A DNA stretch of 64,000 nucleotides, taken from Actinosynnema sp. ALI-1.44. Lineage in GTDB: Bacteria > Actinomycetota > Actinomycetes > Mycobacteriales > Pseudonocardiaceae. The notes under the pieces were generated by a model. That model did no database searches. It worked only from the letters and a program-made list of their open reading frames with translations, and was not told the DNA's origin. Location: NCBI RefSeq assembly GCF_001984155.1, contig NZ_MTQO01000043.1, forward strand, positions 186,001-250,000, read 5' to 3'. Shown here one piece after another: positions 1 through 64,000 of this stretch (position 1 is the first letter of the stretch; every line of letters begins with the position of its first letter). A program made the translations under genes and the position numbers.

Positions 1-416
1 ACCCGGGACTGGTGTACCACCGGCCGTCCGGTGATCTGTGGTGGCCGCACGCGGCGATGATCGTGATGGACGCGGCGGCGCTGGTCGACGCGGTCGCCCC
101 GAAATGGGCGCCGCCGCACACCCGGGCCCTGCTCGATTCCGGCACCGCGTGTCTGCAACAACTTGCAGAACGAATCGGGGTCGTCGTGCCCGAGCTGACC
201 GTGAGCCTGCACGGCCGCGAGGAATGCTCATTCGGCGACACGGTGGAGCTGGCGACGACCGCGGGCCTCCCGGCCGAGCGGGATCCGTACCAGGCCTGGG
301 CTGCTTTCCAGGACACGCGGGTCCGTTACGCCCCGTACGCGGTCATGATCGGAACGCGATTGATGTGGCACGGCGCACCGGAGGAGGATGAAGTCGAACA
401 GTCTGGTCTTCGATAG
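1..416 (+). CDS. C-terminal part of an unrecognised protein (5' truncated by window edge)
   Basis: The reading frame is open from the first base and stops at 414-416, so the gene begins outside the window; the GTG at 12 is not necessarily the start. The visible 138 or so residues are soluble in character, with a WWPHAAMIVMDAAALVDAV stretch followed by a helix-rich region and an acidic C-terminus (PEEDEVEQSGLR). The pattern recalls the cytosolic tail of actinobacterial membrane proteins, but I do not recognise the family and assign no function. Codon use and third-position GC match the neighbours. About 190 bases without a gene follow (417-606), noticeably more AT-rich than the surroundings, which probably hold the promoter of the next gene. 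Confidence 0.55.
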   Translation, partial: PGLVYHRPSGDLWWPHAAMIVMDAAALVDAVAPKWAPPHTRALLDSGTACLQQLAERIGVVVPELTVSLHGREECSFGDTVELATTAGLPAERDPYQAWAAFQDTRVRYAPYAVMIGTRLMWHGAPEEDEVEQSGLR

Positions 417-606
417 TTTTTCTGGGCTTCTTTTCATTTCTTCACACGTCGATCGTGTCGGGGCTTCAGTGACGCGTGACGGTTTCGTGCGCTCATTTTC
501 CGGATGATATGGGCGGTTTCTTCGTTAGCTCCATGTGTTCAACGGAATGAGTCATGAGTACTAGTGAATATGACCAAAATGGTGTTGACATCGATCGGCT
601 GGGGGC

Positions 607-1824
607 GTGATGACCACGTTTGCGGATACCGAATTTCCCGGACTGGACAAGGCGGACGAGTTGTCCGGCTTCTGCCAGGAGCTGTTCAGCTCGCTGACCC
701 GTTCGGACCAGCGCCGGTGGGGTGAGGTGTACATGCGCGGGCTGCTGACCGTGCCCGGCCGCAAGTCGATCAGGCGCATCTCCGACCACGTGGTCGGCTG
801 GCGCGCCGACCAGTGCCTGCAGCAGTTCGTCAACCAGAGCCCGTGGCGGTGGGAGCCGGTCCGGCGCGTGCTGGCCCACCACGTCGCCGCGGCGCTGCGG
901 CCGAGGGCGTGGATCATCGAGGAAGCCGTCTTCCCCAAGAACGGCGGCAGCTCGGTCGGTGTCACCAAGCAGTACGCGACATCCGCGCAGCGGACGCTGA
1001 ACTGCCAGCTGGGGGTGGCGCTGTTCATGGTGGGCGAGGACGCCTCCTGCGCGGCGAACTGGCGGCTGCTGCTGCCGGAGAGCTGGGACAACGACCCGCT
1101 GCGGCGCGGCCGCGTCCGGCTGCCCGAGGACGAACGCCACCGCCCCCGTTGGCAGTACATGCTCGACGCGATCGACGAGATGGTCATGGACTGGGGCTTC
1201 ACCGCGCCGCCGATCATGGTGCACGCCCGCGACCAGCGCCTGACCCAGCCGTTGCTGCGCGGCCTCGAGGAGCGCGGACTTCCCTACGTGATCAGGGTTC
1301 CGGAGAACACGCCGGTCCTGCCCGCGATGACCCGCGTGCCGCACGGCCGGGTGTTCAGCGCGGGCGAGCTGGCGATCCGGTCGGCCAAGCAGGGCCGGAT
1401 CACACTCAACTGGCGTGACCGCACCGACGGCAGGCTGGTCAGCTCGCAGTACGCGATCTCGCCCGTGTCCACCGGATCGGTGTCCGGGCCGCTGCACCTG
1501 ATGCCGGGCCGTCCGCACGGCGGTGCCCGCCGGGTGCTGGCCGAGTGGTCGGGCGGTGGCCGCAGGCTCAACGCGGTGTGGATCACCAACCTCAACGCCA
1601 CCCGGCTGCCCGAGCTGATCAGCCTGGTCAAGCTGAGCCCGCAGGCGGGCACCGACATGGTGCGGCTGCAGGACGAGTTCGGCCTGCGGCACTTCGAGGG
1701 CCGTTCGTACGCGGGCTGGCACCACCACGTGAGCCTGGTGTCCGCCGCGCACGCCTACTGGACGCTGCGACGGCAGGAGCACCTGCAGCAGATCGACGGA
1801 ATGCGCCTCCGGCCGCACGCGTGA
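607..1824 (+). CDS. IS701-like transposase-fold protein, probably catalytically degenerate
   Basis: This 405-residue protein resembles the IS701 DDE transposase family: the segment FPKNGGSSVGVTKQY near residue 115 and HFEGRSYAGWHHHVSLV near residue 360 match conserved blocks. The family usually has an Asp pair ahead of FPK; here the residues are EE (WIIEEAVFPK). The second catalytic region, usually an ADAGYG-type motif, reads MVHARDQR. Two of three acidic positions therefore look altered, while the Glu of HFEGRS remains. No terminal inverted repeats or target duplications were seen. The stop codon overlaps the start of the downstream kinase (GTGA), so the pair is probably co-translated. GTG at 607 and ATG at 610 are both possible starts. 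Known: such solitary IS701-like genes occur in actinomycete biosynthetic regions. Inferred: a domesticated, non-transposing role. Confidence 0.75.
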   Translation: MMTTFADTEFPGLDKADELSGFCQELFSSLTRSDQRRWGEVYMRGLLTVPGRKSIRRISDHVVGWRADQCLQQFVNQSPWRWEPVRRVLAHHVAAALRPRAWIIEEAVFPKNGGSSVGVTKQYATSAQRTLNCQLGVALFMVGEDASCAANWRLLLPESWDNDPLRRGRVRLPEDERHRPRWQYMLDAIDEMVMDWGFTAPPIMVHARDQRLTQPLLRGLEERGLPYVIRVPENTPVLPAMTRVPHGRVFSAGELAIRSAKQGRITLNWRDRTDGRLVSSQYAISPVSTGSVSGPLHLMPGRPHGGARRVLAEWSGGGRRLNAVWITNLNATRLPELISLVKLSPQAGTDMVRLQDEFGLRHFEGRSYAGWHHHVSLVSAAHAYWTLRRQEHLQQIDGMRLRPHA

Positions 1825-3284
1825 AGGGGACGGACGTGTCCGTCGACCGGCTCAGGGACGTCGAACTGTTCGCCGAACTGGACGACGACCAGCTCGCGTG
1901 GCTGGCACGCGCGGGCACGCCGCTGCGGCTGCGCGACGGCGAGGTGCTGTTCGACGACGGCCAGGTAGCGACGCACTTCTACGTCCTGCTCGCCGGAGAA
2001 CTGCTCATCACGCAGGTGCTCGACGGCTGGGAGCACGTGCTCAGCAGGCACTCGGCCACCATCGCGGCGGACCCGCACGCGGTGCGGGGTCCTGGCGCGA
2101 AACCCCGTGCGGCGCACCAGTTCACGGGCGAGCTGCCGATGCTGGCGGGCGGTGACTACGTGGCGAAAGCCACCGCCGTCGGCGACACGGAGCTGATCTC
2201 GTACGACAAGGAGACGTTCCTGCGGATGCTGGTCCGCTGCCCGCAGGTGTGCCGGGTGATGGTCCCGGTGCTCGCGTGGCGGATCCACTCGCAGGAGACC
2301 CAGGCAGGACGACGCGCGACGCTGGAGGGGGTCGGGAAGCTCACCGCGGGGCTGGCGCACGAGCTCAACAACCCGACCGCCGCCGTTGTCCGTTCCGCCG
2401 GTGAACTCGAACTGACCGTGCCCGACCTCGCCGCGTGGGCGAACGAGTGGGGAGCCCACGCGACCCCGGGCGAACGCGCGCTGCTCGACGACTTCACGGC
2501 ACGAGTCACCGCGGGCGAAGGTGTCATCCGCCCGCGGGACGCTCTCGACGCCGCCGAGGTGGCCGACGACCTGATCGACTGGTTCGAGCCGCGAAACGTG
2601 GACCGGGCGGGCGAGTTCGCGACGATCCTCGCCGACCACGGCGTCCACCCCGCGCTGCTCGGCGAGTTCGCCGCGGGTGTCCGTGCCGAGGTGCTGCCCG
2701 TCGCTGTCGCGTGCCTGTGCTTCTCCCTGCACACCCGCTCGCTCGTGGCGGACGTGTCCGAAGCGGGACAACGGATCGAGGCCCTGGTCGCGACGGCGAG
2801 GTCGTACACCAACCTGGACCGCGCGCCCGTCCAGGACATCGACCTCGTCGAAGGGCTCGAGGCGACCCTGGCCATGCTGGCGCCGAACCTGAACGGGATC
2901 AGGATCCGGCGCGACTACGGGGACTTGCCGCTGGTGGCGGTGCGTCCCGGCGAACTCAACCAGGTGTGGAGCAACCTGATCGACAACGCGATCCACGCCA
3001 TGGGCGGTGAGGGCGAGCTGCGGGTGAGCACCCGGGTCGAAGGGGGCAACGCGGTGGTGGAGATCCGCGACAGCGGGCCGGGCATCGCGCAGGACGTGCT
3101 GCCGTCGCTGTTCCAGCCGTTCTTCACGACCAAGGACATCGGCAGGGGGACGGGGCTCGGCCTGTACCTGAGCCGCAACATCATCACCCAGCACCACAAC
3201 GGGTCCATCGACGTCAGCTCACGGCCCGGCGACACCCGGTTCACCGTGCTGTTGCCGCTGGCCAGGTACATGAGTACGGCTTGA
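1821..3284 (+). CDS. cyclic-nucleotide-binding-domain sensor histidine kinase
   Basis: The 487-residue protein has an N-terminal cNMP-binding (CAP_ED) domain (residues about 10-150, with the [24 protein letters not shown] signature of that fold), then a HisKA segment with the phospho-acceptor His in GLAHELNNP (about residue 178), and a HATPase_c domain with an N box [15 protein letters not shown] (about 380), DSGPGI and GTGLGL ATP-lid motifs. There are no transmembrane helices, so it should be a cytosolic sensor. GTG at 1821 is chosen because it makes a 4-bp overlap with the preceding gene; the frame is open further upstream, but that part is only the shadow of the transposase-like gene. No response regulator lies next to it. 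Known members of this architecture are predicted to couple ligand binding to a phosphorelay; the ligand and partner here are unknown. Confidence 0.85.
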
Positions 3285-3336
3285 GAGAGCGTTGAGCCAA
3301 CCTGGTCGCAGTGACTTCGACACCCGAGGAAGTGCC

Positions 3337-4524
3337 ATGCGATCGAGGCTGTTCACGAGCGAGTCCGTCACCGAGGGACACCCGGACAAGATCTGCGACG
3401 CGATCAGCGACTCCGTCCTGGACGCGTTGCTCACCGACGACCCGGCGAGCCGGGTGGCCGTCGAGACACTGGTGACCACCGGCCAGGTGCACGTGGCCGG
3501 GGAGGTCACCACCAACGCGTACGCCGACATCCCCGGCATCGTGCGCCAGCGGATCCTGGACATCGGCTACGACTCGTCGGCGAAGGGGTTCGACGGGAAC
3601 TCCTGCGGCGTGAACGTGGCGATCGGCGCGCAGTCGACGGACATCGCGCAGGGCGTCGACAACGCGTACGAGTCCCGTGTGGACGCGGCGGAGAACGACA
3701 TCGACCGGCAGGGCGCCGGCGACCAGGGCCTGATGTTCGGCTACGCGTGCTCGGAGACGCCGGAGCTGATGCCGTTGCCGATCATGGTGGCGCACAGGCT
3801 GTCGCGTCGGCTGACGAACGTGCGCAAGACCGGGCTCGTGCCGTATCTGCGGCCGGACGGCAAGACCCAGGTCACTGTCGAGTACGCGGGTGACCAGCCG
3901 GTGCGGCTGGACACGATCGTGGTGTCCTCGCAGCATGCCGACGGCATCGACCTGGACAAGCTGCTCGCACCGGACGTGCTCGAGCACGCCGTCGCACCGG
4001 AACTGTCCACATTGGACATCGACACGTCGGACGTGCGGCTGCTGGTGAACCCGACCGGCCGGTTCGTCACCGGTGGTCCGATGGGTGACGCGGGCCTGAC
4101 CGGCCGCAAGATCATCGTGGACACCTACGGCGGCATGGCGCGGCACGGTGGTGGCGCGTTCTCCGGCAAGGACCCGTCCAAGGTGGACAGGTCGGCCGCG
4201 TACGCGATGCGCTGGGTGGCCAAGAACGTCGTCGCCGCCGGGCTCGCGAGCCGGGCGGAGGTCCAGGTGGCCTACGCGATCGGCAAGGCGGCCCCGGTGG
4301 GTCTGTTCGTGGAGACCTTCGGGACCGAGGTGGTCGACCCGACGAAGATCCAGGAAGCGATTTCCCAGGTCTTCGACCTGCGTCCGGCCGCGATCATCCG
4401 TGACCTGGACCTGCTGCGGCCGATCTACGCGCCGACCGCGGCGTACGGCCACTTCGGCCGCACGGACCTGGATCTGCCGTGGGAGCGCACGGACCGCGCG
4501 GAGGCGTTGCGGCACGCATTGTGA
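3337..4524 (+). CDS. metK: S-adenosylmethionine synthetase
   Basis: This 395-residue protein forms S-adenosylmethionine from methionine and ATP in the cytosol. The methionine/ATP-binding motif GHPDKICD lies near the N-terminus (residues 16-23), with [12 protein letters not shown] around residue 115 and the phosphate-binding [19 protein letters not shown] around residue 270, all in family positions and at normal family length. The ATG at 3337 follows GAGGAAGTGCC, a good ribosome-binding site; an in-frame TTG at 3292 would add 15 atypical residues. It sits 52 bases after the histidine kinase and may be read through from it. Actinomycetes often carry more than one metK; whether this is the housekeeping copy cannot be told here because no methionine-cycle genes flank it. 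Confidence 0.93.
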
Positions 4525-4612
4525 ACCCGGTCGGATCCTGCCCGGCCGTAGGCGGCGAGTCTGTCCCGATCACCGTCCGGCCGGTTGCGCGGAAGTGGTC
4601 CATAGTAGGACC

Positions 4613-4954
4613 GTGGACCACCCCGCGTTCGTGCTGCACGACCACCGCAAACCGCGGCCGCACTTCGACCTGCGCCTGGAGGAGAACGGCGTGCTCAGGT
4701 CATGGGCAGTCCCGCGCGGACTGCCCCAGGCGGGGGAGAACCGGCTCGCGGTGCCCGTGCCGGACCACGATCTCGACCACCTGACGTACGAGGACGCGGA
4801 CAAGAGCATCGCGGACATCGGCTGGTGGGAGGAACACGACCGGACCGCCAGGCGCATCCTGTTCACCTTGCACGGCAGACAAGGCGCGGTCCGGTACGCG
4901 CTGATCCACACGGATCCCGACTGGTTGCTGCGCCGTACCAAGGAACAACCATGA
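4613..4954 (+). CDS. stand-alone LigD-type 3'-phosphoesterase
   Basis: The 113 residues correspond to the phosphoesterase (PE) domain that in mycobacterial and pseudomonad LigD is fused to the ligase and primase; it trims 3'-phosphates and ribonucleotides from DNA ends in non-homologous end joining. The family core HFDLRLEENGVLRSWAVPRG (residues 17-36) carries the metal-binding His and Asp and the Arg of the consensus H-x-D-x-RLE, and WAVPRGLP matches the conserved WAVPKGP. A second family-like block is WWEEHDRT...ARRILFTLHG. GTG at 4613 gives the family N-terminus DHPAFVLHDH. The gene ends inside the ATG of the uracil-DNA glycosylase gene (ATGA overlap), so the two are translationally coupled, which supports a DNA-repair role. 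No ligase or Ku gene is nearby. Confidence 0.85.
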   Translation: MDHPAFVLHDHRKPRPHFDLRLEENGVLRSWAVPRGLPQAGENRLAVPVPDHDLDHLTYEDADKSIADIGWWEEHDRTARRILFTLHGRQGAVRYALIHTDPDWLLRRTKEQP

Positions 4955-5526
4955 GCCTTGCCGACATCCGCGCCGAGATCATGGCCGACAACGCGTGGGC
5001 CACCGAGCAGGGCTGGCAACCGGTCTACGCGGCCGCGCCGGGAGCGCGCATCGCGATCATCGGCCAGGCCCCGGGCCGCCGCGCCCAGGAGAGCGGCGTC
5101 CCGTTCGACGACCCGAGCGGTGACCGGTTGCGGGGCTGGCTCGGCGTCACCGACGAGCAGTTCTACGACCCGAACCGGTTCGCGATCCTGCCGATGGACT
5201 TCTACTTCCCCGGCAAGGCCGCGAGCGGGGACCTGCCGCCGCGCGCGGACTTCGCGCCGAAGTGGCACCCGCGGATACTGGCCGGGCTCACCGACGTCCG
5301 GCTCACGCTGCTGATCGGCGGTTACGCGCAGAAGCGGTACCTCAAGGGCCGCGCCAAGTCGTCGCTGACCGAGACTGTCCGGTCCTATCGGGACTACCTG
5401 CCCGAGCTGATCCCGCTCGTGCACCCGTCGCCGCTGAACTTCCGCTGGCAGAGCAGGAATCCATGGTTCGCCGCTGAGGTCGTGCCGGTCCTGCGTGCCG
5501 AGGTCGCCAAGGCGCTGCGCGCTTGA
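4951..5526 (+). CDS. uracil-DNA glycosylase family protein
   Basis: This 191-residue protein has the uracil-DNA-glycosylase-superfamily fold signature: motif 1 GQAPGRRAQESGVPFDDPSG at about residues 36-55 and motif 2 HPSPLN near residue 154. It resembles the single-domain family related to YqfB/UDG-like proteins rather than classical family 1 Ung (no GQDPYH). Members excise uracil or related bases from DNA, leaving an abasic site. Its coupling to the 3'-phosphoesterase gene suggests a small end-cleaning/base-excision cassette. A perfect 10-bp-stem hairpin lies 24 bases after its stop codon. Confidence 0.85.
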   Translation: MSLADIRAEIMADNAWATEQGWQPVYAAAPGARIAIIGQAPGRRAQESGVPFDDPSGDRLRGWLGVTDEQFYDPNRFAILPMDFYFPGKAASGDLPPRADFAPKWHPRILAGLTDVRLTLLIGGYAQKRYLKGRAKSSLTETVRSYRDYLPELIPLVHPSPLNFRWQSRNPWFAAEVVPVLRAEVAKALRA

Positions 5527-5550
5527 CCGTGACCTGCCGACGACGCGGTC

Positions 5551-5576
5551 CTGGACCCGGGTTCGTCCGGGTCCAG
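5551..5576. terminator. hairpin terminator between convergent genes
   Basis: CTGGACCCGG at 5551-5560 pairs perfectly with 5567-5576 around a 6-base loop. It lies between the convergent uracil-DNA-glycosylase and sugar-dehydrogenase genes and could stop transcription from both sides. No U-tract follows, as is usual for actinomycete terminators. Confidence 0.7.
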
Positions 5577-5587
5577 GGTCACTCGAG

Positions 5588-6784
5588 TCAGCTCGCGCGT
5601 TCGAAGCCGACCCGGAACAGCTGTCCGGCCCGGTCGGTCGCCACGTAGAGCTCACCGGCCCGGTCCACGCCGAACGTGCTGACCTGGGCGGGGAACTGCC
5701 CGATCTTGGCGTTGCTGTACGTGCCGTCGCGGTTCTTGCGCACGGCGAACGCGGCTGCCGAGCAGTAGTCGGCCGCCACGTAGGTGCCGAAGGCCAGGCG
5801 GGCGTGCTGGTGGCCGCGGTAGACGTGGCCGCCGATCACGGCACACCCGTCCACCCTGGTCTGGTAGTGGAAAACCGGGGCCTGGTACTCGGCTCCCGGT
5901 GTGCAGCGTTCGGCGTTGAACACCGCCGGACCCTCCATGCAGGACCAGCCGAAGTTCAGCCCGCCGCGGAACCCCTTGGTGTGGTTGACTTCCTCGTACG
6001 CGCCTTGGCCGACGTCGGCGATCCACAGTGAACCGTCGAGCGCGTCGAACGAGAACCGCCACGGGTTGCGCAGGCCGTAGGCCCAGATCTCCGGTCGTGC
6101 ACCGGGTGTCGAGACGAACGGGTTGGACTTGGGTACGCAGTACGGCAGGTCGCCGCACGCGTGGTTGACGTCGATGCGCAGGATCTTGCCGAGCAACGTG
6201 CCCAGGTTCATCGCGTTCGCGTCCGGGTCGCCCGCGCTGCCGCCGTCACCGAGGCTCCAGTACAGGTAGCCGTCGTGGCCGAACGCGAGCTGGCCGCCGT
6301 TGTGGTTGCTGAACTTCGCGTGGTCCTGCGTGATGAGGACCTGTTCGCTGGCCGGGTCACCCAGTTTGATCCGGGACAGCGTCAACGCGCCGTCCGGCAG
6401 GCGCGAGTACGCCACGTACACCCGGGATGTCCGCGCGAAGTCCCGTGCGGGCACGATGCCGAGCAGGCCGCGTTCGTTGGCGGTGCTGTTCACGCGGTCG
6501 CTGATGTCCAGCACCGGGTCGGCGGCCAGGCCGTCCTGGGGGTGGAAGGCACGCACGGTGCCGCGTTTCTCGGCGATCAGCATCCGGCCGTCGCGATCGT
6601 TCGTGCTGGTCATGGCGACCGGCCGGACCAGGCCGGTGGCGACTTCGGACGTGGTGACCCGGAGTTGGTCCACCGGGACGCCGTGCCGGTTCGCGTCGGG
6701 TTCGTCGGCGCTGGCAGGTGAGACCATGGCGGGCAGCAGGGCGGCCACGGCGAACGCGAGGCCTGTCCGTCTAAGTCTTGGCAT
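5588..6784 (-). CDS. secreted PQQ-dependent sugar (glucose/sorbosone) dehydrogenase
   Basis: The 398-residue protein has a Sec signal peptide (MPRLRRTGLAFAVAALLPA, cleavage likely after ASA) and a six-bladed beta-propeller of the glucose/sorbosone dehydrogenase family. Family landmarks are ERGLLGIVPARDF near residue 107, NHNGGQLAFGHDGYLYWSLGDGG with the conserved catalytic-type His, and AYGLRNPWRFSFD. Known members oxidise aldose sugars with pyrroloquinoline quinone in the cell envelope; the substrate here is not predictable. The ATG at 6784 is chosen because the frame upstream adds residues before a clear signal peptide. It lies 32 bases downstream of a small tautomerase-like gene on the same strand. 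Confidence 0.85.
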   Translation of the reverse strand: MPRLRRTGLAFAVAALLPAMVSPASADEPDANRHGVPVDQLRVTTSEVATGLVRPVAMTSTNDRDGRMLIAEKRGTVRAFHPQDGLAADPVLDISDRVNSTANERGLLGIVPARDFARTSRVYVAYSRLPDGALTLSRIKLGDPASEQVLITQDHAKFSNHNGGQLAFGHDGYLYWSLGDGGSAGDPDANAMNLGTLLGKILRIDVNHACGDLPYCVPKSNPFVSTPGARPEIWAYGLRNPWRFSFDALDGSLWIADVGQGAYEEVNHTKGFRGGLNFGWSCMEGPAVFNAERCTPGAEYQAPVFHYQTRVDGCAVIGGHVYRGHQHARLAFGTYVAADYCSAAAFAVRKNRDGTYSNAKIGQFPAQVSTFGVDRAGELYVATDRAGQLFRVGFERAS

Positions 6785-6816
6785 GCACTGTGATACGCCT
6801 GCCGGTGCCGATTGGT

Positions 6817-7173
6817 TCAGCCTTCTGGGCCCTGCGACCACGCGGCGACGGGAAGGGAGAGGTAGACGCCGAACTCCTCGAGCCCGGTGGCCTCGGCGAT
6901 GCTCGCGTGCAGCCGGTCCACGCGGTCCTGGCGGTCGGCTGCCCGGCTTTCGAAGAACTTCGAGCGCACCTCGACGACGACGTCCAGGCCGCTGCGGTCG
7001 AACCGGCCGAGTTCGCGGAAGCGCAGTTCGACGTCACCCGGTTGGAGATCCCCGTCGTAGGGCTCTTCCGGGCACTCGACCGCGAGCGAAACGAGATGGG
7101 GGAGTACCGAGCCGAGTTCGCGGAGGGTGGCCTCGGGGACGTGTGACGCGTAGGTGATCTCGACAAGGGGCAC
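6817..7173 (-). CDS. small tautomerase-like protein (Pro-1)
   Basis: This 118-residue protein starts (V/M)PLVEITYA, the pattern of tautomerase-superfamily enzymes in which the initiator is removed and Pro-1 acts as the catalytic base. Overall length and the C-terminal DVVVEVRSKFFESRA and RVDRLHASIAEA segments recall 5-carboxymethyl-2-hydroxymuconate isomerase (HpaF/CHMI). The similarity is weak and read by eye. It is 10 kb from the homoprotocatechuate operon, which lacks hpaF, so a role there is only a possibility. The GTG start at 7173 is favoured because it exposes Pro as residue 2. It lies 9 bases downstream of the BTAD regulator gene and may be co-transcribed with it. Confidence 0.6.
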   Translation of the reverse strand: MPLVEITYASHVPEATLRELGSVLPHLVSLAVECPEEPYDGDLQPGDVELRFRELGRFDRSGLDVVVEVRSKFFESRAADRQDRVDRLHASIAEATGLEEFGVYLSLPVAAWSQGPEG

Positions 7174-7182
7174 AAGCTCAGC

Positions 7183-9714
7183 CTAATGGCTCAGCCGGGT
7201 AAGGCCCGTCCGGGCGAGTGATTCGCCGCGCGCGTACGAGTGCTCGACCGAGACGCGCAACGCGCGGTCGTAGAACTCGCGGGCCGCGGGCCGGTCCGGT
7301 GCCGCGTCGCCAAGGCAGCACAGGGTTTCCACCACTTCCGTCCAGAGTCCGAGGTCCTCGGCGATCCGCAGTGCGGCCTCGTGGTCGCCGGTGTGCGGCT
7401 GGGAGCGGGTCGCGCGCAGGCGGCCCCAGTGGTCGCCGAGTTCCTCGAACAACTCCAGCGCACGCCCGGGATCGCCGGTGTCGATCAGGGCGACGGCCTC
7501 ACACCAGCGGTCACCGGACGCACGGGCGTCCGCCAGGCTGCCGGCCGTCATCAGCCGCCCTTCCTGTCCGCCCAGTGCCGAGCCGACGAACCACCGCAGT
7601 CGCGGGTTCTCGATCGGCGGCTGCGGTTCGGCGGGCATTCCGGAGCGCAGGGCGAACCCGGCCAGCCACGCCTGCGCGCTCGTCCGGTCGACGATGGCCC
7701 CGCCGGGCATGGACAGCGCGTTCGACAGCGACTTGCGGGCTTCGGGGAAGCGTCCACGCAGGAACCAGTACCACGCCAACGCGTTGACCAGCCGCAGGGC
7801 TTGATCGGCGGTCGCGTGGTCCAATGCGCTCCTCAGATTCACCGTTTCCGTGTCCAGCAAACGCAAGTAGTGCGGCTGCCGCGTGCCACGCAGGTGCTTG
7901 TCCGCGTCCGATGCCACGTCCAGGTAACAGCGAACAACCACGTCGCGCGTGGCGTCCAGGGCACCGGCCTCCCGCAACCGGTCGAGGCAGTAGGCCGTGA
8001 CGGACTCCAGCAGCCGGAAACGCTGCCCGTCGCGCACCACCAGCGACCGGTCCACAAGCCTGGACACCACACCGAGAACCTGGTCCGCCGCCACGCCGAG
8101 CCCTACGCACACGGTTGTCGCGCTTGACAGCGTGCACCCGTCGGGGTGTACCGCCAGGCCGCTCAGCACGGTCCGTTCGTCCTCGCTGAGCAGCTCCCAG
8201 CTCCAGTCGATCATCGACCGCAGCGTCTGCTGCCGTGCGGGTCTGCCCCGGCCGCGGCCCAGCGGCAGGGTGAACCGGTCGTCCAGCCGCGCGACCAGCT
8301 CGTCCAGGCCGAGGACCCGCAGGCGCGGGGCGACGAGTTCGAGCGCGAGCGGGATGCCGTCGAGGCGACGGCAGATCGTGGCGACCGCGTCCGCGTTGTC
8401 CTCGTCGAGCACGAAACCCGGCACCGCCGCGGCCGCGCGTTGGACGAACAGTTCCACAGCGGCGAAGTCCGGCAACGGCGGTACTGGACGCACGGTCTCG
8501 CCTGGGATGTCCAGCGCTTCGTGACTCGTCACCAGCACCCGCACGCCAGGCGCCGCGGCCAGCAACGCGCTCACGACACCGGCGACCGGTTCCACGACGT
8601 GCTCACAGTTGTCCAGCACCAGCAGCGGTCGCTTGCCAACCATCGCCGTACACAGGAAGCCGACGTTGTCGACCGGTTCCGGTGTGTGCGCGGCCGAGTC
8701 GCACAGGCCGAGCGTGGCGATGATCCGTTCCGCGATGTCCTCGTCTCCTGCCCGCCGGCTCACGCCCGCGAACTCCATCAGCCACACCCCGTCCGGGTAC
8801 TGCGGGACGAGGTCCTGTGCGGCGGCCACCGCGAGCCGGGTCTTGCCGACGCCGCCGGGCCCGACCAGCGTCACGGCCCGCGCACCGGCGATCAGCGAAC
8901 GCACGTCGTCGATCGCGTCCTGCCTGCCGACCAGGGTGGTCACCGCCGCGGGCAGGTTCGTCCGGAAGTCCTGCCGCACCGGCGCCAACCGGGGTTCCTG
9001 GCGGAGGATCGCGTCGTACAGCGCGGTGATCTCCGGGCCCGGTGCCACGCCGAGTTCCCGGTCCAAGCGGCAGCGGAGGTCCTGGAAGCACGTCAGCGCC
9101 TCGCTTTGCCTGCCCGACTGGTACAGCGCACGCATCTGCGTCGTGCGCAACCGTTCCCGCAGCGGGTGCCGCTCTACGAGATCCGCCAGTCCCGCTGCCA
9201 CGGCGGCGTGCTCGCCCAGGTGGAGCCTGGCCTCGGCCTGGTCCTCCAGGACACTCAGCCGCAGCTCCTCCAGCCGGGCGATCTCACCACGCGCGAACAC
9301 CGCGTCCGACACGTCCAGGTACGGCGCCGCACGCCACAGCGCGAGAGCGTCCGTCAGCAATGTGGCCTTGCCCTGCGCGTCCTCGGCCGCCCGTGCCCGC
9401 CGGACGAGCTGCTCGAACCGGTGCGCGTCCAGGTCGTCCGCCGTCAGCCGCAGCCGGTACCCGGCGGCCTGGTGCACGACCTCGTCACGCCCGAGCACAC
9501 GCCGCAGCTGCGAGACCTTCGCCTGCAGCGCGTTCAACGGCCTGCGCGGGGCAGCATCGCCCCAGAGATCCGCCACGAGCCGGTCGGCGGAGACCGGGCC
9601 GCCGCCGTGCAGCAGCAGATGCGCCAGCAGCGCGCGGACTTTCGCTTCGGGGACCGGCACGGCGCTGCCGTCCGCCGCCCAGACCACGAGCGGCCCGAGC
9701 ACCCCGTAACGCAT
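7183..9714 (-). CDS. BTAD/SARP-type ATPase transcriptional regulator (AfsR-like)
   Basis: The 843-residue protein has an N-terminal OmpR-like winged helix (residues 1-90, ending LSQLRRVLG-type DNA-binding segment), a bacterial transcriptional activation (BTAD) domain (about 95-240), and an NB-ARC/AAA-type ATPase with P-loop GPGGVGKT at about 284-291 and a Walker B-like LLVLDNCEH, followed by helical TPR-like repeats. This is the AfsR-type large SARP layout; members activate secondary metabolism or transport genes in response to signals. It is divergent from an MFS exporter with 64 bases between starts. Three heptamers spaced by 11 bp lie in that gap and are the obvious binding site. The ATG at 9714 begins the domain exactly (MRYGVLGPLVV). 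Confidence 0.88.
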   Translation of the reverse strand: MRYGVLGPLVVWAADGSAVPVPEAKVRALLAHLLLHGGGPVSADRLVADLWGDAAPRRPLNALQAKVSQLRRVLGRDEVVHQAAGYRLRLTADDLDAHRFEQLVRRARAAEDAQGKATLLTDALALWRAAPYLDVSDAVFARGEIARLEELRLSVLEDQAEARLHLGEHAAVAAGLADLVERHPLRERLRTTQMRALYQSGRQSEALTCFQDLRCRLDRELGVAPGPEITALYDAILRQEPRLAPVRQDFRTNLPAAVTTLVGRQDAIDDVRSLIAGARAVTLVGPGGVGKTRLAVAAAQDLVPQYPDGVWLMEFAGVSRRAGDEDIAERIIATLGLCDSAAHTPEPVDNVGFLCTAMVGKRPLLVLDNCEHVVEPVAGVVSALLAAAPGVRVLVTSHEALDIPGETVRPVPPLPDFAAVELFVQRAAAAVPGFVLDEDNADAVATICRRLDGIPLALELVAPRLRVLGLDELVARLDDRFTLPLGRGRGRPARQQTLRSMIDWSWELLSEDERTVLSGLAVHPDGCTLSSATTVCVGLGVAADQVLGVVSRLVDRSLVVRDGQRFRLLESVTAYCLDRLREAGALDATRDVVVRCYLDVASDADKHLRGTRQPHYLRLLDTETVNLRSALDHATADQALRLVNALAWYWFLRGRFPEARKSLSNALSMPGGAIVDRTSAQAWLAGFALRSGMPAEPQPPIENPRLRWFVGSALGGQEGRLMTAGSLADARASGDRWCEAVALIDTGDPGRALELFEELGDHWGRLRATRSQPHTGDHEAALRIAEDLGLWTEVVETLCCLGDAAPDRPAAREFYDRALRVSVEHSYARGESLARTGLTRLSH

Positions 9715-9715
9715 G

Positions 9716-9744
9716 GGATCAGCGTACCGTCAGCCGCCCGTCAG
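9716..9744. promoter_or_regulatory. SARP-type heptamer direct repeats
   Basis: CCGTCAG occurs at 9727-9733 and again at 9738-9744, separated by exactly 4 bp, with a weaker copy GGATCAG at 9716-9722 in the same 11-bp register. Direct heptamers at 11-bp period are the known binding layout for SARP/OmpR-type winged helices. The array lies between the divergent BTAD regulator and MFS exporter starts, immediately beside the regulator start codon, which would suit autoregulation plus control of the exporter. Confidence 0.5.
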
Positions 9745-9778
9745 CACGCCCGAACCGGCCTGGACCAGCGTGTCCGCC

Positions 9779-11251
9779 ATGAGCACAAAGGAACGGGCCG
9801 GGCTGGCTGTGCTGGCGTTGCCCACGGCGTTGCTCGGCCTGGACGTCACGGTGCTGTACCTGACGATGCCGAGCCTCGCGGCGGATCTGGCCCCGACCGG
9901 TACCGAGGTCCTGTGGATCATGGACGCGTACGGCTTCCTGATCGCCGGGTTCCTGATCACCATGGGCACGCTCGGCGACCGGATCGGCAGGCGGCGGCTG
10001 CTGATGATCGGCTCGGCCTGCTTCGGCGTGGTCTCGGTGGTCGCCGCGTTCGCCCCCAGCGCCGGGGTGCTGATCGGCGCGCGGGCGGCGCTCGGCATCG
10101 CCGCCGCCACGCTGATGCCGTCCACGTTGGCGCTGATCAGCACGATGATCCCGGACCCGGCGCGGCGCGCGGTGGCGATCGGCGGCTGGGTGACGGCGTT
10201 CGCGCTGGGGATGGCGGCCGGTCCGGTCGTCGGCGGCCTGCTGGTCGAGCACTTCTGGTGGGGCGCGGCGTTCCTCGTCGCCGTCCCGATCGTCGTGGTG
10301 GTGCTGCTGGTCGGGCCGAAGGTCCTGCCGGAACACCACGCACCGCGCAGCGGCCGGATCGACATGGTCAGCGTGGTGCTGTCCCTGCTCGCGCTGCTGC
10401 CCGTGGTCTACGCGGTCAAGCACGTGGCCGAGAGCGGGTTCGGGCTGTCGACCGTGGTGCCGCTCGTGGCCGGGGTGGTCTTCGGGACGTTGTTCGTACG
10501 GCGGCAGCGCCGTCAGGACGACCCGTTGCTGGATGTTGACCTGTTCGCCGGTCGTACGTTCAGCGCGGCACTGGGCGTCATGGTCGTCGGCCTGACGGGC
10601 GTGGGCGGCGTGATGCTGCTGGTCACCCAGTACCTGCAGCAGATCGCGGCGCTGCCCCCGCTGCGCGCCGGTGCGCTGATGGGCCCGCCCGCGCTGGCGA
10701 TGTTCGTCGCCGCGATCGCCACTCCGCTGGTCGCCAGGCGGATCCGGCCCGCCTACGTCGCCGCCGCCGTCCTCGCGTTGTCCACTGTGGGCTACTTGTT
10801 GCTCGCGACGGTCGACGGAACGGACGACGTCGTACCCGTGGTCGCCGGATTCGCGTCGGTGTACCTGAGCCTGGGGACGATCGCCGCGCTCGGCACGGAC
10901 CTGGTGGTCGGTGCCGCGCCGCCGGAACGCGCCGGTGCGGCGTCGGCGTTGTCGGAGACCGTGCAGGAACTGGGGCTCGCGCTCGGCGTCGCGATCCTGG
11001 GCAGCGTCGCCGCGGCGACCTATCGCGCCGCAGTCCCCGCCGACGCGGCCGGACCAGTGCGCGACAGCCTGGCCGGTGCGATCTCGAACGCCGGGAGCCT
11101 GCCGGAAACCGCGCTGCGGCAAGCCAAAGAAGCCGCGATCAGCGGGCTCAACGTCGCCGCGCTGGTCGCTGGCATCGGTGTGCTGGTGCTTGCCGTGCTC
11201 GCCGCGGTCGCCCTGCGGCACGTCGGCACGTACAAGTCGCGGGCGAGCTGA
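9779..11251 (+). CDS. MFS drug exporter, DHA2 (EmrB/QacA/SmvA) family
   Basis: The 490-residue membrane protein has about 14 hydrophobic helices, the length and layout of DHA2 drug:proton antiporters. Motif A is seen as GTLGDRIGRRRLLMIG in the first cytoplasmic loop, the LGLDVTVLYLTMPSLA helix 1 pattern matches QacA/SmvA, and LVVGAAPPERAGAASALSETVQELG is the family block ahead of the late helices. It should export lipophilic or cationic compounds using the proton gradient. The ATG at 9779 is preferred over the upstream frame because MSTKERAGLAVLA begins the first helix normally. It is divergent from the BTAD regulator and is its likely target. Confidence 0.88.
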   Translation: MSTKERAGLAVLALPTALLGLDVTVLYLTMPSLAADLAPTGTEVLWIMDAYGFLIAGFLITMGTLGDRIGRRRLLMIGSACFGVVSVVAAFAPSAGVLIGARAALGIAAATLMPSTLALISTMIPDPARRAVAIGGWVTAFALGMAAGPVVGGLLVEHFWWGAAFLVAVPIVVVVLLVGPKVLPEHHAPRSGRIDMVSVVLSLLALLPVVYAVKHVAESGFGLSTVVPLVAGVVFGTLFVRRQRRQDDPLLDVDLFAGRTFSAALGVMVVGLTGVGGVMLLVTQYLQQIAALPPLRAGALMGPPALAMFVAAIATPLVARRIRPAYVAAAVLALSTVGYLLLATVDGTDDVVPVVAGFASVYLSLGTIAALGTDLVVGAAPPERAGAASALSETVQELGLALGVAILGSVAAATYRAAVPADAAGPVRDSLAGAISNAGSLPETALRQAKEAAISGLNVAALVAGIGVLVLAVLAAVALRHVGTYKSRAS

Positions 11252-11305
11252 CCGAGACCGCTCACAATGGCATTGACCACAGATGCGCGAGTTTCACCCG
11301 GAGGG

Positions 11306-11340
11306 GTGATGCCCCGACCCGCATGGGATCGGGGCATCAC
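11306..11340. terminator. bidirectional hairpin terminator
   Basis: GTGATGCCCCGA at 11306-11317 pairs perfectly with 11329-11340 (12 bp, 11-base loop) between the convergent MFS and small secreted protein genes. Confidence 0.75.
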
Positions 11341-11349
11341 GCTGACCTG

Positions 11350-11652
11350 TCAGTACTTGCGGACCTCGGCCTTGGCGTCGCGGACCATCATCTTGCACTC
11401 GTAGCGGATGGTCTTGCGCTTGCCGGGGTCGATCCTGGTCCAGTCGCTGTGCTTCCAGCCGGACCAGCACTTGACCTTCAGCCGGGCCTGGCTCTTCTCG
11501 GTGCCGCCGGTGCAGTCGGCCCATGCGGCGGTGTTGGCGTAGTGCGACTTGCAGGTGGCGAGTGTGCCCGCAGTGGCGGGAGCGGCGGACAAGCCAAGCA
11601 ACATCGCGCCGGACACGAGCGCGGCGGCGCCTATGCGGTGGATCACGGACAC
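11350..11652 (-). CDS. small secreted Cys-containing protein, unknown function
   Basis: This 100-residue protein has a typical signal peptide (MSVIHRIGAAALVSGAMLLG, Ala-rich cleavage region ending ATA). The roughly 70-residue mature part is basic and has four Cys in CKSH, DCTGG, KCWSGW and YECKM, probably two disulfides. I do not recognise the family; similar short basic secreted proteins are common in actinomycetes. The GTG at 11652 has AGGA 9 bases upstream. The gene ends against a strong hairpin and is divergent from the nSTAND gene, with a perfect 14-bp palindrome between them. Confidence 0.7.
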   Translation of the reverse strand: MSVIHRIGAAALVSGAMLLGLSAAPATAGTLATCKSHYANTAAWADCTGGTEKSQARLKVKCWSGWKHSDWTRIDPGKRKTIRYECKMMVRDAKAEVRKY

Positions 11653-11736
11653 GGTAGCGGTCCTTCCTGGATGGTGGGTGCCGGGGCGTCCCGGCTGTGC
11701 TCCAAGCGTGTGACCAGACGGGCACTTTCGGTGGAT

Positions 11737-11750
11737 TCCCGTATACGGGA
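11737..11750. promoter_or_regulatory. 14-bp perfect palindrome, candidate operator
   Basis: TCCCGTATACGGGA is a perfect palindrome between the divergent small secreted protein gene (start 11652) and the nSTAND gene (start 11788). Position and symmetry suit a dimeric repressor. The regulator is unknown. Confidence 0.4.
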
Positions 11751-11787
11751 CAGGCCGTGAGCAGCGGAATCTCGTTACCGTGAGCCG

Positions 11788-13956
11788 GTGCCCAGACCCG
11801 CACGAACGTGCCAGCCCGACCCGTGGGCCGCCAAGGACCAGGCCGAGTTCCGGGAAAGCCTGCGCGGCCTCATGCGTTGGGCGGGGCACGGATCGTTGCA
11901 CCAGTTGGAGGCGGCGGCGGTCCGGCGTGGCACGAGCATGCCGGTGTCCACAGCGAACAGAGCGCTGAACAACGACCGGCTGCCCACAGGGGACTTCGTC
12001 GAACGCATGGTCACGGCGTGCGGCGTCGAGGTGGCGCCATGGCTGGCGGCACGGGACGCGTTGGCCGACCGTCGGTACCTGCTCGACACACCCCGCAGCA
12101 CGCCGAACGCTGATCGCACTGACGAGTGCCCCTATCCCGGGTTGGCGGCGTTCACGGCCGGTCAGGCGCGCTGGTTCTTCGGGCGGGAGGAGACGATCGC
12201 CGAGCTTCTGGACCTCCTGGCGGGAGCGACCGGGCCGGTGCTGGTGTCGGGGCCGTCCGGCACGGGCAAGTCCTCGTTGCTGAGGGCCGGGCTCCTGCCC
12301 GGGTTGGCGGACGGCAGGCTGCCCGGCTCGGCGGACTGGACGTGCGCGGTGATCACCCCGACCGCCCATCCAGAGGCCGAACTGGCCCGATGCCTCGACG
12401 GGCGACCGGACTTGATCGTGGTCGACCAGTTCGAGGAGGTTTTCACGCTCTGCCGTGACGAGACGCGGCGCCGGGCGTTCATCGAGACGTTGTGCGCCCA
12501 GGACCGCGTCGTGCTGGGCATGCGAGCTGACTTCCACGGGCATTGCGCGTCCTACCCGCAGCTGGTCGGCGCACTGCGGCAGGGACAGCTGCTGCTCGGC
12601 CCGATGACCGAGGGACAACTGCGCGCCGCGATGGGCAAACCGGCCGCCGCGGTCGGGCTCGACCTGCAGACCGGGCTCGCCGACGTGATCATCGGCGAGC
12701 TCGGCGGCCGCGACCAGCCGGGTGCGTTGCCGCTGTTGGCGCACACACTGATGGCCACGTGGCGGCACCGGACCGGCCGGATGCTGACGATCGCCGGGTA
12801 TCGGCTGACCGGAGGCGTCTCCGGCGCCATCGCCAAAACCGCCGAACGCGCCTACCAGCGGCTCAGCGCCGACCAGCAGGAGGCCGCGCGGGTGCTGTTG
12901 CTGCGGATGATCCAGTTCGGCGACGGCACCGCCGACACCCGCAGGCACCTCGACCGCGCCAAGCTCGTCGGGGAATCGGCGGATCCGGTGCTGGCCGCGT
13001 TGGTCGACGCCCGGCTGGTGACCGTGAACGAGTCCACTGTGGTGCTCGCACACGAGGCGATCCTGAGCGCGTGGCCGCGGTTGGCGTCCTGGATCGAGGC
13101 GGACCGTGCCCGGTTGCTGGCCGGACAGCGGCTGGTCGCGGCGGCCGAGGGATGGGAACGCGACGGGCGCCACGAATCCGACCTCTACCGAGGGCACCGC
13201 CTTGCGGCTGTGCTGGAACGACCAGGTGAAACGCCTGAGGCGGCGGCCGAGTTCGTACGGGCGAGCGTGCGGCGCGAACACACCGAGCGTCGTGCCGCGG
13301 CACGACGGACCAAGCGGCTACGCCAACTGGTCGCGGTACTGAGCTGCCTGGTCCTGCTGGCCGCGGTGATGACAGTGGTCGCCGTCGTGTCCCGGCAGGA
13401 CATCGTGCGGCAGCGGGACATCGGTCTGTCCCGCCAGATCGCCGGCACCGCGATCGCGTTGCGGATGTCGGATCCCGACCTGGCTGGGCAACTGGCCGTG
13501 GCGGCCTACGACCTGGCGAGCACCGCGGAGGCCAGGGGCGCGATCATGACGACGCTGGTCAACCTCGATCCGACCCGCAGCACAGACGCCAGCAGCGCAG
13601 GTCCTGTGCAGATGGTCGCGTTCAGCGCAGACGGGACCTCCATGGCGGCGGCCAGCCGGGACGCCACGGCCCGCGTGTGGGCGCTCGGCGATCCGCCGAG
13701 CCTCGTCAGCACTCCAGTGGACCTGGCCGTGCACCAGGGTGAGGTTCGAGCGGCGCTCTTCGCGCCGGCAGGCCCGCCTTTGCTGGTGACGTCGGCGGGG
13801 GACGGCAAGGTACGGCTGTGGCCCACATCGGCCATCAGACAGGGCGCGGACGCGCCGCTGGCGATCCCCGGGCCGATCCGCGACCTCGGTCCGCTGGCGT
13901 TCAGCGGGGACGGTTCGCTGCTCGTGGCAGGTGCTCATCCGGGCAGGAACGTCTAG
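11788..13956 (+). CDS. HTH-nSTAND1-TM-WD40 protein, interrupted by TAG
   Basis: The 722-residue product has an N-terminal helix-turn-helix-like region (about 10-70), an nSTAND1 NTPase domain opening CPYPGLAAFTAGQARWFFGR, with P-loop GPSGTGKSS (about 155) and Walker B LIVVDQFEE (about 209), a transmembrane helix (about 512-532), and the first WD40 units (FSADGTSMAAASRDATARVWALG and a second ending SAGDGKVRLWP). The frame ends at a TAG (13954-13956) inside a third WD40 unit, just before VWS: the residues around it read HPGRNV-stop-VWST. The same frame then stays open to 14415 and encodes a lectin module. Known: nSTAND1-WD40 proteins are sensing/scaffolding NTPases, some in conflict systems. A full propeller is expected but only two to three units are present. 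Confidence 0.8.
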   Translation: MPRPARTCQPDPWAAKDQAEFRESLRGLMRWAGHGSLHQLEAAAVRRGTSMPVSTANRALNNDRLPTGDFVERMVTACGVEVAPWLAARDALADRRYLLDTPRSTPNADRTDECPYPGLAAFTAGQARWFFGREETIAELLDLLAGATGPVLVSGPSGTGKSSLLRAGLLPGLADGRLPGSADWTCAVITPTAHPEAELARCLDGRPDLIVVDQFEEVFTLCRDETRRRAFIETLCAQDRVVLGMRADFHGHCASYPQLVGALRQGQLLLGPMTEGQLRAAMGKPAAAVGLDLQTGLADVIIGELGGRDQPGALPLLAHTLMATWRHRTGRMLTIAGYRLTGGVSGAIAKTAERAYQRLSADQQEAARVLLLRMIQFGDGTADTRRHLDRAKLVGESADPVLAALVDARLVTVNESTVVLAHEAILSAWPRLASWIEADRARLLAGQRLVAAAEGWERDGRHESDLYRGHRLAAVLERPGETPEAAAEFVRASVRREHTERRAAARRTKRLRQLVAVLSCLVLLAAVMTVVAVVSRQDIVRQRDIGLSRQIAGTAIALRMSDPDLAGQLAVAAYDLASTAEARGAIMTTLVNLDPTRSTDASSAGPVQMVAFSADGTSMAAASRDATARVWALGDPPSLVSTPVDLAVHQGEVRAALFAPAGPPLLVTSAGDGKVRLWPTSAIRQGADAPLAIPGPIRDLGPLAFSGDGSLLVAGAHPGRNV

Positions 13957-14415
13957 GTATGGAGCACGGCGAGTACGGAGATCGTCGCGTCGCACAGCGG
14001 GAAATGCCTGGCAAGTCGGGCAACGCGGCCCGCTGCGGGGGCGCCCGTGTCGCAGTTCCGGTGCAAGGGGCTGAACACGAGCCGTTGGACGTTCGATCGG
14101 GATGGGGCGTCGCACCGTGTCCGCAACACCGCGACGAATCTTTGCCTCGACGCACGTTCCGACGAACGCCGGAGTGGCGGAGCGTACCTCGTGGTCCAAC
14201 GGGAGTGCGGCGCTGCCGAGACGCAGCTGTGGCGGGCGGTCGAAATCGCCCCGAACGGCACCGGACAAGTCGACGTCCAGCTTGTGCACCGGTCCACAGA
14301 GCAGTGTCTCGACATCAATCAGATGAGCGCGCTCGACGGGGCGTTGGCCATCCGCTGGTCCTGCGGGACAACTCCGAACCAGGTCTTCCGGGTCACCACA
14401 GCCTCGATCCGCTAG
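13957..14415 (+). pseudogene. in-frame ricin-B (beta-trefoil) lectin module cut off by the TAG at 13954
   Basis: Directly after the TAG, in the same frame, about 152 codons encode a three-fold repeat of ricin-type subdomains: IVASHSGKCLASR...SQFRCKG, VRNTATNLCLDARS...VVQRECG with LWRAVE, and LVHRSTEQCLDINQ...IRWSCG with NQVFRVT. Each copy has the Cys pair and the Q-x-W/F-like end of a trefoil lobe. Together they make one complete carbohydrate-binding domain. It has no ribosome-binding site or plausible start of its own near the TAG; the first in-frame GTG is at 14047, inside lobe 1. It is best read as the C-terminus of the nSTAND-WD40 protein, lost by one nonsense change (for example CAG to TAG) or kept by readthrough. 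The stop at 14413 lies 6 bases from the convergent transporter gene. Confidence 0.75.
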
Positions 14416-14421
14416 AACGCG

Positions 14422-15360
14422 TCAGGCGAACTGGAACCACAACGGCAGCAGCAGGATCGTGACGGCGGACGACTTGACCACCACTGACGCGGACAGCTCC
14501 ACGTCGATGTCGTACCGCTGGGCGAAGATGAACAGGTTCTGCGGTGCGGGCATGGCGGCGATCAACGTGAGGTACGCCAGCCACGGCTGGCCGACACCGA
14601 AGACGAACCGGCACAGCGCGTACGTCATCAACGGGAAAGCCAAGCACTTGAACGCGATCAGCGCGAGCTCGGTCCGTGTCGTGCCGCGGATGCTCACGCC
14701 CGTGCCGCCGAGGTACAGGCCGAGGGCGAACAACGCGACCGGGGCGGCGGCGTCACCCACGAACGACAACCCGTCCAACACCACCGACGGCACCTTGACC
14801 GACACCAGGTTCGCCACGATCGCGAGGTTGCACGCCAGCACCAGCGGAGTGTTGAGCGACGCCCAGACCGCCCGCAGCAACCGGCGGGCGGTTCCACTGT
14901 CCCCACCGGGGCTGCCGAACTCCATGATCGCGATGACGACCGTCGACAGCAGACACACCTGCAGCAGCAGGATCGGGAAGATCGGCGCCGCGTCACCGAA
15001 CAGCATCACGAACACGGGCACGGCGTAGTAGGCGGTGTTCACCTGCACCGCGGCCATGATCCGCAACGCGATCGCACGGGCGCCGCCGCTGGTGAGCAGC
15101 CTCGTCGCCACGCCCACCAGGACGCACGCGACGGTCATGCTGACCGCGTACGCGCCGATGGCGTGCCAGTCGAACAGGGCGCGCAGGTCGCTGCTGTAGA
15201 TCTTGCCGAACAGGTAGCAGGGGATCGCGAACAGGAACGTGAAGTCCGTGAAGGCGCGGGATTCCTGAGCCTGGATGATCTTGCGACGGGCGAACACCGC
15301 GCCCGCGCCGAACGCCAGCACCACGGGCACCAGCCTGCCCAGTGCTTCGAGGACGCCCAT
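14422..15360 (-). CDS. AEC-family (auxin-efflux-carrier-like) permease
   Basis: The 312-residue membrane protein has about ten hydrophobic helices arranged as two bundles, the AEC layout; the segment GGTGVSIRGTTRTELALIAFK precedes the second bundle, and AAMPAPQNLFIFAQRYD is typical of the family's crossing region. Family members move organic acids, amino acid derivatives or auxin-like anions; the substrate is not predictable. Its ATG at 15360 overlaps the stop codon of the beta-lactamase gene (ATGA), so the two are translationally coupled, an unusual pairing. It converges on the nSTAND/lectin gene. Confidence 0.82.
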   Translation of the reverse strand: MGVLEALGRLVPVVLAFGAGAVFARRKIIQAQESRAFTDFTFLFAIPCYLFGKIYSSDLRALFDWHAIGAYAVSMTVACVLVGVATRLLTSGGARAIALRIMAAVQVNTAYYAVPVFVMLFGDAAPIFPILLLQVCLLSTVVIAIMEFGSPGGDSGTARRLLRAVWASLNTPLVLACNLAIVANLVSVKVPSVVLDGLSFVGDAAAPVALFALGLYLGGTGVSIRGTTRTELALIAFKCLAFPLMTYALCRFVFGVGQPWLAYLTLIAAMPAPQNLFIFAQRYDIDVELSASVVVKSSAVTILLLPLWFQFA

Positions 15361-16280
15361 CAACGTGTGAGCGTGGTCGCCGCGTAGGACGCCGCCTCGG
15401 CGAGCATGGGCTGGTGGTCGTACTTGGCGTCCTTCGCCGCCTTGCTCGACATGATCGCGATCAGCAGCGGTGCCTTTCCCGGCGGCCACACCAGCGCGAT
15501 GTCGTTGAGGGTGCCGTAGTCACCCGTCCCGGTTTTGTCGGCCACACGCCAATCCTTCGGCAGACCAGCCCGGACGCGCTGCGCTCCGGCCTGGGTCGCC
15601 GGGCGTTCCATCAGGTCACGCAGGAACGCGCGCTTGTCCTCCGTGAGGGCGTCGCCGAGCACGATCTTCTGGTAGGAGGTGCCCAACGAGCGCGGCGTGG
15701 ACGTGTCACGGGGGTCGCCCGGCGTGGCCTCCACGATCGCCGGTTCGGTCCGGTCCATGCGCGTGACGGTGTCGCCAAGCCCACGCAGGTATTCCGTCAG
15801 CTGCTGCGGGCCGCCGAGGTCGCGGAGCAGGAGGTTGCCCGCTGTGCCGTCGCTGTGGCGGACCGCCGCGTCGCACAGGTCGCGGATCGTCATCCCGGTC
15901 GCCACGTGCTGGCTCGTGACGACACCGCTCTTGAGCAAGTCCTGCTTGGCGTACCGGACAAGCGTGTCCAAATGCGACATCGGATTGCGGTGCAGGACCG
16001 CGGCCGCGGCGAGGCCCTTGAACGTGGAACAGAACGCGAACCGTTCGTCGGCCCGGTGTGCGAGGGAGGCGCCCGTGCTCGTGTTGAGCGCGAAGACGCC
16101 CAGGCGGGCGTCGTATTTCCGCTCAAGGGCGACCAGGTGTTCATCCGGTACGGGCGGCGTGGTCGACGGCAGAGGCGAGGGTGGTGGTGCTGGAGTTCCT
16201 GGTGATGTGCACGCGGCCAGGGGAATCAGTGCCGCCACCGCGAGCAGGGTGCGACGGGTGAAGGGACGCGATGCGGCCAT
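15360..16280 (-). CDS. class A beta-lactamase, lipoprotein with Tat-like signal
   Basis: The 306-residue enzyme hydrolyses beta-lactams by a serine acyl-enzyme route. Active-site motifs are S85-T-F-K88, S143-D-G145 in place of the usual SDN, Glu at about 179 in the omega loop (RTEPAI, then PGDPRDTSTP), and K249-T-G251. The SDG variant is known in Mycobacterium tuberculosis BlaC, where it widens substrate range and weakens inhibitor binding. The N-terminus has a twin-arginine-like TRRTLL segment and a lipobox LAAC with Cys24, followed by a Pro-rich linker, so the mature enzyme should be lipid-anchored outside the cell. ATG at 16280 is the only start giving this signal. It leads a two-gene unit with the AEC permease. 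Confidence 0.92.
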   Translation of the reverse strand: MAASRPFTRRTLLAVAALIPLAACTSPGTPAPPPSPLPSTTPPVPDEHLVALERKYDARLGVFALNTSTGASLAHRADERFAFCSTFKGLAAAAVLHRNPMSHLDTLVRYAKQDLLKSGVVTSQHVATGMTIRDLCDAAVRHSDGTAGNLLLRDLGGPQQLTEYLRGLGDTVTRMDRTEPAIVEATPGDPRDTSTPRSLGTSYQKIVLGDALTEDKRAFLRDLMERPATQAGAQRVRAGLPKDWRVADKTGTGDYGTLNDIALVWPPGKAPLLIAIMSSKAAKDAKYDHQPMLAEAASYAATTLTR

Positions 16281-16322
16281 TGCGTCAACCTATCCGATCA
16301 TCCCATATACGTGATCGCGCTA

Positions 16323-16341
16323 TATATCGCTTTGCGATATA
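16323..16341. promoter_or_regulatory. PadR-type inverted-repeat operator
   Basis: TATATCGC at 16323-16330 and GCGATATA at 16334-16341 form a perfect 8-bp inverted repeat with a 3-base spacer, 9 bases before the padR start. AT-rich dyads of this kind are typical PadR autoregulatory sites. It also lies in the gap to the divergent beta-lactamase gene (start 16280), which it might co-regulate. Confidence 0.55.
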
Positions 16342-16350
16342 CTTCGAGGC

Positions 16351-16701
16351 GTGAGTAGTCGATCGATGTCCGAGCAGGCATTCCTGGTCCTGACGGCGTT
16401 GGCGGAGCGGCCGCTGCACGGGTATGCCATCGTGCAGGCTGTCGAGGCGATGTCCGAAGGGCGTGTGCGGTTGCGGGTCGGCACGCTGTACGGCGTACTG
16501 GACAGGCTGGTGGCCGACGGTTTCGCCGAACGTGATCGCGAGGAGGTGCACCAGGGCAGGTTGCGCAGGTACTACCGGCTCACCGACTCGGGTATCCAGG
16601 CGTTGGCCGCCGAGGTGAACAGGTTGACCGCCAACGTCCGTGCGGCCAGTTCCGTGCTCAGGGCAACGGGATTCGCGCCACCGCAGCTGGGAGGGCTGTG
16701 A
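16351..16701 (+). CDS. PadR-family transcriptional repressor
   Basis: The 116-residue protein is a winged-helix PadR regulator: LTALAERPLHGYAIVQAVE is the N-terminal family signature, VGTLYGVLDRLVADGFAER is the recognition helix-wing, and RRYYRLTDSG the beta hairpin. The C-terminal dimerisation helix is short, as in the minimal PadR class. GTG at 16351 or ATG at 16366 may start it. An AT-rich dyad sits just upstream, consistent with autorepression. Its stop codon overlaps the start of the membrane protein gene (ATGA, or GTGATGA with the alternative GTG), a standard actinobacterial PadR-membrane-protein pair. Confidence 0.88.
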   Translation: MSSRSMSEQAFLVLTALAERPLHGYAIVQAVEAMSEGRVRLRVGTLYGVLDRLVADGFAERDREEVHQGRLRRYYRLTDSGIQALAAEVNRLTANVRAASSVLRATGFAPPQLGGL

Positions 16702-17681
16702 TGACCAGCAGGCTGGAACGACGCTACCGGGCGCTGCTCAAGGTCCTGCCCCGGTGGTACCGCGAGAAGCGCGCGGACGAGATGGTCGACACGTTCATCA
16801 GCGGCCGTCAGGACGACATCGACCAGGAGTACGGCTGGCCGGGATGGTCGGAGGCCGGGTCCGTCGCCGCGCTCGCGGTCCGGACCAGACTGTCCGGTTC
16901 GGATGGTCCACCGCGCGCGGTCGCGTTGGGCGAAACCATCCGGCTGGTCGCCATGCTCGGCCTGCTCATGCACGCCGTGATGTCGGTCGGTGACATCGCC
17001 CGTGCGATCAGCGCGCGGACGGTTCCGGCCTTCGGAATGCAGCCCGCGTCCCACTTCTGGACCCTCGCCACCGCGGTCGCGGCTGTCTGTGCGTTCGCGT
17101 TGATCTTCACGCGCTGGCGCGGGAGCGCGAAGGCATTGGCTGTCGTCGCGGTCGTGCCCACGCTGATCAGGCTCATTGAGACGCTCGGCTCGGGTGTGGC
17201 CGCCTCGCTGTGGCAGCTGACCGCTTCGGCACCACTGTGGATCGCCACTGTCTGCCTGTTCGCGGGGTTCCACCGGGAGGCACCGGCGCCTTCGCCCAGA
17301 GTGTGGATGTGGGCAGCGGGGATCGGTGCGGCGACGGTGGTCGCGTGGAACCTGTACGCCAGGTTCGTGGTCGCTGACGTGGCCGGGCTGTGGTGGAATC
17401 CGTGGTCGATGGAGAGCTGGGCCTTCGCGCTCGTCGGCGCGGTGGTGCTGGTGCGCACAGCACCACCGTGCGTCAAACTCGCCTTGGCGATCCATGTCGC
17501 CCTGATTCTGCCGGAGGCGGCCGTTACGGGGTTCCAGTTGGCTGACTTGACCTCGACGGGGACGCTGGCATCGCTGACGATCAGCGGAGTCACGTGCCTG
17601 TTGCTGGTCGGGATCGCGCTGGCCGTATCCGGGGTACGCGGCCACCTGGCCCTGTCACCCAGCCCGGTCAGCCGGGGATGA
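16701..17681 (+). CDS. PadR-associated polytopic membrane protein
   Basis: The 326-residue protein begins with a soluble basic helix (ERRYRALLKVLPRWYREKRADEM), the usual opening of membrane proteins encoded with PadR regulators in actinobacteria, followed by about eight hydrophobic helices. Its function is unknown; such pairs are thought to sense envelope stress or drugs, which is inference. ATG at 16701 or GTG at 16698 are both possible. Its last 14 bases overlap the 3' end of the convergent hpaI gene. Confidence 0.75.
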   Translation: MTSRLERRYRALLKVLPRWYREKRADEMVDTFISGRQDDIDQEYGWPGWSEAGSVAALAVRTRLSGSDGPPRAVALGETIRLVAMLGLLMHAVMSVGDIARAISARTVPAFGMQPASHFWTLATAVAAVCAFALIFTRWRGSAKALAVVAVVPTLIRLIETLGSGVAASLWQLTASAPLWIATVCLFAGFHREAPAPSPRVWMWAAGIGAATVVAWNLYARFVVADVAGLWWNPWSMESWAFALVGAVVLVRTAPPCVKLALAIHVALILPEAAVTGFQLADLTSTGTLASLTISGVTCLLLVGIALAVSGVRGHLALSPSPVSRG

Positions 17682-18444
17682 ATCGTTTCGCGAGACCGTC
17701 CGATCCGGCGGCGAGCAACGTGACGTCCGCGCCGACGAGGATGAACGACGCGCCCGCGTCCAGATAACGCTGGGCCTGTACGGGGTCGAAGGCGTTGACA
17801 CCGACAGGTTTGCCCGTGCTCCGCACGGCTTCGAACGTGCGGAGCACGGCGTCGGTCACCTCGGGATGGGTCTGCTGACCGAGCAGGCCCATGGAGGCGG
17901 CGAGGTCGGACGGGCCGACGAACACCCCGTCCACGCCTTCCACGGCCGCGATCTCCGCCGCCGCTTCGACGCCTGCCACCGACTCGATCTGCACGAACAG
18001 CGAGACGAACTCGTCCGCCTTGTCCAGGTAACCCGGTACGCGATTCCATCGCGCGGACCGGGACAACGCGCTTCCGACACCGCGCACCCCACGCGGTGGG
18101 TACCGCACGGCCCGTACGATCTCCTCGGCCTGTTCGGCCGAATCCACCATGGGCACCAACAGGTTCTGCGCGCCCACGTCCAGCAACCGTTTCAGCACGA
18201 CGGGATCGCCGACCGAAGCGCGAACCATGGGCGTGACGGGATAGGCCGCCACCGTCTGCAACAACGTCAGCAGGGTTTCCAGGCTCAGCGGTGAATGCTC
18301 GGTGTCGAGCAACAACCAGTCCAGGCCCGACCCGGCGCAGATCTCCGCCGCGACCGTACTGCCCGAACACACCCACATCCCCACCTGCGGCCGTGACGCC
18401 TCTGCCAGCCGGTCACGGAACGTCGGCGCTAGACGAACCGGCAT
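17668..18444 (-). CDS. hpaI: 4-hydroxy-2-oxoheptane-1,7-dioate aldolase (HpcH/HpaI family)
   Basis: This 258-residue class II aldolase splits 4-hydroxy-2-oxoheptanedioate into pyruvate and succinic semialdehyde, the last step of homoprotocatechuate degradation. Family blocks are GLDWLLLDTEHSPLS (residues 40-54), with the metal-region and catalytic-type His, VRASVGDP, QIESVAGVEAAAEIAAVEGVDGVFVGPSDLAASMG with the metal-binding Glu and Asp, and GVNAFDP. It is the last gene of the leftward operon, and its start overlaps hpaH by 16 bases. The assignment to this substrate rests on the neighbouring hpaH, hpaD, hpaE and hpaG genes. Confidence 0.88.
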   Translation of the reverse strand: MPVRLAPTFRDRLAEASRPQVGMWVCSGSTVAAEICAGSGLDWLLLDTEHSPLSLETLLTLLQTVAAYPVTPMVRASVGDPVVLKRLLDVGAQNLLVPMVDSAEQAEEIVRAVRYPPRGVRGVGSALSRSARWNRVPGYLDKADEFVSLFVQIESVAGVEAAAEIAAVEGVDGVFVGPSDLAASMGLLGQQTHPEVTDAVLRTFEAVRSTGKPVGVNAFDPVQAQRYLDAGASFILVGADVTLLAAGSDGLAKRFIPG

Positions 18445-19211
18445 GTGACGGCCCCCAGATCGCGGTAGTCGGCCATGACCGTGTCACCGGGGCGTACCCA
18501 CATCGGCCTGGTGAACGAGCCCGCCAGGACGATCTCGCCCGGCTCCAGCCGGTCGCCGTGCTGGGCCAGTTTGTTCGCCAGCCACGCGACACCGTTGGCG
18601 GGGTGGTTCAGCACCGCCGCGGCGACACCGGACTCCTCGATGGTCTCGTTGCGGTACAACAAGGCCGACACCCAGCGCAGGTCCACTGCGTCCACAGCGA
18701 CCGGGTTGCCGCCGTACACCATGCCACCCATCGCCGCGTTGTCGCTGATCGTGTCGACGATCGTGCGTCCGGCCATCTCGATCCGGGACGACAGGATCTC
18801 CAGCGCGGGCACGACGTACTCGGTGGCCCGCAGCACGTCGAACACCGTCACATCCGGGCCCGCCAACGCGTCCTTGAGCACGAACGCCAGCTCGACCTCG
18901 ATGCGTACGTTGGAGAACCGGCTGTGCTCGATGACCGAGCCGTTCTCGTACACCATGTCGGCGAAGATCGCACCGTAGTCCGGCTCGGTGATCCCCGTCG
19001 CGGCCTGCATGACCTTGGACGTCAGCCCGATCTTGCGGCCGACCGGGCGGCGCCCGGCGGCGATGCCACGCCTGCGCCACTCGTTCTGCACCGCGTACGA
19101 GTCCTCGATGGTCATGTCCGGGTACCGGCCGGTCAGCAGCGGCACGGTCGTGCGTGACGCCTCGGCCGCGGCCAACTCGTCCGCGATGGCGCTGATAGTC
19201 GTGTGATCCAC
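18429..19211 (-). CDS. hpaH: 2-oxo-hept-4-ene-1,7-dioate hydratase
   Basis: The 260-residue protein belongs to the FAH-like hydratase/decarboxylase group (MhpD/HpaH). It adds water to 2-oxohept-4-ene-1,7-dioate, the step before the aldolase. Landmarks are VGRKIGLTSKVMQAATGI near residue 57, EVELAFVLKDALAGPDVT (metal-binding Glu pair region), and LEPGEIVLAGSFTRPMWVRPGDT near the C-terminus. The start is GTG at 19211; the gap to hpaD is 10 bases. The substrate assignment comes from the operon; by sequence alone it could also be a 2-oxopent-4-enoate hydratase. Confidence 0.88.
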   Translation of the reverse strand: MDHTTISAIADELAAAEASRTTVPLLTGRYPDMTIEDSYAVQNEWRRRGIAAGRRPVGRKIGLTSKVMQAATGITEPDYGAIFADMVYENGSVIEHSRFSNVRIEVELAFVLKDALAGPDVTVFDVLRATEYVVPALEILSSRIEMAGRTIVDTISDNAAMGGMVYGGNPVAVDAVDLRWVSALLYRNETIEESGVAAAVLNHPANGVAWLANKLAQHGDRLEPGEIVLAGSFTRPMWVRPGDTVMADYRDLGAVTCRFV

Positions 19212-19221
19212 CGTGATCGCC

Positions 19222-20298
19222 TTACAGCTGGTTGCCGAGTTTGAACTCGCCTTGTTTCCACTCCGGCATCGAGTCCTCGTCGCCCTTGCGGGTGTACGAG
19301 AAACCGTCGGCGCCGATGGTCACTTCCATTTCGCTGGAATCGGTGCGCGCGACAACCGGCTGCGGGTTGCCGTCCAGGTCGAGCACGACCGACGCGTCGG
19401 TGTACCACGACGGCACGACAGGCGTTCCCCACCAGTCGCGGCGCTGGTTGTCGTGCACGTCCCAGGTCACGACCGGGTTGTCGGGGTCGCCGGTGTAGTA
19501 ATCCTGCGTGTAGATCTCGATGCGGTGCCCGTCGGGATCACGAAGGTACAGGTAGAACGCGTTGGACACGCCGTGCCGTCCGGGGCCGCGCTCGATGCAG
19601 TCGGACATGCGCAACGCGCCGAGCTTGTCGCAAATGGACAGGATGTTGTGCTTCTCGTGCGTGGCGAAGGCGACGTGGTGCATACGGGGGCCGTCGCCGC
19701 CGGTCATCGCGGTGTCGTGCACAGTGGACTTTCGGCGCAGCCAGGCCGCGTAGGTCGTGCCCTCGTCGTCCCTGATGTCCTCTGTGACGCGGAAGGCCAA
19801 CGACTCCAGGTACTTCACCGCGCGCGGCACGTCCGGCGTGACCTGGTTGAAGTGGTCGAGCCGGACGATCGCGCCCGGCGTGTGCAGGTCGTAGCGCCAC
19901 GCCAGCCGTTCGACGTGCTCGACGTCGTGGAAGAACTCGTACGGGAACCCGAGCGGGTCCTCCACGCGCACCGAGTCGCCGACTCCCTTGGTGAAGCCCT
20001 CCTTGCGGCGCTCCACGCGGCAGCCGAGCGCGGTGAAGAACTCCGCCGCCTTGTCCAGGTCCTCCGGGGCACGCACCCGGTAGGAGAACGCGGCGACCGC
20101 GGCGACCGGCCCGAGGCGCAGGACGAGGTTGTGGTGGATGAACTCCTCAAGGCCGCGCAGGTGGACCGTGGTCTCGTCCTCCTCGGTCACGACCAGGCCC
20201 AGCACGTCCACGTAGAAGTGGCGTGAGCGCGCGAGGTCGGTGACCACGAGCTCCATGTAGGCGCAACGCAGGATGTCCGGCGGCGGTGGTGTGCTCAT
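19222..20298 (-). CDS. hpaD: 3,4-dihydroxyphenylacetate (homoprotocatechuate) 2,3-dioxygenase
   Basis: The 358-residue protein has two vicinal-oxygen-chelate modules and is of the Gram-positive HPCD/MndD type rather than the E. coli HpaD type. It cleaves the homoprotocatechuate ring to 5-carboxymethyl-2-hydroxymuconate semialdehyde. The 2-His-1-carboxylate metal site can be placed at the His of LDHFNQVTPD, the His of RMHHVAFATHE and the Glu of DGHRIEIYTQDYY; metal (Fe or Mn) cannot be told. ATG at 20298 gives the family N-terminus CAYMELVVTDLARSRHFY. It lies two bases downstream of hpaE. Confidence 0.92.
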   Translation of the reverse strand: MSTPPPPDILRCAYMELVVTDLARSRHFYVDVLGLVVTEEDETTVHLRGLEEFIHHNLVLRLGPVAAVAAFSYRVRAPEDLDKAAEFFTALGCRVERRKEGFTKGVGDSVRVEDPLGFPYEFFHDVEHVERLAWRYDLHTPGAIVRLDHFNQVTPDVPRAVKYLESLAFRVTEDIRDDEGTTYAAWLRRKSTVHDTAMTGGDGPRMHHVAFATHEKHNILSICDKLGALRMSDCIERGPGRHGVSNAFYLYLRDPDGHRIEIYTQDYYTGDPDNPVVTWDVHDNQRRDWWGTPVVPSWYTDASVVLDLDGNPQPVVARTDSSEMEVTIGADGFSYTRKGDEDSMPEWKQGEFKLGNQL

Positions 20299-20300
20299 GG

Positions 20301-21785
20301 TCAGGCTCCTTTGCCGAACGTGGGGTTGCGCGGCGCGCCGAGGGTGATGTGCACGGCCTGCTGGTCGGTGTAGAAGTCGATCGACCGGTAGCCGCCCTCG
20401 TGGCCGAGCCCGGACGCCTTCACGCCGCCGAACGGCGTGCGCAGGTCCCGGACGTTGTTGGAGTTGAGCCAGACCATGCCTGCCTCGATCGACTGCGCGA
20501 ACGTGTGCGCACGCTTGAGGTCGTTGGTCCAGACGTAGGCCGCCAGGCCGTACTTGGTGTTGTTGGCCAGCGCCAACGCCTCTTCCTCGGTGTCGAACGG
20601 GGTGATCGCGACCACCGGGCCGAAGATCTCCTCCTGGAAGATCCGGGCGTCCGGCCTGACGTCGGCGAACACCGTCGGCGCGACGTAGTTGCCGTCCGGC
20701 AGGTTGTCCGGCCGCCCGCCACCTGCCACCAGGCGGGCCTCGGTCTTGCCGATCTCGATGTAGCTCATCACCTTGGCGTGGTGCTCGGGGTGCACCAGCG
20801 CGCCGACCTCGGTCGCGGGGTCCTGCGGGTCGCCGACGACGACTCGTTTCGCCTGCGCGGCGTAGCGTTCGACGAACTCGTCGTACACCGGGCGCTGAAC
20901 GAGGATGCGGCTGCCCGCCGTGCACCGTTCGCCGTTGAGGGAGAACACGCCGAAGATGGTCGCGTCGATCGCCGCGTCCAGGTCCGCGTCGGCGAAGACG
21001 ACCGCGGGGGACTTGCCACCGAGTTCCATCGACAGGCCTTTGAGGTGCGGCGCCGCGTTCGCGAAGATGATCTCACCGGTCCGGCTCTCGCCGGTGAACG
21101 AGATCAGCGGCACGTCCGGGTGTTTCACCAGCGCGTCGCCTGCCTCCTCGCCGAGGCCGTTGACCAGGTTGAACACGCCGTGCGGCAGCCCGGCCTCCTC
21201 GAAGATGCCCGCCCACAGCGACGCCGACAGCGGGGTGAACTCGGCGGGCTTGAGCACCACCGTGTTGCCCGTGGCCAGCGCGGGGCCGAGCTTCCAGGAC
21301 TCCAGCATGAAGGGCGTGTTCCACGGCGTGATCAGCCCGGCGACGCCGATCGGCTTGCGGTTGACGTAGTTGACCTGGTGGCCGGGCACCTTGTACGCGT
21401 CGTCCGCCTGCGCCACAACGAGATCCGCGAAGAACCGGAAGTTCTCCGCTGCGCGCTTGGCCTGGCCGAGCGCCTGCGAGATCGGCAGACCGGAGTCGAA
21501 GCTCTCCAACTCCGCCAGCTTGGCGTTGCGCGACTCGACGATGTCGGCGATCCGGTGCAGCACACGGGAACGCTCGCGAGGCAGCAGCGTCGGCCACGGC
21601 CCGTCGGTGAACGCGCGTCGTGCCGCGGCCACCGCCCGGTCGATGTCCGCCTGTTTGCCCGCGGCGGCTTGGACATAGGTCTCGTTGGTGACCGGGTTCA
21701 GCACGTCGAACGTGTCACCGTCGACCGAGTCGACGAACTTCCCGTCGATGTAGTGCTGGATCCGGGCGGGGATCTCGACCGTCAT
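20301..21785 (-). CDS. hpaE: 5-carboxymethyl-2-hydroxymuconate semialdehyde dehydrogenase
   Basis: This 494-residue NAD-dependent aldehyde dehydrogenase oxidises the ring-cleavage product of HpaD. It has the ALDH core: PWNTPFMLESWKLGPALATGNT, FTGESRTG (cofactor-region Gly), the catalytic Glu in MELGGKSP, the catalytic Cys in NGERCTAGSR and EIFGPVVAITPF. The C-terminal FGGVKASGLGHEGGYRSIDFYT is typical of HpaE/BADH-like enzymes. ATG at 21785 overlaps the hpaG stop codon (ATGA), so the genes are coupled. Substrate specificity is inferred from the operon. Confidence 0.92.
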   Translation of the reverse strand: MTVEIPARIQHYIDGKFVDSVDGDTFDVLNPVTNETYVQAAAGKQADIDRAVAAARRAFTDGPWPTLLPRERSRVLHRIADIVESRNAKLAELESFDSGLPISQALGQAKRAAENFRFFADLVVAQADDAYKVPGHQVNYVNRKPIGVAGLITPWNTPFMLESWKLGPALATGNTVVLKPAEFTPLSASLWAGIFEEAGLPHGVFNLVNGLGEEAGDALVKHPDVPLISFTGESRTGEIIFANAAPHLKGLSMELGGKSPAVVFADADLDAAIDATIFGVFSLNGERCTAGSRILVQRPVYDEFVERYAAQAKRVVVGDPQDPATEVGALVHPEHHAKVMSYIEIGKTEARLVAGGGRPDNLPDGNYVAPTVFADVRPDARIFQEEIFGPVVAITPFDTEEEALALANNTKYGLAAYVWTNDLKRAHTFAQSIEAGMVWLNSNNVRDLRTPFGGVKASGLGHEGGYRSIDFYTDQQAVHITLGAPRNPTFGKGA

Positions 21786-23251
21786 CGGGTCTCCTCGTAC
21801 TTCGCACGCCATTCCGCGTTCGGTGGGAACAGTCCTTGGATCGCGTTGCCCCGCGCGACCTGCTCGGCCACCCACTGGTCCTCTTTCTCCTGCGCCAGCG
21901 CGGCGTCGGCGACCTCGGCCGCGAGGTGCGGGGGAATCACGATGACGCCGTCGGAGTCACCGACGATGACGTCACCGGGCAGCACGGTCGTCCCGCCGCA
22001 CGCGACAGCGACATCGACGTCCCACGGCACGTGCCTGCGGCCGAGCACAGCGGGGTGCGCGCCCAGCGAGAACACCGGCAGTCCGGTCGCGGCGACCGCG
22101 TCGTAGTCGCGCACGCCGCCGTCCGTGACCACGCCCGCGGCGCCACGGGACACGGCCCGTGTCGCCAGGATGTCTCCGAGGGTGGCAGATCCGGTCTCGC
22201 CGCGGGCCTCGATGACGATGACCTCACCGGCGCCGACGGTGTCGAACGTCCGCTTCTGGGCGTTGTAGCCGCCGCCGTGGCTCTTGGCCAGGTCCTCGCG
22301 GTTCGGCATGAACCGGAGAGTCTTCGCGGTGCCGACGATCTTGGCGCCGGGGAGGTTGGGCCGCACACCTTCGACCACGACGTTGTCCAGGCCGCGCTTG
22401 CGCAGTTGGGCGGACAAGGTCGCGACCGGCGCCTGGTGGAGCTGCTCGCGCAGTTCGTCGGTGAGGGTGAACGGTTCGGGCAGACCCGCGGCCGCCCGCG
22501 ATCCCCAGGCTTCGGCGCGCTGGGTGTCGTCGACCCGCGGCTGGGCGCCGAAGTCCGAGAACGGTGTGGTGCCCTGGGTGACGGTGGTGACGAGCCGTCC
22601 GCTGCTCGCACCCGGCACACCGACTTCGACTTCCACCACGTCGCCGGGGACGATCACGGTCGAACCCGCGGGTGTACCGGTCAGGACGATGTCGCCGGTC
22701 TCCAGGGTGAGGTGCTGGGACAGGTCGGCGATCAGCCGGGGCAGCGGGAAGATCATCCCGGCGGTGCAGTCGTCCTGCCTGAGCTCGCCGTTGACCCAGG
22801 TCCGCACGCGGATCGCGGCGGGGTCGACGCCGCGCGCGTCGATCAGTTCCGGGCCGATCGGGGTGTAGCCGTCGCCGCCTTTGGACCGGACGTTCGACCC
22901 GCGGTCCACCGCACGCAGATCGTATATGCCCAGGTCGTTGGCGGCGGTGATCGCGGCGACGTGGTCCCAGGCCCGCTCCGGCGTCACCCAGCGCGCCGGG
23001 GTGCCGATCACCACCGCGACCTCACCCTCGAAGGCGAGCAGCTCGGTGCCGTGCGGCCGTTCGACCACACCGCCCGATCCGGCGAGTGAGCTCGCCGGTT
23101 TGAAGAAATAGGACGGCTGATCAGGGGTTCGGCCGCGCTGCGTTGCCCGGGACGCATAGCTGATGTGCACCGCGATGATCTTGCCGGGACGGCTGGGCAG
23201 GCCGCTGGGCCGGTCATGGGGCGGGGGTGCCGTCGAGTGCTGGCCGTCCAT
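21782..23251 (-). CDS. hpaG: HpaG-type decarboxylase/isomerase: FAH domain fused to RraA-like domain
   Basis: The 489-residue protein is expected to convert 5-oxopent-3-ene-1,2,5-tricarboxylate to 2-oxohept-4-ene-1,7-dioate. Residues about 20-255 are a fumarylacetoacetate-hydrolase domain (FEGEVAVVIG with the metal Glu pair; TAGMIFPLPRLIADLSQHLTL; GDIVLTGTPAG). Residues about 260-485 are an RraA/HMG-aldolase-type domain (AKTLRFMPNREDL; RGAAGVVTDGGVRDYD with the Arg-Asp pair; DVAVACGGTTVLPGDVIVGD). E. coli HpcE uses two FAH copies instead, so the second domain differs; RraA-fold proteins include oxaloacetate decarboxylases, which suits the decarboxylation step. ATG at 23251 has GGGAG 8 bases upstream. 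Confidence 0.85.
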   Translation of the reverse strand: MDGQHSTAPPPHDRPSGLPSRPGKIIAVHISYASRATQRGRTPDQPSYFFKPASSLAGSGGVVERPHGTELLAFEGEVAVVIGTPARWVTPERAWDHVAAITAANDLGIYDLRAVDRGSNVRSKGGDGYTPIGPELIDARGVDPAAIRVRTWVNGELRQDDCTAGMIFPLPRLIADLSQHLTLETGDIVLTGTPAGSTVIVPGDVVEVEVGVPGASSGRLVTTVTQGTTPFSDFGAQPRVDDTQRAEAWGSRAAAGLPEPFTLTDELREQLHQAPVATLSAQLRKRGLDNVVVEGVRPNLPGAKIVGTAKTLRFMPNREDLAKSHGGGYNAQKRTFDTVGAGEVIVIEARGETGSATLGDILATRAVSRGAAGVVTDGGVRDYDAVAATGLPVFSLGAHPAVLGRRHVPWDVDVAVACGGTTVLPGDVIVGDSDGVIVIPPHLAAEVADAALAQEKEDQWVAEQVARGNAIQGLFPPNAEWRAKYEETR

Positions 23252-23285
23252 GACTCTTGCTCCCGCCTTGACGCTGATGGTGAGC

Positions 23286-23305
23286 CCAGATCGTATATGA
23301 TCTGG
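23286..23305. promoter_or_regulatory. near-palindromic operator upstream of hpaG
   Basis: The arms CCAGATC (23286-23292) and GATCTGG (23299-23305) are perfectly inverted around GTATAT, 35 bases upstream of hpaG and between it and the AADC gene. Dyads with a GTATA-type centre are common for GntR/FadR-type catabolic repressors. No GntR gene is nearby; the TetR protein at 24.8 kb is another candidate. It suggests a second, internal promoter for the hpa genes. Confidence 0.45.
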
Positions 23306-23327
23306 CGGCGGGGTGACAAGCGTGGTG

Positions 23328-24746
23328 TCAGCGGTCCTCGGCGGTCCGGCGTAGGACGTCCCAGACGAAGGCGACATCGCTGTGTTCGGTGGGCAGTGCG
23401 CCGATGGAGACACGGACCATCCAGCGCCCGTCGAGCTTCGACGGCGTCACGAAAGCCGCGCCGGACGCGTTGACGGCATCGGCCCAGGCGAGGGTGTGCT
23501 CGTCGAGGGCGTCGGCGTCCATTCCCTCCGGCTCGTGCCGCAGGCAGACGGTCTGCAGGGGCACCGGGGCGAGCACCCGCCAGCCGGGCGTGGCTTCCAC
23601 CTGTTCGGCCAGCCACCGCGCGTTGGCCAGGTCCCTGCGCAGCCGGGTTTGGATCTCCGCGACGCCGTCGAGGCGCAGCTGGAACCACGGCTTCAACGCC
23701 CGGAACCGGCGACCGAGCGCGATACCCCAGTCCTTGTACTGGGTGACCGATCCGTCCACAGTGGAACGAAGGTACGACGGGTTCGTGGACATCACCCGGA
23801 TGAGGTGCTCGGGGTCGGCGACGTAGAGCAAGGCGCAGTCCAGGACCGTGCCCATCCACTTGTGCGGGTTCCACGCCAGCGAGTCGGCGCCCGCGAGGCC
23901 GTCGATCATCCAGCGCATCTCCGGCAGCAGCAGCGCCGATCCGGCCATCGCCGCATCGACGTGCACCCAGATGTCGTGTTCCCTGGCGATCGGGACGATC
24001 TCGGTGAGGGGGTCGACGGCGGTCGTGCCCGTCGTGCCGACGCTGGCCACGATCGCGGCGGGCCGGTGACCCGCGGCGATGTCCTTGGCGATCGCGTCAG
24101 CCAGCGCCTTCGGGCGCATGGCCCGCGTGTACGGGTCCGTCTCGACCATGCGGAGGTTGCCGCTGCCGAAACCGGCGAGCGCGACCGCCTTGGTGACCGA
24201 CGAATGCGCCTGCTCGGTCGTGTACACCGTCAGCGGTGCGGCCTCGGCCTGCAGGCCGCGTCTCGTCTCGGAGAACCCGGTCGCCCGTTCCCGCGCCGCC
24301 AGCATGGCGACGAGCGAACCGGTCGAGGCGGTGTCCTGGATCGTGCCCTTCCACGACGCGGGCAGACCGGTCAACTCCCGCAGCCACTCGACGACGACTT
24401 CCTCCACCTCGGTCAGCGCAGGCGCGGACTGCCAGGTGATGCCCAGCGCGCCGATGCCGGACGTCGCGAGGTCGCCGAGAACGGAACTCAGCGAGGCGTT
24501 GGACGGGAACCAGCCGAAGTACCTCGGGTGCTGGTTGAGCGTGAGCCCGGGGACGACGATGTCGTCGAGGTCCTTGAGGACCGCGTCGAACGACTCGGGC
24601 GCCCGCGGCGGCGCGGACGGCAGCTTGCCGGCCACCTCGCCCGGCCTCACCTGGGCCTGGACCGGCCGCTGCGCCAACGTGGCGCGGTAGTCGGCGATCC
24701 AGTCGACCAGTTCGTGCGCGGCTGCGCGGAATTCCTCAGGGGTCAT
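23328..24746 (-). CDS. PLP-dependent aromatic-L-amino-acid decarboxylase
   Basis: The 472-residue group II decarboxylase converts an aromatic amino acid (tyrosine, DOPA, phenylalanine or tryptophan) to the amine. Landmarks are LNQHPRYFGWFPSNAS and ITWQSAPALTEVE (N-terminal substrate region), DTASTGSLVAMLAARE, VHVDAAMAGSALL (PLP Asp) and WNPHKWMG, whose Lys forms the internal aldimine. It lies 76 bases upstream of hpaG and is probably the first gene of the operon, so it may feed dopamine or tyramine toward homoprotocatechuate; an amine oxidase and ring hydroxylase would be needed and are not in the window. It is divergent from a TetR regulator. Confidence 0.88.
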   Translation of the reverse strand: MTPEEFRAAAHELVDWIADYRATLAQRPVQAQVRPGEVAGKLPSAPPRAPESFDAVLKDLDDIVVPGLTLNQHPRYFGWFPSNASLSSVLGDLATSGIGALGITWQSAPALTEVEEVVVEWLRELTGLPASWKGTIQDTASTGSLVAMLAARERATGFSETRRGLQAEAAPLTVYTTEQAHSSVTKAVALAGFGSGNLRMVETDPYTRAMRPKALADAIAKDIAAGHRPAAIVASVGTTGTTAVDPLTEIVPIAREHDIWVHVDAAMAGSALLLPEMRWMIDGLAGADSLAWNPHKWMGTVLDCALLYVADPEHLIRVMSTNPSYLRSTVDGSVTQYKDWGIALGRRFRALKPWFQLRLDGVAEIQTRLRRDLANARWLAEQVEATPGWRVLAPVPLQTVCLRHEPEGMDADALDEHTLAWADAVNASGAAFVTPSKLDGRWMVRVSIGALPTEHSDVAFVWDVLRRTAEDR

Positions 24747-24787
24747 GTCTTAGCCTGCTTCCCGGGACGTGCGGGATAGTCTACCGA

Positions 24788-24795
24788 CGTATACG
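24788..24795. promoter_or_regulatory. short palindrome in the AADC/tetR divergent promoter
   Basis: CGTATACG lies midway in the 69-base gap between the AADC gene (start 24746) and tetR (start 24816). It is only 8 bp, but its position between divergent starts and its GTATA core, shared with the hpaG operator, make it a candidate TetR site. Confidence 0.3.
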
Positions 24796-24815
24796 CAAAC
24801 GGGAAGTGACTCACT

Positions 24816-25403
24816 GTGCCGAGGCTGGTGAACCACGCGCAGCGGCGCCGCGAGATCCTCGAGGTCACCTGGCGGCTGATCGCCACCGGGGGAGCGGAGG
24901 CCGCGACGATGCGGGAGATCGCGCGGCGGGCCGGGTACGCCAACGGCGCGCTGGCGCGGTACTTCCCCAACAAGGAAGCGCTGATCGAGGCCGCGTACGT
25001 CTACGTGTCCGAACAGACCGACGAACGCACCAGGGCCGCCACGGTGGGCAAGCGCGGAGTGGCGGCACTGCGGGCTTTCCTCGTCGAACTCGTGCCGTCC
25101 GAAGAGATCACCGTGCTGGAGGCCCGGATCGTGCTGCCGTTCTGGAGCCGCACGGTGACCGACGACCAACTGGCCCGCACGAACGACGCGCAACTGCAGC
25201 GCTGGCGCGACAAACTGGTCGTGTTGATCAGAGAAGGCCGGGCGGACGGCGATGTGCGCACGACCGTCGCCGACGAGCTGATCGCGGAACAACTCCTGGC
25301 CATGGCGCTGGGGTTGCAGATACTGGGTCTGCTGCCGGAGCACCCGAGCACCCCGCGGCTCCAGTTGAGGTTGATCGACACCTTCGTCGCCGGTCTGAAA
25401 TGA
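24816..25403 (+). CDS. TetR-family transcriptional regulator
   Basis: The 195-residue protein has an N-terminal TetR HTH (residues 8-55): AQRRREILEVTWRLIATGG, then MREIARRAGYANGALARYFPNKEALI, where the recognition helix is followed by the family YFPNKE turn. The C-terminal ligand-binding half is helical. The GTG at 24816 has GGGAAG 10 bases upstream. It is divergent from the AADC-hpa operon and is the most likely local repressor, relieved by an aromatic amine or ring-cleavage intermediate (inference). Confidence 0.88.
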   Translation: MPRLVNHAQRRREILEVTWRLIATGGAEAATMREIARRAGYANGALARYFPNKEALIEAAYVYVSEQTDERTRAATVGKRGVAALRAFLVELVPSEEITVLEARIVLPFWSRTVTDDQLARTNDAQLQRWRDKLVVLIREGRADGDVRTTVADELIAEQLLAMALGLQILGLLPEHPSTPRLQLRLIDTFVAGLK

Positions 25404-25478
25404 CCGCGACGACGCCCTGGAACCGGTCCGCGCCAATACCATCCGATCCGACAGCCGACCGACGAGAAGGAGAGCCGG

Positions 25479-25997
25479 ATGGATGAGACTCTGCCGCGTT
25501 ACGCCGACGGCCCATCGGTCGCGGCGGAGGTGCTCGTGGCCGCCGACGTGACCGACGTATGGCCGCTGGTCTGCGACATCGCTTTGCCGACCCGGTTCAG
25601 CGCCGAGCTACGAGCGGCGCGCTGGCTGGACCCCGACACGCAACCCCGTGTCGGTGCCCGCTTCCAGGGCACGAACGAGCATCCGCAGGTCGGTACCTGG
25701 CAGACCGTCTGCACCATCACCGAATACGTGCCGCGGGAACGCATCACGTTCGTCGTCGAGGACGTCGACAACCCGGCCGCCACCTGGCGCTTCGAGGTCG
25801 CCCCTACGGACGCGGGAACCCACCTGCGGCAATGGGTGCGGATCGGGCCCGGCCCCTCGCTGCTCAACCACGTCATCGACGAGAACCCGGACCACGAACG
25901 TCAGATCGTGGCGGCGCGGATGGAAAACCTGCGAACCAACATGGTCGCGACCGTGACCGGCATCAAGGAACTGGCGGAGCAACGCGGGGCAGGCTGA
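25479..25997 (+). CDS. SRPBCC-family (polyketide cyclase/START-like) protein
   Basis: This 172-residue protein has the SRPBCC/Polyketide_cyc2 pattern: AEVLVAADVTDVWPLVCDIALPTRFSAEL opens the fold, TITEYVPRERITFVVEDV and TWRFEVAPTDAGTHLRQWVRIG are the central strands, and a long C-terminal helix (MENLRTNMVATVTGIKELAEQ) closes the hydrophobic pocket. Such proteins bind small hydrophobic ligands; function is unknown. A GAGAAGGAGAG ribosome-binding site precedes ATG at 25479. It lies 75 bases after tetR and may be part of the same transcript. Confidence 0.82.
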   Translation: MDETLPRYADGPSVAAEVLVAADVTDVWPLVCDIALPTRFSAELRAARWLDPDTQPRVGARFQGTNEHPQVGTWQTVCTITEYVPRERITFVVEDVDNPAATWRFEVAPTDAGTHLRQWVRIGPGPSLLNHVIDENPDHERQIVAARMENLRTNMVATVTGIKELAEQRGAG

Positions 25998-26028
25998 TCC
26001 CAGCCGACTGACCGAGGCGGTGCGGTTC

Positions 26029-26047
26029 CACTCGGCACGGCCGAGTG
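26029..26047 (+). terminator. hairpin terminator after the SRPBCC gene
   Basis: CACTCGGC at 26029-26036 pairs perfectly with 26040-26047 around a 3-base loop, 31 bases after the SRPBCC stop codon. Flanking GGCGG/CCGCC segments may lengthen the stem. Confidence 0.55.
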
Positions 26048-26196
26048 CCCGCGCTGCCGCCTGCCGTGAATGAGAACTGCCGGGAGCGTGGCCCGCACGG
26101 CACTTGACACGCGCGCAATAATAAAAATTCGGCGTGCCGCAAGAAAACGCGACCCGCCGTGGCTACTGATGTGAGTCTATCGGATGCGAGGCGTTC

Positions 26197-28368
26197 GTGT
26201 CAAACAACGATCGTGACCTGGAACTGACCTCCGAGAAAAAGCATATCGCATTTCTCTACGAGCGTCTAGACGCCGAGCGGAAAATGGCCGCGAGTGAACT
26301 CCACACCGCCCTCATGGACACCTCGACCGAGCGCTACCAGCGGGAAGTCGCGGTCGGTGCGCTCACCGTGCGCGCGAGCAGGCTGCGTGTGGCCGACCGG
26401 GGCCTTTGTTTCGGGCGGATCGACGCCACTGACGGGCGGCGCGCGTACATCGGCCGAGTCGGCCTGTTCGACGAGCAGAACGACTACACGCCGCTGCTCG
26501 TGGACTGGCGTGCTCCCGTGGCCAGGCCGTTCTATTGCGCGACCGCGGTCAACCCGGAAGGTGTGGCCCGTCGGCGGCATTTCCACACGCGCGGCCGTGA
26601 TCTCGTCGAGTTCCACGACGACCTGTTCGGAATGGAAGGCCACGACTCCGCTCTCGTCGCGGCGTTGAACGCCCCGCGCGGCGACACCATGAGCGACATC
26701 GTCGCGACGATCCAGGCCGAACAGGACGAGGCCATCCGGCTCGACCCGGGCGGCGTCGTGGTGATCGAAGGCGGCCCTGGCACGGGGAAGACCGCCGTGG
26801 CGCTGCACCGGGTCGCGTATCTGCTCTACACGCAACGCAAACGCCTTTCACGCTGGAGCGTCCTCGTCGTGGGGCCCAACCGGGGCTTTCTGCGGTACAT
26901 CGGGGACGTCCTGCCGTCGCTGGGGGAGACCGACGTCGTGTTCACCGCGCTCGGCGAGCTGATGCCGGGCCTTTCGGTCACCGCGGCGGACCCGCCGGAC
27001 ACCAAGCGGGTCAAGGGGAGCCTCGCCATGGTCGACGTGCTGGCCGCTGCGGTCGCCGACCGGCAGGCCGCGCTGGAGACGCCGTACGAGATCGAACTCG
27101 ACGACGGCTCGGTCTGGCTCGACCAGGACACGGCGACCGTCGCGCGGGACCGGGCACGGGCGACCGGCCTGCCGCACAACCAGGCGCAGGGTGTGTTCAG
27201 GGAAGCCGTGATCGACGTGCTCACGCGGCGGGTCGTCGAGCGGATCGGCGGCGACTGGCTGCGGCCCGGCGAAGTCGACGGGCTCATCGAGGACCTCACC
27301 GCCGACGTCCGCTTCGAGCTGGCCGGCAACGCGGGCCTGCGCGCGGCGGTCGACGAGCTGTGGCCGTTGCTGACACCGGAGCGTCTGCTGGCCGACCTGT
27401 TCAGCTCACGCACGAGGCTGGCCTGTGCCGTCCACGACGAAGACGACCGGGCCGCGCTGTACCGGCCGGTCGGGGACGCGTGGACAGTGTCCGACGTCCC
27501 GCTGCTGGACGAGGCCGCCGAGTTCCTCGGCGCCTACCCGGTGCGGCGGCGAGAACGGGACGGCGTCGAATACGCCCGGCGTGTCATGCGGATGTTGGAG
27601 CTCGACCGCGAGGAGCAGGACGAGGAGTTCGTGCTGCGCGCCGAAGACCTGCTTGACCCTGAGAGCCTGGCCGAGCGGCACGACGAACGGGACCACCGCG
27701 AACTCGCCGAACGGGCCGCCGCCGACCGCGAATGGACCTACGGTCACGTCGTGGTCGACGAGGCGCAGGAGCTCTCCGAAATGGACTGGCGGATCATCAT
27801 GCGCCGCTGTCCCAGCCGGTCCATGACGATCGTCGGCGACCTCGCCCAGCGGCGGTCACCGGCAGGCGCCGTGTCCTGGGCGACGATGATCGACCGGTAC
27901 GTCCCCGGGCGCTGGACCTACCGGGAGCTGACCATCTGCTACCGCACTCCTGCCGAGATCATGCGGCTCGCGTCGGCCGTCCTCGCCGAGGTGAACCCGA
28001 TCCTGCGGCCGCCGGTCCCGGTCAGGCGCAACGGGATCGAGCCGTGGACGCGGCTGGTCGACCCCGCGGGCCTCGCTGCCGCGATCGACGAGGCGACGCG
28101 GGTGCCGGACGGCGGCTCGGTAGCGGTGATCGGCCCCGACGGTCTGGATGTCGGCCGCGCGATCCTGACGCCCGGACAGGCGAAAGGGCTGGAGTTCGAC
28201 ACGGTGGTCCTGGTCGAGCCGCAGCGGATCCTCGCCGCCCGGCCGCACGGTGCCGCGGACCTGTACGTGGCGTTGACCAGGGCGACCCAGCGTCTGGGGC
28301 TGCTGCACACCGAGCCCTTGCCCGCCGTGCTGGAAAACGCCGCGCGCGAGCGTGCAACCATCGCGTGA
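26197..28368 (+). CDS. helD: HelD/HelR-like RNA-polymerase-associated motor (UvrD-type ATPase)
   Basis: The 723-residue protein is a superfamily 1 helicase-like ATPase of the HelD class. The N-terminal coiled coil (SEKKHIAFLYERLDAERK) precedes the core, Walker A is GGPGTGKTAVALHRVAYLL (about residues 193-211), Walker B region HVVVDEAQELSEMDW, and the late motif PGQAKGLEFDTVVLVEP and LYVALTRATQRLGLLH match the C-terminal helicase half. Known: HelD rescues stalled RNA polymerase, and the HelR subgroup protects polymerase from rifamycins. An AT-rich stretch with TTGACA at 26104 lies upstream, but I cannot place a convincing -10. GTG at 26197 follows GAGG at a suitable distance. Confidence 0.85.
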   Translation: MSNNDRDLELTSEKKHIAFLYERLDAERKMAASELHTALMDTSTERYQREVAVGALTVRASRLRVADRGLCFGRIDATDGRRAYIGRVGLFDEQNDYTPLLVDWRAPVARPFYCATAVNPEGVARRRHFHTRGRDLVEFHDDLFGMEGHDSALVAALNAPRGDTMSDIVATIQAEQDEAIRLDPGGVVVIEGGPGTGKTAVALHRVAYLLYTQRKRLSRWSVLVVGPNRGFLRYIGDVLPSLGETDVVFTALGELMPGLSVTAADPPDTKRVKGSLAMVDVLAAAVADRQAALETPYEIELDDGSVWLDQDTATVARDRARATGLPHNQAQGVFREAVIDVLTRRVVERIGGDWLRPGEVDGLIEDLTADVRFELAGNAGLRAAVDELWPLLTPERLLADLFSSRTRLACAVHDEDDRAALYRPVGDAWTVSDVPLLDEAAEFLGAYPVRRRERDGVEYARRVMRMLELDREEQDEEFVLRAEDLLDPESLAERHDERDHRELAERAAADREWTYGHVVVDEAQELSEMDWRIIMRRCPSRSMTIVGDLAQRRSPAGAVSWATMIDRYVPGRWTYRELTICYRTPAEIMRLASAVLAEVNPILRPPVPVRRNGIEPWTRLVDPAGLAAAIDEATRVPDGGSVAVIGPDGLDVGRAILTPGQAKGLEFDTVVLVEPQRILAARPHGAADLYVALTRATQRLGLLHTEPLPAVLENAARERATIA

Positions 28369-28387
28369 ATCGATGTGTATGAGGGGT

Positions 28388-28936
28388 ATGAGCCTGCCGA
28401 GCAGAAGCGACGACGATGGTCGCTTCGAAGCGTTCGTGGCCCGGTCGAACGGGCCACTGACCGGGTTGGCGTACTTGTTGTGCGGGGACCGGCATTTCGC
28501 CAACGACCTGGTGCAGACCTGCTTGATCAGGCTGTACCGGGTCTGGCCGCGGGTGCGGGACACCGACTCCGTCGACGCGTACGCCCGCAAGATCCTGTTG
28601 AGGTGCTGGTTGAACGAGTGGCGCCGCGCCTGGCGCCGCTCCGAGTCACGGGACGGTGTCGTGCCGGATCGGCCGTCGGCGGACGCCGACCCGGCGATGC
28701 GGGTGGGTCAGGCCCACCGCAACGACGTGCTCCGCGCTGCGTTGGCGCGGGTCGCGCCGCGTCAGCGCGCGGCGGTCGTCCTCCGGTACTGGGCGCAGTA
28801 CTCGGTGTCGGAGACGGCGCGGATCCTGCGGTGCTCCGAAGGAACCGTGAAAAGCCAGACAGCTCGTGGACTGGCGGCCCTGCGCGAGGCCATGGCTCAG
28901 CTCGACACCGACACACTCGAGGAGTTGCACCTGTGA
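28388..28936 (+). CDS. SigE-family ECF-like RNA polymerase sigma factor
   Basis: This sigma-70 family protein of about 182 residues has region 2 (FEAFVARSNGPLTGLAYLLCGDRHFANDLVQ, the last part being the core-binding/-10 region) and region 4 (LARVAPRQRAAVVLRYWAQYSVSETARILRCSEGTVKS, the -35-binding HTH). It is of the actinobacterial SigE family type. In-frame ATGs at 28373, 28379 and 28388 are all possible; 28388 is chosen to match the family N-terminus, but its spacing from GAGGGG is short. Its stop overlaps the next gene's start (GTGATG), so the two are coupled, suggesting the next gene modulates this sigma factor. Confidence 0.85.
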   Translation: MSLPSRSDDDGRFEAFVARSNGPLTGLAYLLCGDRHFANDLVQTCLIRLYRVWPRVRDTDSVDAYARKILLRCWLNEWRRAWRRSESRDGVVPDRPSADADPAMRVGQAHRNDVLRAALARVAPRQRAAVVLRYWAQYSVSETARILRCSEGTVKSQTARGLAALREAMAQLDTDTLEELHL

Positions 28937-29727
28937 TGGACAACCAGCGACTGACCAACGGCCTGCAACAGCTGGCCGACGAGGCCGAACCACGGCAGAT
29001 CGACGTGTCGTCGGTCATCGGCAAGGCCAAGGCGCAGCAGCGCAACCGGCGTGCGGTGCTGGGGGTGAGCGGGGCGACGGCCGTCCTGCTGGCTGGTGCG
29101 CTCTACACCACCGTCCAGGTCAGCGACAGCCTGCCGATGGACCCGGCCGCCGCTCGCCCCACGTCGACTGGGACGACGGCGAAGCAGGAGCAGGGGCCGC
29201 CGTACCAGCCGATCACCGACGCGCGAGCGCACAAGTTCGACAGCCAGCTGGCAGCGGCGAAAGCCGACCTGATCCCGGCCGGGTTCACCGTGGGGGACAA
29301 CCCCGTGCACCCGGTAGGGGACGTGCTCAGGTTCATCGGCAGCCCAGGGCCCAAGGGGGAGGTCGACTACACCGCACAGGGGATGCTCACGAACGCCGAC
29401 GGCACGGCGACCATCCAGATCTGGGTGCTCAAGAACCCGCCAGGTACCGCCCTCGAGCACTACTACGGCCAGGTCTTCGGTCCGTGCGTGGTCAGCGAGT
29501 CGAACTGCGTGCGCCGGACCCTCTCGGACGGTACGCAGGCCGCTGCCAGGCCCAACGCCCGTCCGTCGGCCATGACGCCGAGCAGCATCATGAGCGCGCA
29601 ACGACCGGACGGGACCTACATCCAGGTGGTCACCAACGTGGGGGAGCGGACCACGCCGAAGCCGCTCGCCGTCCCGCCGTTCGACGCGGACCAGCTGTTC
29701 AAGTTCGCGACCGCGTTCACCTGGTGA
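28936..29727 (+). CDS. sigma-factor-linked membrane-anchored protein
   Basis: The 263-residue protein has a cytosolic N-terminus of about 40 residues (MDNQRLTNGLQQLADEAEPRQIDVSSVIGKA), one transmembrane helix (RRAVLGVSGATAVLLAGAL) and an extracytoplasmic domain with a Cys pair (GPCVVSESNCVRR). Coupling to the sigma gene and this topology suggest an anti-sigma-like or sensor partner, but there is no recognisable zinc anti-sigma motif, so the role is inferred from context. GTG at 28933 is an alternative start. The next gene is convergent and only one base away. Confidence 0.7.
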   Translation: MDNQRLTNGLQQLADEAEPRQIDVSSVIGKAKAQQRNRRAVLGVSGATAVLLAGALYTTVQVSDSLPMDPAAARPTSTGTTAKQEQGPPYQPITDARAHKFDSQLAAAKADLIPAGFTVGDNPVHPVGDVLRFIGSPGPKGEVDYTAQGMLTNADGTATIQIWVLKNPPGTALEHYYGQVFGPCVVSESNCVRRTLSDGTQAAARPNARPSAMTPSSIMSAQRPDGTYIQVVTNVGERTTPKPLAVPPFDADQLFKFATAFTW

Positions 29728-29728
29728 C

Positions 29729-31336
29729 TCACCGGACCGGGAAGACGCGTAGCTGGAGCATGGCGGCGAACCGGGCGTCCGGATCGGCCAGGTCGATCCC
29801 GCTGATCTCGGTGAGCCTGCGCAGGCGGTAGCGGAACGTGTTGGGATGCACGTGAACCGCGGCCGCGGCGGCGATGACGTCGCCGAACGCGTCGAGCCAG
29901 GCGCGCAACGTTTCCACGAGGTTCGTTTTGTGTTTGTCGTCGTACGCCACGAGGTGCGCGACTGGTCCGGTCACCTGTCCGCCCCGGGCGGTGACGAAAT
30001 CACGTAGTTCCATGACAAGGGCCTCGACATACACGTCTGCGAGGCGAGCCACTCTACGGCCTGTCGCTGTGCCGGTACGCAGTACCTGGACCGCGCGATC
30101 AGCGCTGGCGCGAGCCTGCGCCAGTCCGGTCACGTCCGTGGCGATAGGTCCGATTCCAATGTACACAGGAATTCTGTGCCCGACACGGTCGAGGAAGTCC
30201 GTGGCCACACGGATCGCGTGTTCGTCGTTGGCGCCCGTCACGGGCAGCAGTCCATAGGCGACATCGCCGATCAGTGCGACCGCACAACGCGGGTGCACGG
30301 CGCTCAGGTGCATGGCGAGGCCGTCGGTCAGCCGCTGGCGGTCGTTGAGCTGCCCGGCGTCCATCGCCTGTCCTGATTGGATAGTTGTCATGGCGAGCAC
30401 GGCCACCGGCAGATCGGCGAGGCCGAGCCTGGTCATCGCCTCGTGGGCCCCGGCACCGCCTTCCACCGCGGTGGCGAGCAAGTCGCGGCGCAGCCGCCGT
30501 TCCACGTCGGCGCCCGCACGGATTCGCAGGAGGTGCAAAGCAACGAGTTTCGCGCCGTCGCGCAGTGCCTGCGCCCGTTCCGCGCTGAGCGGGCCGGGCA
30601 CCGCGGCCCAGATCGACCCGAGGAACTCGTCACCCGCGCGGACGCGCACCGCCACGCGCGGGACGACGAAATCCGACGGGTCGTCGTCGCTCGGCGCGAT
30701 GTACACCGGATCGTCGCTGGTGTACAGCGCGCGGAACACACCGGTGTCGGTCAGCATCCGGGAGTACCTCTCGGGCACCTGGCGCCCGAGGATCGTCTCC
30801 ACCCGGGACTGGTCGGCCTCGTCCTGGCGGCCGGAGAACGCCAGGACACGGGAGCTGCGGTCCTCGATGGTGAGCGGGGCGTCGATCAGCGCGGCGACCG
30901 CGTTGGCGACGGCGAACAAGTCACCGGACGGCAGTCCGCCGAGCGTCTCCGTGCCGCCGACGTCCCCTTCGGAAAGCAGCGACCGCAGCAACGCGGCCAG
31001 TTGCGCCCACGACGCGCCCCTGGCCAACGCCAGCACGGCCACACCGGACTGCTCGGCGGCCGCGGCGAGCTCCGGAGTCCGGTGCACGGGCGCGCGCAGC
31101 ACCAGCGCCGAGGCACGGGATCGACCCAGCGACCGGAGCAACGCCACTACCTGCGCCGGGTCACCGAGGCCCACGCCCAGCACGATGGCGTGCTCGGTCG
31201 GCACAGGTGCTTCGAGCGGGTCGTGGATCACGACGCCGCTGATGCCCCCTGGCCGGTCCGGGGTGCCGTGCACCAGTTCGAGCAGGGTGGTGCCCAGGTC
31301 GTCGAGAACCCGGCTGAGGTCGGCGTGCTGTGTCAT
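29729..31336 (-). CDS. PucR/CdaR-family transcriptional regulator
   Basis: The 535-residue protein has an N-terminal PucR-type sensing domain, a GGDEF-like/CdaR middle region (PVAVLAMTTIQSGQAMD; GIGPIATDVTGLAQARASADRAVQVL) and a C-terminal PucR HTH_30: VHVHPNTFRYRLRRLTEISG. Known members control purine, amino acid and amide catabolism. It is encoded downstream of the M20-GNAT genes on the same strand, separated only by the menC scar, so it may control N-acylamino-acid use there (inference). ATG at 31336 is the natural start. Confidence 0.87.
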   Translation of the reverse strand: MTQHADLSRVLDDLGTTLLELVHGTPDRPGGISGVVIHDPLEAPVPTEHAIVLGVGLGDPAQVVALLRSLGRSRASALVLRAPVHRTPELAAAAEQSGVAVLALARGASWAQLAALLRSLLSEGDVGGTETLGGLPSGDLFAVANAVAALIDAPLTIEDRSSRVLAFSGRQDEADQSRVETILGRQVPERYSRMLTDTGVFRALYTSDDPVYIAPSDDDPSDFVVPRVAVRVRAGDEFLGSIWAAVPGPLSAERAQALRDGAKLVALHLLRIRAGADVERRLRRDLLATAVEGGAGAHEAMTRLGLADLPVAVLAMTTIQSGQAMDAGQLNDRQRLTDGLAMHLSAVHPRCAVALIGDVAYGLLPVTGANDEHAIRVATDFLDRVGHRIPVYIGIGPIATDVTGLAQARASADRAVQVLRTGTATGRRVARLADVYVEALVMELRDFVTARGGQVTGPVAHLVAYDDKHKTNLVETLRAWLDAFGDVIAAAAAVHVHPNTFRYRLRRLTEISGIDLADPDARFAAMLQLRVFPVR

Positions 31337-31448
31337 CGCGTCCAGTGTTGTGCCAGGCGGCCAGCCAGTCCACCTGGGACGTGACCCGATCCAGTTCGGC
31401 CTGGTCGGGCATCCCGATCAGCCTGAGCTCGACGCCCGCCAGTTTCAT
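31337..31448 (-). pseudogene. menC/N-acylamino-acid racemase remnant with the middle deleted
   Basis: The ATG at 31448 overlaps the GNAT stop codon (ATGA) and begins MKLAGVELRLIGMP, the conserved opening of o-succinylbenzoate synthase/N-acylamino-acid racemase. Instead of the family's following VAPFRTSFGTQ-like block, the frame runs directly into DQAELDRVTSQVDWLAA, which resembles the family's C-terminal end. About 330 codons are missing, including all catalytic Lys and metal residues. The frame then runs on into the PucR gene. This is a deletion scar of a gene that normally follows M20 and GNAT genes in Amycolatopsis-like operons. The family call rests on two short segments. Confidence 0.6.
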
Positions 31449-32251
31449 GCGGCGTCCTTTCTGGTCACCCGGTACCGCCCGGAGCGGTCGAACCCGGTGA
31501 CCCGGGCTCCTTCCGCCAGCAACGTGCCCAGCACGTCACGGACGGCGAACCGCCATCGGCCCGCGGTGGCCGGATCGCTCATGCGCAACGCCTCGATGTC
31601 ACGCGGTACGGCCACCAGCAGGTGCGTTCCGTCCATCGTGCCCATGACCGGGCTGTCGTCGTCCGAGCGGTCCAGCGCGATCACGGCATCGGCCGGGTGG
31701 TCGGCCGTCGTGATGGGGGAGTGGAGATCCCAGCACGCGAGCAACCGGTCGCTCTCGTCGCTGCCGTTGATCCCGTCGCGCATGCCGCCGTAGAAGTTCG
31801 GCAGGTACTGGGCCGGTGCCGCGCCCAGCTTGGCGATGTTGAAGTACGCGTTCCGGCTGACCAGCGGGTCGAACGTCCAGTGGATCTCGGTCAGCCCGCG
31901 GTGCAACGCCCATGAGCGTTGGTGCAGCTTCAACGCGAACCCGACACCGCGCCTCGCCACGGCTCCCGACACACCGGCGACGTGGCTGTGCAGCACGACT
32001 TTCTCAGTCATCCCGAGGAAACCGACGCACGCCCCGACCATTTTGGTCCCGTCGAACGCCCCCGCGACGTAGTTGCCCGCCTTGGCCATCGCGCGCAACA
32101 GTTCCGTCGTCACCGGCGGGTTCGACGGCTCGGGCCGCCAGATCTCGTCGAACAGGTGGTACACGCCGTCCAGGTCGGCGAGGTCGGTGAGTTCGCGGAC
32201 AACCACGTGTGCTGCCCGTGCGGCGGCCTCGCTGTCGAACCGATCGGTCAC
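31445..32251 (-). CDS. GNAT-family acetyltransferase (COG3375-like)
   Basis: The 268-residue protein is of the predicted GNAT superfamily type found with N-acylamino-acid racemase genes. The acyl-CoA-binding region is around GACVGFLG and HSHVAGVSGAVARRGVGFALKLHQRSWAL, and EIHWTFDPLVSRNAYFNIAKLGA is the conserved second half. The likely role is N-acylation or deacylation of amino acids within this operon. Its start overlaps the M20 peptidase stop codon (ATGA), and its stop overlaps the menC remnant start, so the whole unit was translationally coupled. Confidence 0.82.
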   Translation of the reverse strand: MTDRFDSEAAARAAHVVVRELTDLADLDGVYHLFDEIWRPEPSNPPVTTELLRAMAKAGNYVAGAFDGTKMVGACVGFLGMTEKVVLHSHVAGVSGAVARRGVGFALKLHQRSWALHRGLTEIHWTFDPLVSRNAYFNIAKLGAAPAQYLPNFYGGMRDGINGSDESDRLLACWDLHSPITTADHPADAVIALDRSDDDSPVMGTMDGTHLLVAVPRDIEALRMSDPATAGRWRFAVRDVLGTLLAEGARVTGFDRSGRYRVTRKDAA

Positions 32252-33342
32252 TTCGCCGTCCCCGCCAGCAGATCGGCGATCAGGGCGACGAGGAGGTCTG
32301 TCCTGCCGGGCAGTTCCGGCACGAGCACGTGCTCGTCAGCCGCGTGGGCCCCGCCGCCGACCGCGCCGAGCCCGTCGAGGGTCGGGATTCCCATCCCGGC
32401 GGTGAAATTCCCGTCCGAAGCGCCGCCGACAGCCGTGCTGGTCAACGGCGGCAAGCCGAGTTTCGCGGCCACTGTGGACGCACGCGCGAACAGGTCAGCT
32501 GACGCCGAGGTCTCCAGCGGCGGGCGGTTGGGCCCGCCGAGGATCTCCAGTTTCGCGCCGTCCAGCACGGGCTCGAGCGCTCGCATCGCCGCGTCGACCC
32601 GTTTCTGCTCGGCGACAGTCCGCGCCCGCGCGTCCACCATGACCTCGCCCACCGCCGGAACAGTGTTGGTCGTCGTCCCGGCCGACAGCAGCGTGGGCGT
32701 GACGGTCGTGCCCAAAGCGTCGTCGCCCAACTCGGTCATCGCCAGGATCTGGTGCGCCAACTCCACGGTCACGTTGACACCGCGCTCCGGCTCCAACCCC
32801 GCGTGCGCCGCCAGACCGTGCGCCCGCACGGTGTACCACGAACCACCCTTGCGCGCGGTCTTCAACGCACCGCCGTCGGCGGACGCCTCCAGCACGAGCG
32901 CCGCGACACATCCTTGCGCCTCGGCCTCGATCAACGCCCGTGAGCTCGGCGAGCCGATCTCCTCGTCGCCGGTGATCAGCACCGTCACCCCCGACCGGTC
33001 CGCGAGGCGGGCAATGGCGTGGAACGCCATCACCACACCGGCTTTCATGTCGAAACACCCCGGTCCACGCATCACGTCGTCGGTCACGGCGAACGGGTGC
33101 GTGGCCAACGTACCCAACGGCCAGACCGTGTCGTGGTGACCCAGCACGAGCACACGAGCCGGGCCGTCGCCGAAACGCCAACGCAGGTGCGTCCGCCCGT
33201 CCAGCACGATCCGCTCCGGCTCGACGCCCAGCCGCCGCGTGCCCACTCGCGCGACCACGTCCGCGCTGGCGGCGACGGCGGCCAGGTCGGTCGACGGCGA
33301 CTCGCAGGTCACCAGTTCCTCGATGTCGGACACCATGTCCAT
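32248..33342 (-). CDS. M20-family metallopeptidase (carboxypeptidase G2/ArgE-like)
   Basis: The 364-residue zinc hydrolase cleaves N-acyl or amide bonds of small peptides or acylated amino acids. Zinc and catalytic motifs are intact: GHHDTVWPLG, GPGCFDMKAG (bridging Asp), GDEEIGS (catalytic Glu pair) and a C-terminal GGGAHAADE His. The dimerisation domain lies between. ATG at 33342 is chosen; a nearby ATG at 33336 is also possible. It is one of only two intact genes in an otherwise eroded operon, sitting between the serine-hydrolase remnant and the GNAT gene. Confidence 0.87.
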   Translation of the reverse strand: MDMVSDIEELVTCESPSTDLAAVAASADVVARVGTRRLGVEPERIVLDGRTHLRWRFGDGPARVLVLGHHDTVWPLGTLATHPFAVTDDVMRGPGCFDMKAGVVMAFHAIARLADRSGVTVLITGDEEIGSPSSRALIEAEAQGCVAALVLEASADGGALKTARKGGSWYTVRAHGLAAHAGLEPERGVNVTVELAHQILAMTELGDDALGTTVTPTLLSAGTTTNTVPAVGEVMVDARARTVAEQKRVDAAMRALEPVLDGAKLEILGGPNRPPLETSASADLFARASTVAAKLGLPPLTSTAVGGASDGNFTAGMGIPTLDGLGAVGGGAHAADEHVLVPELPGRTDLLVALIADLLAGTAK

Positions 33343-33343
33343 G

Positions 33344-33700
33344 TCAGCTCGCTTTCGGTGTGGCACGGACGTCGTGGTGCACGTACCGCTCGCCTGTGGG
33401 GAGGTCGTAGAACGTCACCGGCAACCACGTGCCCTTGGCCGGTTCCATGATCAGGAACTGGTTGTCGGAGTTGCAGTACGACCAGGTGGCGCCGAGCGGG
33501 TGGTTCTGCGCCTCGCCCGCCAGTACCTCGGCGTACTTCGCCAGGCAGTCGTCGCCGCGGCCGGTGTCGGTGAACACGTCGCCGTCGATGCCGCTGGTGT
33601 GCGTGAGCAGGTGTCGCATGGTGTCACCGCTGTTCGCGACTGGGTCGGCCAGCTTCGGTTCCGGCAGCACGTCGGTGATCGGCGCGTCCAGGTCGAGCAC
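33344..33700 (-). pseudogene. serine hydrolase (beta-lactamase-fold) remnant, N-terminus and centre lost
   Basis: The frame carries LDLDAPITDVLPEP, MRHLLTHTSGIDGD and the Y-x-N motif in ATWSYCNS, all from the middle of class C-type serine hydrolases, then jumps in frame to DNQFLIMEPAKGTWLPVTFYDL and ends PTGERYVHHDVRATPK, the family's C-terminal part. The region with the nucleophile SxxK is absent, as are about 200 residues between the two pieces. It abuts the S9 peptidase remnant at its 5' side. No functional enzyme is possible. Confidence 0.72.
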
Positions 33701-33701
33701 G

Positions 33702-34409
33702 GACGCAGAAGTACACCGTCTCGCCGTCGTCTGAAAGCTGGGGCAGCGCGCCCGGATACCCCGGGCCGCCCGGCATCACGTTGCGGTCCAACGATTCCGC
33801 GAGGTTCACGCTCGGGCGGGCGTCCAGCGGGATCCGCCACAGCCCCATGTGCCCGATCTGGATTCCGGGCGCGCCCACGACCAGCAGCGCCGTGCCGTCG
33901 GCCGTCCACACGGCCGGTCCCGCGTATCCGTTCGCCAGGCCGACGACCTCGGGTTCAGCGCCGATCTCCCGGACGTGCACGGGGGTGACGAGCGTCAGGT
34001 CCGCGTCCGGCGTGGTCGCGGCGCTGAACGCGAGCCGGGTCGAGTCCGGCGACCAGGACGGGGTGCCCGCGTGCCAGTTCCCGCTGGTCACCTGGCGTGT
34101 GTCGGCCGTGGTCACGTCCAGCATGTGCAGGTGCAGACGGACTGTGCGCAGCAGTCCGGCGCCGTCGGCCTGGTAGTCCAGCCGGTCGATCACGATCGGC
34201 GCCGTGTCCGCGCGGCCCCGGGTGAGCTGCCGTGGCCCTGACCGGGCGCCGACGAGCCAGATCGAGTGGTCGTCGCGGTCGGCCTCGGTGTCCGTGGTGC
34301 GCAGGACGTAGAGGCATCGGTCCCCGTCCGGCGACAGGGCCGGCTGCCCCGGCACAGCGAGTGCGGTCAAGTCCTCGACGCGGTGCTGTCGTCGCTGTCG
34401 TCTGCTCAC
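33702..34409 (-). pseudogene. S9-family peptidase remnant (N-terminal beta-propeller only)
   Basis: From GTG 34409 about 235 codons encode the N-terminal propeller of a prolyl-oligopeptidase/acylaminoacyl-peptidase-like S9 enzyme: QPALSPDGDRCLYVLRTTD, SIWLVGARSGPRQLTRGRAD, SWSPDSTRLAFSA, and LPQLSDDGETVYF near the break. Homology then stops and the sequence passes into the serine-hydrolase remnant in another frame. The catalytic alpha/beta-hydrolase domain is entirely gone. The frame runs on to 33624 without meaning. It was probably the first gene of the M20-GNAT-menC operon; its start is 154 bases from the divergent furA. Confidence 0.7.
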
Positions 34410-34526
34410 CAGGCAACCCTGCCCTGCCCTGGTCGCGGCTGTCTTCGTGTCGGGCGACAACGTATCGCCGATCGGCTCGTCGGCGGGGCCCAACTGGCGC
34501 GACACGCAGGAACGCCCGGGCCTTAT

Positions 34527-34556
34527 CTTGAATGATTCCAGAAAACAGGGCACACT
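34527..34556 (+). promoter_or_regulatory. furA promoter/FurA operator
   Basis: CTTGAATGATTCCAGAAAAC (34527-34546) closely resembles the conserved furA-katG promoter/operator of mycobacteria and streptomycetes. TTGAAT as -35 and CACACT (34551-34556) as -10 are 17 bp apart. Transcription would begin at or next to the furA GTG at 34564, giving a leaderless message, as is known in mycobacteria. Confidence 0.65.
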
Positions 34557-34563
34557 CTGGGAC

Positions 34564-34995
34564 GTGCCCCCGACTTCGGACTTCGAGCGACTGTTGCGCG
34601 ACGCCGCGTTGCGTGTGACACGCCCTCGGATAGCCGTGCTGTCCGCGGTGCACAACCACCCGCACGCCGACACCGATTCGATCATAGGTGTCGTGCGTGA
34701 CGAGCTCGGCGGTGTGTCCCACCAGGCTGTTTACGATGTGCTGCGCGCGTTGACTACCGCGGGTCTGCTCCGGCGCATCGAGCCACCGGGCTCTGTCGCA
34801 CGTTACGAGGCCCGGGTAGGGGACAACCACCATCACGTCGTCTGCCGCTCGTGCGGAGCCATCGCCGACGTCGACTGCGCCGTGGGTCACGCACCCTGCC
34901 TGACCGCCTCCGACGCCCGCGGTTTCGTCATCGACGAGGCCGAGGTCGTCTACCGGGGCCTGTGCCCCGACTGCTCGAACTCGTCCAGTTCCTGA
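34564..34995 (+). CDS. furA: Fur-family redox repressor (FurA)
   Basis: The 143-residue protein has the Fur winged helix (ALRVTRPRIAVLSAVHNHPHADTDSIIGVVRDELGGVSHQAVYDVLRALTTAGLL is the span, residues 13-65) and metal sites: HHHVVCRSCG with the first CxxC and CPDC near the C-terminus. FurA represses katG and itself and is released by peroxide. GTG at 34564 gives the usual N-terminus and a leaderless transcript; the longer upstream frame passes through the promoter. It is 18 bases upstream of katG, in the standard furA-katG operon. Confidence 0.92.
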   Translation: MPPTSDFERLLRDAALRVTRPRIAVLSAVHNHPHADTDSIIGVVRDELGGVSHQAVYDVLRALTTAGLLRRIEPPGSVARYEARVGDNHHHVVCRSCGAIADVDCAVGHAPCLTASDARGFVIDEAEVVYRGLCPDCSNSSSS

Positions 34996-37248
<2,253 letters not shown>

Positions 37249-37272
37249 CCGGATAGTCCGAAAGTCCCCCGG

Positions 37273-37307
37273 ATGCCCCGGGCCGGTTTCCCACCGGCCC
37301 GGGGCAT
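37273..37307 (+). terminator. strong hairpin terminator after katG
   Basis: ATGCCCCGGGCCGGT at 37273-37287 pairs perfectly with 37293-37307 (15 bp, 5-base loop), 25 bases after the katG stop codon. Confidence 0.8.
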
Positions 37308-37528
37308 TCGCATCGGCGTCCTAGGTGGACCCCGGCATCTGGGATTGATGCCCCGGCAATGAACCGGCGAATCGGCCATTCGGCTCAAAACCGTCGAACA
37401 CAGTACGAAAGTACGTTGTCGGCGTGGTCTTGCGGATCGGATGATGCTCCGGCACGAGCTCACTCCACCGCCGGGACAACGCCATCGAGGGCTGGCAGTT
37501 CCGGCGCCCCTGCGCGCAAGGAGCTTTC

Positions 37529-39337
37529 ATGCGTCTCAGAGCCATGCCAGGAAGAATTCTCGGCACGGGGATCGCCGCCGTCGCCGTGTTGGCCGCCGTC
37601 TTACCGACGAACGCCGCCGCGGCGCAGCAGATCATCGCCGAGAACGCACCCAACAAGATCCAGGACAGCTATGTCGTGGTGTTGAAGGACACCGCTGCTG
37701 TCCGTGGCGCTGCCGACGGGCTGGTCGCGCGCTACGGCGGCAAGGTCGGATTCGTGTACCAGGCCGCGCTCAGGGGTTTCTCGGTCACGATGTCCGCGAC
37801 GCAGGCGCGCAGGCTCGCCGCCGACCCGGCAGTGTCCTATGTGGAGCAGGACCGCACGGTCGGTCTGCTGACCGACCAGAACAACCCGCCGTCGTGGGGC
37901 CTGGACCGGGTCGACCAGGCGGACCTCCCGCTGAACCAGAAGTACAGCTACTCCACCGAGGCGTCGAACGTCACCGCGTACGTCATCGACACCGGCATCA
38001 ACTACAACCACAACGACTTCGGCGGCCGGGCGACGTTCGGCTTCGACGCGTTCAACGACGGCCAGCAGGGCAAGGACTGCCAGGGCCACGGCACGCACGT
38101 CGCGGGCACCATCGGCGGTAACACCTTCGGCCTGGCCAAGAAGGTCAAGCTGAAGGCCGTCCGCGTGCTCAACTGCCAGGGCGGCGGGTCGATCTCCACC
38201 GAGGCCGCGGGCGTCGACTGGGTGACCGCGAACGCCGTCCTGCCCGCCGTGGCGAACATGAGCCTCTACACCGGCGTGAAGAACGAGCCGAGCCGCGTGC
38301 TCGACGACGCCGTGCGCGCGTCGATCGGCAAGGGCATCTCGTACGCCGTGGCCGCGGGCAACTTCAACGACGACTCGTGCCAGTACTCGCCGCAACGCGT
38401 CCGTGAGACGATCAACGTCGCCGCGACCGCGCGGACCGACGCCCGCGCGTCGTTCTCCAGCTACGGCACCTGCAGCGACATCTTCGCGCCCGGCCAGGAC
38501 ATCATCTCCGCGTCCTACAGCAACAACTCCGGGTCGGCGACGATGAGCGGCACCTCGATGGCCTCGCCGCACGTGGCCGGTGCGGTCGCGCTGTACCTGG
38601 CGGACAACCCGAGCAAGACCCCGGCCGAGGTGCACACCGCGATCACCGCCGCGGCCACGCCGAACAAGGTCACCAACCCGGGCGCCAACACGCCGAACAA
38701 GCTGCTGCGCGTCAACGGCGGCGTCCCCGGTGTGTCCGTGACCAACCCGGGTCCGCAGAACACCGCGGTCGGCGGGTCGGCGAACCTGCAACTGTCGGCT
38801 TCCGGTGGCACCGCGCCGTACACGTGGTCCGCGAACGGACTGCCTCCTGGCCTGTCGATCGGGTCGTCCACCGGCCTGATCACCGGCACGGCGACCACCG
38901 CGGGCACGTACACCGTGACGGCGACCGCCACCGCGACCGCGGGCGGCTCGGGATCGACGAACTTCCAGTGGACGGTCGGCTCGACCCCGACCTGCACCCC
39001 GCAGACCAACGGCACCGACGTGGCCATCCCCGACCTGACCACGGTGACGAGCTCGGTGACGTTCGCCGGGTGCACCGGCAACGCGTCGGCGACCAGTACC
39101 GCCGAGGTGCACATCAAGCACACCTACCGCGGTGACGTGCAAATCGACCTGGTCGCTCCGGACGGCTCGGCGTACCGGCTGAAGAACTCCAGCACTTCGG
39201 ACAGCGCGGACAACGTCGACCAGACGTACACGGTCAACGTGTCCGGCGAGGTCCGCAACGGCACCTGGAAGCTCCAGGTGCGGGACGTGGCACGCCAGGA
39301 CGTCGGCACGATCGACACCTGGACGCTCACCCTGTAA
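37529..39337 (+). CDS. secreted subtilisin-like (S8, proteinase K type) protease with P-domain
   Basis: The 602-residue protein has a signal peptide (cleavage near residue 30), an I9 inhibitor propeptide (about 46-112), and an S8 catalytic domain with D154 (DTGIN), H187 (HGTHVAG), oxyanion Asn in AAGNFND, and S343 (GTSMASPH). Then come an Ig-like/putative cadherin repeat (about 400-490, APYTWSANGLPPGLSIGSSTG) and a C-terminal P/Homo B domain (about 500-602, HTYRGDVQIDLVAPDGS and TWTLTL). It should mature outside the cell and degrade proteins. The 280 bases upstream (37249-37528) hold only the katG terminator and the promoter; the ribosome-binding site is AAGGAG. Confidence 0.93.
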   Translation: MRLRAMPGRILGTGIAAVAVLAAVLPTNAAAAQQIIAENAPNKIQDSYVVVLKDTAAVRGAADGLVARYGGKVGFVYQAALRGFSVTMSATQARRLAADPAVSYVEQDRTVGLLTDQNNPPSWGLDRVDQADLPLNQKYSYSTEASNVTAYVIDTGINYNHNDFGGRATFGFDAFNDGQQGKDCQGHGTHVAGTIGGNTFGLAKKVKLKAVRVLNCQGGGSISTEAAGVDWVTANAVLPAVANMSLYTGVKNEPSRVLDDAVRASIGKGISYAVAAGNFNDDSCQYSPQRVRETINVAATARTDARASFSSYGTCSDIFAPGQDIISASYSNNSGSATMSGTSMASPHVAGAVALYLADNPSKTPAEVHTAITAAATPNKVTNPGANTPNKLLRVNGGVPGVSVTNPGPQNTAVGGSANLQLSASGGTAPYTWSANGLPPGLSIGSSTGLITGTATTAGTYTVTATATATAGGSGSTNFQWTVGSTPTCTPQTNGTDVAIPDLTTVTSSVTFAGCTGNASATSTAEVHIKHTYRGDVQIDLVAPDGSAYRLKNSSTSDSADNVDQTYTVNVSGEVRNGTWKLQVRDVARQDVGTIDTWTLTL

Positions 39338-39345
39338 CAGGACAA

Positions 39346-39387
39346 CCAGTTGGGGGCACTTACCGGCACGTAGGTGCCCCCAACTGG
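39346..39387. terminator. bidirectional hairpin terminator
   Basis: CCAGTTGGGGGCAC at 39346-39359 pairs perfectly with 39374-39387 (14 bp, 14-base loop), between the convergent subtilisin and aldehyde dehydrogenase genes and almost touching both stop codons. Confidence 0.8.
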
Positions 39388-39389
39388 AA

Positions 39390-40748
39390 TCAGAGCCGGA
39401 TCGACTTCTTGTTCATGAACTCCTCGATGCCCAGCGCACCGAGTTCCCTGCCCATGCCGGACCGCTTGATCCCGCCGAAGGGCAGGTCGGCCTGTGACCC
39501 GCCGGACCTGTTGAGGTAGACCATGCCGGACTCGATCCGGTCGGCCACCGCGCGGTTGCGCTCGGGGTCGGTGCCGAACACGGCGGCGCCGAGGCCGAAC
39601 GGCGAGTCGTTGGCGATCGCGATCGCCTCGTCCTCGGTGTCCGCCTTGAAGATCAACGCGACCGGGCCGAAGATCTCCTCGTAGTACGCGTCCATCTCGG
39701 GCGTGACGTCGGTCAGCACGGTCGCCTCCAGGTAGGCGCCGGGGCCGACCCGCTTGCCGCCGGTGCGCAGTGTCGCGCCCTGTTCGACGGCCTTGTCGAC
39801 CTGCCCGGCCACCTCGTCGGCCGCCGAGATCGACGCCAGCGGCGGCAGCGTCGTCTTCGGGTCGGCCGGGTCGCCCGCCTGGAAGTAGTCGCCGACGCGC
39901 TTGGTGAACTTGTCGACGAACTCGTCGTAGATGTCCGACAGCACGATCATCCGTTTCGGCGCGTTGCAGGACTGCCCGCAGTTGCGCATCCGCGCGGTGG
40001 ACGTGGCCTTGACCGTCTCGTCCATGTCGTCGGTGTCCAGCACGATCAGCGGGTCCGACCCGCCGAGTTCCAGCACGCAGCGCTTGAGGTTGCGGCCCGC
40101 CTCCGCGGCGACCGACACCCCGGCCGCCTCGCTGCCGGTCAGCGACACGCCCTGGATGCGCGGGTCGGCCAGGATGCCCGGTACCTGCCTGCTGGACGCG
40201 AAGATGTTGACGTACGCGTCGTCCGGCACACCCGCGTCCCGCAGGACCTGCTCGATCGCCATGGCCGACCGCGGGCAGATCGACGCGTGCTTGAGCACGA
40301 TGGTGTTGCCGAGCACGAGGTTCGGCGCCACGAACCGGGCGACCTGGTAGCACGGGAAGTTCCACGGCATCACGCCGAGCAGCGCGCCGATCGGCTCCTT
40401 GCGGATCACCGCGTCGCCGCCTTTGACCTTCAGCGGCTCCTCGGCCAGCAGCGCTGGGCCGTTGGTGCCGTAGTAGGTGAAGATGTCCACGACGATGCCG
40501 ATCTCGCCGCGGCCCTCGTTGATCCGCTTGCCCATCTCCAGCGTCATGGTCGCGGCCAGCTCGTCGGCTCGTTCGGCGAACAGCTCCGCCGCGCGCAGCA
40601 CGATGTTCGCGCGTTCCTCGACGGTGCGGCGGCGCCACGACGTGTAACCGCGGTGGACTTTCTCGATCGCCGCCGCGACCTCTTCGTCGGTCGAGTTGGG
40701 GATCTGTTCGATCAGCTCGCCCGTGGCCGGGTTGGTGACTGAGTACAT
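39390..40748 (-). CDS. NAD(P)-dependent succinate-semialdehyde dehydrogenase (aldehyde dehydrogenase family)
   Basis: The 452-residue enzyme is of the short YneI/GabD1-like SSADH group: it starts directly at SVTNPATGELIEQIP, has GVMPWNFPCYQVARFVAPNL, the catalytic Glu in LELGGSDP, the catalytic Cys in CGQSCNAPKR, and ends FMNKKSIRL. It would oxidise succinic semialdehyde to succinate. That is the product of HpaI, so it may complete homoprotocatechuate degradation although it lies 15 kb from the operon. A GTAT/ATAC dyad is 20 bases upstream of ATG 40748. Confidence 0.87.
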   Translation of the reverse strand: MYSVTNPATGELIEQIPNSTDEEVAAAIEKVHRGYTSWRRRTVEERANIVLRAAELFAERADELAATMTLEMGKRINEGRGEIGIVVDIFTYYGTNGPALLAEEPLKVKGGDAVIRKEPIGALLGVMPWNFPCYQVARFVAPNLVLGNTIVLKHASICPRSAMAIEQVLRDAGVPDDAYVNIFASSRQVPGILADPRIQGVSLTGSEAAGVSVAAEAGRNLKRCVLELGGSDPLIVLDTDDMDETVKATSTARMRNCGQSCNAPKRMIVLSDIYDEFVDKFTKRVGDYFQAGDPADPKTTLPPLASISAADEVAGQVDKAVEQGATLRTGGKRVGPGAYLEATVLTDVTPEMDAYYEEIFGPVALIFKADTEDEAIAIANDSPFGLGAAVFGTDPERNRAVADRIESGMVYLNRSGGSQADLPFGGIKRSGMGRELGALGIEEFMNKKSIRL

Positions 40749-40767
40749 GACGCCAGTCTAGGCGAAC

Positions 40768-40780
40768 GTATACTGCATAC
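40768..40780. promoter_or_regulatory. GTAT/ATAC dyad upstream of the SSADH-like gene
   Basis: GTATACTGCATAC has 4-bp inverted arms (GTAT and ATAC) and overlaps likely -10 sequences. Its length and TATAC core recall GntR-type operators, and a similar core occurs upstream of hpaG. The regulator is not known. Confidence 0.3.
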
Positions 40781-40892
40781 ACTAGGTCGCGGCTGGCGGA
40801 GTGCTTTGTCTCACAAGGGAATCAAGACGGACGACCGTCTTGGATGACCAAGCGGGCAAACAGGACACCGGGTGGTCGACTAGAGTCCTGCT

Positions 40893-41825
40893 GTGCGTCG
40901 ACGGCTCCGGTCTCCCATCCCGCCCCGGTTCGGGTTGGACGCCGCCCGGCTGCGGATGCCGGAGGACGGCGAGTGGGGGTCGCTGCTGGAGCACCTCGTG
41001 GAGCGGCTGCCCAGAGTCGCGCCCGAACGGATCGAGCAGATGCTGCGCGAGGAACGCGTCTTCGGGGCGGACGGGCCACTCGGGGTCGGGGCACCGTTCG
41101 TGCCGGGCTCGTTCATCTGGTTCCACCGCGACCTGCCCGACGAAGTCCCGGTCCCGTTCGACGTCACCGTGGTCCATCGCGACGAGCACCTGCTGGTGGT
41201 GGACAAACCGCACTTCCTCGCGGCGATCCCGCGTGGCAGGCACATCCAGGAGACCGCGCTGGTGCGGCTGCGCCGTCAGCTCGACCTGCCGGACCTGTCG
41301 CCCGCGCACCGGCTCGACCGGGTCACGGCCGGGCTGATGATGTTCGTGATCACCCGCCCGATGCGCGGGAAGTACCAGGAGATGTTCCGGCATCGCCAGG
41401 TGCACAAGGAATACGAGGCCATCGCGGCCCACCGCGCCGAGCTCGACCTGCCGACGACCGTGCGCAGCCGGATCGTCAAGGAGCGGGGAGTCCTTGTCGC
41501 CCAAGAGGTCCCGGGCGAACCGAACGCCGAGACCCGGGTGGAGCTCGCCGACCACCGCGACGGGCTCGGCCGCTACCGGCTGGTTCCCGCGACCGGCCGG
41601 ACGCACCAGTTGCGCGTCCACATGAACGGGCTGGGCGTGCCGATCCTCGGCGACGACTTCTACCCGGAGCTGCGGGAGAAGGCGCTCGACGACTTCACCA
41701 AGCCGTTGCAGCTGCTGGCCAAGGTGCTCGAGTTCGACGACCCGCTGACCGGGCAACCCCGGCGGTTCACCAGCGGCCTGCGGCTCCAGGCGTGGGACTC
41801 ACGCGAGGCGTGGGCTGGGCAGTGA
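40893..41825 (+). CDS. RluA-family pseudouridine synthase
   Basis: The 310-residue enzyme isomerises uridine in RNA. The catalytic motif HRLDRVTAGLMMFV (about residue 140) has the nucleophilic Asp; VVHRDEHLLVVDKPHFL is motif I and RYRLVPATGRTHQLRVHM motif III. It lacks an S4 domain; the N-terminal 90 residues are specific to the actinobacterial RluA-like class. Target RNA is unknown. GTG at 40893 is taken because it begins the class N-terminus RRRLRSPIPPR. The stop is 8 bases from the convergent glycosyltransferase. Confidence 0.9.
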   Translation: MRRRLRSPIPPRFGLDAARLRMPEDGEWGSLLEHLVERLPRVAPERIEQMLREERVFGADGPLGVGAPFVPGSFIWFHRDLPDEVPVPFDVTVVHRDEHLLVVDKPHFLAAIPRGRHIQETALVRLRRQLDLPDLSPAHRLDRVTAGLMMFVITRPMRGKYQEMFRHRQVHKEYEAIAAHRAELDLPTTVRSRIVKERGVLVAQEVPGEPNAETRVELADHRDGLGRYRLVPATGRTHQLRVHMNGLGVPILGDDFYPELREKALDDFTKPLQLLAKVLEFDDPLTGQPRRFTSGLRLQAWDSREAWAGQ

Positions 41826-41832
41826 TCCTGGG

Positions 41833-43017
41833 TCACACCAGGGTCTCCAGATGCGCCACCACCTCGGCGGGCGGCGGCATGGCCGCGACCGTTTCCCGCA
41901 GTTTCCGCGCCGACGACCGGTACGACTCGGTTTCCAGCAGGTCGCGGACCGCGTGCGCGACGGTCTGCGCGGTCACTTCCTCGTACTGGATGCACTGACC
42001 GACGCACGCGAGGTCGATGGCGAGCGCGTTCTGGAACTGGTCGGCCATCCACGGCAGGGCAAGCTGGGGCACGCCGTGCGCCAGGCACCCGGTGGTCGTC
42101 CCGCTGCCGCCGTGGTGGACCGCCAGGTCCACGTGCGGCAACACCAGGTCCTGCCGCACGAAACCGGTGACCTTGACCGAGTCGGGCAGACCGGTCCACA
42201 TGGCAGGGTCGTTCTTGTCACCCACGCTGACGAGCACGTCCACCGGCAGGGTGGCGAGGCCGCCGACGGCCGCGCGGATCCGGTCGTGGTCGGCGAACGG
42301 CACGGACCCCATGGTCACGTAGACGAGCGGCCGGGTGCGCTGCTCGGTGACCCATTCGGGCAGGTCATGGCCGGTTCGGCCCCACGGAACCGGGCGCATC
42401 GGCGTCCGTGGCGCCACCACGTCGACCAGGTCGTCACCGAACCCGGCCGGACGGGTGTCCACACGCAACTGCGGCGCGGGGAACTCCGCCGAGCTTATTT
42501 CCGTCCACAGTGCTGTCAGCGGCTTGGCCAGCGCGGCGTGCAGGAAGGCCGGTGCGCCAAGCAGAATGGCCGACACCGCGACGGACGGCACGCCCCGCGC
42601 CGCCCCGGCGAGGCCCGCGCCGATGTTGGCGTCCTCGTAGACCACCAGATCCGGCCGGATCTCGTCGACGACCGGCAGCAGCTCGCGGCACGCGTTCGCG
42701 GTGAAGAACCCGGACACGGCCGCGACTTCCGCGATCACCTCCGGCGACGGCAGTTCGGCCGCGCCGCCTGCCGCCGCCCAGACCGCCGTCTGCGCCTGTG
42801 TGGTGTGGGTCCGCGCGTCGTGGTCTGTTCGATTGATCGCTTCGCTGATCGAACCGACCGCCGTGACGGTCCGGAACCCCAGTTCCCGCAACGACGGCGT
42901 GAACTCGTCACCGGTCGCGAACGTCACGCTGTGCCCGGCGTCGCGCATCGCCTCGGCGAGCGGCATCAACGGGTAGAGGTGGCCGTATTCGGCGAAACTA
43001 CTGACAAGTACCTTCAC
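41833..43017 (-). CDS. macrolide-type UDP/NDP-glycosyltransferase (GT1 family)
   Basis: The 394-residue GT-B enzyme transfers a sugar to a small-molecule acceptor. The N-terminal acceptor domain opens VKVLVSSFAEYGHLYPLMPLA, and the donor-binding motif is VDLAVHHGGSGTTTGCLAHG and VPQLALPWMADQFQNA, matching the macrolide/antibiotic glycosyltransferase subgroup. No polyketide or deoxysugar cluster surrounds it, so it may inactivate antibiotics or decorate a metabolite. GTG at 43017 fits the family; GTG at 43032 would add five residues. It is divergent from the Ser/Thr kinase. Confidence 0.85.
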   Translation of the reverse strand: MKVLVSSFAEYGHLYPLMPLAEAMRDAGHSVTFATGDEFTPSLRELGFRTVTAVGSISEAINRTDHDARTHTTQAQTAVWAAAGGAAELPSPEVIAEVAAVSGFFTANACRELLPVVDEIRPDLVVYEDANIGAGLAGAARGVPSVAVSAILLGAPAFLHAALAKPLTALWTEISSAEFPAPQLRVDTRPAGFGDDLVDVVAPRTPMRPVPWGRTGHDLPEWVTEQRTRPLVYVTMGSVPFADHDRIRAAVGGLATLPVDVLVSVGDKNDPAMWTGLPDSVKVTGFVRQDLVLPHVDLAVHHGGSGTTTGCLAHGVPQLALPWMADQFQNALAIDLACVGQCIQYEEVTAQTVAHAVRDLLETESYRSSARKLRETVAAMPPPAEVVAHLETLV

Positions 43018-43135
43018 GCCGACCAGGATCACGCGGGGGTGTTCCCGGTAGACAGAGGCCGTGCCCCTGGTCCGTCCGGGAGTTTCGCCCGCGAATCGGC
43101 CTCGGCGCCGCTCGATGCCGGGTACAGTTCCACGG

Positions 43136-44953
43136 GTGTCGAGTGACCACGTGATTGCCGGGCGTTACCGACTGGACGAGCAGATCGGCTCCGGCGCGAT
43201 GGGGATCGTCTGGCGGGCAACGGATCTCGAGCTCGGCAGAGTCGTCGCGCTGAAGCAGTCCCAGGACGGCGACAACGGGCAGATCCGCCGGGAGGCCAGG
43301 ATCGGCGCAGGCCTGCACCACGCGAACGTCATAACAGTGTTCGACACGGTGGTCGACGACGCCAGGCGCTGGCTGGTGATGGAGTACATGCCGTCCCGCA
43401 ACCTCAGCTCGATCCTCGACGAGACCGGCCCGTTGCCGCCCGCGACCGTCGCGCGGATCGGCGCGCAGCTGGCGAACGCGCTGGCGGCGATGCACGAACT
43501 GGACATGGTGCACAGGGACGTCAAGCCGGGAAACGTGCTCGTCAGCGACAAGGGCGTGGCCAAGCTGACGGACCTCGGCATCGCGCGCTGGGCGGACGTG
43601 ACGGCCACCGGCGGCAGCCAGATGGTCGGCACACCCGGCTACCTCGCGCCGGAGGTGGTCGACGGGCACGAGGCGACGTCGGCGTCGGACGTGTACTCGC
43701 TCGGCGCGACCCTGTTCGCCGCGATCGAGGGCATCTCACCGACCGGCAACGGCGAGCACGGGCCGTTCGCACAGATGCGCCGCGCTGCCAACAGCGAGCT
43801 GGAACCATTACGAAACGCCGGTCCGCTGGAGCCCGTGGTGCAGCGGATGCTGCACAAGGACATGGCCAAGCGACCGACGGCCCGTGCGGTGAAGGCGATG
43901 CTCGACGGGATCGCGGGTGACACCGAACCGTTGCAGCCGTTGCCGCGCAAGCGCATGATCAAACGCAGACGCGTCATCGCGATCGGCGCGGCGGCGGTCG
44001 CGCTCGCCGCCGTCGTGGCCGGGACGGTCTACATCATCGACAGGCCGGAGCCCGCGGTGATGACCGGAAACGTCGGCGACCCGAGGACCGCGGATCCCTG
44101 TGCGCTCATCAACATCGGTTCGGCCAACAGGTTCGGCACGATCTTCACCCTGGACTCCGAGTACGGCGCCTTCATGCGCTGCGGAGTGCTGATCAGACAG
44201 TCCGGGGACGAGCAGGACCTGATCGACGCCAGGGTGGAGCTCACCTTGCCGGACGAATTCCCGAGCCAACCGCACGTCAAGGGGAAGCTCAGCGACATCG
44301 AGCGGCCGCCGGAGAAGAACAACGAGTGCAAACGGACCATCTTGCTGTCCGATGAGAAAATGTTGACGATCGCCGCGACACACAAGAAAAAGAGGCCCGC
44401 GCCGTTGTGCGCCGTCGCCGAGGCGATGGCCAACGACGCGTACGCCACGTTGAGCCGTGGCACGATACCGCGACGCAAGGACGCGTTCCCGCCGAACTCC
44501 CTTGGCAGCATGAAAGCCTGCGACATGCTGACCCCCGGCGAGGTCGCGGAGATCGCAGCCGTCCCCGGGTACCAGGCGGACAAGCTCCAGCCCGAGCCCG
44601 ATCTCGGCAACTGGGCCTGCTGGTGGGGTGACGACCCGGTGGAAGCGGATGTGGCATTCCACCGCGACTACCCGCTCGTGCCTGCCGAGGAGGCGGACGA
44701 GGACACGCTGTACCTCAAGGTCAGCGGGCGCGATGCCTACCAGGAGACCGGCAAGTCCGGCGACGACCAGCACGACTTCTGCGAGATCACGGTCGTGTAC
44801 CGCGACTACGAGAAGGACGTGGCGTGGAACAAGGAATGGCAGGAGACGGTCAAGGTCACGCTGGAGACCCAGGAGAAAATCACCGAGGACCAGCTCTGCG
44901 CCAAGACGGTGAAGCTGACCGAGCGGGTGGTGGCGCGGCTGCCCAAGGGCTGA
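43136..44953 (+). CDS. membrane-anchored Ser/Thr protein kinase
   Basis: The 605-residue protein has a Hanks-type kinase domain (residues 8-270) with G-loop GSGAMG, Lys40 in VALKQ, catalytic HRDVKPGN (Asp128), a DLG in place of DFG (about 146), and GTPGYLAPE. A transmembrane helix follows at about 280-302 ([21 protein letters not shown]). The extracytoplasmic part has two similar DPCALI/KACDMLTPGE-type segments with Cys, a pattern of ligand-binding kinase sensors. It should signal envelope state to cytosolic substrates. GTG at 43136 fits the domain start; ATG at 43115 is possible. Confidence 0.9.
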   Translation: MSSDHVIAGRYRLDEQIGSGAMGIVWRATDLELGRVVALKQSQDGDNGQIRREARIGAGLHHANVITVFDTVVDDARRWLVMEYMPSRNLSSILDETGPLPPATVARIGAQLANALAAMHELDMVHRDVKPGNVLVSDKGVAKLTDLGIARWADVTATGGSQMVGTPGYLAPEVVDGHEATSASDVYSLGATLFAAIEGISPTGNGEHGPFAQMRRAANSELEPLRNAGPLEPVVQRMLHKDMAKRPTARAVKAMLDGIAGDTEPLQPLPRKRMIKRRRVIAIGAAAVALAAVVAGTVYIIDRPEPAVMTGNVGDPRTADPCALINIGSANRFGTIFTLDSEYGAFMRCGVLIRQSGDEQDLIDARVELTLPDEFPSQPHVKGKLSDIERPPEKNNECKRTILLSDEKMLTIAATHKKKRPAPLCAVAEAMANDAYATLSRGTIPRRKDAFPPNSLGSMKACDMLTPGEVAEIAAVPGYQADKLQPEPDLGNWACWWGDDPVEADVAFHRDYPLVPAEEADEDTLYLKVSGRDAYQETGKSGDDQHDFCEITVVYRDYEKDVAWNKEWQETVKVTLETQEKITEDQLCAKTVKLTERVVARLPKG

Positions 44954-44960
44954 GCCGGGT

Positions 44961-45683
44961 TCACCACCCCTGGTTGGTGCTCATTCCGCCGTCCACAACG
45001 AGATCGTGCCCGGTGATCCACGAAGCCATCGGCGACGCAAGGAAAACGCAAGCCTCGCCGATGTCCTCCCGTGTTCCCAGCCTGCCCAAGGGCGCGGACT
45101 TCTCCCACCTGCTGACACCTTCCGGCCACTGCTCGGCAATCCCGGGTCGTTCGACCAGTCCAGGGGAGACAGTGTTGACGCGGATGCCGAGCTTGCCGTA
45201 TTCCAGTGCGGCCGAACGGGCGTGCATGATCAGCGCGGCCTTGGCCGCGTTGTAGTGACCGTGCCCGGCTGCCGGTCGGCTGCCTTCGATGGACGCGATG
45301 TGCGTGATGCTGCCGCCTCCGCTGTGGCGCATGACGTTCACCGCTGCCTGCGTGCAGTTGAACGCCAGCGTCAGGTTGGTGTCCACGACCTCGCGCCACT
45401 GCGCCGCCGTCATCCCGTCGAGTGACTGCACCGGCTGGATCCCGGCGCTGTTGACCACCGCGTCCAGGCGCCCCTTCCACTCGGCCGCCTGGCGGACCAG
45501 GTCGTGGCACACCTGCTCGTCGGTCAGATCGCCTGTCAACGTTTCCACGCCGTCGACCTCGGCGCCTGTGGTGTGCGCGATGACTTCCGCGCCGAGTTCG
45601 GCGAACCGGCGGGTGATCCCGGAGCCGATTCCCCCGTTCGCCCCGGCGACCAGAACGATCATTCCCGACACCAGTTGGTTCAT
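44961..45683 (-). CDS. short-chain dehydrogenase/reductase (SDR)
   Basis: The 240-residue Rossmann enzyme has the cofactor motif GANGGIGSG (residues 15-23), NSAG near 84, catalytic Ser in HIASIEGS, and Y-x-x-x-K in HYNAAKAAL. The adjoining C-terminal GHDLVVDGGMST is the classical SDR end. The reaction is oxidation or reduction of an unknown alcohol/ketone. ATG at 45683 overlaps the stop codon of the upstream ribosomal-protection gene, with a GTG at 45686 as alternative, so the two are translationally coupled. Confidence 0.85.
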   Translation of the reverse strand: MNQLVSGMIVLVAGANGGIGSGITRRFAELGAEVIAHTTGAEVDGVETLTGDLTDEQVCHDLVRQAAEWKGRLDAVVNSAGIQPVQSLDGMTAAQWREVVDTNLTLAFNCTQAAVNVMRHSGGGSITHIASIEGSRPAAGHGHYNAAKAALIMHARSAALEYGKLGIRVNTVSPGLVERPGIAEQWPEGVSRWEKSAPLGRLGTREDIGEACVFLASPMASWITGHDLVVDGGMSTNQGW

Positions 45684-47518
45684 CACCCGACACTACGATA
45701 ACCGGCGAACCGCGTGGTCATCGTGCCGAGCCCGCGGGTCGTGCCGGGCAGTGCCTGCTCGATCTCGCGCAGGCTGCCGGACGGCACCACGGCCGCCACT
45801 CCGGCTTCCTCGCCGCGGACCACGGGCATCTCGGGTACCCCGCCGCACCGGACGAGCAGGTTCAGCACCGCGCTGACGACGTCCACCGGCACGTCGAGGT
45901 CCACGTGTTCCATCGGTTCGCACACGACCGTGCCCGCCTCACGCAGCGCCTCCATCAGCACCAGAGGAGTCAGCCCGCGGAAGTCACCGGCGACCGAGAC
46001 CGGGCTGGAGTACCCGGTGTGCGTGAGCGTCACCAGGCAGTCCACGACCCGCCAGCCTTGCGGGCCGGACGCGAGAGCGGCGCGGGCCGTGTCCTCGATG
46101 GCGGTCATGAACGCGGCGGGCAGCGAGCCCCGTTCCGCCTCCAGCCGGTACCGCACACCCGAATCGACCTCGCCGGGTTCGACCCGCAGGCCCACGGTGC
46201 CGACGAACGGCGTCTCGCCCATCACCTTCACCGCGTGCCCGGTGCCGGTGAGCCGTTCGACGCAGACCACCCGCGGTGCCGAGAACTCGGCGCGCACCCC
46301 GAACTCCTCGGCCAGCCGGGCCGCGATCACCTCGCGTTGGACCTCGCCGTAGAGCGACACGACCAGGCTGCCGGGCCTCGGCCCCTGCCGGACGTTGATC
46401 AACGGATCCTCGTCGGCAAGCGCGGACAACCCGGTGTACAGGTCCCGGTCAGGCGAGGTGACCACGGCTTCCAATGTCGGCGGCCGGAACCGTGCCGGTG
46501 CGGGCGGCGAGGTGGTCGATCCCAACCGGTCGCCGACCCGGAGCACCGGTATGCCGCCGATCCGGGCGATCCCGCCCGCTCGCACCGTGGCCTGCTGCCG
46601 GTCCGCGTCGCGCACTTCCGTGGCCCGCCCCGACTCGACGACGGTCGTGCCGGACGCGTCCCGCCGGGTGAACGTGATCCGGTCGCGCACGGTCAACGAC
46701 CCCGCGAACAGCCTGGCCACCGCGAACCTGCGACCGGTTCCGTCGTGCTCGATGGCGAACACCGTGCCGTCCAACGGCCCCGGCGCCGGTTCGGCCGGGG
46801 GCAACAGGTCCACGATGCCCCGGCGCAGTGCGTCGATGCCCGCGCCGGAGATGGCCGAGCCGAAGAACACCGGGTGCACCAGCCCAGCGGCGGTCTGGCG
46901 CGCCAGTTCGTCGTGCAGCAGGTCCGGGTCCAGGCCGTCCAGATAGGACTGCAGGACGTCGTCGCTGCGGTCGGCGAGCACTTCGGCCAGCTCAGGGCCT
47001 GGCTCCAGCGGCTCGACACTCGCCTGCCCCGTGCCCAGGGCGACCGGGTGGTTCACCGCGACCGCGGACGGGCTGAGCATCCGGCGGATGTCGTCGAGCA
47101 GGTCCTTGTGGCGCGCGCCGCGGCGGTCGATCTTGTTGACGAACAGCAGCGTCGGCACACCGAGCGCCTGCAGCGTCCGCATCAGCACCCGGGTGTGCGG
47201 CTGGACGCCTTCGACGGCCGACAGTACGAGGATCGCGCCGTCGAGCACGCCGAGGGCGCGTTCCACCTCGGCGACGAAGTCCGTGTGGCCGGGGGTGTCG
47301 ATCAGGTGCACCTTGTGCCCGGCGGCGTCGAAGGTGGCCACGGCCGAGCGGATCGTGATGCCGCGGCGGCGTTCCAGGTCCATCGCGTCGGTCCTGGTGT
47401 CACCACCGTCGACCGAACCGAGGTGGGTGATCGCGCCCGCGTCGAACAGCAGGCGTTCGGTCAGACTGGTCTTACCGGCGTCGACGTGTGCGACGATGCC
47501 GAGGTTGAGCGTCCCCAT
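45683..47518 (-). CDS. TetM/OtrA-type ribosomal protection protein (translational GTPase)
   Basis: The 611-residue GTPase resembles EF-G and the tetracycline-resistance proteins TetM/OtrA that dislodge tetracycline from the ribosome. G1 is AHVDAGKTSLTERLL (residues 10-24), with RRRGITIRS (switch I), DTPGHTDF (G3), NKID (G4) and the EF-G-like domain IV/V block at the C-terminus. It is a little shorter than most TetM. Actinomycetes use such genes for self-protection or intrinsic resistance; activity against tetracycline is inferred. A leader ORF with a perfect Shine-Dalgarno overlaps its start. The SDR gene follows with overlapping codons. Confidence 0.85.
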   Translation of the reverse strand: MGTLNLGIVAHVDAGKTSLTERLLFDAGAITHLGSVDGGDTRTDAMDLERRRGITIRSAVATFDAAGHKVHLIDTPGHTDFVAEVERALGVLDGAILVLSAVEGVQPHTRVLMRTLQALGVPTLLFVNKIDRRGARHKDLLDDIRRMLSPSAVAVNHPVALGTGQASVEPLEPGPELAEVLADRSDDVLQSYLDGLDPDLLHDELARQTAAGLVHPVFFGSAISGAGIDALRRGIVDLLPPAEPAPGPLDGTVFAIEHDGTGRRFAVARLFAGSLTVRDRITFTRRDASGTTVVESGRATEVRDADRQQATVRAGGIARIGGIPVLRVGDRLGSTTSPPAPARFRPPTLEAVVTSPDRDLYTGLSALADEDPLINVRQGPRPGSLVVSLYGEVQREVIAARLAEEFGVRAEFSAPRVVCVERLTGTGHAVKVMGETPFVGTVGLRVEPGEVDSGVRYRLEAERGSLPAAFMTAIEDTARAALASGPQGWRVVDCLVTLTHTGYSSPVSVAGDFRGLTPLVLMEALREAGTVVCEPMEHVDLDVPVDVVSAVLNLLVRCGGVPEMPVVRGEEAGVAAVVPSGSLREIEQALPGTTRGLGTMTTRFAGYRSVG

Positions 47519-47582
47519 GCGGTGAGAGGTCCTTGTGTGCGTGCGAGCAACGAAGGATGGGGCCTGTCGTCACTCGGCGCAT
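47472..47582 (-). CDS. leader peptide overlapping the ribosomal-protection gene
   Basis: A 36-codon ORF starts at ATG 47582 behind a perfect AGGAGG (47587-47592, spacer 4), the strongest ribosome-binding site in the neighbourhood. The peptide begins MRRVTTGPILRCSHAHKDLS and ends in an Arg-rich run. It overlaps the first 47 bases of the GTPase gene in another frame. GAGGT of its Shine-Dalgarno can pair with ACCTC just upstream of the GTPase start. This layout suits translational attenuation or coupling, as known for tetM and other ribosome-targeted resistance genes. No ribosome-profiling proof is possible from sequence. Confidence 0.5.
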   Translation of the reverse strand: MRRVTTGPILRCSHAHKDLSPHGDAQPRHRRTRRRR

Positions 47583-47668
47583 GGAACCTCCTGGGATGCG
47601 AGTCGCCGGGCACGCTAACAGCCCCGCCACGGCGGTCGCATCCGGTTTTTCCACGTAGGCTGGATGCC

Positions 47669-48559
47669 GTGCGGACACGACCGACGTTGAGCTACAACCC
47701 GGTGGGGGACCCGTTGCCGACCACGACGGACCTGACCGAGCTGGCCGGCGTGGTCGCCGGGGGCTCGGTCGCCGTGCTCAGCGGCGCGGGACTGTCCACA
47801 GAGTCCGGCATCCCCGACTACCGCGGCGCGTCCGGCAGCCTCCGGCGTGCCGCCCCGATGACCTACGACGAGTTCGTCGGCAGCGTCGAAGGCCGCAGGC
47901 GTTACTGGGCGCGCAGCCACGTCGGCTGGCGCACGATCGCCAGAGCGCACCCGAACGACGGGCACCGTGCCGTGGCCGCGTTGTGCGCCGAGGGCTACGT
48001 GGCGGGCGTGATCACCCAGAACGTCGACGGCCTGCACCAGGCGGCGGGCACGCCCGAGGTGGTGGAGCTGCACGGCAGCCTCGACCGGGTGGTGTGCCTG
48101 GACTGCCGGGCGACCAGCCCCCGTGAGGATCTGGACCGGCGGCTGCACGCGGCCAACCCGTCCTTCACCGCCACCGCGATCCGCGTCAACCCCGACGGCG
48201 ACGTGGACCTGGCCGAGGAGCACGTGCGCGAGTTCCAGCTGGTGGCGTGCGCCGACTGCGAGACCGGGGTGCTCAAGCCGGACGTGGTGTTCTTCGGGGA
48301 GAACGTGCCCAGGGACAGAGTGGAGCAGTGCTACCGCATGGTCGACGAGGCGAAGGCGCTCGTCGTCCTCGGGTCGTCGCTGACGGTCATGTCGGGGTTG
48401 CGCTTCGTGCGGTACGCGGCGAAGTCCGGCAAGCCGGTCGCGATCGTCAACCGGGGCAGGACCAGGGGAGACGAGTACGCGGGCATCCGCGTGGATCTGC
48501 CGTTGGGCCGGGGGCTCACCGATCTGACGCGTCTGGTCGGCACACGGCGACTACGCTAG
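47669..48559 (+). CDS. Sir2-family NAD-dependent protein deacetylase (sirtuin)
   Basis: The 296-residue protein has the sirtuin NAD site GAGLSTESGIPDYRG (residues 39-53), TQNVDGLHQAAG, catalytic His in ELHGS, a four-Cys zinc site (CLDC and CADC) and VLGSSLTV. It removes acyl groups from lysine using NAD. GTG at 47669 fits the family opening with the preceding bases bearing the divergent leader/GTPase promoter; the long upstream frame is a shadow of the GTPase gene. It is of the class found in actinobacteria as a stand-alone deacetylase. Confidence 0.9.
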   Translation: MRTRPTLSYNPVGDPLPTTTDLTELAGVVAGGSVAVLSGAGLSTESGIPDYRGASGSLRRAAPMTYDEFVGSVEGRRRYWARSHVGWRTIARAHPNDGHRAVAALCAEGYVAGVITQNVDGLHQAAGTPEVVELHGSLDRVVCLDCRATSPREDLDRRLHAANPSFTATAIRVNPDGDVDLAEEHVREFQLVACADCETGVLKPDVVFFGENVPRDRVEQCYRMVDEAKALVVLGSSLTVMSGLRFVRYAAKSGKPVAIVNRGRTRGDEYAGIRVDLPLGRGLTDLTRLVGTRRLR

Positions 48560-48563
48560 TCGC

Positions 48564-48890
48564 ATGAGCACTCGGGCACCGATCCCGGATACCTCGCTTG
48601 GGCAACAGGCCCATGCCGAAGGCGGGTATCAGCTCATCGCCAAGCCGGACGAGGTCACACACCTGGTGTGCTGCCGCGACGCGTCATGGGGGAAGGCGTT
48701 CTGCGGAGCCGTCACAAGCGAGATCAATTTCAGTGTCCAGCGCCTTTGCACCATGTGTGTAGAAGAGGCCGAGGCCATGCTCCCCGGCTGCTCCACCAAT
48801 GAGGAAACCCTGTGCCCAGTCGACGGCAATCGTTGTCCCGACGAGCATGAGATCGAGCTGCGCATCGCGCGGGCGACCGATCCGACCTAG
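48564..48890 (+). CDS. Cys-rich small protein, unknown function
   Basis: The 108-residue protein begins 4 bases after the sirtuin stop codon. It contains nine Cys in CC, FCG, CTMC, PGC, TLCPVDGNRC and an acidic tail; the CTMC pair and spacing suggest a zinc- or iron-binding fold. Similar short CxxC proteins are common in Pseudonocardiaceae, but I do not recognise a named family. Position suggests co-transcription with the sirtuin gene. Confidence 0.7.
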   Translation: MSTRAPIPDTSLGQQAHAEGGYQLIAKPDEVTHLVCCRDASWGKAFCGAVTSEINFSVQRLCTMCVEEAEAMLPGCSTNEETLCPVDGNRCPDEHEIELRIARATDPT

Positions 48891-48942
48891 CTGTGCCGTC
48901 GCGGTGTGGCAGGCCGCGGTAGGTATGCCGACGGTGAACAGC

Positions 48943-49395
48943 CTATCGATCCACTGTGGAGGGCGCGACGACCGCCGTTGCCAGCGCCGCCAGCGTCAGC
49001 CAGCCGATGTGCCAGCTCTGGTCGAGCATCGCGTTGCCACCGCGGTCGTGGTAGTCCAGCTTGCCGATCCTGCCCGCCAGCCTGCGCAACGGGAACCGCC
49101 GATCGGCCCAGTAGTGGCTCACGGCCGAGATCGCCTGTCCGGCAAGGATTCCCCGCCAGCTCGCGCCGAGCCGCAGCGCTCTGCCGATCCCCGCGACAGC
49201 CGCCGTGCTGACTGCCGAGTAGGAAATGACGTGCGCCACGCACGCGGCGCGGCCCGCGGCGTTCTCGGCGCGGGAGCCGTGGCGCCCCTTGTTCGTCGCC
49301 TGGTGGTCGGTCTGCACCCAGTAGTCGGCGATCTGGTGGGCGGCAAGCAATGCGACAAAACTCGCCGCGAACCGGGTCGCTCGGTCGGCTGTCAT
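48943..49395 (-). CDS. DUF3307-like membrane protein
   Basis: The 150-residue protein has FAASFVALLAAHQIADYWVQTDHQA at its N-terminus, the conserved His-Asp membrane segment of DUF3307-type proteins, two further hydrophobic stretches and a short C-terminal helix. Function is unknown; the His and Asp in the first helix could bind metal. ATG at 49395 is preferred over the longer frame. It is divergent from the Crp-like gene, with 95 bases between starts. Confidence 0.65.
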   Translation of the reverse strand: MTADRATRFAASFVALLAAHQIADYWVQTDHQATNKGRHGSRAENAAGRAACVAHVISYSAVSTAAVAGIGRALRLGASWRGILAGQAISAVSHYWADRRFPLRRLAGRIGKLDYHDRGGNAMLDQSWHIGWLTLAALATAVVAPSTVDR

Positions 49396-49490
49396 CGGTG
49401 TTGCGCTCCCCAATATCGTGTGATCGTGGACAAACTCAGCCAAGCGGGTCTCGGCGACGGGCACCTTGTCAGGTGACAGGAAACAGCGAG

Positions 49491-50141
49491 GTGAGTTTCT
49501 GGTCGGGACTGACGACGATACAGCGAGACCTGCTCGGCCAGGTCGGCACCAGGGTGCGTTACGGAACAGGTGACCGGATACTCCAGCAGGGCGCGCGCGA
49601 CCGGCACCTGGTGGTGGTTCTGGCCGGAGTGGTCAAAGTGGTCACAAGCTACAGCAACGGACTGGAGAAGGTGCTCGCGTTGCGTGGCCCCGGCGCGCTG
49701 CTGGGTGAGATCGCCGCGTTGACCGCGTCCCCGCGCACGGCCGCCGTGTCCGCGGCGTCCCCGGTGACGGCCCTGTTGATCAACAACGTCGAGTTCACGG
49801 CGGCGACACGCGCCGACCCGGCGTTGCACGCCCATCTCGAACAGGCGCTGGCCGATCGGTTGCTCGTGACTAACCAACAACTGGTCGACGCGTCCGTTCC
49901 GGCCGTGCTGCCGCGGCTGGCCGGGCTGCTGGCCGGCCTGCGCGACCAGCTCGACACGAACGTGCTGCCGATCTCGCAGCCCGATTTGGCCAGTCTCGCG
50001 GCCACATCGGAGGCATCGGTGGCCCGGTCGCTGCGCGAACTGCGGCGGATGGGCCTGATCCGCACCGGCCGCCGTCGCATCGAAGTGGTGGACTCGCGCC
50101 GGTTGCGGTCCTACGTCGACACCTACGATGTCAAGCCATGA
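49491..50141 (+). CDS. Crp/Fnr-family transcriptional regulator
   Basis: The 216-residue protein has a cyclic-nucleotide-binding domain ([25 protein letters not shown] at about 28-52, [19 protein letters not shown] phosphate-cassette region) and a C-terminal winged helix ([39 protein letters not shown]). The cassette Arg is conserved, so cAMP-like binding is possible. GTG at 49491 with AGGAAA upstream is preferred over GTG 49473. Its stop codon overlaps the ynfA start (ATGA). Confidence 0.85.
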
Positions 50142-50467
50142 CGGTGATTCGGTCGTTGGTCCTGTTCGGTCTCGCGGCGCTGGCGGAGATCGGCGGCGCC
50201 TGGCTGGTCTGGCAGGGGGTCAGGGAACACCGCGGTCTACTGTGGATCGCGGCGGGCGTCGTCGCCCTGGGGGTGTACGGGTTCGTGGCCACGTTCCAGC
50301 CGGATCCGAACTTCGGCCGGATCCTGGCCGCGTACGGCGGGGTGTTCGTCGCGGGCTCGTTGGCGTGGGGCGTGGTCGTCGACAAGTTCCGTCCCGACGC
50401 GTGGGACTACACCGGGGCGGCCATCTGCGTCGTCGGTGTCCTGGTCATCATGTACGCTCCGCGATGA
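50138..50467 (+). CDS. YnfA/UPF0060-family small membrane protein
   Basis: The 109-residue protein has four transmembrane helices: [20 protein letters not shown] with the conserved Glu-Gly, [40 protein letters not shown] with the family's AAYGG, and [19 protein letters not shown]. It is at family length; some members act like small multidrug-resistance transporters as dimers. It is translationally coupled to the Crp-like regulator. Confidence 0.88.
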
Positions 50468-50507
50468 TCTGGCGCCACGGCGCGTCCTGTGATTAGCCTC
50501 AGTCCTC

Positions 50508-51596
50508 ATGATTGACCCACCGATTGACACAGTTGTCTGGGGTACGGGGAACATCGGCCGTGCTTCGATCCGTGCCGTGACGGCGCACCCCGCGCTGCGG
50601 CTGTCCGGTGTGATCGTGCACAGCGCGGACAAGTCCGGCCGGGACGCGGGCGACCTGGCGGGTATGGACCGCGAACTCGGGATCACCGCGACCGACGACG
50701 TGGACGCGGTGCTGGCTGGCAGCCCGAAAGCCGTTGTGTACGCGGCGTCCGGCGAGGTCAGGCCCAATGAGGCGGTCGACGACATCATCAAGGCGATCCG
50801 CGTCGGTGCCGTTGTCGTGACACCGTCGGTGTACGCGTTGTACGACCAGCGCAACGCGCCGCCGGAGTTGCGGGATCCATTGCTGGCCGCGGTCAAGCAG
50901 GGCGGTGGGTCGCTGCTCGTGTCCGGCGTGGACCCGGGGTGGGGCAACGACATCCTGCCGCTGCTGATCAGCGGTGTGGCCACGGACATCGACGTGATCC
51001 GCTGCCAGGAGATCTTCGACTACACCACCTACGACCAGCCCGACTCGGTCCGCTGGCTGGTCGGAATGGGGCAGCCGATGGACTATTCGCCGCCGATGGT
51101 CGCCCCGGGCATCCCGACCATGGTGTGGGGCGGCCAGATCCGGCTGATGGCCCGCGCGCTCGGAGTGGAGCTGGACGAGATCCGCGAGACGCTGGCGCGG
51201 CGGGAACTGGCGAACACCGTCACGACCGAGCGGATGGGCGAGTTCGAGAAGGGCACGCAGGGCGCGCTCCGGTTCGAGGTGCAGGGCATCGTGGGCGGTG
51301 CGCCGCGGATCGTGATCGAGCACGTCACGCGGATCCACCCGTCCTGCGCGCCGGACTGGCCGATGCCGCCGACCGGCGACGGCGCGCACCGCGTGATCAT
51401 CGAAGGCAACCCGCGCATCGAGGTCACGGTCTCGGCGTCCGACGAGCACGGCAATGCCTCCGCTGGGGGCAACGCCACCGCTGTGGGCAGGCTCGTCGGT
51501 GCGATCGACTGGCTGGTCGGTGCCGAGCCGGGGCTGTACGACGCGATCGACGTGCCACTGCGTCCCGCCGTCGGTAAACTCGGCCGAGGCACGTGA
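50508..51596 (+). CDS. NAD(P)H-dependent oxidoreductase, 2,4-diaminopentanoate-dehydrogenase-like
   Basis: The 362-residue protein has a Rossmann start WGTGNIGRASIRAV (residues 11-24) and a C-terminal domain of the dihydrodipicolinate-reductase-like class often annotated as amine dehydrogenase (VSGVDPGWGNDILPLLISG, CQEIFDYTTYDQPDSVRW). In actinobacteria these often occur with steroid and terpenoid catabolic genes, which fits the neighbouring CMD-like and cholesterol oxidase genes, but the substrate is unknown. A KstR-consensus box lies 6 bases after its stop codon. Confidence 0.75.
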   Translation: MIDPPIDTVVWGTGNIGRASIRAVTAHPALRLSGVIVHSADKSGRDAGDLAGMDRELGITATDDVDAVLAGSPKAVVYAASGEVRPNEAVDDIIKAIRVGAVVVTPSVYALYDQRNAPPELRDPLLAAVKQGGGSLLVSGVDPGWGNDILPLLISGVATDIDVIRCQEIFDYTTYDQPDSVRWLVGMGQPMDYSPPMVAPGIPTMVWGGQIRLMARALGVELDEIRETLARRELANTVTTERMGEFEKGTQGALRFEVQGIVGGAPRIVIEHVTRIHPSCAPDWPMPPTGDGAHRVIIEGNPRIEVTVSASDEHGNASAGGNATAVGRLVGAIDWLVGAEPGLYDAIDVPLRPAVGKLGRGT

Positions 51597-51601
51597 CAAA
51601 C

Positions 51602-51615
51602 TGAAACGTGTTCTA
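51602..51615. promoter_or_regulatory. KstR-consensus operator upstream of the CMD-like gene
   Basis: TGAAACGTGTTCTA matches TnnAACnnGTTnnA at every fixed position. That is the known binding consensus of KstR, the TetR-family repressor of cholesterol catabolism in mycobacteria and rhodococci. It lies 58 bases before ATG 51674, with TAATATG after it as a possible -10. A second box precedes the cholesterol oxidase gene. Confidence 0.65.
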
Positions 51616-51673
51616 ATATGCTGGCCGGGGTCATGGTGTCCTTGACGCAGGTGACGGCGCGGAGGAGTTGGCG

Positions 51674-52152
51674 ATGAACATCGACATTCCCGAAGGCAAG
51701 GACCCGATCGCGTACGTCTGGGGCGAGATGGTGCCCGGCATCGGCACCGCCGCCGCGAACTTCTCGCTCGCCGTGTACGCCAACACCACGTTGGGGCTGC
51801 GTGAGTTCGAGGCCGCGCGGCTGCGGATCGCCCAGATCAACGGGTGCATGTTCTGCCTCGACTGGCGCACCGAGCGCGACGGCGTGAAGGTCGAGGACGA
51901 GTTCCCCGACGCGGTGACCAACTGGCGCACAACGGAAGCGCTCGACGAACGGGCCAAGCTGGCCGCGGAGTACGCCGAGCGCTACGCGCTGGACCACCAC
52001 GGGCTCGACGACGAGTTCTGGGGCCGGATGACCGCGCGGTACAGCCAGCGCGAGATCGTCGAGCTGAGCATGAGCATCGGATCATGGCTGGCGTTCGGCA
52101 GACTCAACCGAGTCCACGGCCTCGACGCGATGTGCGTACTGCCCAACACCTC

Positions 52153-52156
<4 letters not shown>
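51674..52156 (+). CDS. carboxymuconolactone-decarboxylase/AhpD-like protein
   Basis: The 160-residue protein has the CMD core: ARLRIAQINGCMFCLDWR with a CxxC pair (about residue 57) and a following His/Asp-rich segment. Enzymes of this fold act as peroxidase partners (AhpD) or lactone decarboxylases; the CxxC favours a redox role. ATG at 51674 has GGAGGAG 6 bases upstream; TTG at 51668 is rejected. The KstR-type box upstream links it to sterol use. Its stop codon is inside a hairpin shared with choD. Confidence 0.82.
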
Positions 52157-53900
<1,744 letters not shown>

Positions 53901-53965
53901 TGTGTCTGGTGCTGGGCTCCGGTAGTGGCGACCGGCCGGGGAAACCGCTGAGGAGTCGTCAGTTC

Positions 53966-53979
53966 TGTAACGTGTTCTC
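53966..53979. promoter_or_regulatory. near-match KstR box in the choD-araC gap
   Basis: TGTAACGTGTTCTC matches TnnAACnnGTTnnA except the last fixed base. It is 148 bases upstream of choD and 115 bases from the end of the araC gene. It may be a weak site or chance. Confidence 0.35.
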
Positions 53980-54093
53980 TCACGCCGTGTGCACGCTTGC
54001 GCCGTTAGGGCTTGTGTGAGCTCGCGTTCGTCCGCACCCGGGTGACGCCGAATGGAGGCGTACGATGTCTGCTGTGCGGGCGAATGTGGGCGA

Positions 54094-55113
54094 CTACGCG
54101 CTGGCCGTTTCGGACGGCATTTCGCCGTACGCGGCCCGGTACAGCTGGCTGAACCGGCCGAGGTGGGTGAAACCCCAGCGCAGCGCGACTTCGGTGACCG
54201 AGCCGGTGGCGTGCCCGGCCCGGATGTCGGTGAGATCGGCGTGGACGCGGCGCAACCGCGTGCGCCGCAGGTAGGTCAGCGGCGACATGTCGAACTCGGC
54301 GCGGAATGTCCGCTGGAGCGTGCGGACGGTCGTGTGCGCCGCAGCCGCGATGTCCGCGACGGTGATCGGACGGTGGGCGTTCTGGTGGCAGAACTCGACG
54401 GCTCGCTGCAACGCCTGTGTGGTCAGGGAACCGCTGTCGTGCTCCAGTGCCGCAGTGAGGTTGTTCTGCTGGATGTCCAGCAAACCGTGGACGAGCATCT
54501 GCTGGAAGTGCGCGGCCGCCAGGGGCGAGCTGTCGAGCAGCCCGGACAAGGACCGGTCGGCGAACGCGCGCACCAGTCGCAGCCATGCCGCGGCGTCCGG
54601 CCGGTCGGCTCGCAGCGCGACGTCGAACCGCACCGGGCGGCGCGGCATCTCCGCCGTCCTCGCGAGGACGGCCTGGTCGACAGCGGACTGTCCTATTCGA
54701 ACCAGCAACTGCGCGCTGCAGGCGTAGATGGCGTTCACCTGCGCGCCGGGTGAGCACACCATGTACGACGGGCCGACGGGTTCGTTGTCGAGCACGACCT
54801 CGTTGCGCCCGGCCAGCGGGATGCTGAGCGTGTAGGCGTGGGACAGCTCGACCGCGTTCATCCTGATCTCGGGGTCGATGTCCATCCGGTAGATCGTGAT
54901 GCCGGACCGGGCGGCGGGATCAGGCGGGCCCGCGACCAACGACGTCCGCAACCATCCGGGCGACCTCGGCGGGGTGCGCAGCCGAACCGACCCCGGCTCG
55001 AGGTACGAGTTCATGTGCACGTGTATCGCGTCGAGGTCGTCGCTCGCGAACAGAGGCAGTGTCCCCTTCATCAGGGACAGTATGCCCCGTGTTCGATGGA
55101 CAGGAGTTGTCAT
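54094..55113 (-). CDS. AraC-family transcriptional regulator
   Basis: The 339-residue protein has an AraC-type effector domain (ELSHAYTLSIPLAGRNEVVLDNEPVG and AQVNAIYACSAQLLVRI) and a C-terminal double HTH: ITVADIAAAAHTTVRTLQRTFRAEFDMSPLTYLRRTRL and SVTEVALRWGFTHLGRFSQLYRAAYGEMPS, which carry the recognition helices. The family is of the XylS/CadC-like catabolic activator type. Starts ATG 55113 or GTG 55125 or ATG 55071 are possible. The nearest target candidate is choD downstream of it, but the choD promoter carries KstR-type sites instead. Confidence 0.85.
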   Translation of the reverse strand: MTTPVHRTRGILSLMKGTLPLFASDDLDAIHVHMNSYLEPGSVRLRTPPRSPGWLRTSLVAGPPDPAARSGITIYRMDIDPEIRMNAVELSHAYTLSIPLAGRNEVVLDNEPVGPSYMVCSPGAQVNAIYACSAQLLVRIGQSAVDQAVLARTAEMPRRPVRFDVALRADRPDAAAWLRLVRAFADRSLSGLLDSSPLAAAHFQQMLVHGLLDIQQNNLTAALEHDSGSLTTQALQRAVEFCHQNAHRPITVADIAAAAHTTVRTLQRTFRAEFDMSPLTYLRRTRLRRVHADLTDIRAGHATGSVTEVALRWGFTHLGRFSQLYRAAYGEMPSETASA

Positions 55114-55321
55114 CGAATTGTCCACACCCGCGCCTACGGTCGCCTATGGGCTGGTCAGCCAGCCGACGTCGAGGTCGGGCAGCGGGTCCGCGCGGTCGTT
55201 CATCCTCCTGGCCGATCAGCTGGTGACGAATCCGCTGAAGACCACGCGCGAACGGTATCGTGTCCGTCGACACACCGTGTCCGAGTTGCTACCGCAACGC
55301 TGTGACGGTATCTCCTTGCGG

Positions 55322-56446
55322 GTGGAGTCGCAGATCATTCCGGCCGTGCTCGCCATCGTCGGCGGGTGCTTCCTCGCCGTCCTGCTGTCGTTGCCGTTCG
55401 TGGTGGTGAGCTACCGGCGACGGGGTGAGCTGGGGTTCGGCCGGATCCTGCTCGCCGTCGGGTTCGTGATCTACGCGCTGGCCATCGCCACCTACACGCT
55501 GCTGCCGCTGCCCGAACTGACCGACGCCTGGTGCGCGCGACACGAGGCGTTCCGCACGCCACAGCTCAACGTGACGCAGTTCATCGTGGACATCCGCACC
55601 GAACAACGCGTGCCGGGTTTGCGGGGATATCTGCACAATCCCGCTGTCCAGCAGTCCGTTTTCAACATCGCCTTGTTCGTGCCGCTCGGGATGTACCTGC
55701 GGCAGTTCTTCGGCCGCGGTGTGCTCACCTCGATCGCCATCGGTTTCGGCGTCTCCCTGCTGGTGGAACTGACGCAGCTGACCGGGAACTGGTTCCTGTT
55801 CCCGTGTCCCTATCGGATATTCGACGTGGACGACCTGATCGCCAACACCCTGGGCACAGCGGTCGGCGTGCTGCTCGCGCCGATGCTCAGGCCGTTCGCG
55901 GGCCGGACTCCGAGCGCGCCGCCGACCGAGCCGCGCCCGGTGACCGCGTGGCGGCGGCTGCTGGGGATGGTGATGGACCTGGTGTCGGTGTACCTGCTGG
56001 GCACCTTCATCAGCGTCGTGGTGGACGCCGTCGTCGTCTACGTCTTCCATGGACAATCGGTCCAGCGGCACTGGCTCGGCAGTGCGCTCGTGTTGTGGCT
56101 TCCGGCGTTCCTGCTGCTGGTGCTGCCGTCACTGGGCAGACAAGCGGCGACGATCGGACAGCGCGCGGTGCGGTTGCGGCGTATCCGGCCTGATGGCAGG
56201 CCTGCGGGCGCACGAGTGGTGATCGCGTTGCTCACCGGCGGCGCGGGCTATTTCGCGTGCATGGGGCTGTCGTCGACCGATTCGGTGTTCGGGACCATCG
56301 GCTTCGGGCTGCTGGCGGGCGCTTTCGTCCTGGTGTGGCCGCGTTCGCACCGAGGAATGTCCGGCCTGCTCTCCGGGCTGGTCATCGCCGATTCCCGGGA
56401 GAAGGCCGACGTCAGCGACCGCCCAGTATCGACTTCATCGCTGTGA
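55322..56446 (+). CDS. VanZ-like plus RDD membrane protein
   Basis: The 374-residue membrane protein has a VanZ-like N-terminal half (FNIALFVPLGMYLRQFFGRG, VSLLVELTQLTGNW, FDVDDLIANTLGTAVGVLL, the Glu and Asp signature) and an RDD-like C-terminal half (RRLLGMVMDLVSVYLLGTFIS, QRAVRLRRIRPDGRPA). VanZ relatives give low-level teicoplanin resistance; in actinomycetes they are common envelope proteins. GTG at 55322 is one of several possible starts, and the 5' end is uncertain. The last 35 coding bases overlap the end of the convergent PBP gene. Confidence 0.78.
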   Translation: MESQIIPAVLAIVGGCFLAVLLSLPFVVVSYRRRGELGFGRILLAVGFVIYALAIATYTLLPLPELTDAWCARHEAFRTPQLNVTQFIVDIRTEQRVPGLRGYLHNPAVQQSVFNIALFVPLGMYLRQFFGRGVLTSIAIGFGVSLLVELTQLTGNWFLFPCPYRIFDVDDLIANTLGTAVGVLLAPMLRPFAGRTPSAPPTEPRPVTAWRRLLGMVMDLVSVYLLGTFISVVVDAVVVYVFHGQSVQRHWLGSALVLWLPAFLLLVLPSLGRQAATIGQRAVRLRRIRPDGRPAGARVVIALLTGGAGYFACMGLSSTDSVFGTIGFGLLAGAFVLVWPRSHRGMSGLLSGLVIADSREKADVSDRPVSTSSL

Positions 56447-58448
56447 AGTAGGGCGGCGCGGCGACCGTGCCGCCGAACGCGCCGTGCCCGCAGGACCCGA
56501 TGTGGACCGGGTTGCCGGGGCAGAGCTGACCTGGCTTGTTGCCGTCGGCGAACACCAGCGACGAGACGGCGTAGTCGTCCACGCCGCCGACGAACGCGAC
56601 CGACTGGTTGGTCTGCGTCGTGCCCGTCTTGCCGATGTCCGGACGGGTCCAGCCCGCGGCACGCGCGGACGCCGCGGTCGTGCCGCTGACGGTGTCCTGG
56701 CTGAGACCGGTCATCAACGTGCTCGCCACGTCACTGGTAACGGCCTGCTCGCAGGGGGCGTTGTTGACGGGCACCGCGTTTCCGGCCGCGTCGGTCACCG
56801 ACAGGATCGGCGACGGCGGGCACCACACGCCGCCGCTCATCAGCGTCGCGGGAACGTTGGCCAGTTCCAAGGGGCTCACCGGGCTGTCACCCAGCGTGAA
56901 CGACGGCTTGTCCTGGAAGTACTGGGTCTGCGTCTGGCTGTGCTGCGGATCGGTCGAGCCCGCGTCGGGCTTCTGACCGACGTTGTTGGTCTGCATCGAC
57001 GAGCGCAGGCCGAGCCGGGACGCCATCGCCACCACCTGCGGCACGCCCACGTTCTGCTCCAGGCCGACGAACGCCGTGTTGGGCGACGTGGCCAGGCCGT
57101 TGGTCAAGGTGATCGGGTCCGCGTAGCTGCCGTCGTTGTGGACGGTGTAGCACTTCCGGTTGCCGGACAGGGGAAAGCACTGGCTCGGCGGGTTCGGCAG
57201 TTGCGTGTCGAGCGTCGCGGTGCCCGACTCCAGCGCCGCGGCCGCCGTGAAGATCTTGAACACCGAACCCGCGCCGAACGGGTCGCTCACCTCGGTCACC
57301 AGGTTGCGCGTGGTCTGGCCCTGCGCCGCGTCCGTGCCGAGACCGCGGTTGGCCACGAGCGCGAGGACCTCGTGTGACGTGGTGCCGGGGGAGACGATCG
57401 CCATCGTGTTGGCCACTCCCGGCTGGGTGACGGGCACGTTGGCGTTCACCGCGTCCTTGGCCGCCGCGCTGACCTGACTGTCCATCGTGGTCTTGATGGT
57501 CAGTCCCCCGTTGGTCAGCTCGTCCTTGGCGACCCCGGCGGACTGGAGGTAGCTCAGCGCGTACTGGCAGAAGAACCCGGCGTCCGGCTGGGCGCTGAAG
57601 CACGTGCTCGACGGCACGGCCGGGCCGCTGACCCCCAGCGGCTCGGCCTTTGCCCGCGCCGCGGTCGGCTGGTCGATCGCCTTGGTGGCCAGCATCGAGT
57701 CGATCACCAGGTCACGGCGCCGCTGGGCGGCGACCGGGTGCGCGTACGGGTTGAACGTCGTCGGGTTGTTGACCATCCCGGCGAGCAGCGCGGCCTGCGG
57801 AACCGTCAGCTTGTCGGCGGTGGTGCCGAAGTAGGCGCGGGCGGCGGCCTCGACACCGTAGATCTTGCCGGTGAACTCGACGACGTTCAGGTAGTCGGTC
57901 AGGATCTCGTCCTTGGACAGGTGCTTGTCCAACTCGATCGCGGTCCGGGCCTCCCGCAGCTTGCGGGTGATCGTGTCCGCCCGGTCGGCCGACTGCGCGA
58001 CCGGGTTGTCCTTGTCGATCACGTTGATCAGGTAGTTCTTGACCAGCTGCTGCGTGATGGTGGAGCCGCCCTGGCGGTCGCCGCCGGTCACGTCCGCGAT
58101 CGCGGCGCGGGCCACGCCCTGCGGGTCGATCCCGTGCTCCTGGTAGAACCGCCGGTCCTCAATGGACACCAGGGCGTTCTTCATGGCGGTGGAGACCTGG
58201 CCCGCGCCGACCGGGATCCGGTACTGGTCGAAGACCGTCGCGATCGGCGTGCCGGCCCGGTCGGTGAGCGTGGTCACGCCGGGCAGTTGTTTCGAAATCG
58301 ACGCGGGCACGATCCTGATGACCGAATCGCTCACGTCGGCGGCGACCAATCCGGCGCCAATCGACACCGGCGCCAGAATTCCCGCGACGAGTCCACCCGC
58401 GACCGCACAGGCACCGACGAGTTTCAGAAGATTTCGGCTCGCACCCAC
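56412..58448 (-). CDS. class A penicillin-binding protein (bifunctional peptidoglycan synthase)
   Basis: The 678-residue protein has one N-terminal transmembrane helix, a GT51 transglycosylase domain (EDRRFYQEHGID catalytic Glu; GGSTITQQLVKN; TRKLREARTAIELDK) and a transpeptidase domain with S395-V-F-K398, S-P-N in TSPNTAF and KTGTTQ near the C-terminus. It polymerises and cross-links peptidoglycan. It is of the actinobacterial PonA type without a PASTA tail. GTG at 58448 is the only plausible start. Its 3' end overlaps the VanZ-like gene by 35 bases. Confidence 0.93.
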   Translation of the reverse strand: MGASRNLLKLVGACAVAGGLVAGILAPVSIGAGLVAADVSDSVIRIVPASISKQLPGVTTLTDRAGTPIATVFDQYRIPVGAGQVSTAMKNALVSIEDRRFYQEHGIDPQGVARAAIADVTGGDRQGGSTITQQLVKNYLINVIDKDNPVAQSADRADTITRKLREARTAIELDKHLSKDEILTDYLNVVEFTGKIYGVEAAARAYFGTTADKLTVPQAALLAGMVNNPTTFNPYAHPVAAQRRRDLVIDSMLATKAIDQPTAARAKAEPLGVSGPAVPSSTCFSAQPDAGFFCQYALSYLQSAGVAKDELTNGGLTIKTTMDSQVSAAAKDAVNANVPVTQPGVANTMAIVSPGTTSHEVLALVANRGLGTDAAQGQTTRNLVTEVSDPFGAGSVFKIFTAAAALESGTATLDTQLPNPPSQCFPLSGNRKCYTVHNDGSYADPITLTNGLATSPNTAFVGLEQNVGVPQVVAMASRLGLRSSMQTNNVGQKPDAGSTDPQHSQTQTQYFQDKPSFTLGDSPVSPLELANVPATLMSGGVWCPPSPILSVTDAAGNAVPVNNAPCEQAVTSDVASTLMTGLSQDTVSGTTAASARAAGWTRPDIGKTGTTQTNQSVAFVGGVDDYAVSSLVFADGNKPGQLCPGNPVHIGSCGHGAFGGTVAAPPYFTAMKSILGGR

Positions 58449-58673
58449 TTGTTCGAAGGTACGCCGGGCTGATTAGGCAGAATGGACGAAGCAGGCATTA
58501 CGGAGCGATCAGTTTGCCACCGTCACCGGGTGATACCGGTCACTGCTTCGGGGCACGGAGACAAAACGCCTGGTGGCAGCGGGGCGATCACCCCATCGGG
58601 GCACTAGGGTGAGCAGGTCCTGCGGAAACCCCGGCGGGGCCACGAGCCGATTTCTCGACGAGGTGTTACAAGA

Positions 58674-59777
58674 GTGTCCAACCTGGGTGAGTACCAGCGC
58701 GCGGGCGTCGACTATTCCATCCTGGACAAGGTCAAGCGGGACGCGGTGCACCGCGCGGCGGCCACGAGCGGCCTGCTCGCCGCGCACGGCGCCGAGGAGG
58801 TCGGCGGCTCCCGGGGCTCGACCGCGTACGTGCTGAAGGTGGGCGGCCTGACCCTGGCGACGGTCACCGAGGGACTCGGCACCAAGTCGGTCATCGCGGA
58901 GGACTACCTCGCGCAGACGGGGCAGAGCCGGTTCGCCGACGTCGCGGTGGACGCGGTCGCGGCGATCGTGAACGACGTGATCTCGGTCGGCGCGAACCCG
59001 ATGGTGGTCACGGCGTACTTCGCCACCGGCGACGCGGCCTGGTACTCCGACGAGCGCAAGTCGCTGGAGCTGCTGGCCGGCTGGCAGAAGGCGTGCGAGC
59101 TGTCCGGCGCGACCTGGGGCGGCGGCGAGTCGCCCGCGCTGCCGGGAATGCTCACCGGAGCGGGGATCGAACTGGCGGGCAGCGCGCTGGCGCTGGTGCC
59201 GGAAGGTCGGGAACCGGTGTTCGGCGACACCGTGGCACCCGGCGACCGGATCGTCGTCCTGCCGAGTTCGGGCCTGCACACCAACGGCTCGTCGCTGGCC
59301 AGGCGGATCGCGGGCAAGCTGCCGTCCGGTTACCAGACCAAGCTGCCCAGCGGCCGTGACCTCGGCGCCGCGCTGCTCGACCCGTCGGTGCTCTACCCGG
59401 CGTTCGTCCGCGCACTGCTGGACTCGCCGGTGCGCCCGACGTTCCTCAACCCGATCACCGGCCACGGACTGCTCAAGATGATGCGGGCTTCGACGAACGT
59501 CCGGTACGTGCTCGACACCGTGCCCGAGGTACCCGAGGTGCTCGAGTTCCTGGCACACGAAGCGGGAATGTCGACCGCGGAGTCGTACGCCACGCTCAAC
59601 ATGGGCTTCGGGTATGTCGCCGTCGTCCCCGCGGACGACGCGGACAAGACGGTGGAGGTCGCGCGTGCCGCCGGATACGACGCCGTCGTCGCGGGCGAGG
59701 TCGTCGAAGGCGATCGTTCGGTCAGCGTTCCGTCGCTGGGAATCGAGTACAAGGACGAGGAATTCAAGGTCACCTGA
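58674..59777 (+). CDS. PurM-like AIR-synthase-related protein
   Basis: The 367-residue ATP-utilising protein has the AIR-synthase (PurM) N-terminal and C-terminal domains. The family DGVGTK is EGLGTK here (about residue 67), with NDVISVGANPMVVTAYFATGD as the second conserved block and PITGHGLLKMMR near the C-terminus. The Asp-to-Glu change and other differences from PurM suggest a paralogue with a different substrate. Real purM usually sits beside purF; neither neighbour is present. GTG at 58674 has GAGGTG 8 bases upstream. A hairpin follows. Confidence 0.8.
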   Translation: MSNLGEYQRAGVDYSILDKVKRDAVHRAAATSGLLAAHGAEEVGGSRGSTAYVLKVGGLTLATVTEGLGTKSVIAEDYLAQTGQSRFADVAVDAVAAIVNDVISVGANPMVVTAYFATGDAAWYSDERKSLELLAGWQKACELSGATWGGGESPALPGMLTGAGIELAGSALALVPEGREPVFGDTVAPGDRIVVLPSSGLHTNGSSLARRIAGKLPSGYQTKLPSGRDLGAALLDPSVLYPAFVRALLDSPVRPTFLNPITGHGLLKMMRASTNVRYVLDTVPEVPEVLEFLAHEAGMSTAESYATLNMGFGYVAVVPADDADKTVEVARAAGYDAVVAGEVVEGDRSVSVPSLGIEYKDEEFKVT

Positions 59778-59783
59778 GTGGTC

Positions 59784-59814
59784 GACGTGCCGCCCCGGTT
59801 CAGGGCGGCACGTC
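59784..59814 (+). terminator. hairpin terminator after the PurM-like gene
   Basis: GACGTGCCGCCC at 59784-59795 pairs perfectly with 59803-59814 (12 bp, 7-base loop), 6 bases after the stop codon. Confidence 0.8.
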
Positions 59815-59887
59815 ATCCGATGACGACAACGAGAAGTGCGAACACGGCCAGCAGCCCGAGGATCGCGCCTTCGATGTAGCCTTCATG

Positions 59888-59935
59888 ACCCCTCCCGTTT
59901 GGTGCGACTGCCAGTTGGCTGTCGCCGGGAGGGGT
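59888..59935. repeat. 10-bp inverted repeat with long spacer
   Basis: ACCCCTCCCG at 59888-59897 is perfectly inverted at 59926-59935, 28 bases apart, between the PurM-like gene and the lipoprotein gene's 3' end. It may end transcription of the lipoprotein gene. Confidence 0.4.
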
Positions 59936-59972
59936 TTGACCGTCAGCGCCGATCAAGACACGAATCGGTCAC

Positions 59973-61241
59973 TCATTTGATCGGCCTGTACGAGAGCTGT
60001 TTCTTGACGTCGACGGCGAGGTACTTGTCGACCAACGCCGGGGCGGCCCCCGGTGCGTCCGGCGCGTCCTTTCCGGTTTTGCCGTCGATGGCGACCGGGT
60101 CGTTGGCACCGAATCCGTACACCATGCCGTGGTAGGCGGCGGTCAGGTTCGGCACGACGCGGTTCGCGGTTTTCGTGATCTCCCACAGCGGGGTCGCGCC
60201 GACCGAGTTCGCGTCATAGGCGAATGTGCGCTCGCCGCGTGCGTCGCAGATGACCAACGACTGGTCGTCGTAGAAGCACGTCACCTCGTAGGACGACATG
60301 CTCGACACCTCGGTGGTCTTGCTGTACAGCGGTTTCCCGGTAGTGACGTCGATGATGTCGAACTTGTTGTCGCCGTTGCTGTAGATCTTGAGGCTGCTGG
60401 CCACGACCTTCGGGGAGATCGGCATCAGCTTGGCCGGGTACCCGCCGGTGTCGATCGACCACTTCTGCGCGCCGTCGGCCTCCGCGAGCCCGGCCGTCGT
60501 CCGTTGCTCACCGATCAGCGGCTTGCCACCGCTGCCGACGACCACGCCGCTGTCGACCTCCGCTGCCAGGAACATGTCCTTGGTCCAGCGCACCTGGTGG
60601 GAGTTCGCGTCCACCGCGAACGTGCGGCCCAGTGAGGCGGAGTCGTCGAAGTAGCTGACCACGACGGACGTGTCGGTCACGCCCGCGACCGTCGGCCTGC
60701 CCTTGCCCGTGCTGAGTTTGTTGCCGAGGTCGATGTCGATGACCGTGTTCCAGTCGGCCTTGCCGGTCTTGAGGTCGAGCGCCATCACTTCGACCTGCGG
60801 GACCGACGGCGCGGTGCCCTGCGCGGGCTTGCTCCCGTTGATCGCCGCGTAGACGCGGTCCTTGTAGACGACCGGCGCCGTGGGGTCCGCGCCTGTCGAC
60901 ACCTTGATCGTCGCGGGCGCCGACCACATCACGTCGCCCGTCAACCCGTCCATCGCGACGACGGCCTGGTCATTGAGCCCGTAGAGATTGCCGTCGTGCA
61001 GGGTGACTGTCGGCACCTGCTCGTCGTTGAACGACGACAGTTTGAACTTCGCTTCGGTCTTCTCGAACACCTTCGGCGGGTCGAACGCCTTGCGTTCCGG
61101 CTTCTTCGGTGTGCTGGTCGGCTGCTCGGCCGGAGCGTCCGGTGTGGACTGTCCTTTTCGGGCATCATCACCCCCGCCGCCGCACCCGGCCAGCACGGCC
61201 GCGACCAGCACAGCACCCAATCCCGCGTTCAAGCCCCGCAT
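59973..61241 (-). CDS. PQQ-repeat (beta-propeller) lipoprotein
   Basis: The 422-residue protein has a lipobox (LGAVLVAAVLAGC, acylated Cys about 20) and a Gly/Asp-rich linker, then PQQ-like propeller repeats: GNLYGLNDQAVVAMDGLTGDVMW, MALDLKTGKADWN, RTFAVDANSHQVRWTKD, KFDIIDVTTGKPLYS, each with the D-x-x-T-G/W signature. It should sit on the outer face of the membrane as a scaffold or binding protein; no PQQ enzyme motif is seen. ATG at 61241 has AGGGGA 7 bases upstream. Confidence 0.82.
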   Translation of the reverse strand: MRGLNAGLGAVLVAAVLAGCGGGGDDARKGQSTPDAPAEQPTSTPKKPERKAFDPPKVFEKTEAKFKLSSFNDEQVPTVTLHDGNLYGLNDQAVVAMDGLTGDVMWSAPATIKVSTGADPTAPVVYKDRVYAAINGSKPAQGTAPSVPQVEVMALDLKTGKADWNTVIDIDLGNKLSTGKGRPTVAGVTDTSVVVSYFDDSASLGRTFAVDANSHQVRWTKDMFLAAEVDSGVVVGSGGKPLIGEQRTTAGLAEADGAQKWSIDTGGYPAKLMPISPKVVASSLKIYSNGDNKFDIIDVTTGKPLYSKTTEVSSMSSYEVTCFYDDQSLVICDARGERTFAYDANSVGATPLWEITKTANRVVPNLTAAYHGMVYGFGANDPVAIDGKTGKDAPDAPGAAPALVDKYLAVDVKKQLSYRPIK

Positions 61242-61361
61242 GCACATTCCCCCTGCTCGTGGGACACCGTCGGCAGGCATCGTAGACACTTCGGCCCGGT
61301 CTCGCAGGCCGAACCCTTGTGGTTTTCTTGCGGTCGTGCGCGGCACAGTAGGCTGACGCCC

Positions 61362-62108
61362 ATGTTGCGGGGGCGCGTGGCGTTGGTGACCGGTGTCAGT
61401 CGTCGTGCGGGGATCGGGTACGCGGTTGCCCAGCGGCTGGCCGGGCTGGGTGCGGAACTGTTCGTGCACCACTACACGCCCCACGACAGCGAGCAGCCGT
61501 GGGGCGCTGATGCCGTGCTGCCGTTCACTGGAGCGGCGAACGCTTCCGTCGACCTCGCCGATCCCGATGGACCGCAGCGGTTGATGGACGCGGCTGTCGC
61601 CGCGTTGGGGCAGGTGGACATCCTTGTGTGCAACCACGCGTTGAGCGGGAGCGACGGCCCGCTGGGCACGCTCGACGCGGCGATGCTCGACAAGCACTGG
61701 GCCGTCAACACCAGGTCGTCCATCCTGTTGACGCAGGCGTTCGCCGCGCAGCACGACGGACGCACTGGTGGCCGGGTCGTGTTCATGACTTCGGGGCAGG
61801 ACCTCGGGCCGATGCGCGGTGAAGTGGCGTACGCGGCGGCCAAGGGCGCGCTCGCGTCGATCACGCGAACCCTGGCCGACCACCTCGCCGACCAGTCGAT
61901 CACGCTGAACGCCGTCAACCCGGGGCCGGTCGACACCGGGTACGCCACGCCCGAGGTCATCGAGGCCGTCAACCGCAGGTCACCCCGGGGCCGGTGGGGC
62001 ACTCCCGACGACGCCGCGCGGCTGATCGCGTGGCTGGTCGGCGACGACGCCGAGTGGATCACCGGTCAGGTGATCAACTCCGAGGGCGGGATCCGCCGGT
62101 TCGACTGA
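61362..62108 (+). CDS. SDR-family oxidoreductase (FabG-like)
   Basis: The 248-residue Rossmann enzyme has VTGVSRRAGIGYAVAQRLAGLG (cofactor motif, GxxxGxG variant with extra residues), CNHALS, catalytic Ser in MTSGQDLG, and YAAAKGAL as the Y-x-x-x-K. It ends WITGQVINSEGGI, as in 3-oxoacyl-ACP-reductase-like enzymes. The substrate is unknown. The GVSRRAGIG loop is longer than the usual TGxxxGxG. It lies 40 bases before the acyl-CoA dehydrogenase gene. Confidence 0.85.
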   Translation: MLRGRVALVTGVSRRAGIGYAVAQRLAGLGAELFVHHYTPHDSEQPWGADAVLPFTGAANASVDLADPDGPQRLMDAAVAALGQVDILVCNHALSGSDGPLGTLDAAMLDKHWAVNTRSSILLTQAFAAQHDGRTGGRVVFMTSGQDLGPMRGEVAYAAAKGALASITRTLADHLADQSITLNAVNPGPVDTGYATPEVIEAVNRRSPRGRWGTPDDAARLIAWLVGDDAEWITGQVINSEGGIRRFD

Positions 62109-62126
62109 AGTTAGGGCAGCCTAACT
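62109..62126. promoter_or_regulatory. 18-bp palindromic operator upstream of the acyl-CoA dehydrogenase gene
   Basis: AGTTAGG (62109-62115) and CCTAACT (62120-62126) are perfectly inverted around GCAG. It ends 10 bases before TATGCT (62137-62142), a good -10; the transcript would start near the GTG at 62149, so it would be leaderless. TTAGG/CCTAA halves recall DtxR/IdeR iron boxes, but the 4-base spacing differs from the classical 19-bp site, so an iron regulator is only one option. Confidence 0.5.
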
Positions 62127-62148
62127 CGCGAATCGGTATGCTGGCGGC

Positions 62149-63144
62149 GTGACGGACCTCGTTGAGCGGGCGCACTGGATCGCCGACACTGTTCTCTTCC
62201 CGGACGCACGTCGAGTCGACGAGAGCGGCGTCATCCCGGAAAGCCACTTCCGCCTGCTGGCGGCTGAGGGCCTGTACGGCGTCGTCCGGCCGGACGCCGG
62301 GCTGGACCTGGACACGATCGTCGCCGTGATCGAGGCACTGGCAGGCGGCTGCCTGGCCACGACGTTCACCTGGATCCAGCACCACGCGGCCGTCATCGGC
62401 CTGGCGAACACGACGAACAAGGCGTTGCAGTCGGAGTACCTGGACGACTTCACCACGGGGCGGCGGCGCAGCGGCGTGGCGTTCGCCGGTGCGCTGGCCA
62501 ACCCGCCGCGGCTGCGCGCCACCCGGGCGGACGGCGGCTGGATCTTCGACGGCGACGCGCCGTTCGTCAGCGGCTGGGGGATCGTCGACGTGCTTCACCT
62601 GTCCGGCAACGCGGGCGACACCATCGTCAACGCCCTCGTCGACGCCAAAGGCCTCGACACGCGGCCGTTCGAGCTGGTTTCGTTGCAGGCCACCGCGACC
62701 GTGCGACTGAAGTTCGACGAGCTGTTCGTTCCGGACGCGCGGGTGGTCGCCGAAGTTCCCGTCGAGCAGTTCCTCGCCACGCAGCACGTGGGTGCCCGGC
62801 TCAACGGTGCCATGCCCACGGGGCTGGCGTCGCGGTGTGTCCGGTTGCTCGAGGAGCACGGCCGGGCCGACGCCGCGGCCGCACTGTCCGAGCAGGTCAT
62901 CGGTGTGCGCGCCGGGCTGAACGCGGGACTGGCCGACCCCACGTCCATCTTCGCCGCGCGGGCCGCCGCGTCCGACCTGGCGTATCGCGCTGCCGGAGCG
63001 GTGGTCGTGGCCGAGGGCGCGTCCGGTGTCATCGTCGGAGGGCATGGCCAGCGGCTGGTCCGTGAGGCGCTGTTCACCCTCGTCGCCGGTAGCCGTGCGC
63101 CGATGAAGGACGCTTTGCTCGACGTGCTCACAGCCGCGCGGTGA
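62149..63144 (+). CDS. acyl-CoA dehydrogenase-like flavoprotein
   Basis: The 331-residue protein has the acyl-CoA-dehydrogenase N-terminal helices and middle beta domain (GVAFAGALANPPRLRATRADGG; FDGDAPFVSGWGIVDVLHLSG, the flavin-binding strand region) and a C-terminal four-helix part. It lacks a clear catalytic Glu in the usual place, and is shorter than typical enzymes (about 380), so it may be a related monooxygenase or acyl-ACP dehydrogenase. GTG at 62149 is set by the promoter. The last 17 bases overlap the rfbA remnant. Confidence 0.78.
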   Translation: MTDLVERAHWIADTVLFPDARRVDESGVIPESHFRLLAAEGLYGVVRPDAGLDLDTIVAVIEALAGGCLATTFTWIQHHAAVIGLANTTNKALQSEYLDDFTTGRRRSGVAFAGALANPPRLRATRADGGWIFDGDAPFVSGWGIVDVLHLSGNAGDTIVNALVDAKGLDTRPFELVSLQATATVRLKFDELFVPDARVVAEVPVEQFLATQHVGARLNGAMPTGLASRCVRLLEEHGRADAAAALSEQVIGVRAGLNAGLADPTSIFAARAAASDLAYRAAGAVVVAEGASGVIVGGHGQRLVREALFTLVAGSRAPMKDALLDVLTAAR

Positions 63145-63390
63145 ACTCCTTGGCGATGAACATCACGTACTGGCCGTAACGCGAGTTCGCCTGTCGCCCG
63201 CCCAGTGCGTGGCAGGCGTGGGCGTCGATGAAACCCATGCGCAGAGCCACTTCCTCGATGCACGCGATGCGCACTCCCTGCGCCGCCGAGTCGCCGTCGA
63301 CGTAGTCGGCTTGTCGTTGACCGGCAGCAGCTGTTTGGACACCGCCAGCGTGATCGGGTGGAGCCGGGTGCCGGATCCCCCGGCGGTGTC
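63128..63390 (-). pseudogene. rfbA/glucose-1-phosphate thymidylyltransferase remnant with internal deletion and frameshift
   Basis: From about 63384 to 63307 the sequence encodes [20 protein letters not shown] followed by PVNDKP, the NTP-binding start of RfbA/RmlA. It then jumps, with a change of frame at about 63307-63309, to [20 protein letters not shown] and [20 protein letters not shown] and ends [15 protein letters not shown], the C-terminal end of the same family, stopping at 63128-63130. About 200 residues are missing between the two pieces. The normal MKGIILAGG start is also altered ([12 protein letters not shown]). The gene is dead. Confidence 0.75.
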
Positions 63391-63424
63391 GGCCAGCGGG
63401 CCGCGGTCGCGGTCGTGCACCACC

Positions 63425-64000
63425 CTACCTGCCCGAAGCGCGCCGAGACATTCTGTCCACAATGGATCTGGCGGGAGGGTTCGGATGGCGGAACCGGTGG
63501 CCGCGCGCCAGAAGCCGTACCGGCTCTATGACACCGTTTCCCGGCGCGACGGCGTTCACGCGGCCGGACAGGCTGTCGTCGGCGATCGCGCGCAGATAGA
63601 CGTCGCACAGGTCGTCGAGCGCGATCCACGTCGGTCCACCGCGCCTGCTGCCGTTGCGCACCGACACAGTCCGGCCGCCGGCTTCGATCCGTGTCACGTC
63701 GTCGGCCACATGGACGGTCGCGTCGAGTCGCTCGTCAGTCGGCGTACGGACCACTCGATGTCCGCCTGTGGTGAGCAAAGCGGTGAACGCCGTCGCGACC
63801 GGGCCGTCCGGGCCGGTCACCGCGACGGTCAACGGCGGCGAACCCAGCTCGGCGTGGATGGCCAGGTCCTCGGCCAGCTTGCGGTGCCGGTAGCGGAACA
63901 TGGGCTGCAGCAGGAACCTGGGCACGAGCGTGTCCACGTGGTCGGTCAGCCGGGTCCGGCCCGCGCCCTCCGCCGTGAACTCGTGCCGGTGCCGCCACGA
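63425..64000 (-). CDS. TIGR01777-like SRPBCC/epimerase protein, shrunken, 5' end outside window
   Basis: The frame is open to the window edge at 64000. It shows the end of an SRPBCC domain ([20 protein letters not shown]), the linker [19 protein letters not shown], and an epimerase start [20 protein letters not shown] in which GxxGxxG is degraded to GPDGPVA. About 100 residues of the epimerase middle are absent before [19 protein letters not shown] and SGRVNAVAP, and the C-terminal GHRFRHP block follows after another short deletion. It resembles TIGR01777 family proteins with parts cut out; whether it still works is doubtful. Confidence 0.6.

Follow-up and report, generated by a model that had tools for sequence, protein, structure and literature searches.

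A disrupted gene for a putative nSTAND1-WD40-lectin receptor in Actinosynnema sp. ALI-1.44 and its intact orthologues in Kibdelosporangium

The receptor locus and its promoter

Here we describe a receptor-type gene in the genome of Actinosynnema sp. ALI-1.44, located in a 64,000-nt stretch of DNA that is referred to as the window. The open reading frame (ORF) lies on the forward strand (11788–13956), begins with GTG, and encodes 722 amino acids before it ends at a TAG codon (13954–13956) situated within a WD40 strand (GAHPGRNV-stop-VWST). Past this codon the frame is unchanged and remains open until a second TAG at 14413–14415. The part before the internal stop contains an nSTAND1 NTPase domain (PF20703; residues 115–463, positions 12130–13176), which was detected with Pfam over positions 1–378 of the 379-position profile (E 1.6e-114; 383.9 bits, cut-off 27.1). 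The strings GPSGTGKS and LIVVDQFEE, which we take to be its P-loop and Walker B motifs, are visible in the frame. Residues 1–104 had no Pfam match, and their label as a helix-turn-helix (HTH) region goes back to the preliminary description of the sequence and to resemblance. By eye, one hydrophobic segment (13324–13389) follows an Arg/Lys-rich stretch and precedes the propeller; it is likely a single transmembrane segment, in line with the membrane anchor proposed in that description. WD40 sequence was found by Pfam in two stretches before the stop (E 4.7e-9). Together with the alignment described below, it amounts to two complete repeats plus the greater part of a third (13582–13953), the remnant of a seven-repeat propeller and the same two to three units that had been counted before. 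Of the repeat-end tryptophans, two precede the TAG and the third follows it closely.

The frame stranded behind the stop (13957–14415, forward strand) encodes a ricin-type beta-trefoil lectin, matched by both RicinB_lectin_2 (PF14200; E 1.7e-24, 86.7 bits, curated cut-off 25.6) and Ricin_B_lectin (PF00652; E 8.1e-17, 62.0 bits, curated cut-off 29). All six cysteines of its three orthologues are kept. The ORF scan and Pfam agree with the earlier reading of a frame that stops at TAG 13954 in the middle of a WD40 strand and then encodes a ricin-type lectin up to 14415. The first ATG, GTG or TTG of the lectin frame is a GTG at 14047, 30 codons in and past the first conserved cysteine, which leaves an ORF of 122 codons. 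The window copy does not encode nSTAND1, WD40 and lectin in one uninterrupted ORF, owing to the TAG at 13954–13956, and the alignment gives it no closable propeller of seven repeats. Comparison with PADLOC defence proteins yielded no match along the length of the protein and one weak match near the P-loop, to mad8 (E 0.0091 for the window copy, 2.1e-4 for its nearest orthologue).

A perfect 14-bp palindrome, TCCCGTATACGGGA (11737–11750), lies 38–51 nt before the start codon and is a candidate operator. It is common to the orthologues of Kibdelosporangium aridum DSM 43828 (genome G001, locus L112, 2007–2020) and genome G006 (locus L113, 2048–2061), where it has the same spacing to the aligned ATG and sits within a conserved block, and the promoter block of the window copy is preserved; in the third orthologue (genome G005) the site is altered. 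The 12-bp core occurs once each in the window genome, G001 and G006, only at this place, and in none of the five other genomes of the genus sample. A reversed control word occurred 0–2 times per genome, so one core per genome is background and the evidence for an operator is the shared place; the receptor gene may regulate itself through this site. Divergently oriented (11350–11652, reverse strand) is a gene for a small, secreted-looking protein of 100 amino acids with no NCBIfam match. Shortened homologues occupy the same place beside the G001 and G006 orthologues, and one further homologue lies elsewhere in G001; none was found in G005, where the palindrome is also altered.

Orthologues in the genus and two lesions in the window copy

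The genus sample consisted of eight genomes assigned to Kibdelosporangium in the wide sense, including the window genome, which is a draft of 11.7 Mb in 54 contigs. The window covers 186001–250000 of a contig of 346 kb, and the locus is found close to position 200,000 of that contig. A ricin-type lectin of some kind was present in all eight genomes at E 1e-5, and this particular lectin in four of them at E below 1e-40 (the window genome, G005, G001 and G006). In the last three it forms the C-terminal part of a single nSTAND1 ORF of 1107, 1081 and 1082 residues, respectively (L111; L112, also recorded as L031; L113). A second copy of the lectin gene was not found in the window genome, where the next best lectin had an E of 1.1e-8. 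The three orthologues resemble the window copy in domain order and have the promoter block in common with it. They differ in having a continuous ORF, which runs from the nSTAND1 NTPase through the transmembrane segment, seven WD40 repeats and a linker to the lectin, with no internal stop. The NTPase-propeller-lectin fusion put forward in the preliminary description is thus one gene in all three. The number of repeats was taken from the sequence alignment, which has seven invariant repeat-end tryptophans 43–47 residues apart in each orthologue, and not from the Pfam WD40 model, which alone recognizes 3, 5 and 5 repeats in G005, G001 and G006.

The copy in G005 is the syntenic orthologue, as judged from the DNA identity of the gene and its flanks (86–88% in three BLAST blocks; 78% for the lectin alone) and from a common downstream transporter, which was found in these two genomes only and has 94% protein identity between them. 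The long block before the stop has 88% DNA identity to the window in G005 and 72% in G001 and G006, and the lectin has 69, 51 and 47% protein identity in G005, G001 and G006.

At the position of the internal TAG all three orthologues have a sense codon, encoding glutamine in G005 and either threonine or alanine in G001 and G006. The glutamine of the nearest orthologue is the residue guessed earlier, when a change from CAG to TAG was considered, and close relatives with a conserved stop, which would have spoken for an independent lectin gene, were not found, all three being fusions. The stop is accompanied by a second lesion. An in-frame stretch of 231 codons (693 nt) that the orthologues have is missing from the window copy. 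It comprises repeats 4–7 and the linker; in the BLAST alignment the gap appears as 695 nt in G005 against 2 nt in the window. The further deletion that had been considered possible is therefore present, and although the TAG itself stands, the original view of a protein split by a single TAG does not hold for the lesion as a whole, since the in-frame loss took four of the seven repeats together with the linker. The junction lies at about 13963–13964, six bases (two codons) 3' of the TAG. The deletion can be placed on the window branch because G001 and G006 also have repeats 4–7 and the linker. A WD40 propeller needs about seven repeats to close. Since the deletion follows the TAG by only two codons, even translation past the stop would leave the propeller incomplete.

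By our own post hoc arithmetic, the chance that a random stop among 875 codons falls within three codons of the junction is below 1%. Deletion between repeats was considered and rejected: at distances of up to 60 nt from the breakpoints, whose positions were taken from G005, the longest shared word has 7 letters (shuffled sequences: mean 7.3, maximum 10), no longer than expected by chance. There is thus no repeat at the breakpoints to explain recombination or a collapse of the assembly. Given the closeness of stop and junction, the lack of a repeat beyond chance, and three Ku-family matches in the window genome, both lesions may stem from one error-prone end-joining event; two separate events are possible.

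Age of the damage and alternative readings

Pairwise dN/dS ratios between the window copy and G005 (Nei-Gojobori method) were 0.11 for residues 1–104, 0.26 for nSTAND1, 0.10 for the membrane part, and 0.34 each for the WD40 part and the lectin. In this nearest pair the WD40 and lectin regions (13582–14412 in the window; compared across L111, L112 and L113) evolve faster than the NTPase, N-terminal and membrane parts, as expected of a recognition module. Fast evolution of the sensor is not a sign of the lesions, since it is also seen between the intact copies of G001 and G006 (dN 0.19 and 0.26 for the sensor half, 0.03 for nSTAND1).

Nucleotide changes in the lectin at codon positions 1, 2 and 3 numbered 12, 3 and 16 on the window branch (p 0.014 against a uniform distribution) and 3, 8 and 6 on the G005 branch; silent sites are nearly saturated in the outgroups, which makes polarised silent changes unreliable. 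The dN/dS of 0.34, the few second-position changes (3 of 31) and the six retained cysteines suggest constraint on the lectin over most of the period after the window and G005 lineages separated. With these marks of past selection on the lectin the damage is probably recent; the argument draws on constraint in the lectin and is silent on selection after the lesion. Relaxed selection on the window branch was considered as well and rejected. In the lectin, 6 amino-acid changes could be assigned to the window branch and 5 to the G005 branch, with 7 left unresolved, and two signals, both post hoc and uncorrected, give weak hints of relaxation: within the nSTAND1 and membrane parts, newly arisen residues are rarer among homologues on the window branch than on that of G005 (15 against 15 residues, p 0.036), and the lectin carries 31 nucleotide changes on the window branch against 17 on the other (p 0.029 relative to the rest).

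The reading that we consider very likely is that of a recently broken copy of a lineage-restricted receptor gene which occurs in part of the genus Kibdelosporangium; it looks like a case of ordinary decay and not like a novel mode of protein production. The window strain would then make at most a membrane-anchored NTPase of 722 residues, with an incomplete propeller and no lectin, and sensing would be lost with these parts. Rather unlikely, in our estimation, is that this protein is kept as a sensorless switch, either permanently released or partnering paralogues. The part before the stop has no clear decay and could be maintained: at 140 well-conserved columns the window copy deviates 19 times, compared with 18 for G005, 22 for G001 and 21 for G006, and the nSTAND1 ratio of 0.26 and the preserved promoter block and palindrome point the same way. 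Partners could be supplied by eleven other nSTAND1-like loci of the window genome, which have open frames of 969–1931 residues with no stops, and Apaf-1 is a precedent for a STAND protein that is freed by loss of its WD40 sensor. However, a lesion that looks recent predicts no decay either way, and the rarity of the new residues on the window branch, though a post hoc observation, argues in the other direction. We give little credence to the more far-reaching picture of a glycan receptor with a dedicated operator and a secreted partner, of which the window strain would keep operator, partner and NTPase under selection, with the 722-residue form as a permanently released regulator.

It is also unlikely that the TAG is an error of sequencing or assembly and that the strain has a shortened but continuous protein of NTPase, three repeats and lectin. 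A draft in 54 contigs, a loss that is in frame, and a frame that runs open before and after the stop would all suit such an error, whereas the position deep in a 346-kb contig and breakpoints that share no repeat beyond chance do not; a propeller of three repeats is in any case not expected to close, so that the protein would be impaired anyway. The open frame and the six cysteines of the lectin would likewise suit programmed readthrough, an option of the preliminary description that would yield a minor lectin-bearing form. We hold it to be very improbable, because the stop occurs in none of the three orthologues, the product would still be without repeats 4–7 and a closed propeller, and no amber suppressor tRNA (anticodon CTA in the gene, CUA in the tRNA) was among the 65 tRNA genes predicted with ARAGORN in stretches around 63 Rfam tRNA matches of the draft genome. 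Each of the four species has TAG as the final stop of this gene. Equally hard to credit is a lectin gene that is independent and translated from a start of its own. The 122-codon ORF from GTG 14047 would allow it, yet this codon lies past the first conserved cysteine with no earlier ATG, GTG or TTG, the three orthologues are fusions, and a scan for promoters, covering sigma-70-like sites only, returned none (0.2 expected).

Distribution and proposed function of the intact form

The nSTAND1 homologues were the best 80 of 558 matches to the NTPase. Among 83 nSTAND1 ORFs (loci L031–L113) the lectin occurs in four, which are the three orthologues with that of K. aridum represented twice (L031 and L112). 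With a four-sequence profile and a broader one, no ricin-type lectin was found in the same ORF in any of the 79 others. A family-level sample of 297 genomes contained eight with a lectin match at E 1e-15, of which four are the three orthologues and the window gene; in the other four, the frames of stretches of about 3.4 kb around the match contain no nSTAND1. No further lectin fusion was present among the matches listed for the 297 genomes (at most 13 candidates per genome). As far as this sampling goes, the fusion seems confined to a part of a single genus.

Apaf-1 is a STAND NTPase that, like the receptor, uses WD40 propellers as its sensor; unlike the receptor, it is a soluble animal protein with a CARD effector and no lectin. 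The profile of the receptor's sensor matches the WD40 part of Apaf-1 (PDB 3sfz and others). Actinobacterial nSTAND1-WD40 proteins (PF20703) have the nSTAND1 domain and, in most cases, recognisable WD40 repeats behind it, as in the window, and differ in the lectin, as the two lectin profiles detected no ricin-type domain in any of these 79 ORFs. In the parts available from a small set of papers (PMC7159879, PMC8195603, PMC5587647), the domain order nSTAND1-propeller-lectin was not found described. The available part of PMC8195603 presents conflict systems with lectin-fold sensors (FGS, NPCBM), called intracellular invader sensors, in which an NTPase or a death-like adaptor is likewise coupled to a lectin-fold recognition module. 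These systems differ in their lectin folds and adaptors, and that part does not mention a ricin-type lectin behind a transmembrane segment.

In its whole form the receptor would consist of a conserved N-terminal region that probably binds DNA, an nSTAND1 NTPase switch in the cytoplasm, a single transmembrane helix and, placed outside the membrane by the positive-inside rule, a seven-repeat WD40 propeller with the ricin-type lectin. Lectin and propeller together would recognise a glycan or a glycosylated partner, and the state of the NTPase and the output of the N-terminal region would change in response. We infer this topology, ligand and output, and likewise the recency of the receptor lesions, from sequence. 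The broken gene itself looks like the usual decay in a large paralogous family. Of some value is the intact form in the relatives, a single-chain membrane receptor that would combine an nSTAND switch, a propeller and a domain of glycan-binding type, and whose gene has a candidate operator. Since the window strain amounts to a natural mutant that lacks the sensor, comparing strains could reveal which processes the sensor governs.

Two other loci of the window genome may be mentioned beside the receptor gene. A second broken nSTAND1-WD40 gene lies on contig C43 (40500–45000; L159, about 1327–2380, reverse strand), where the matches to residues 209–403 and 400–443 do not share a frame and the 4.5 kb examined yielded none to the P-loop half; broken nSTAND1 members are therefore not unique to the receptor locus. 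On contig C49 (549500–556500; L158), a stand-alone gene for a secreted-looking ricin-type lectin (988–1554, reverse strand) is divergent from an adjoining, uninterrupted nSTAND1-WD40 paralogue (1612–5376, forward strand), so that lectin and receptor also occur as unfused neighbours.
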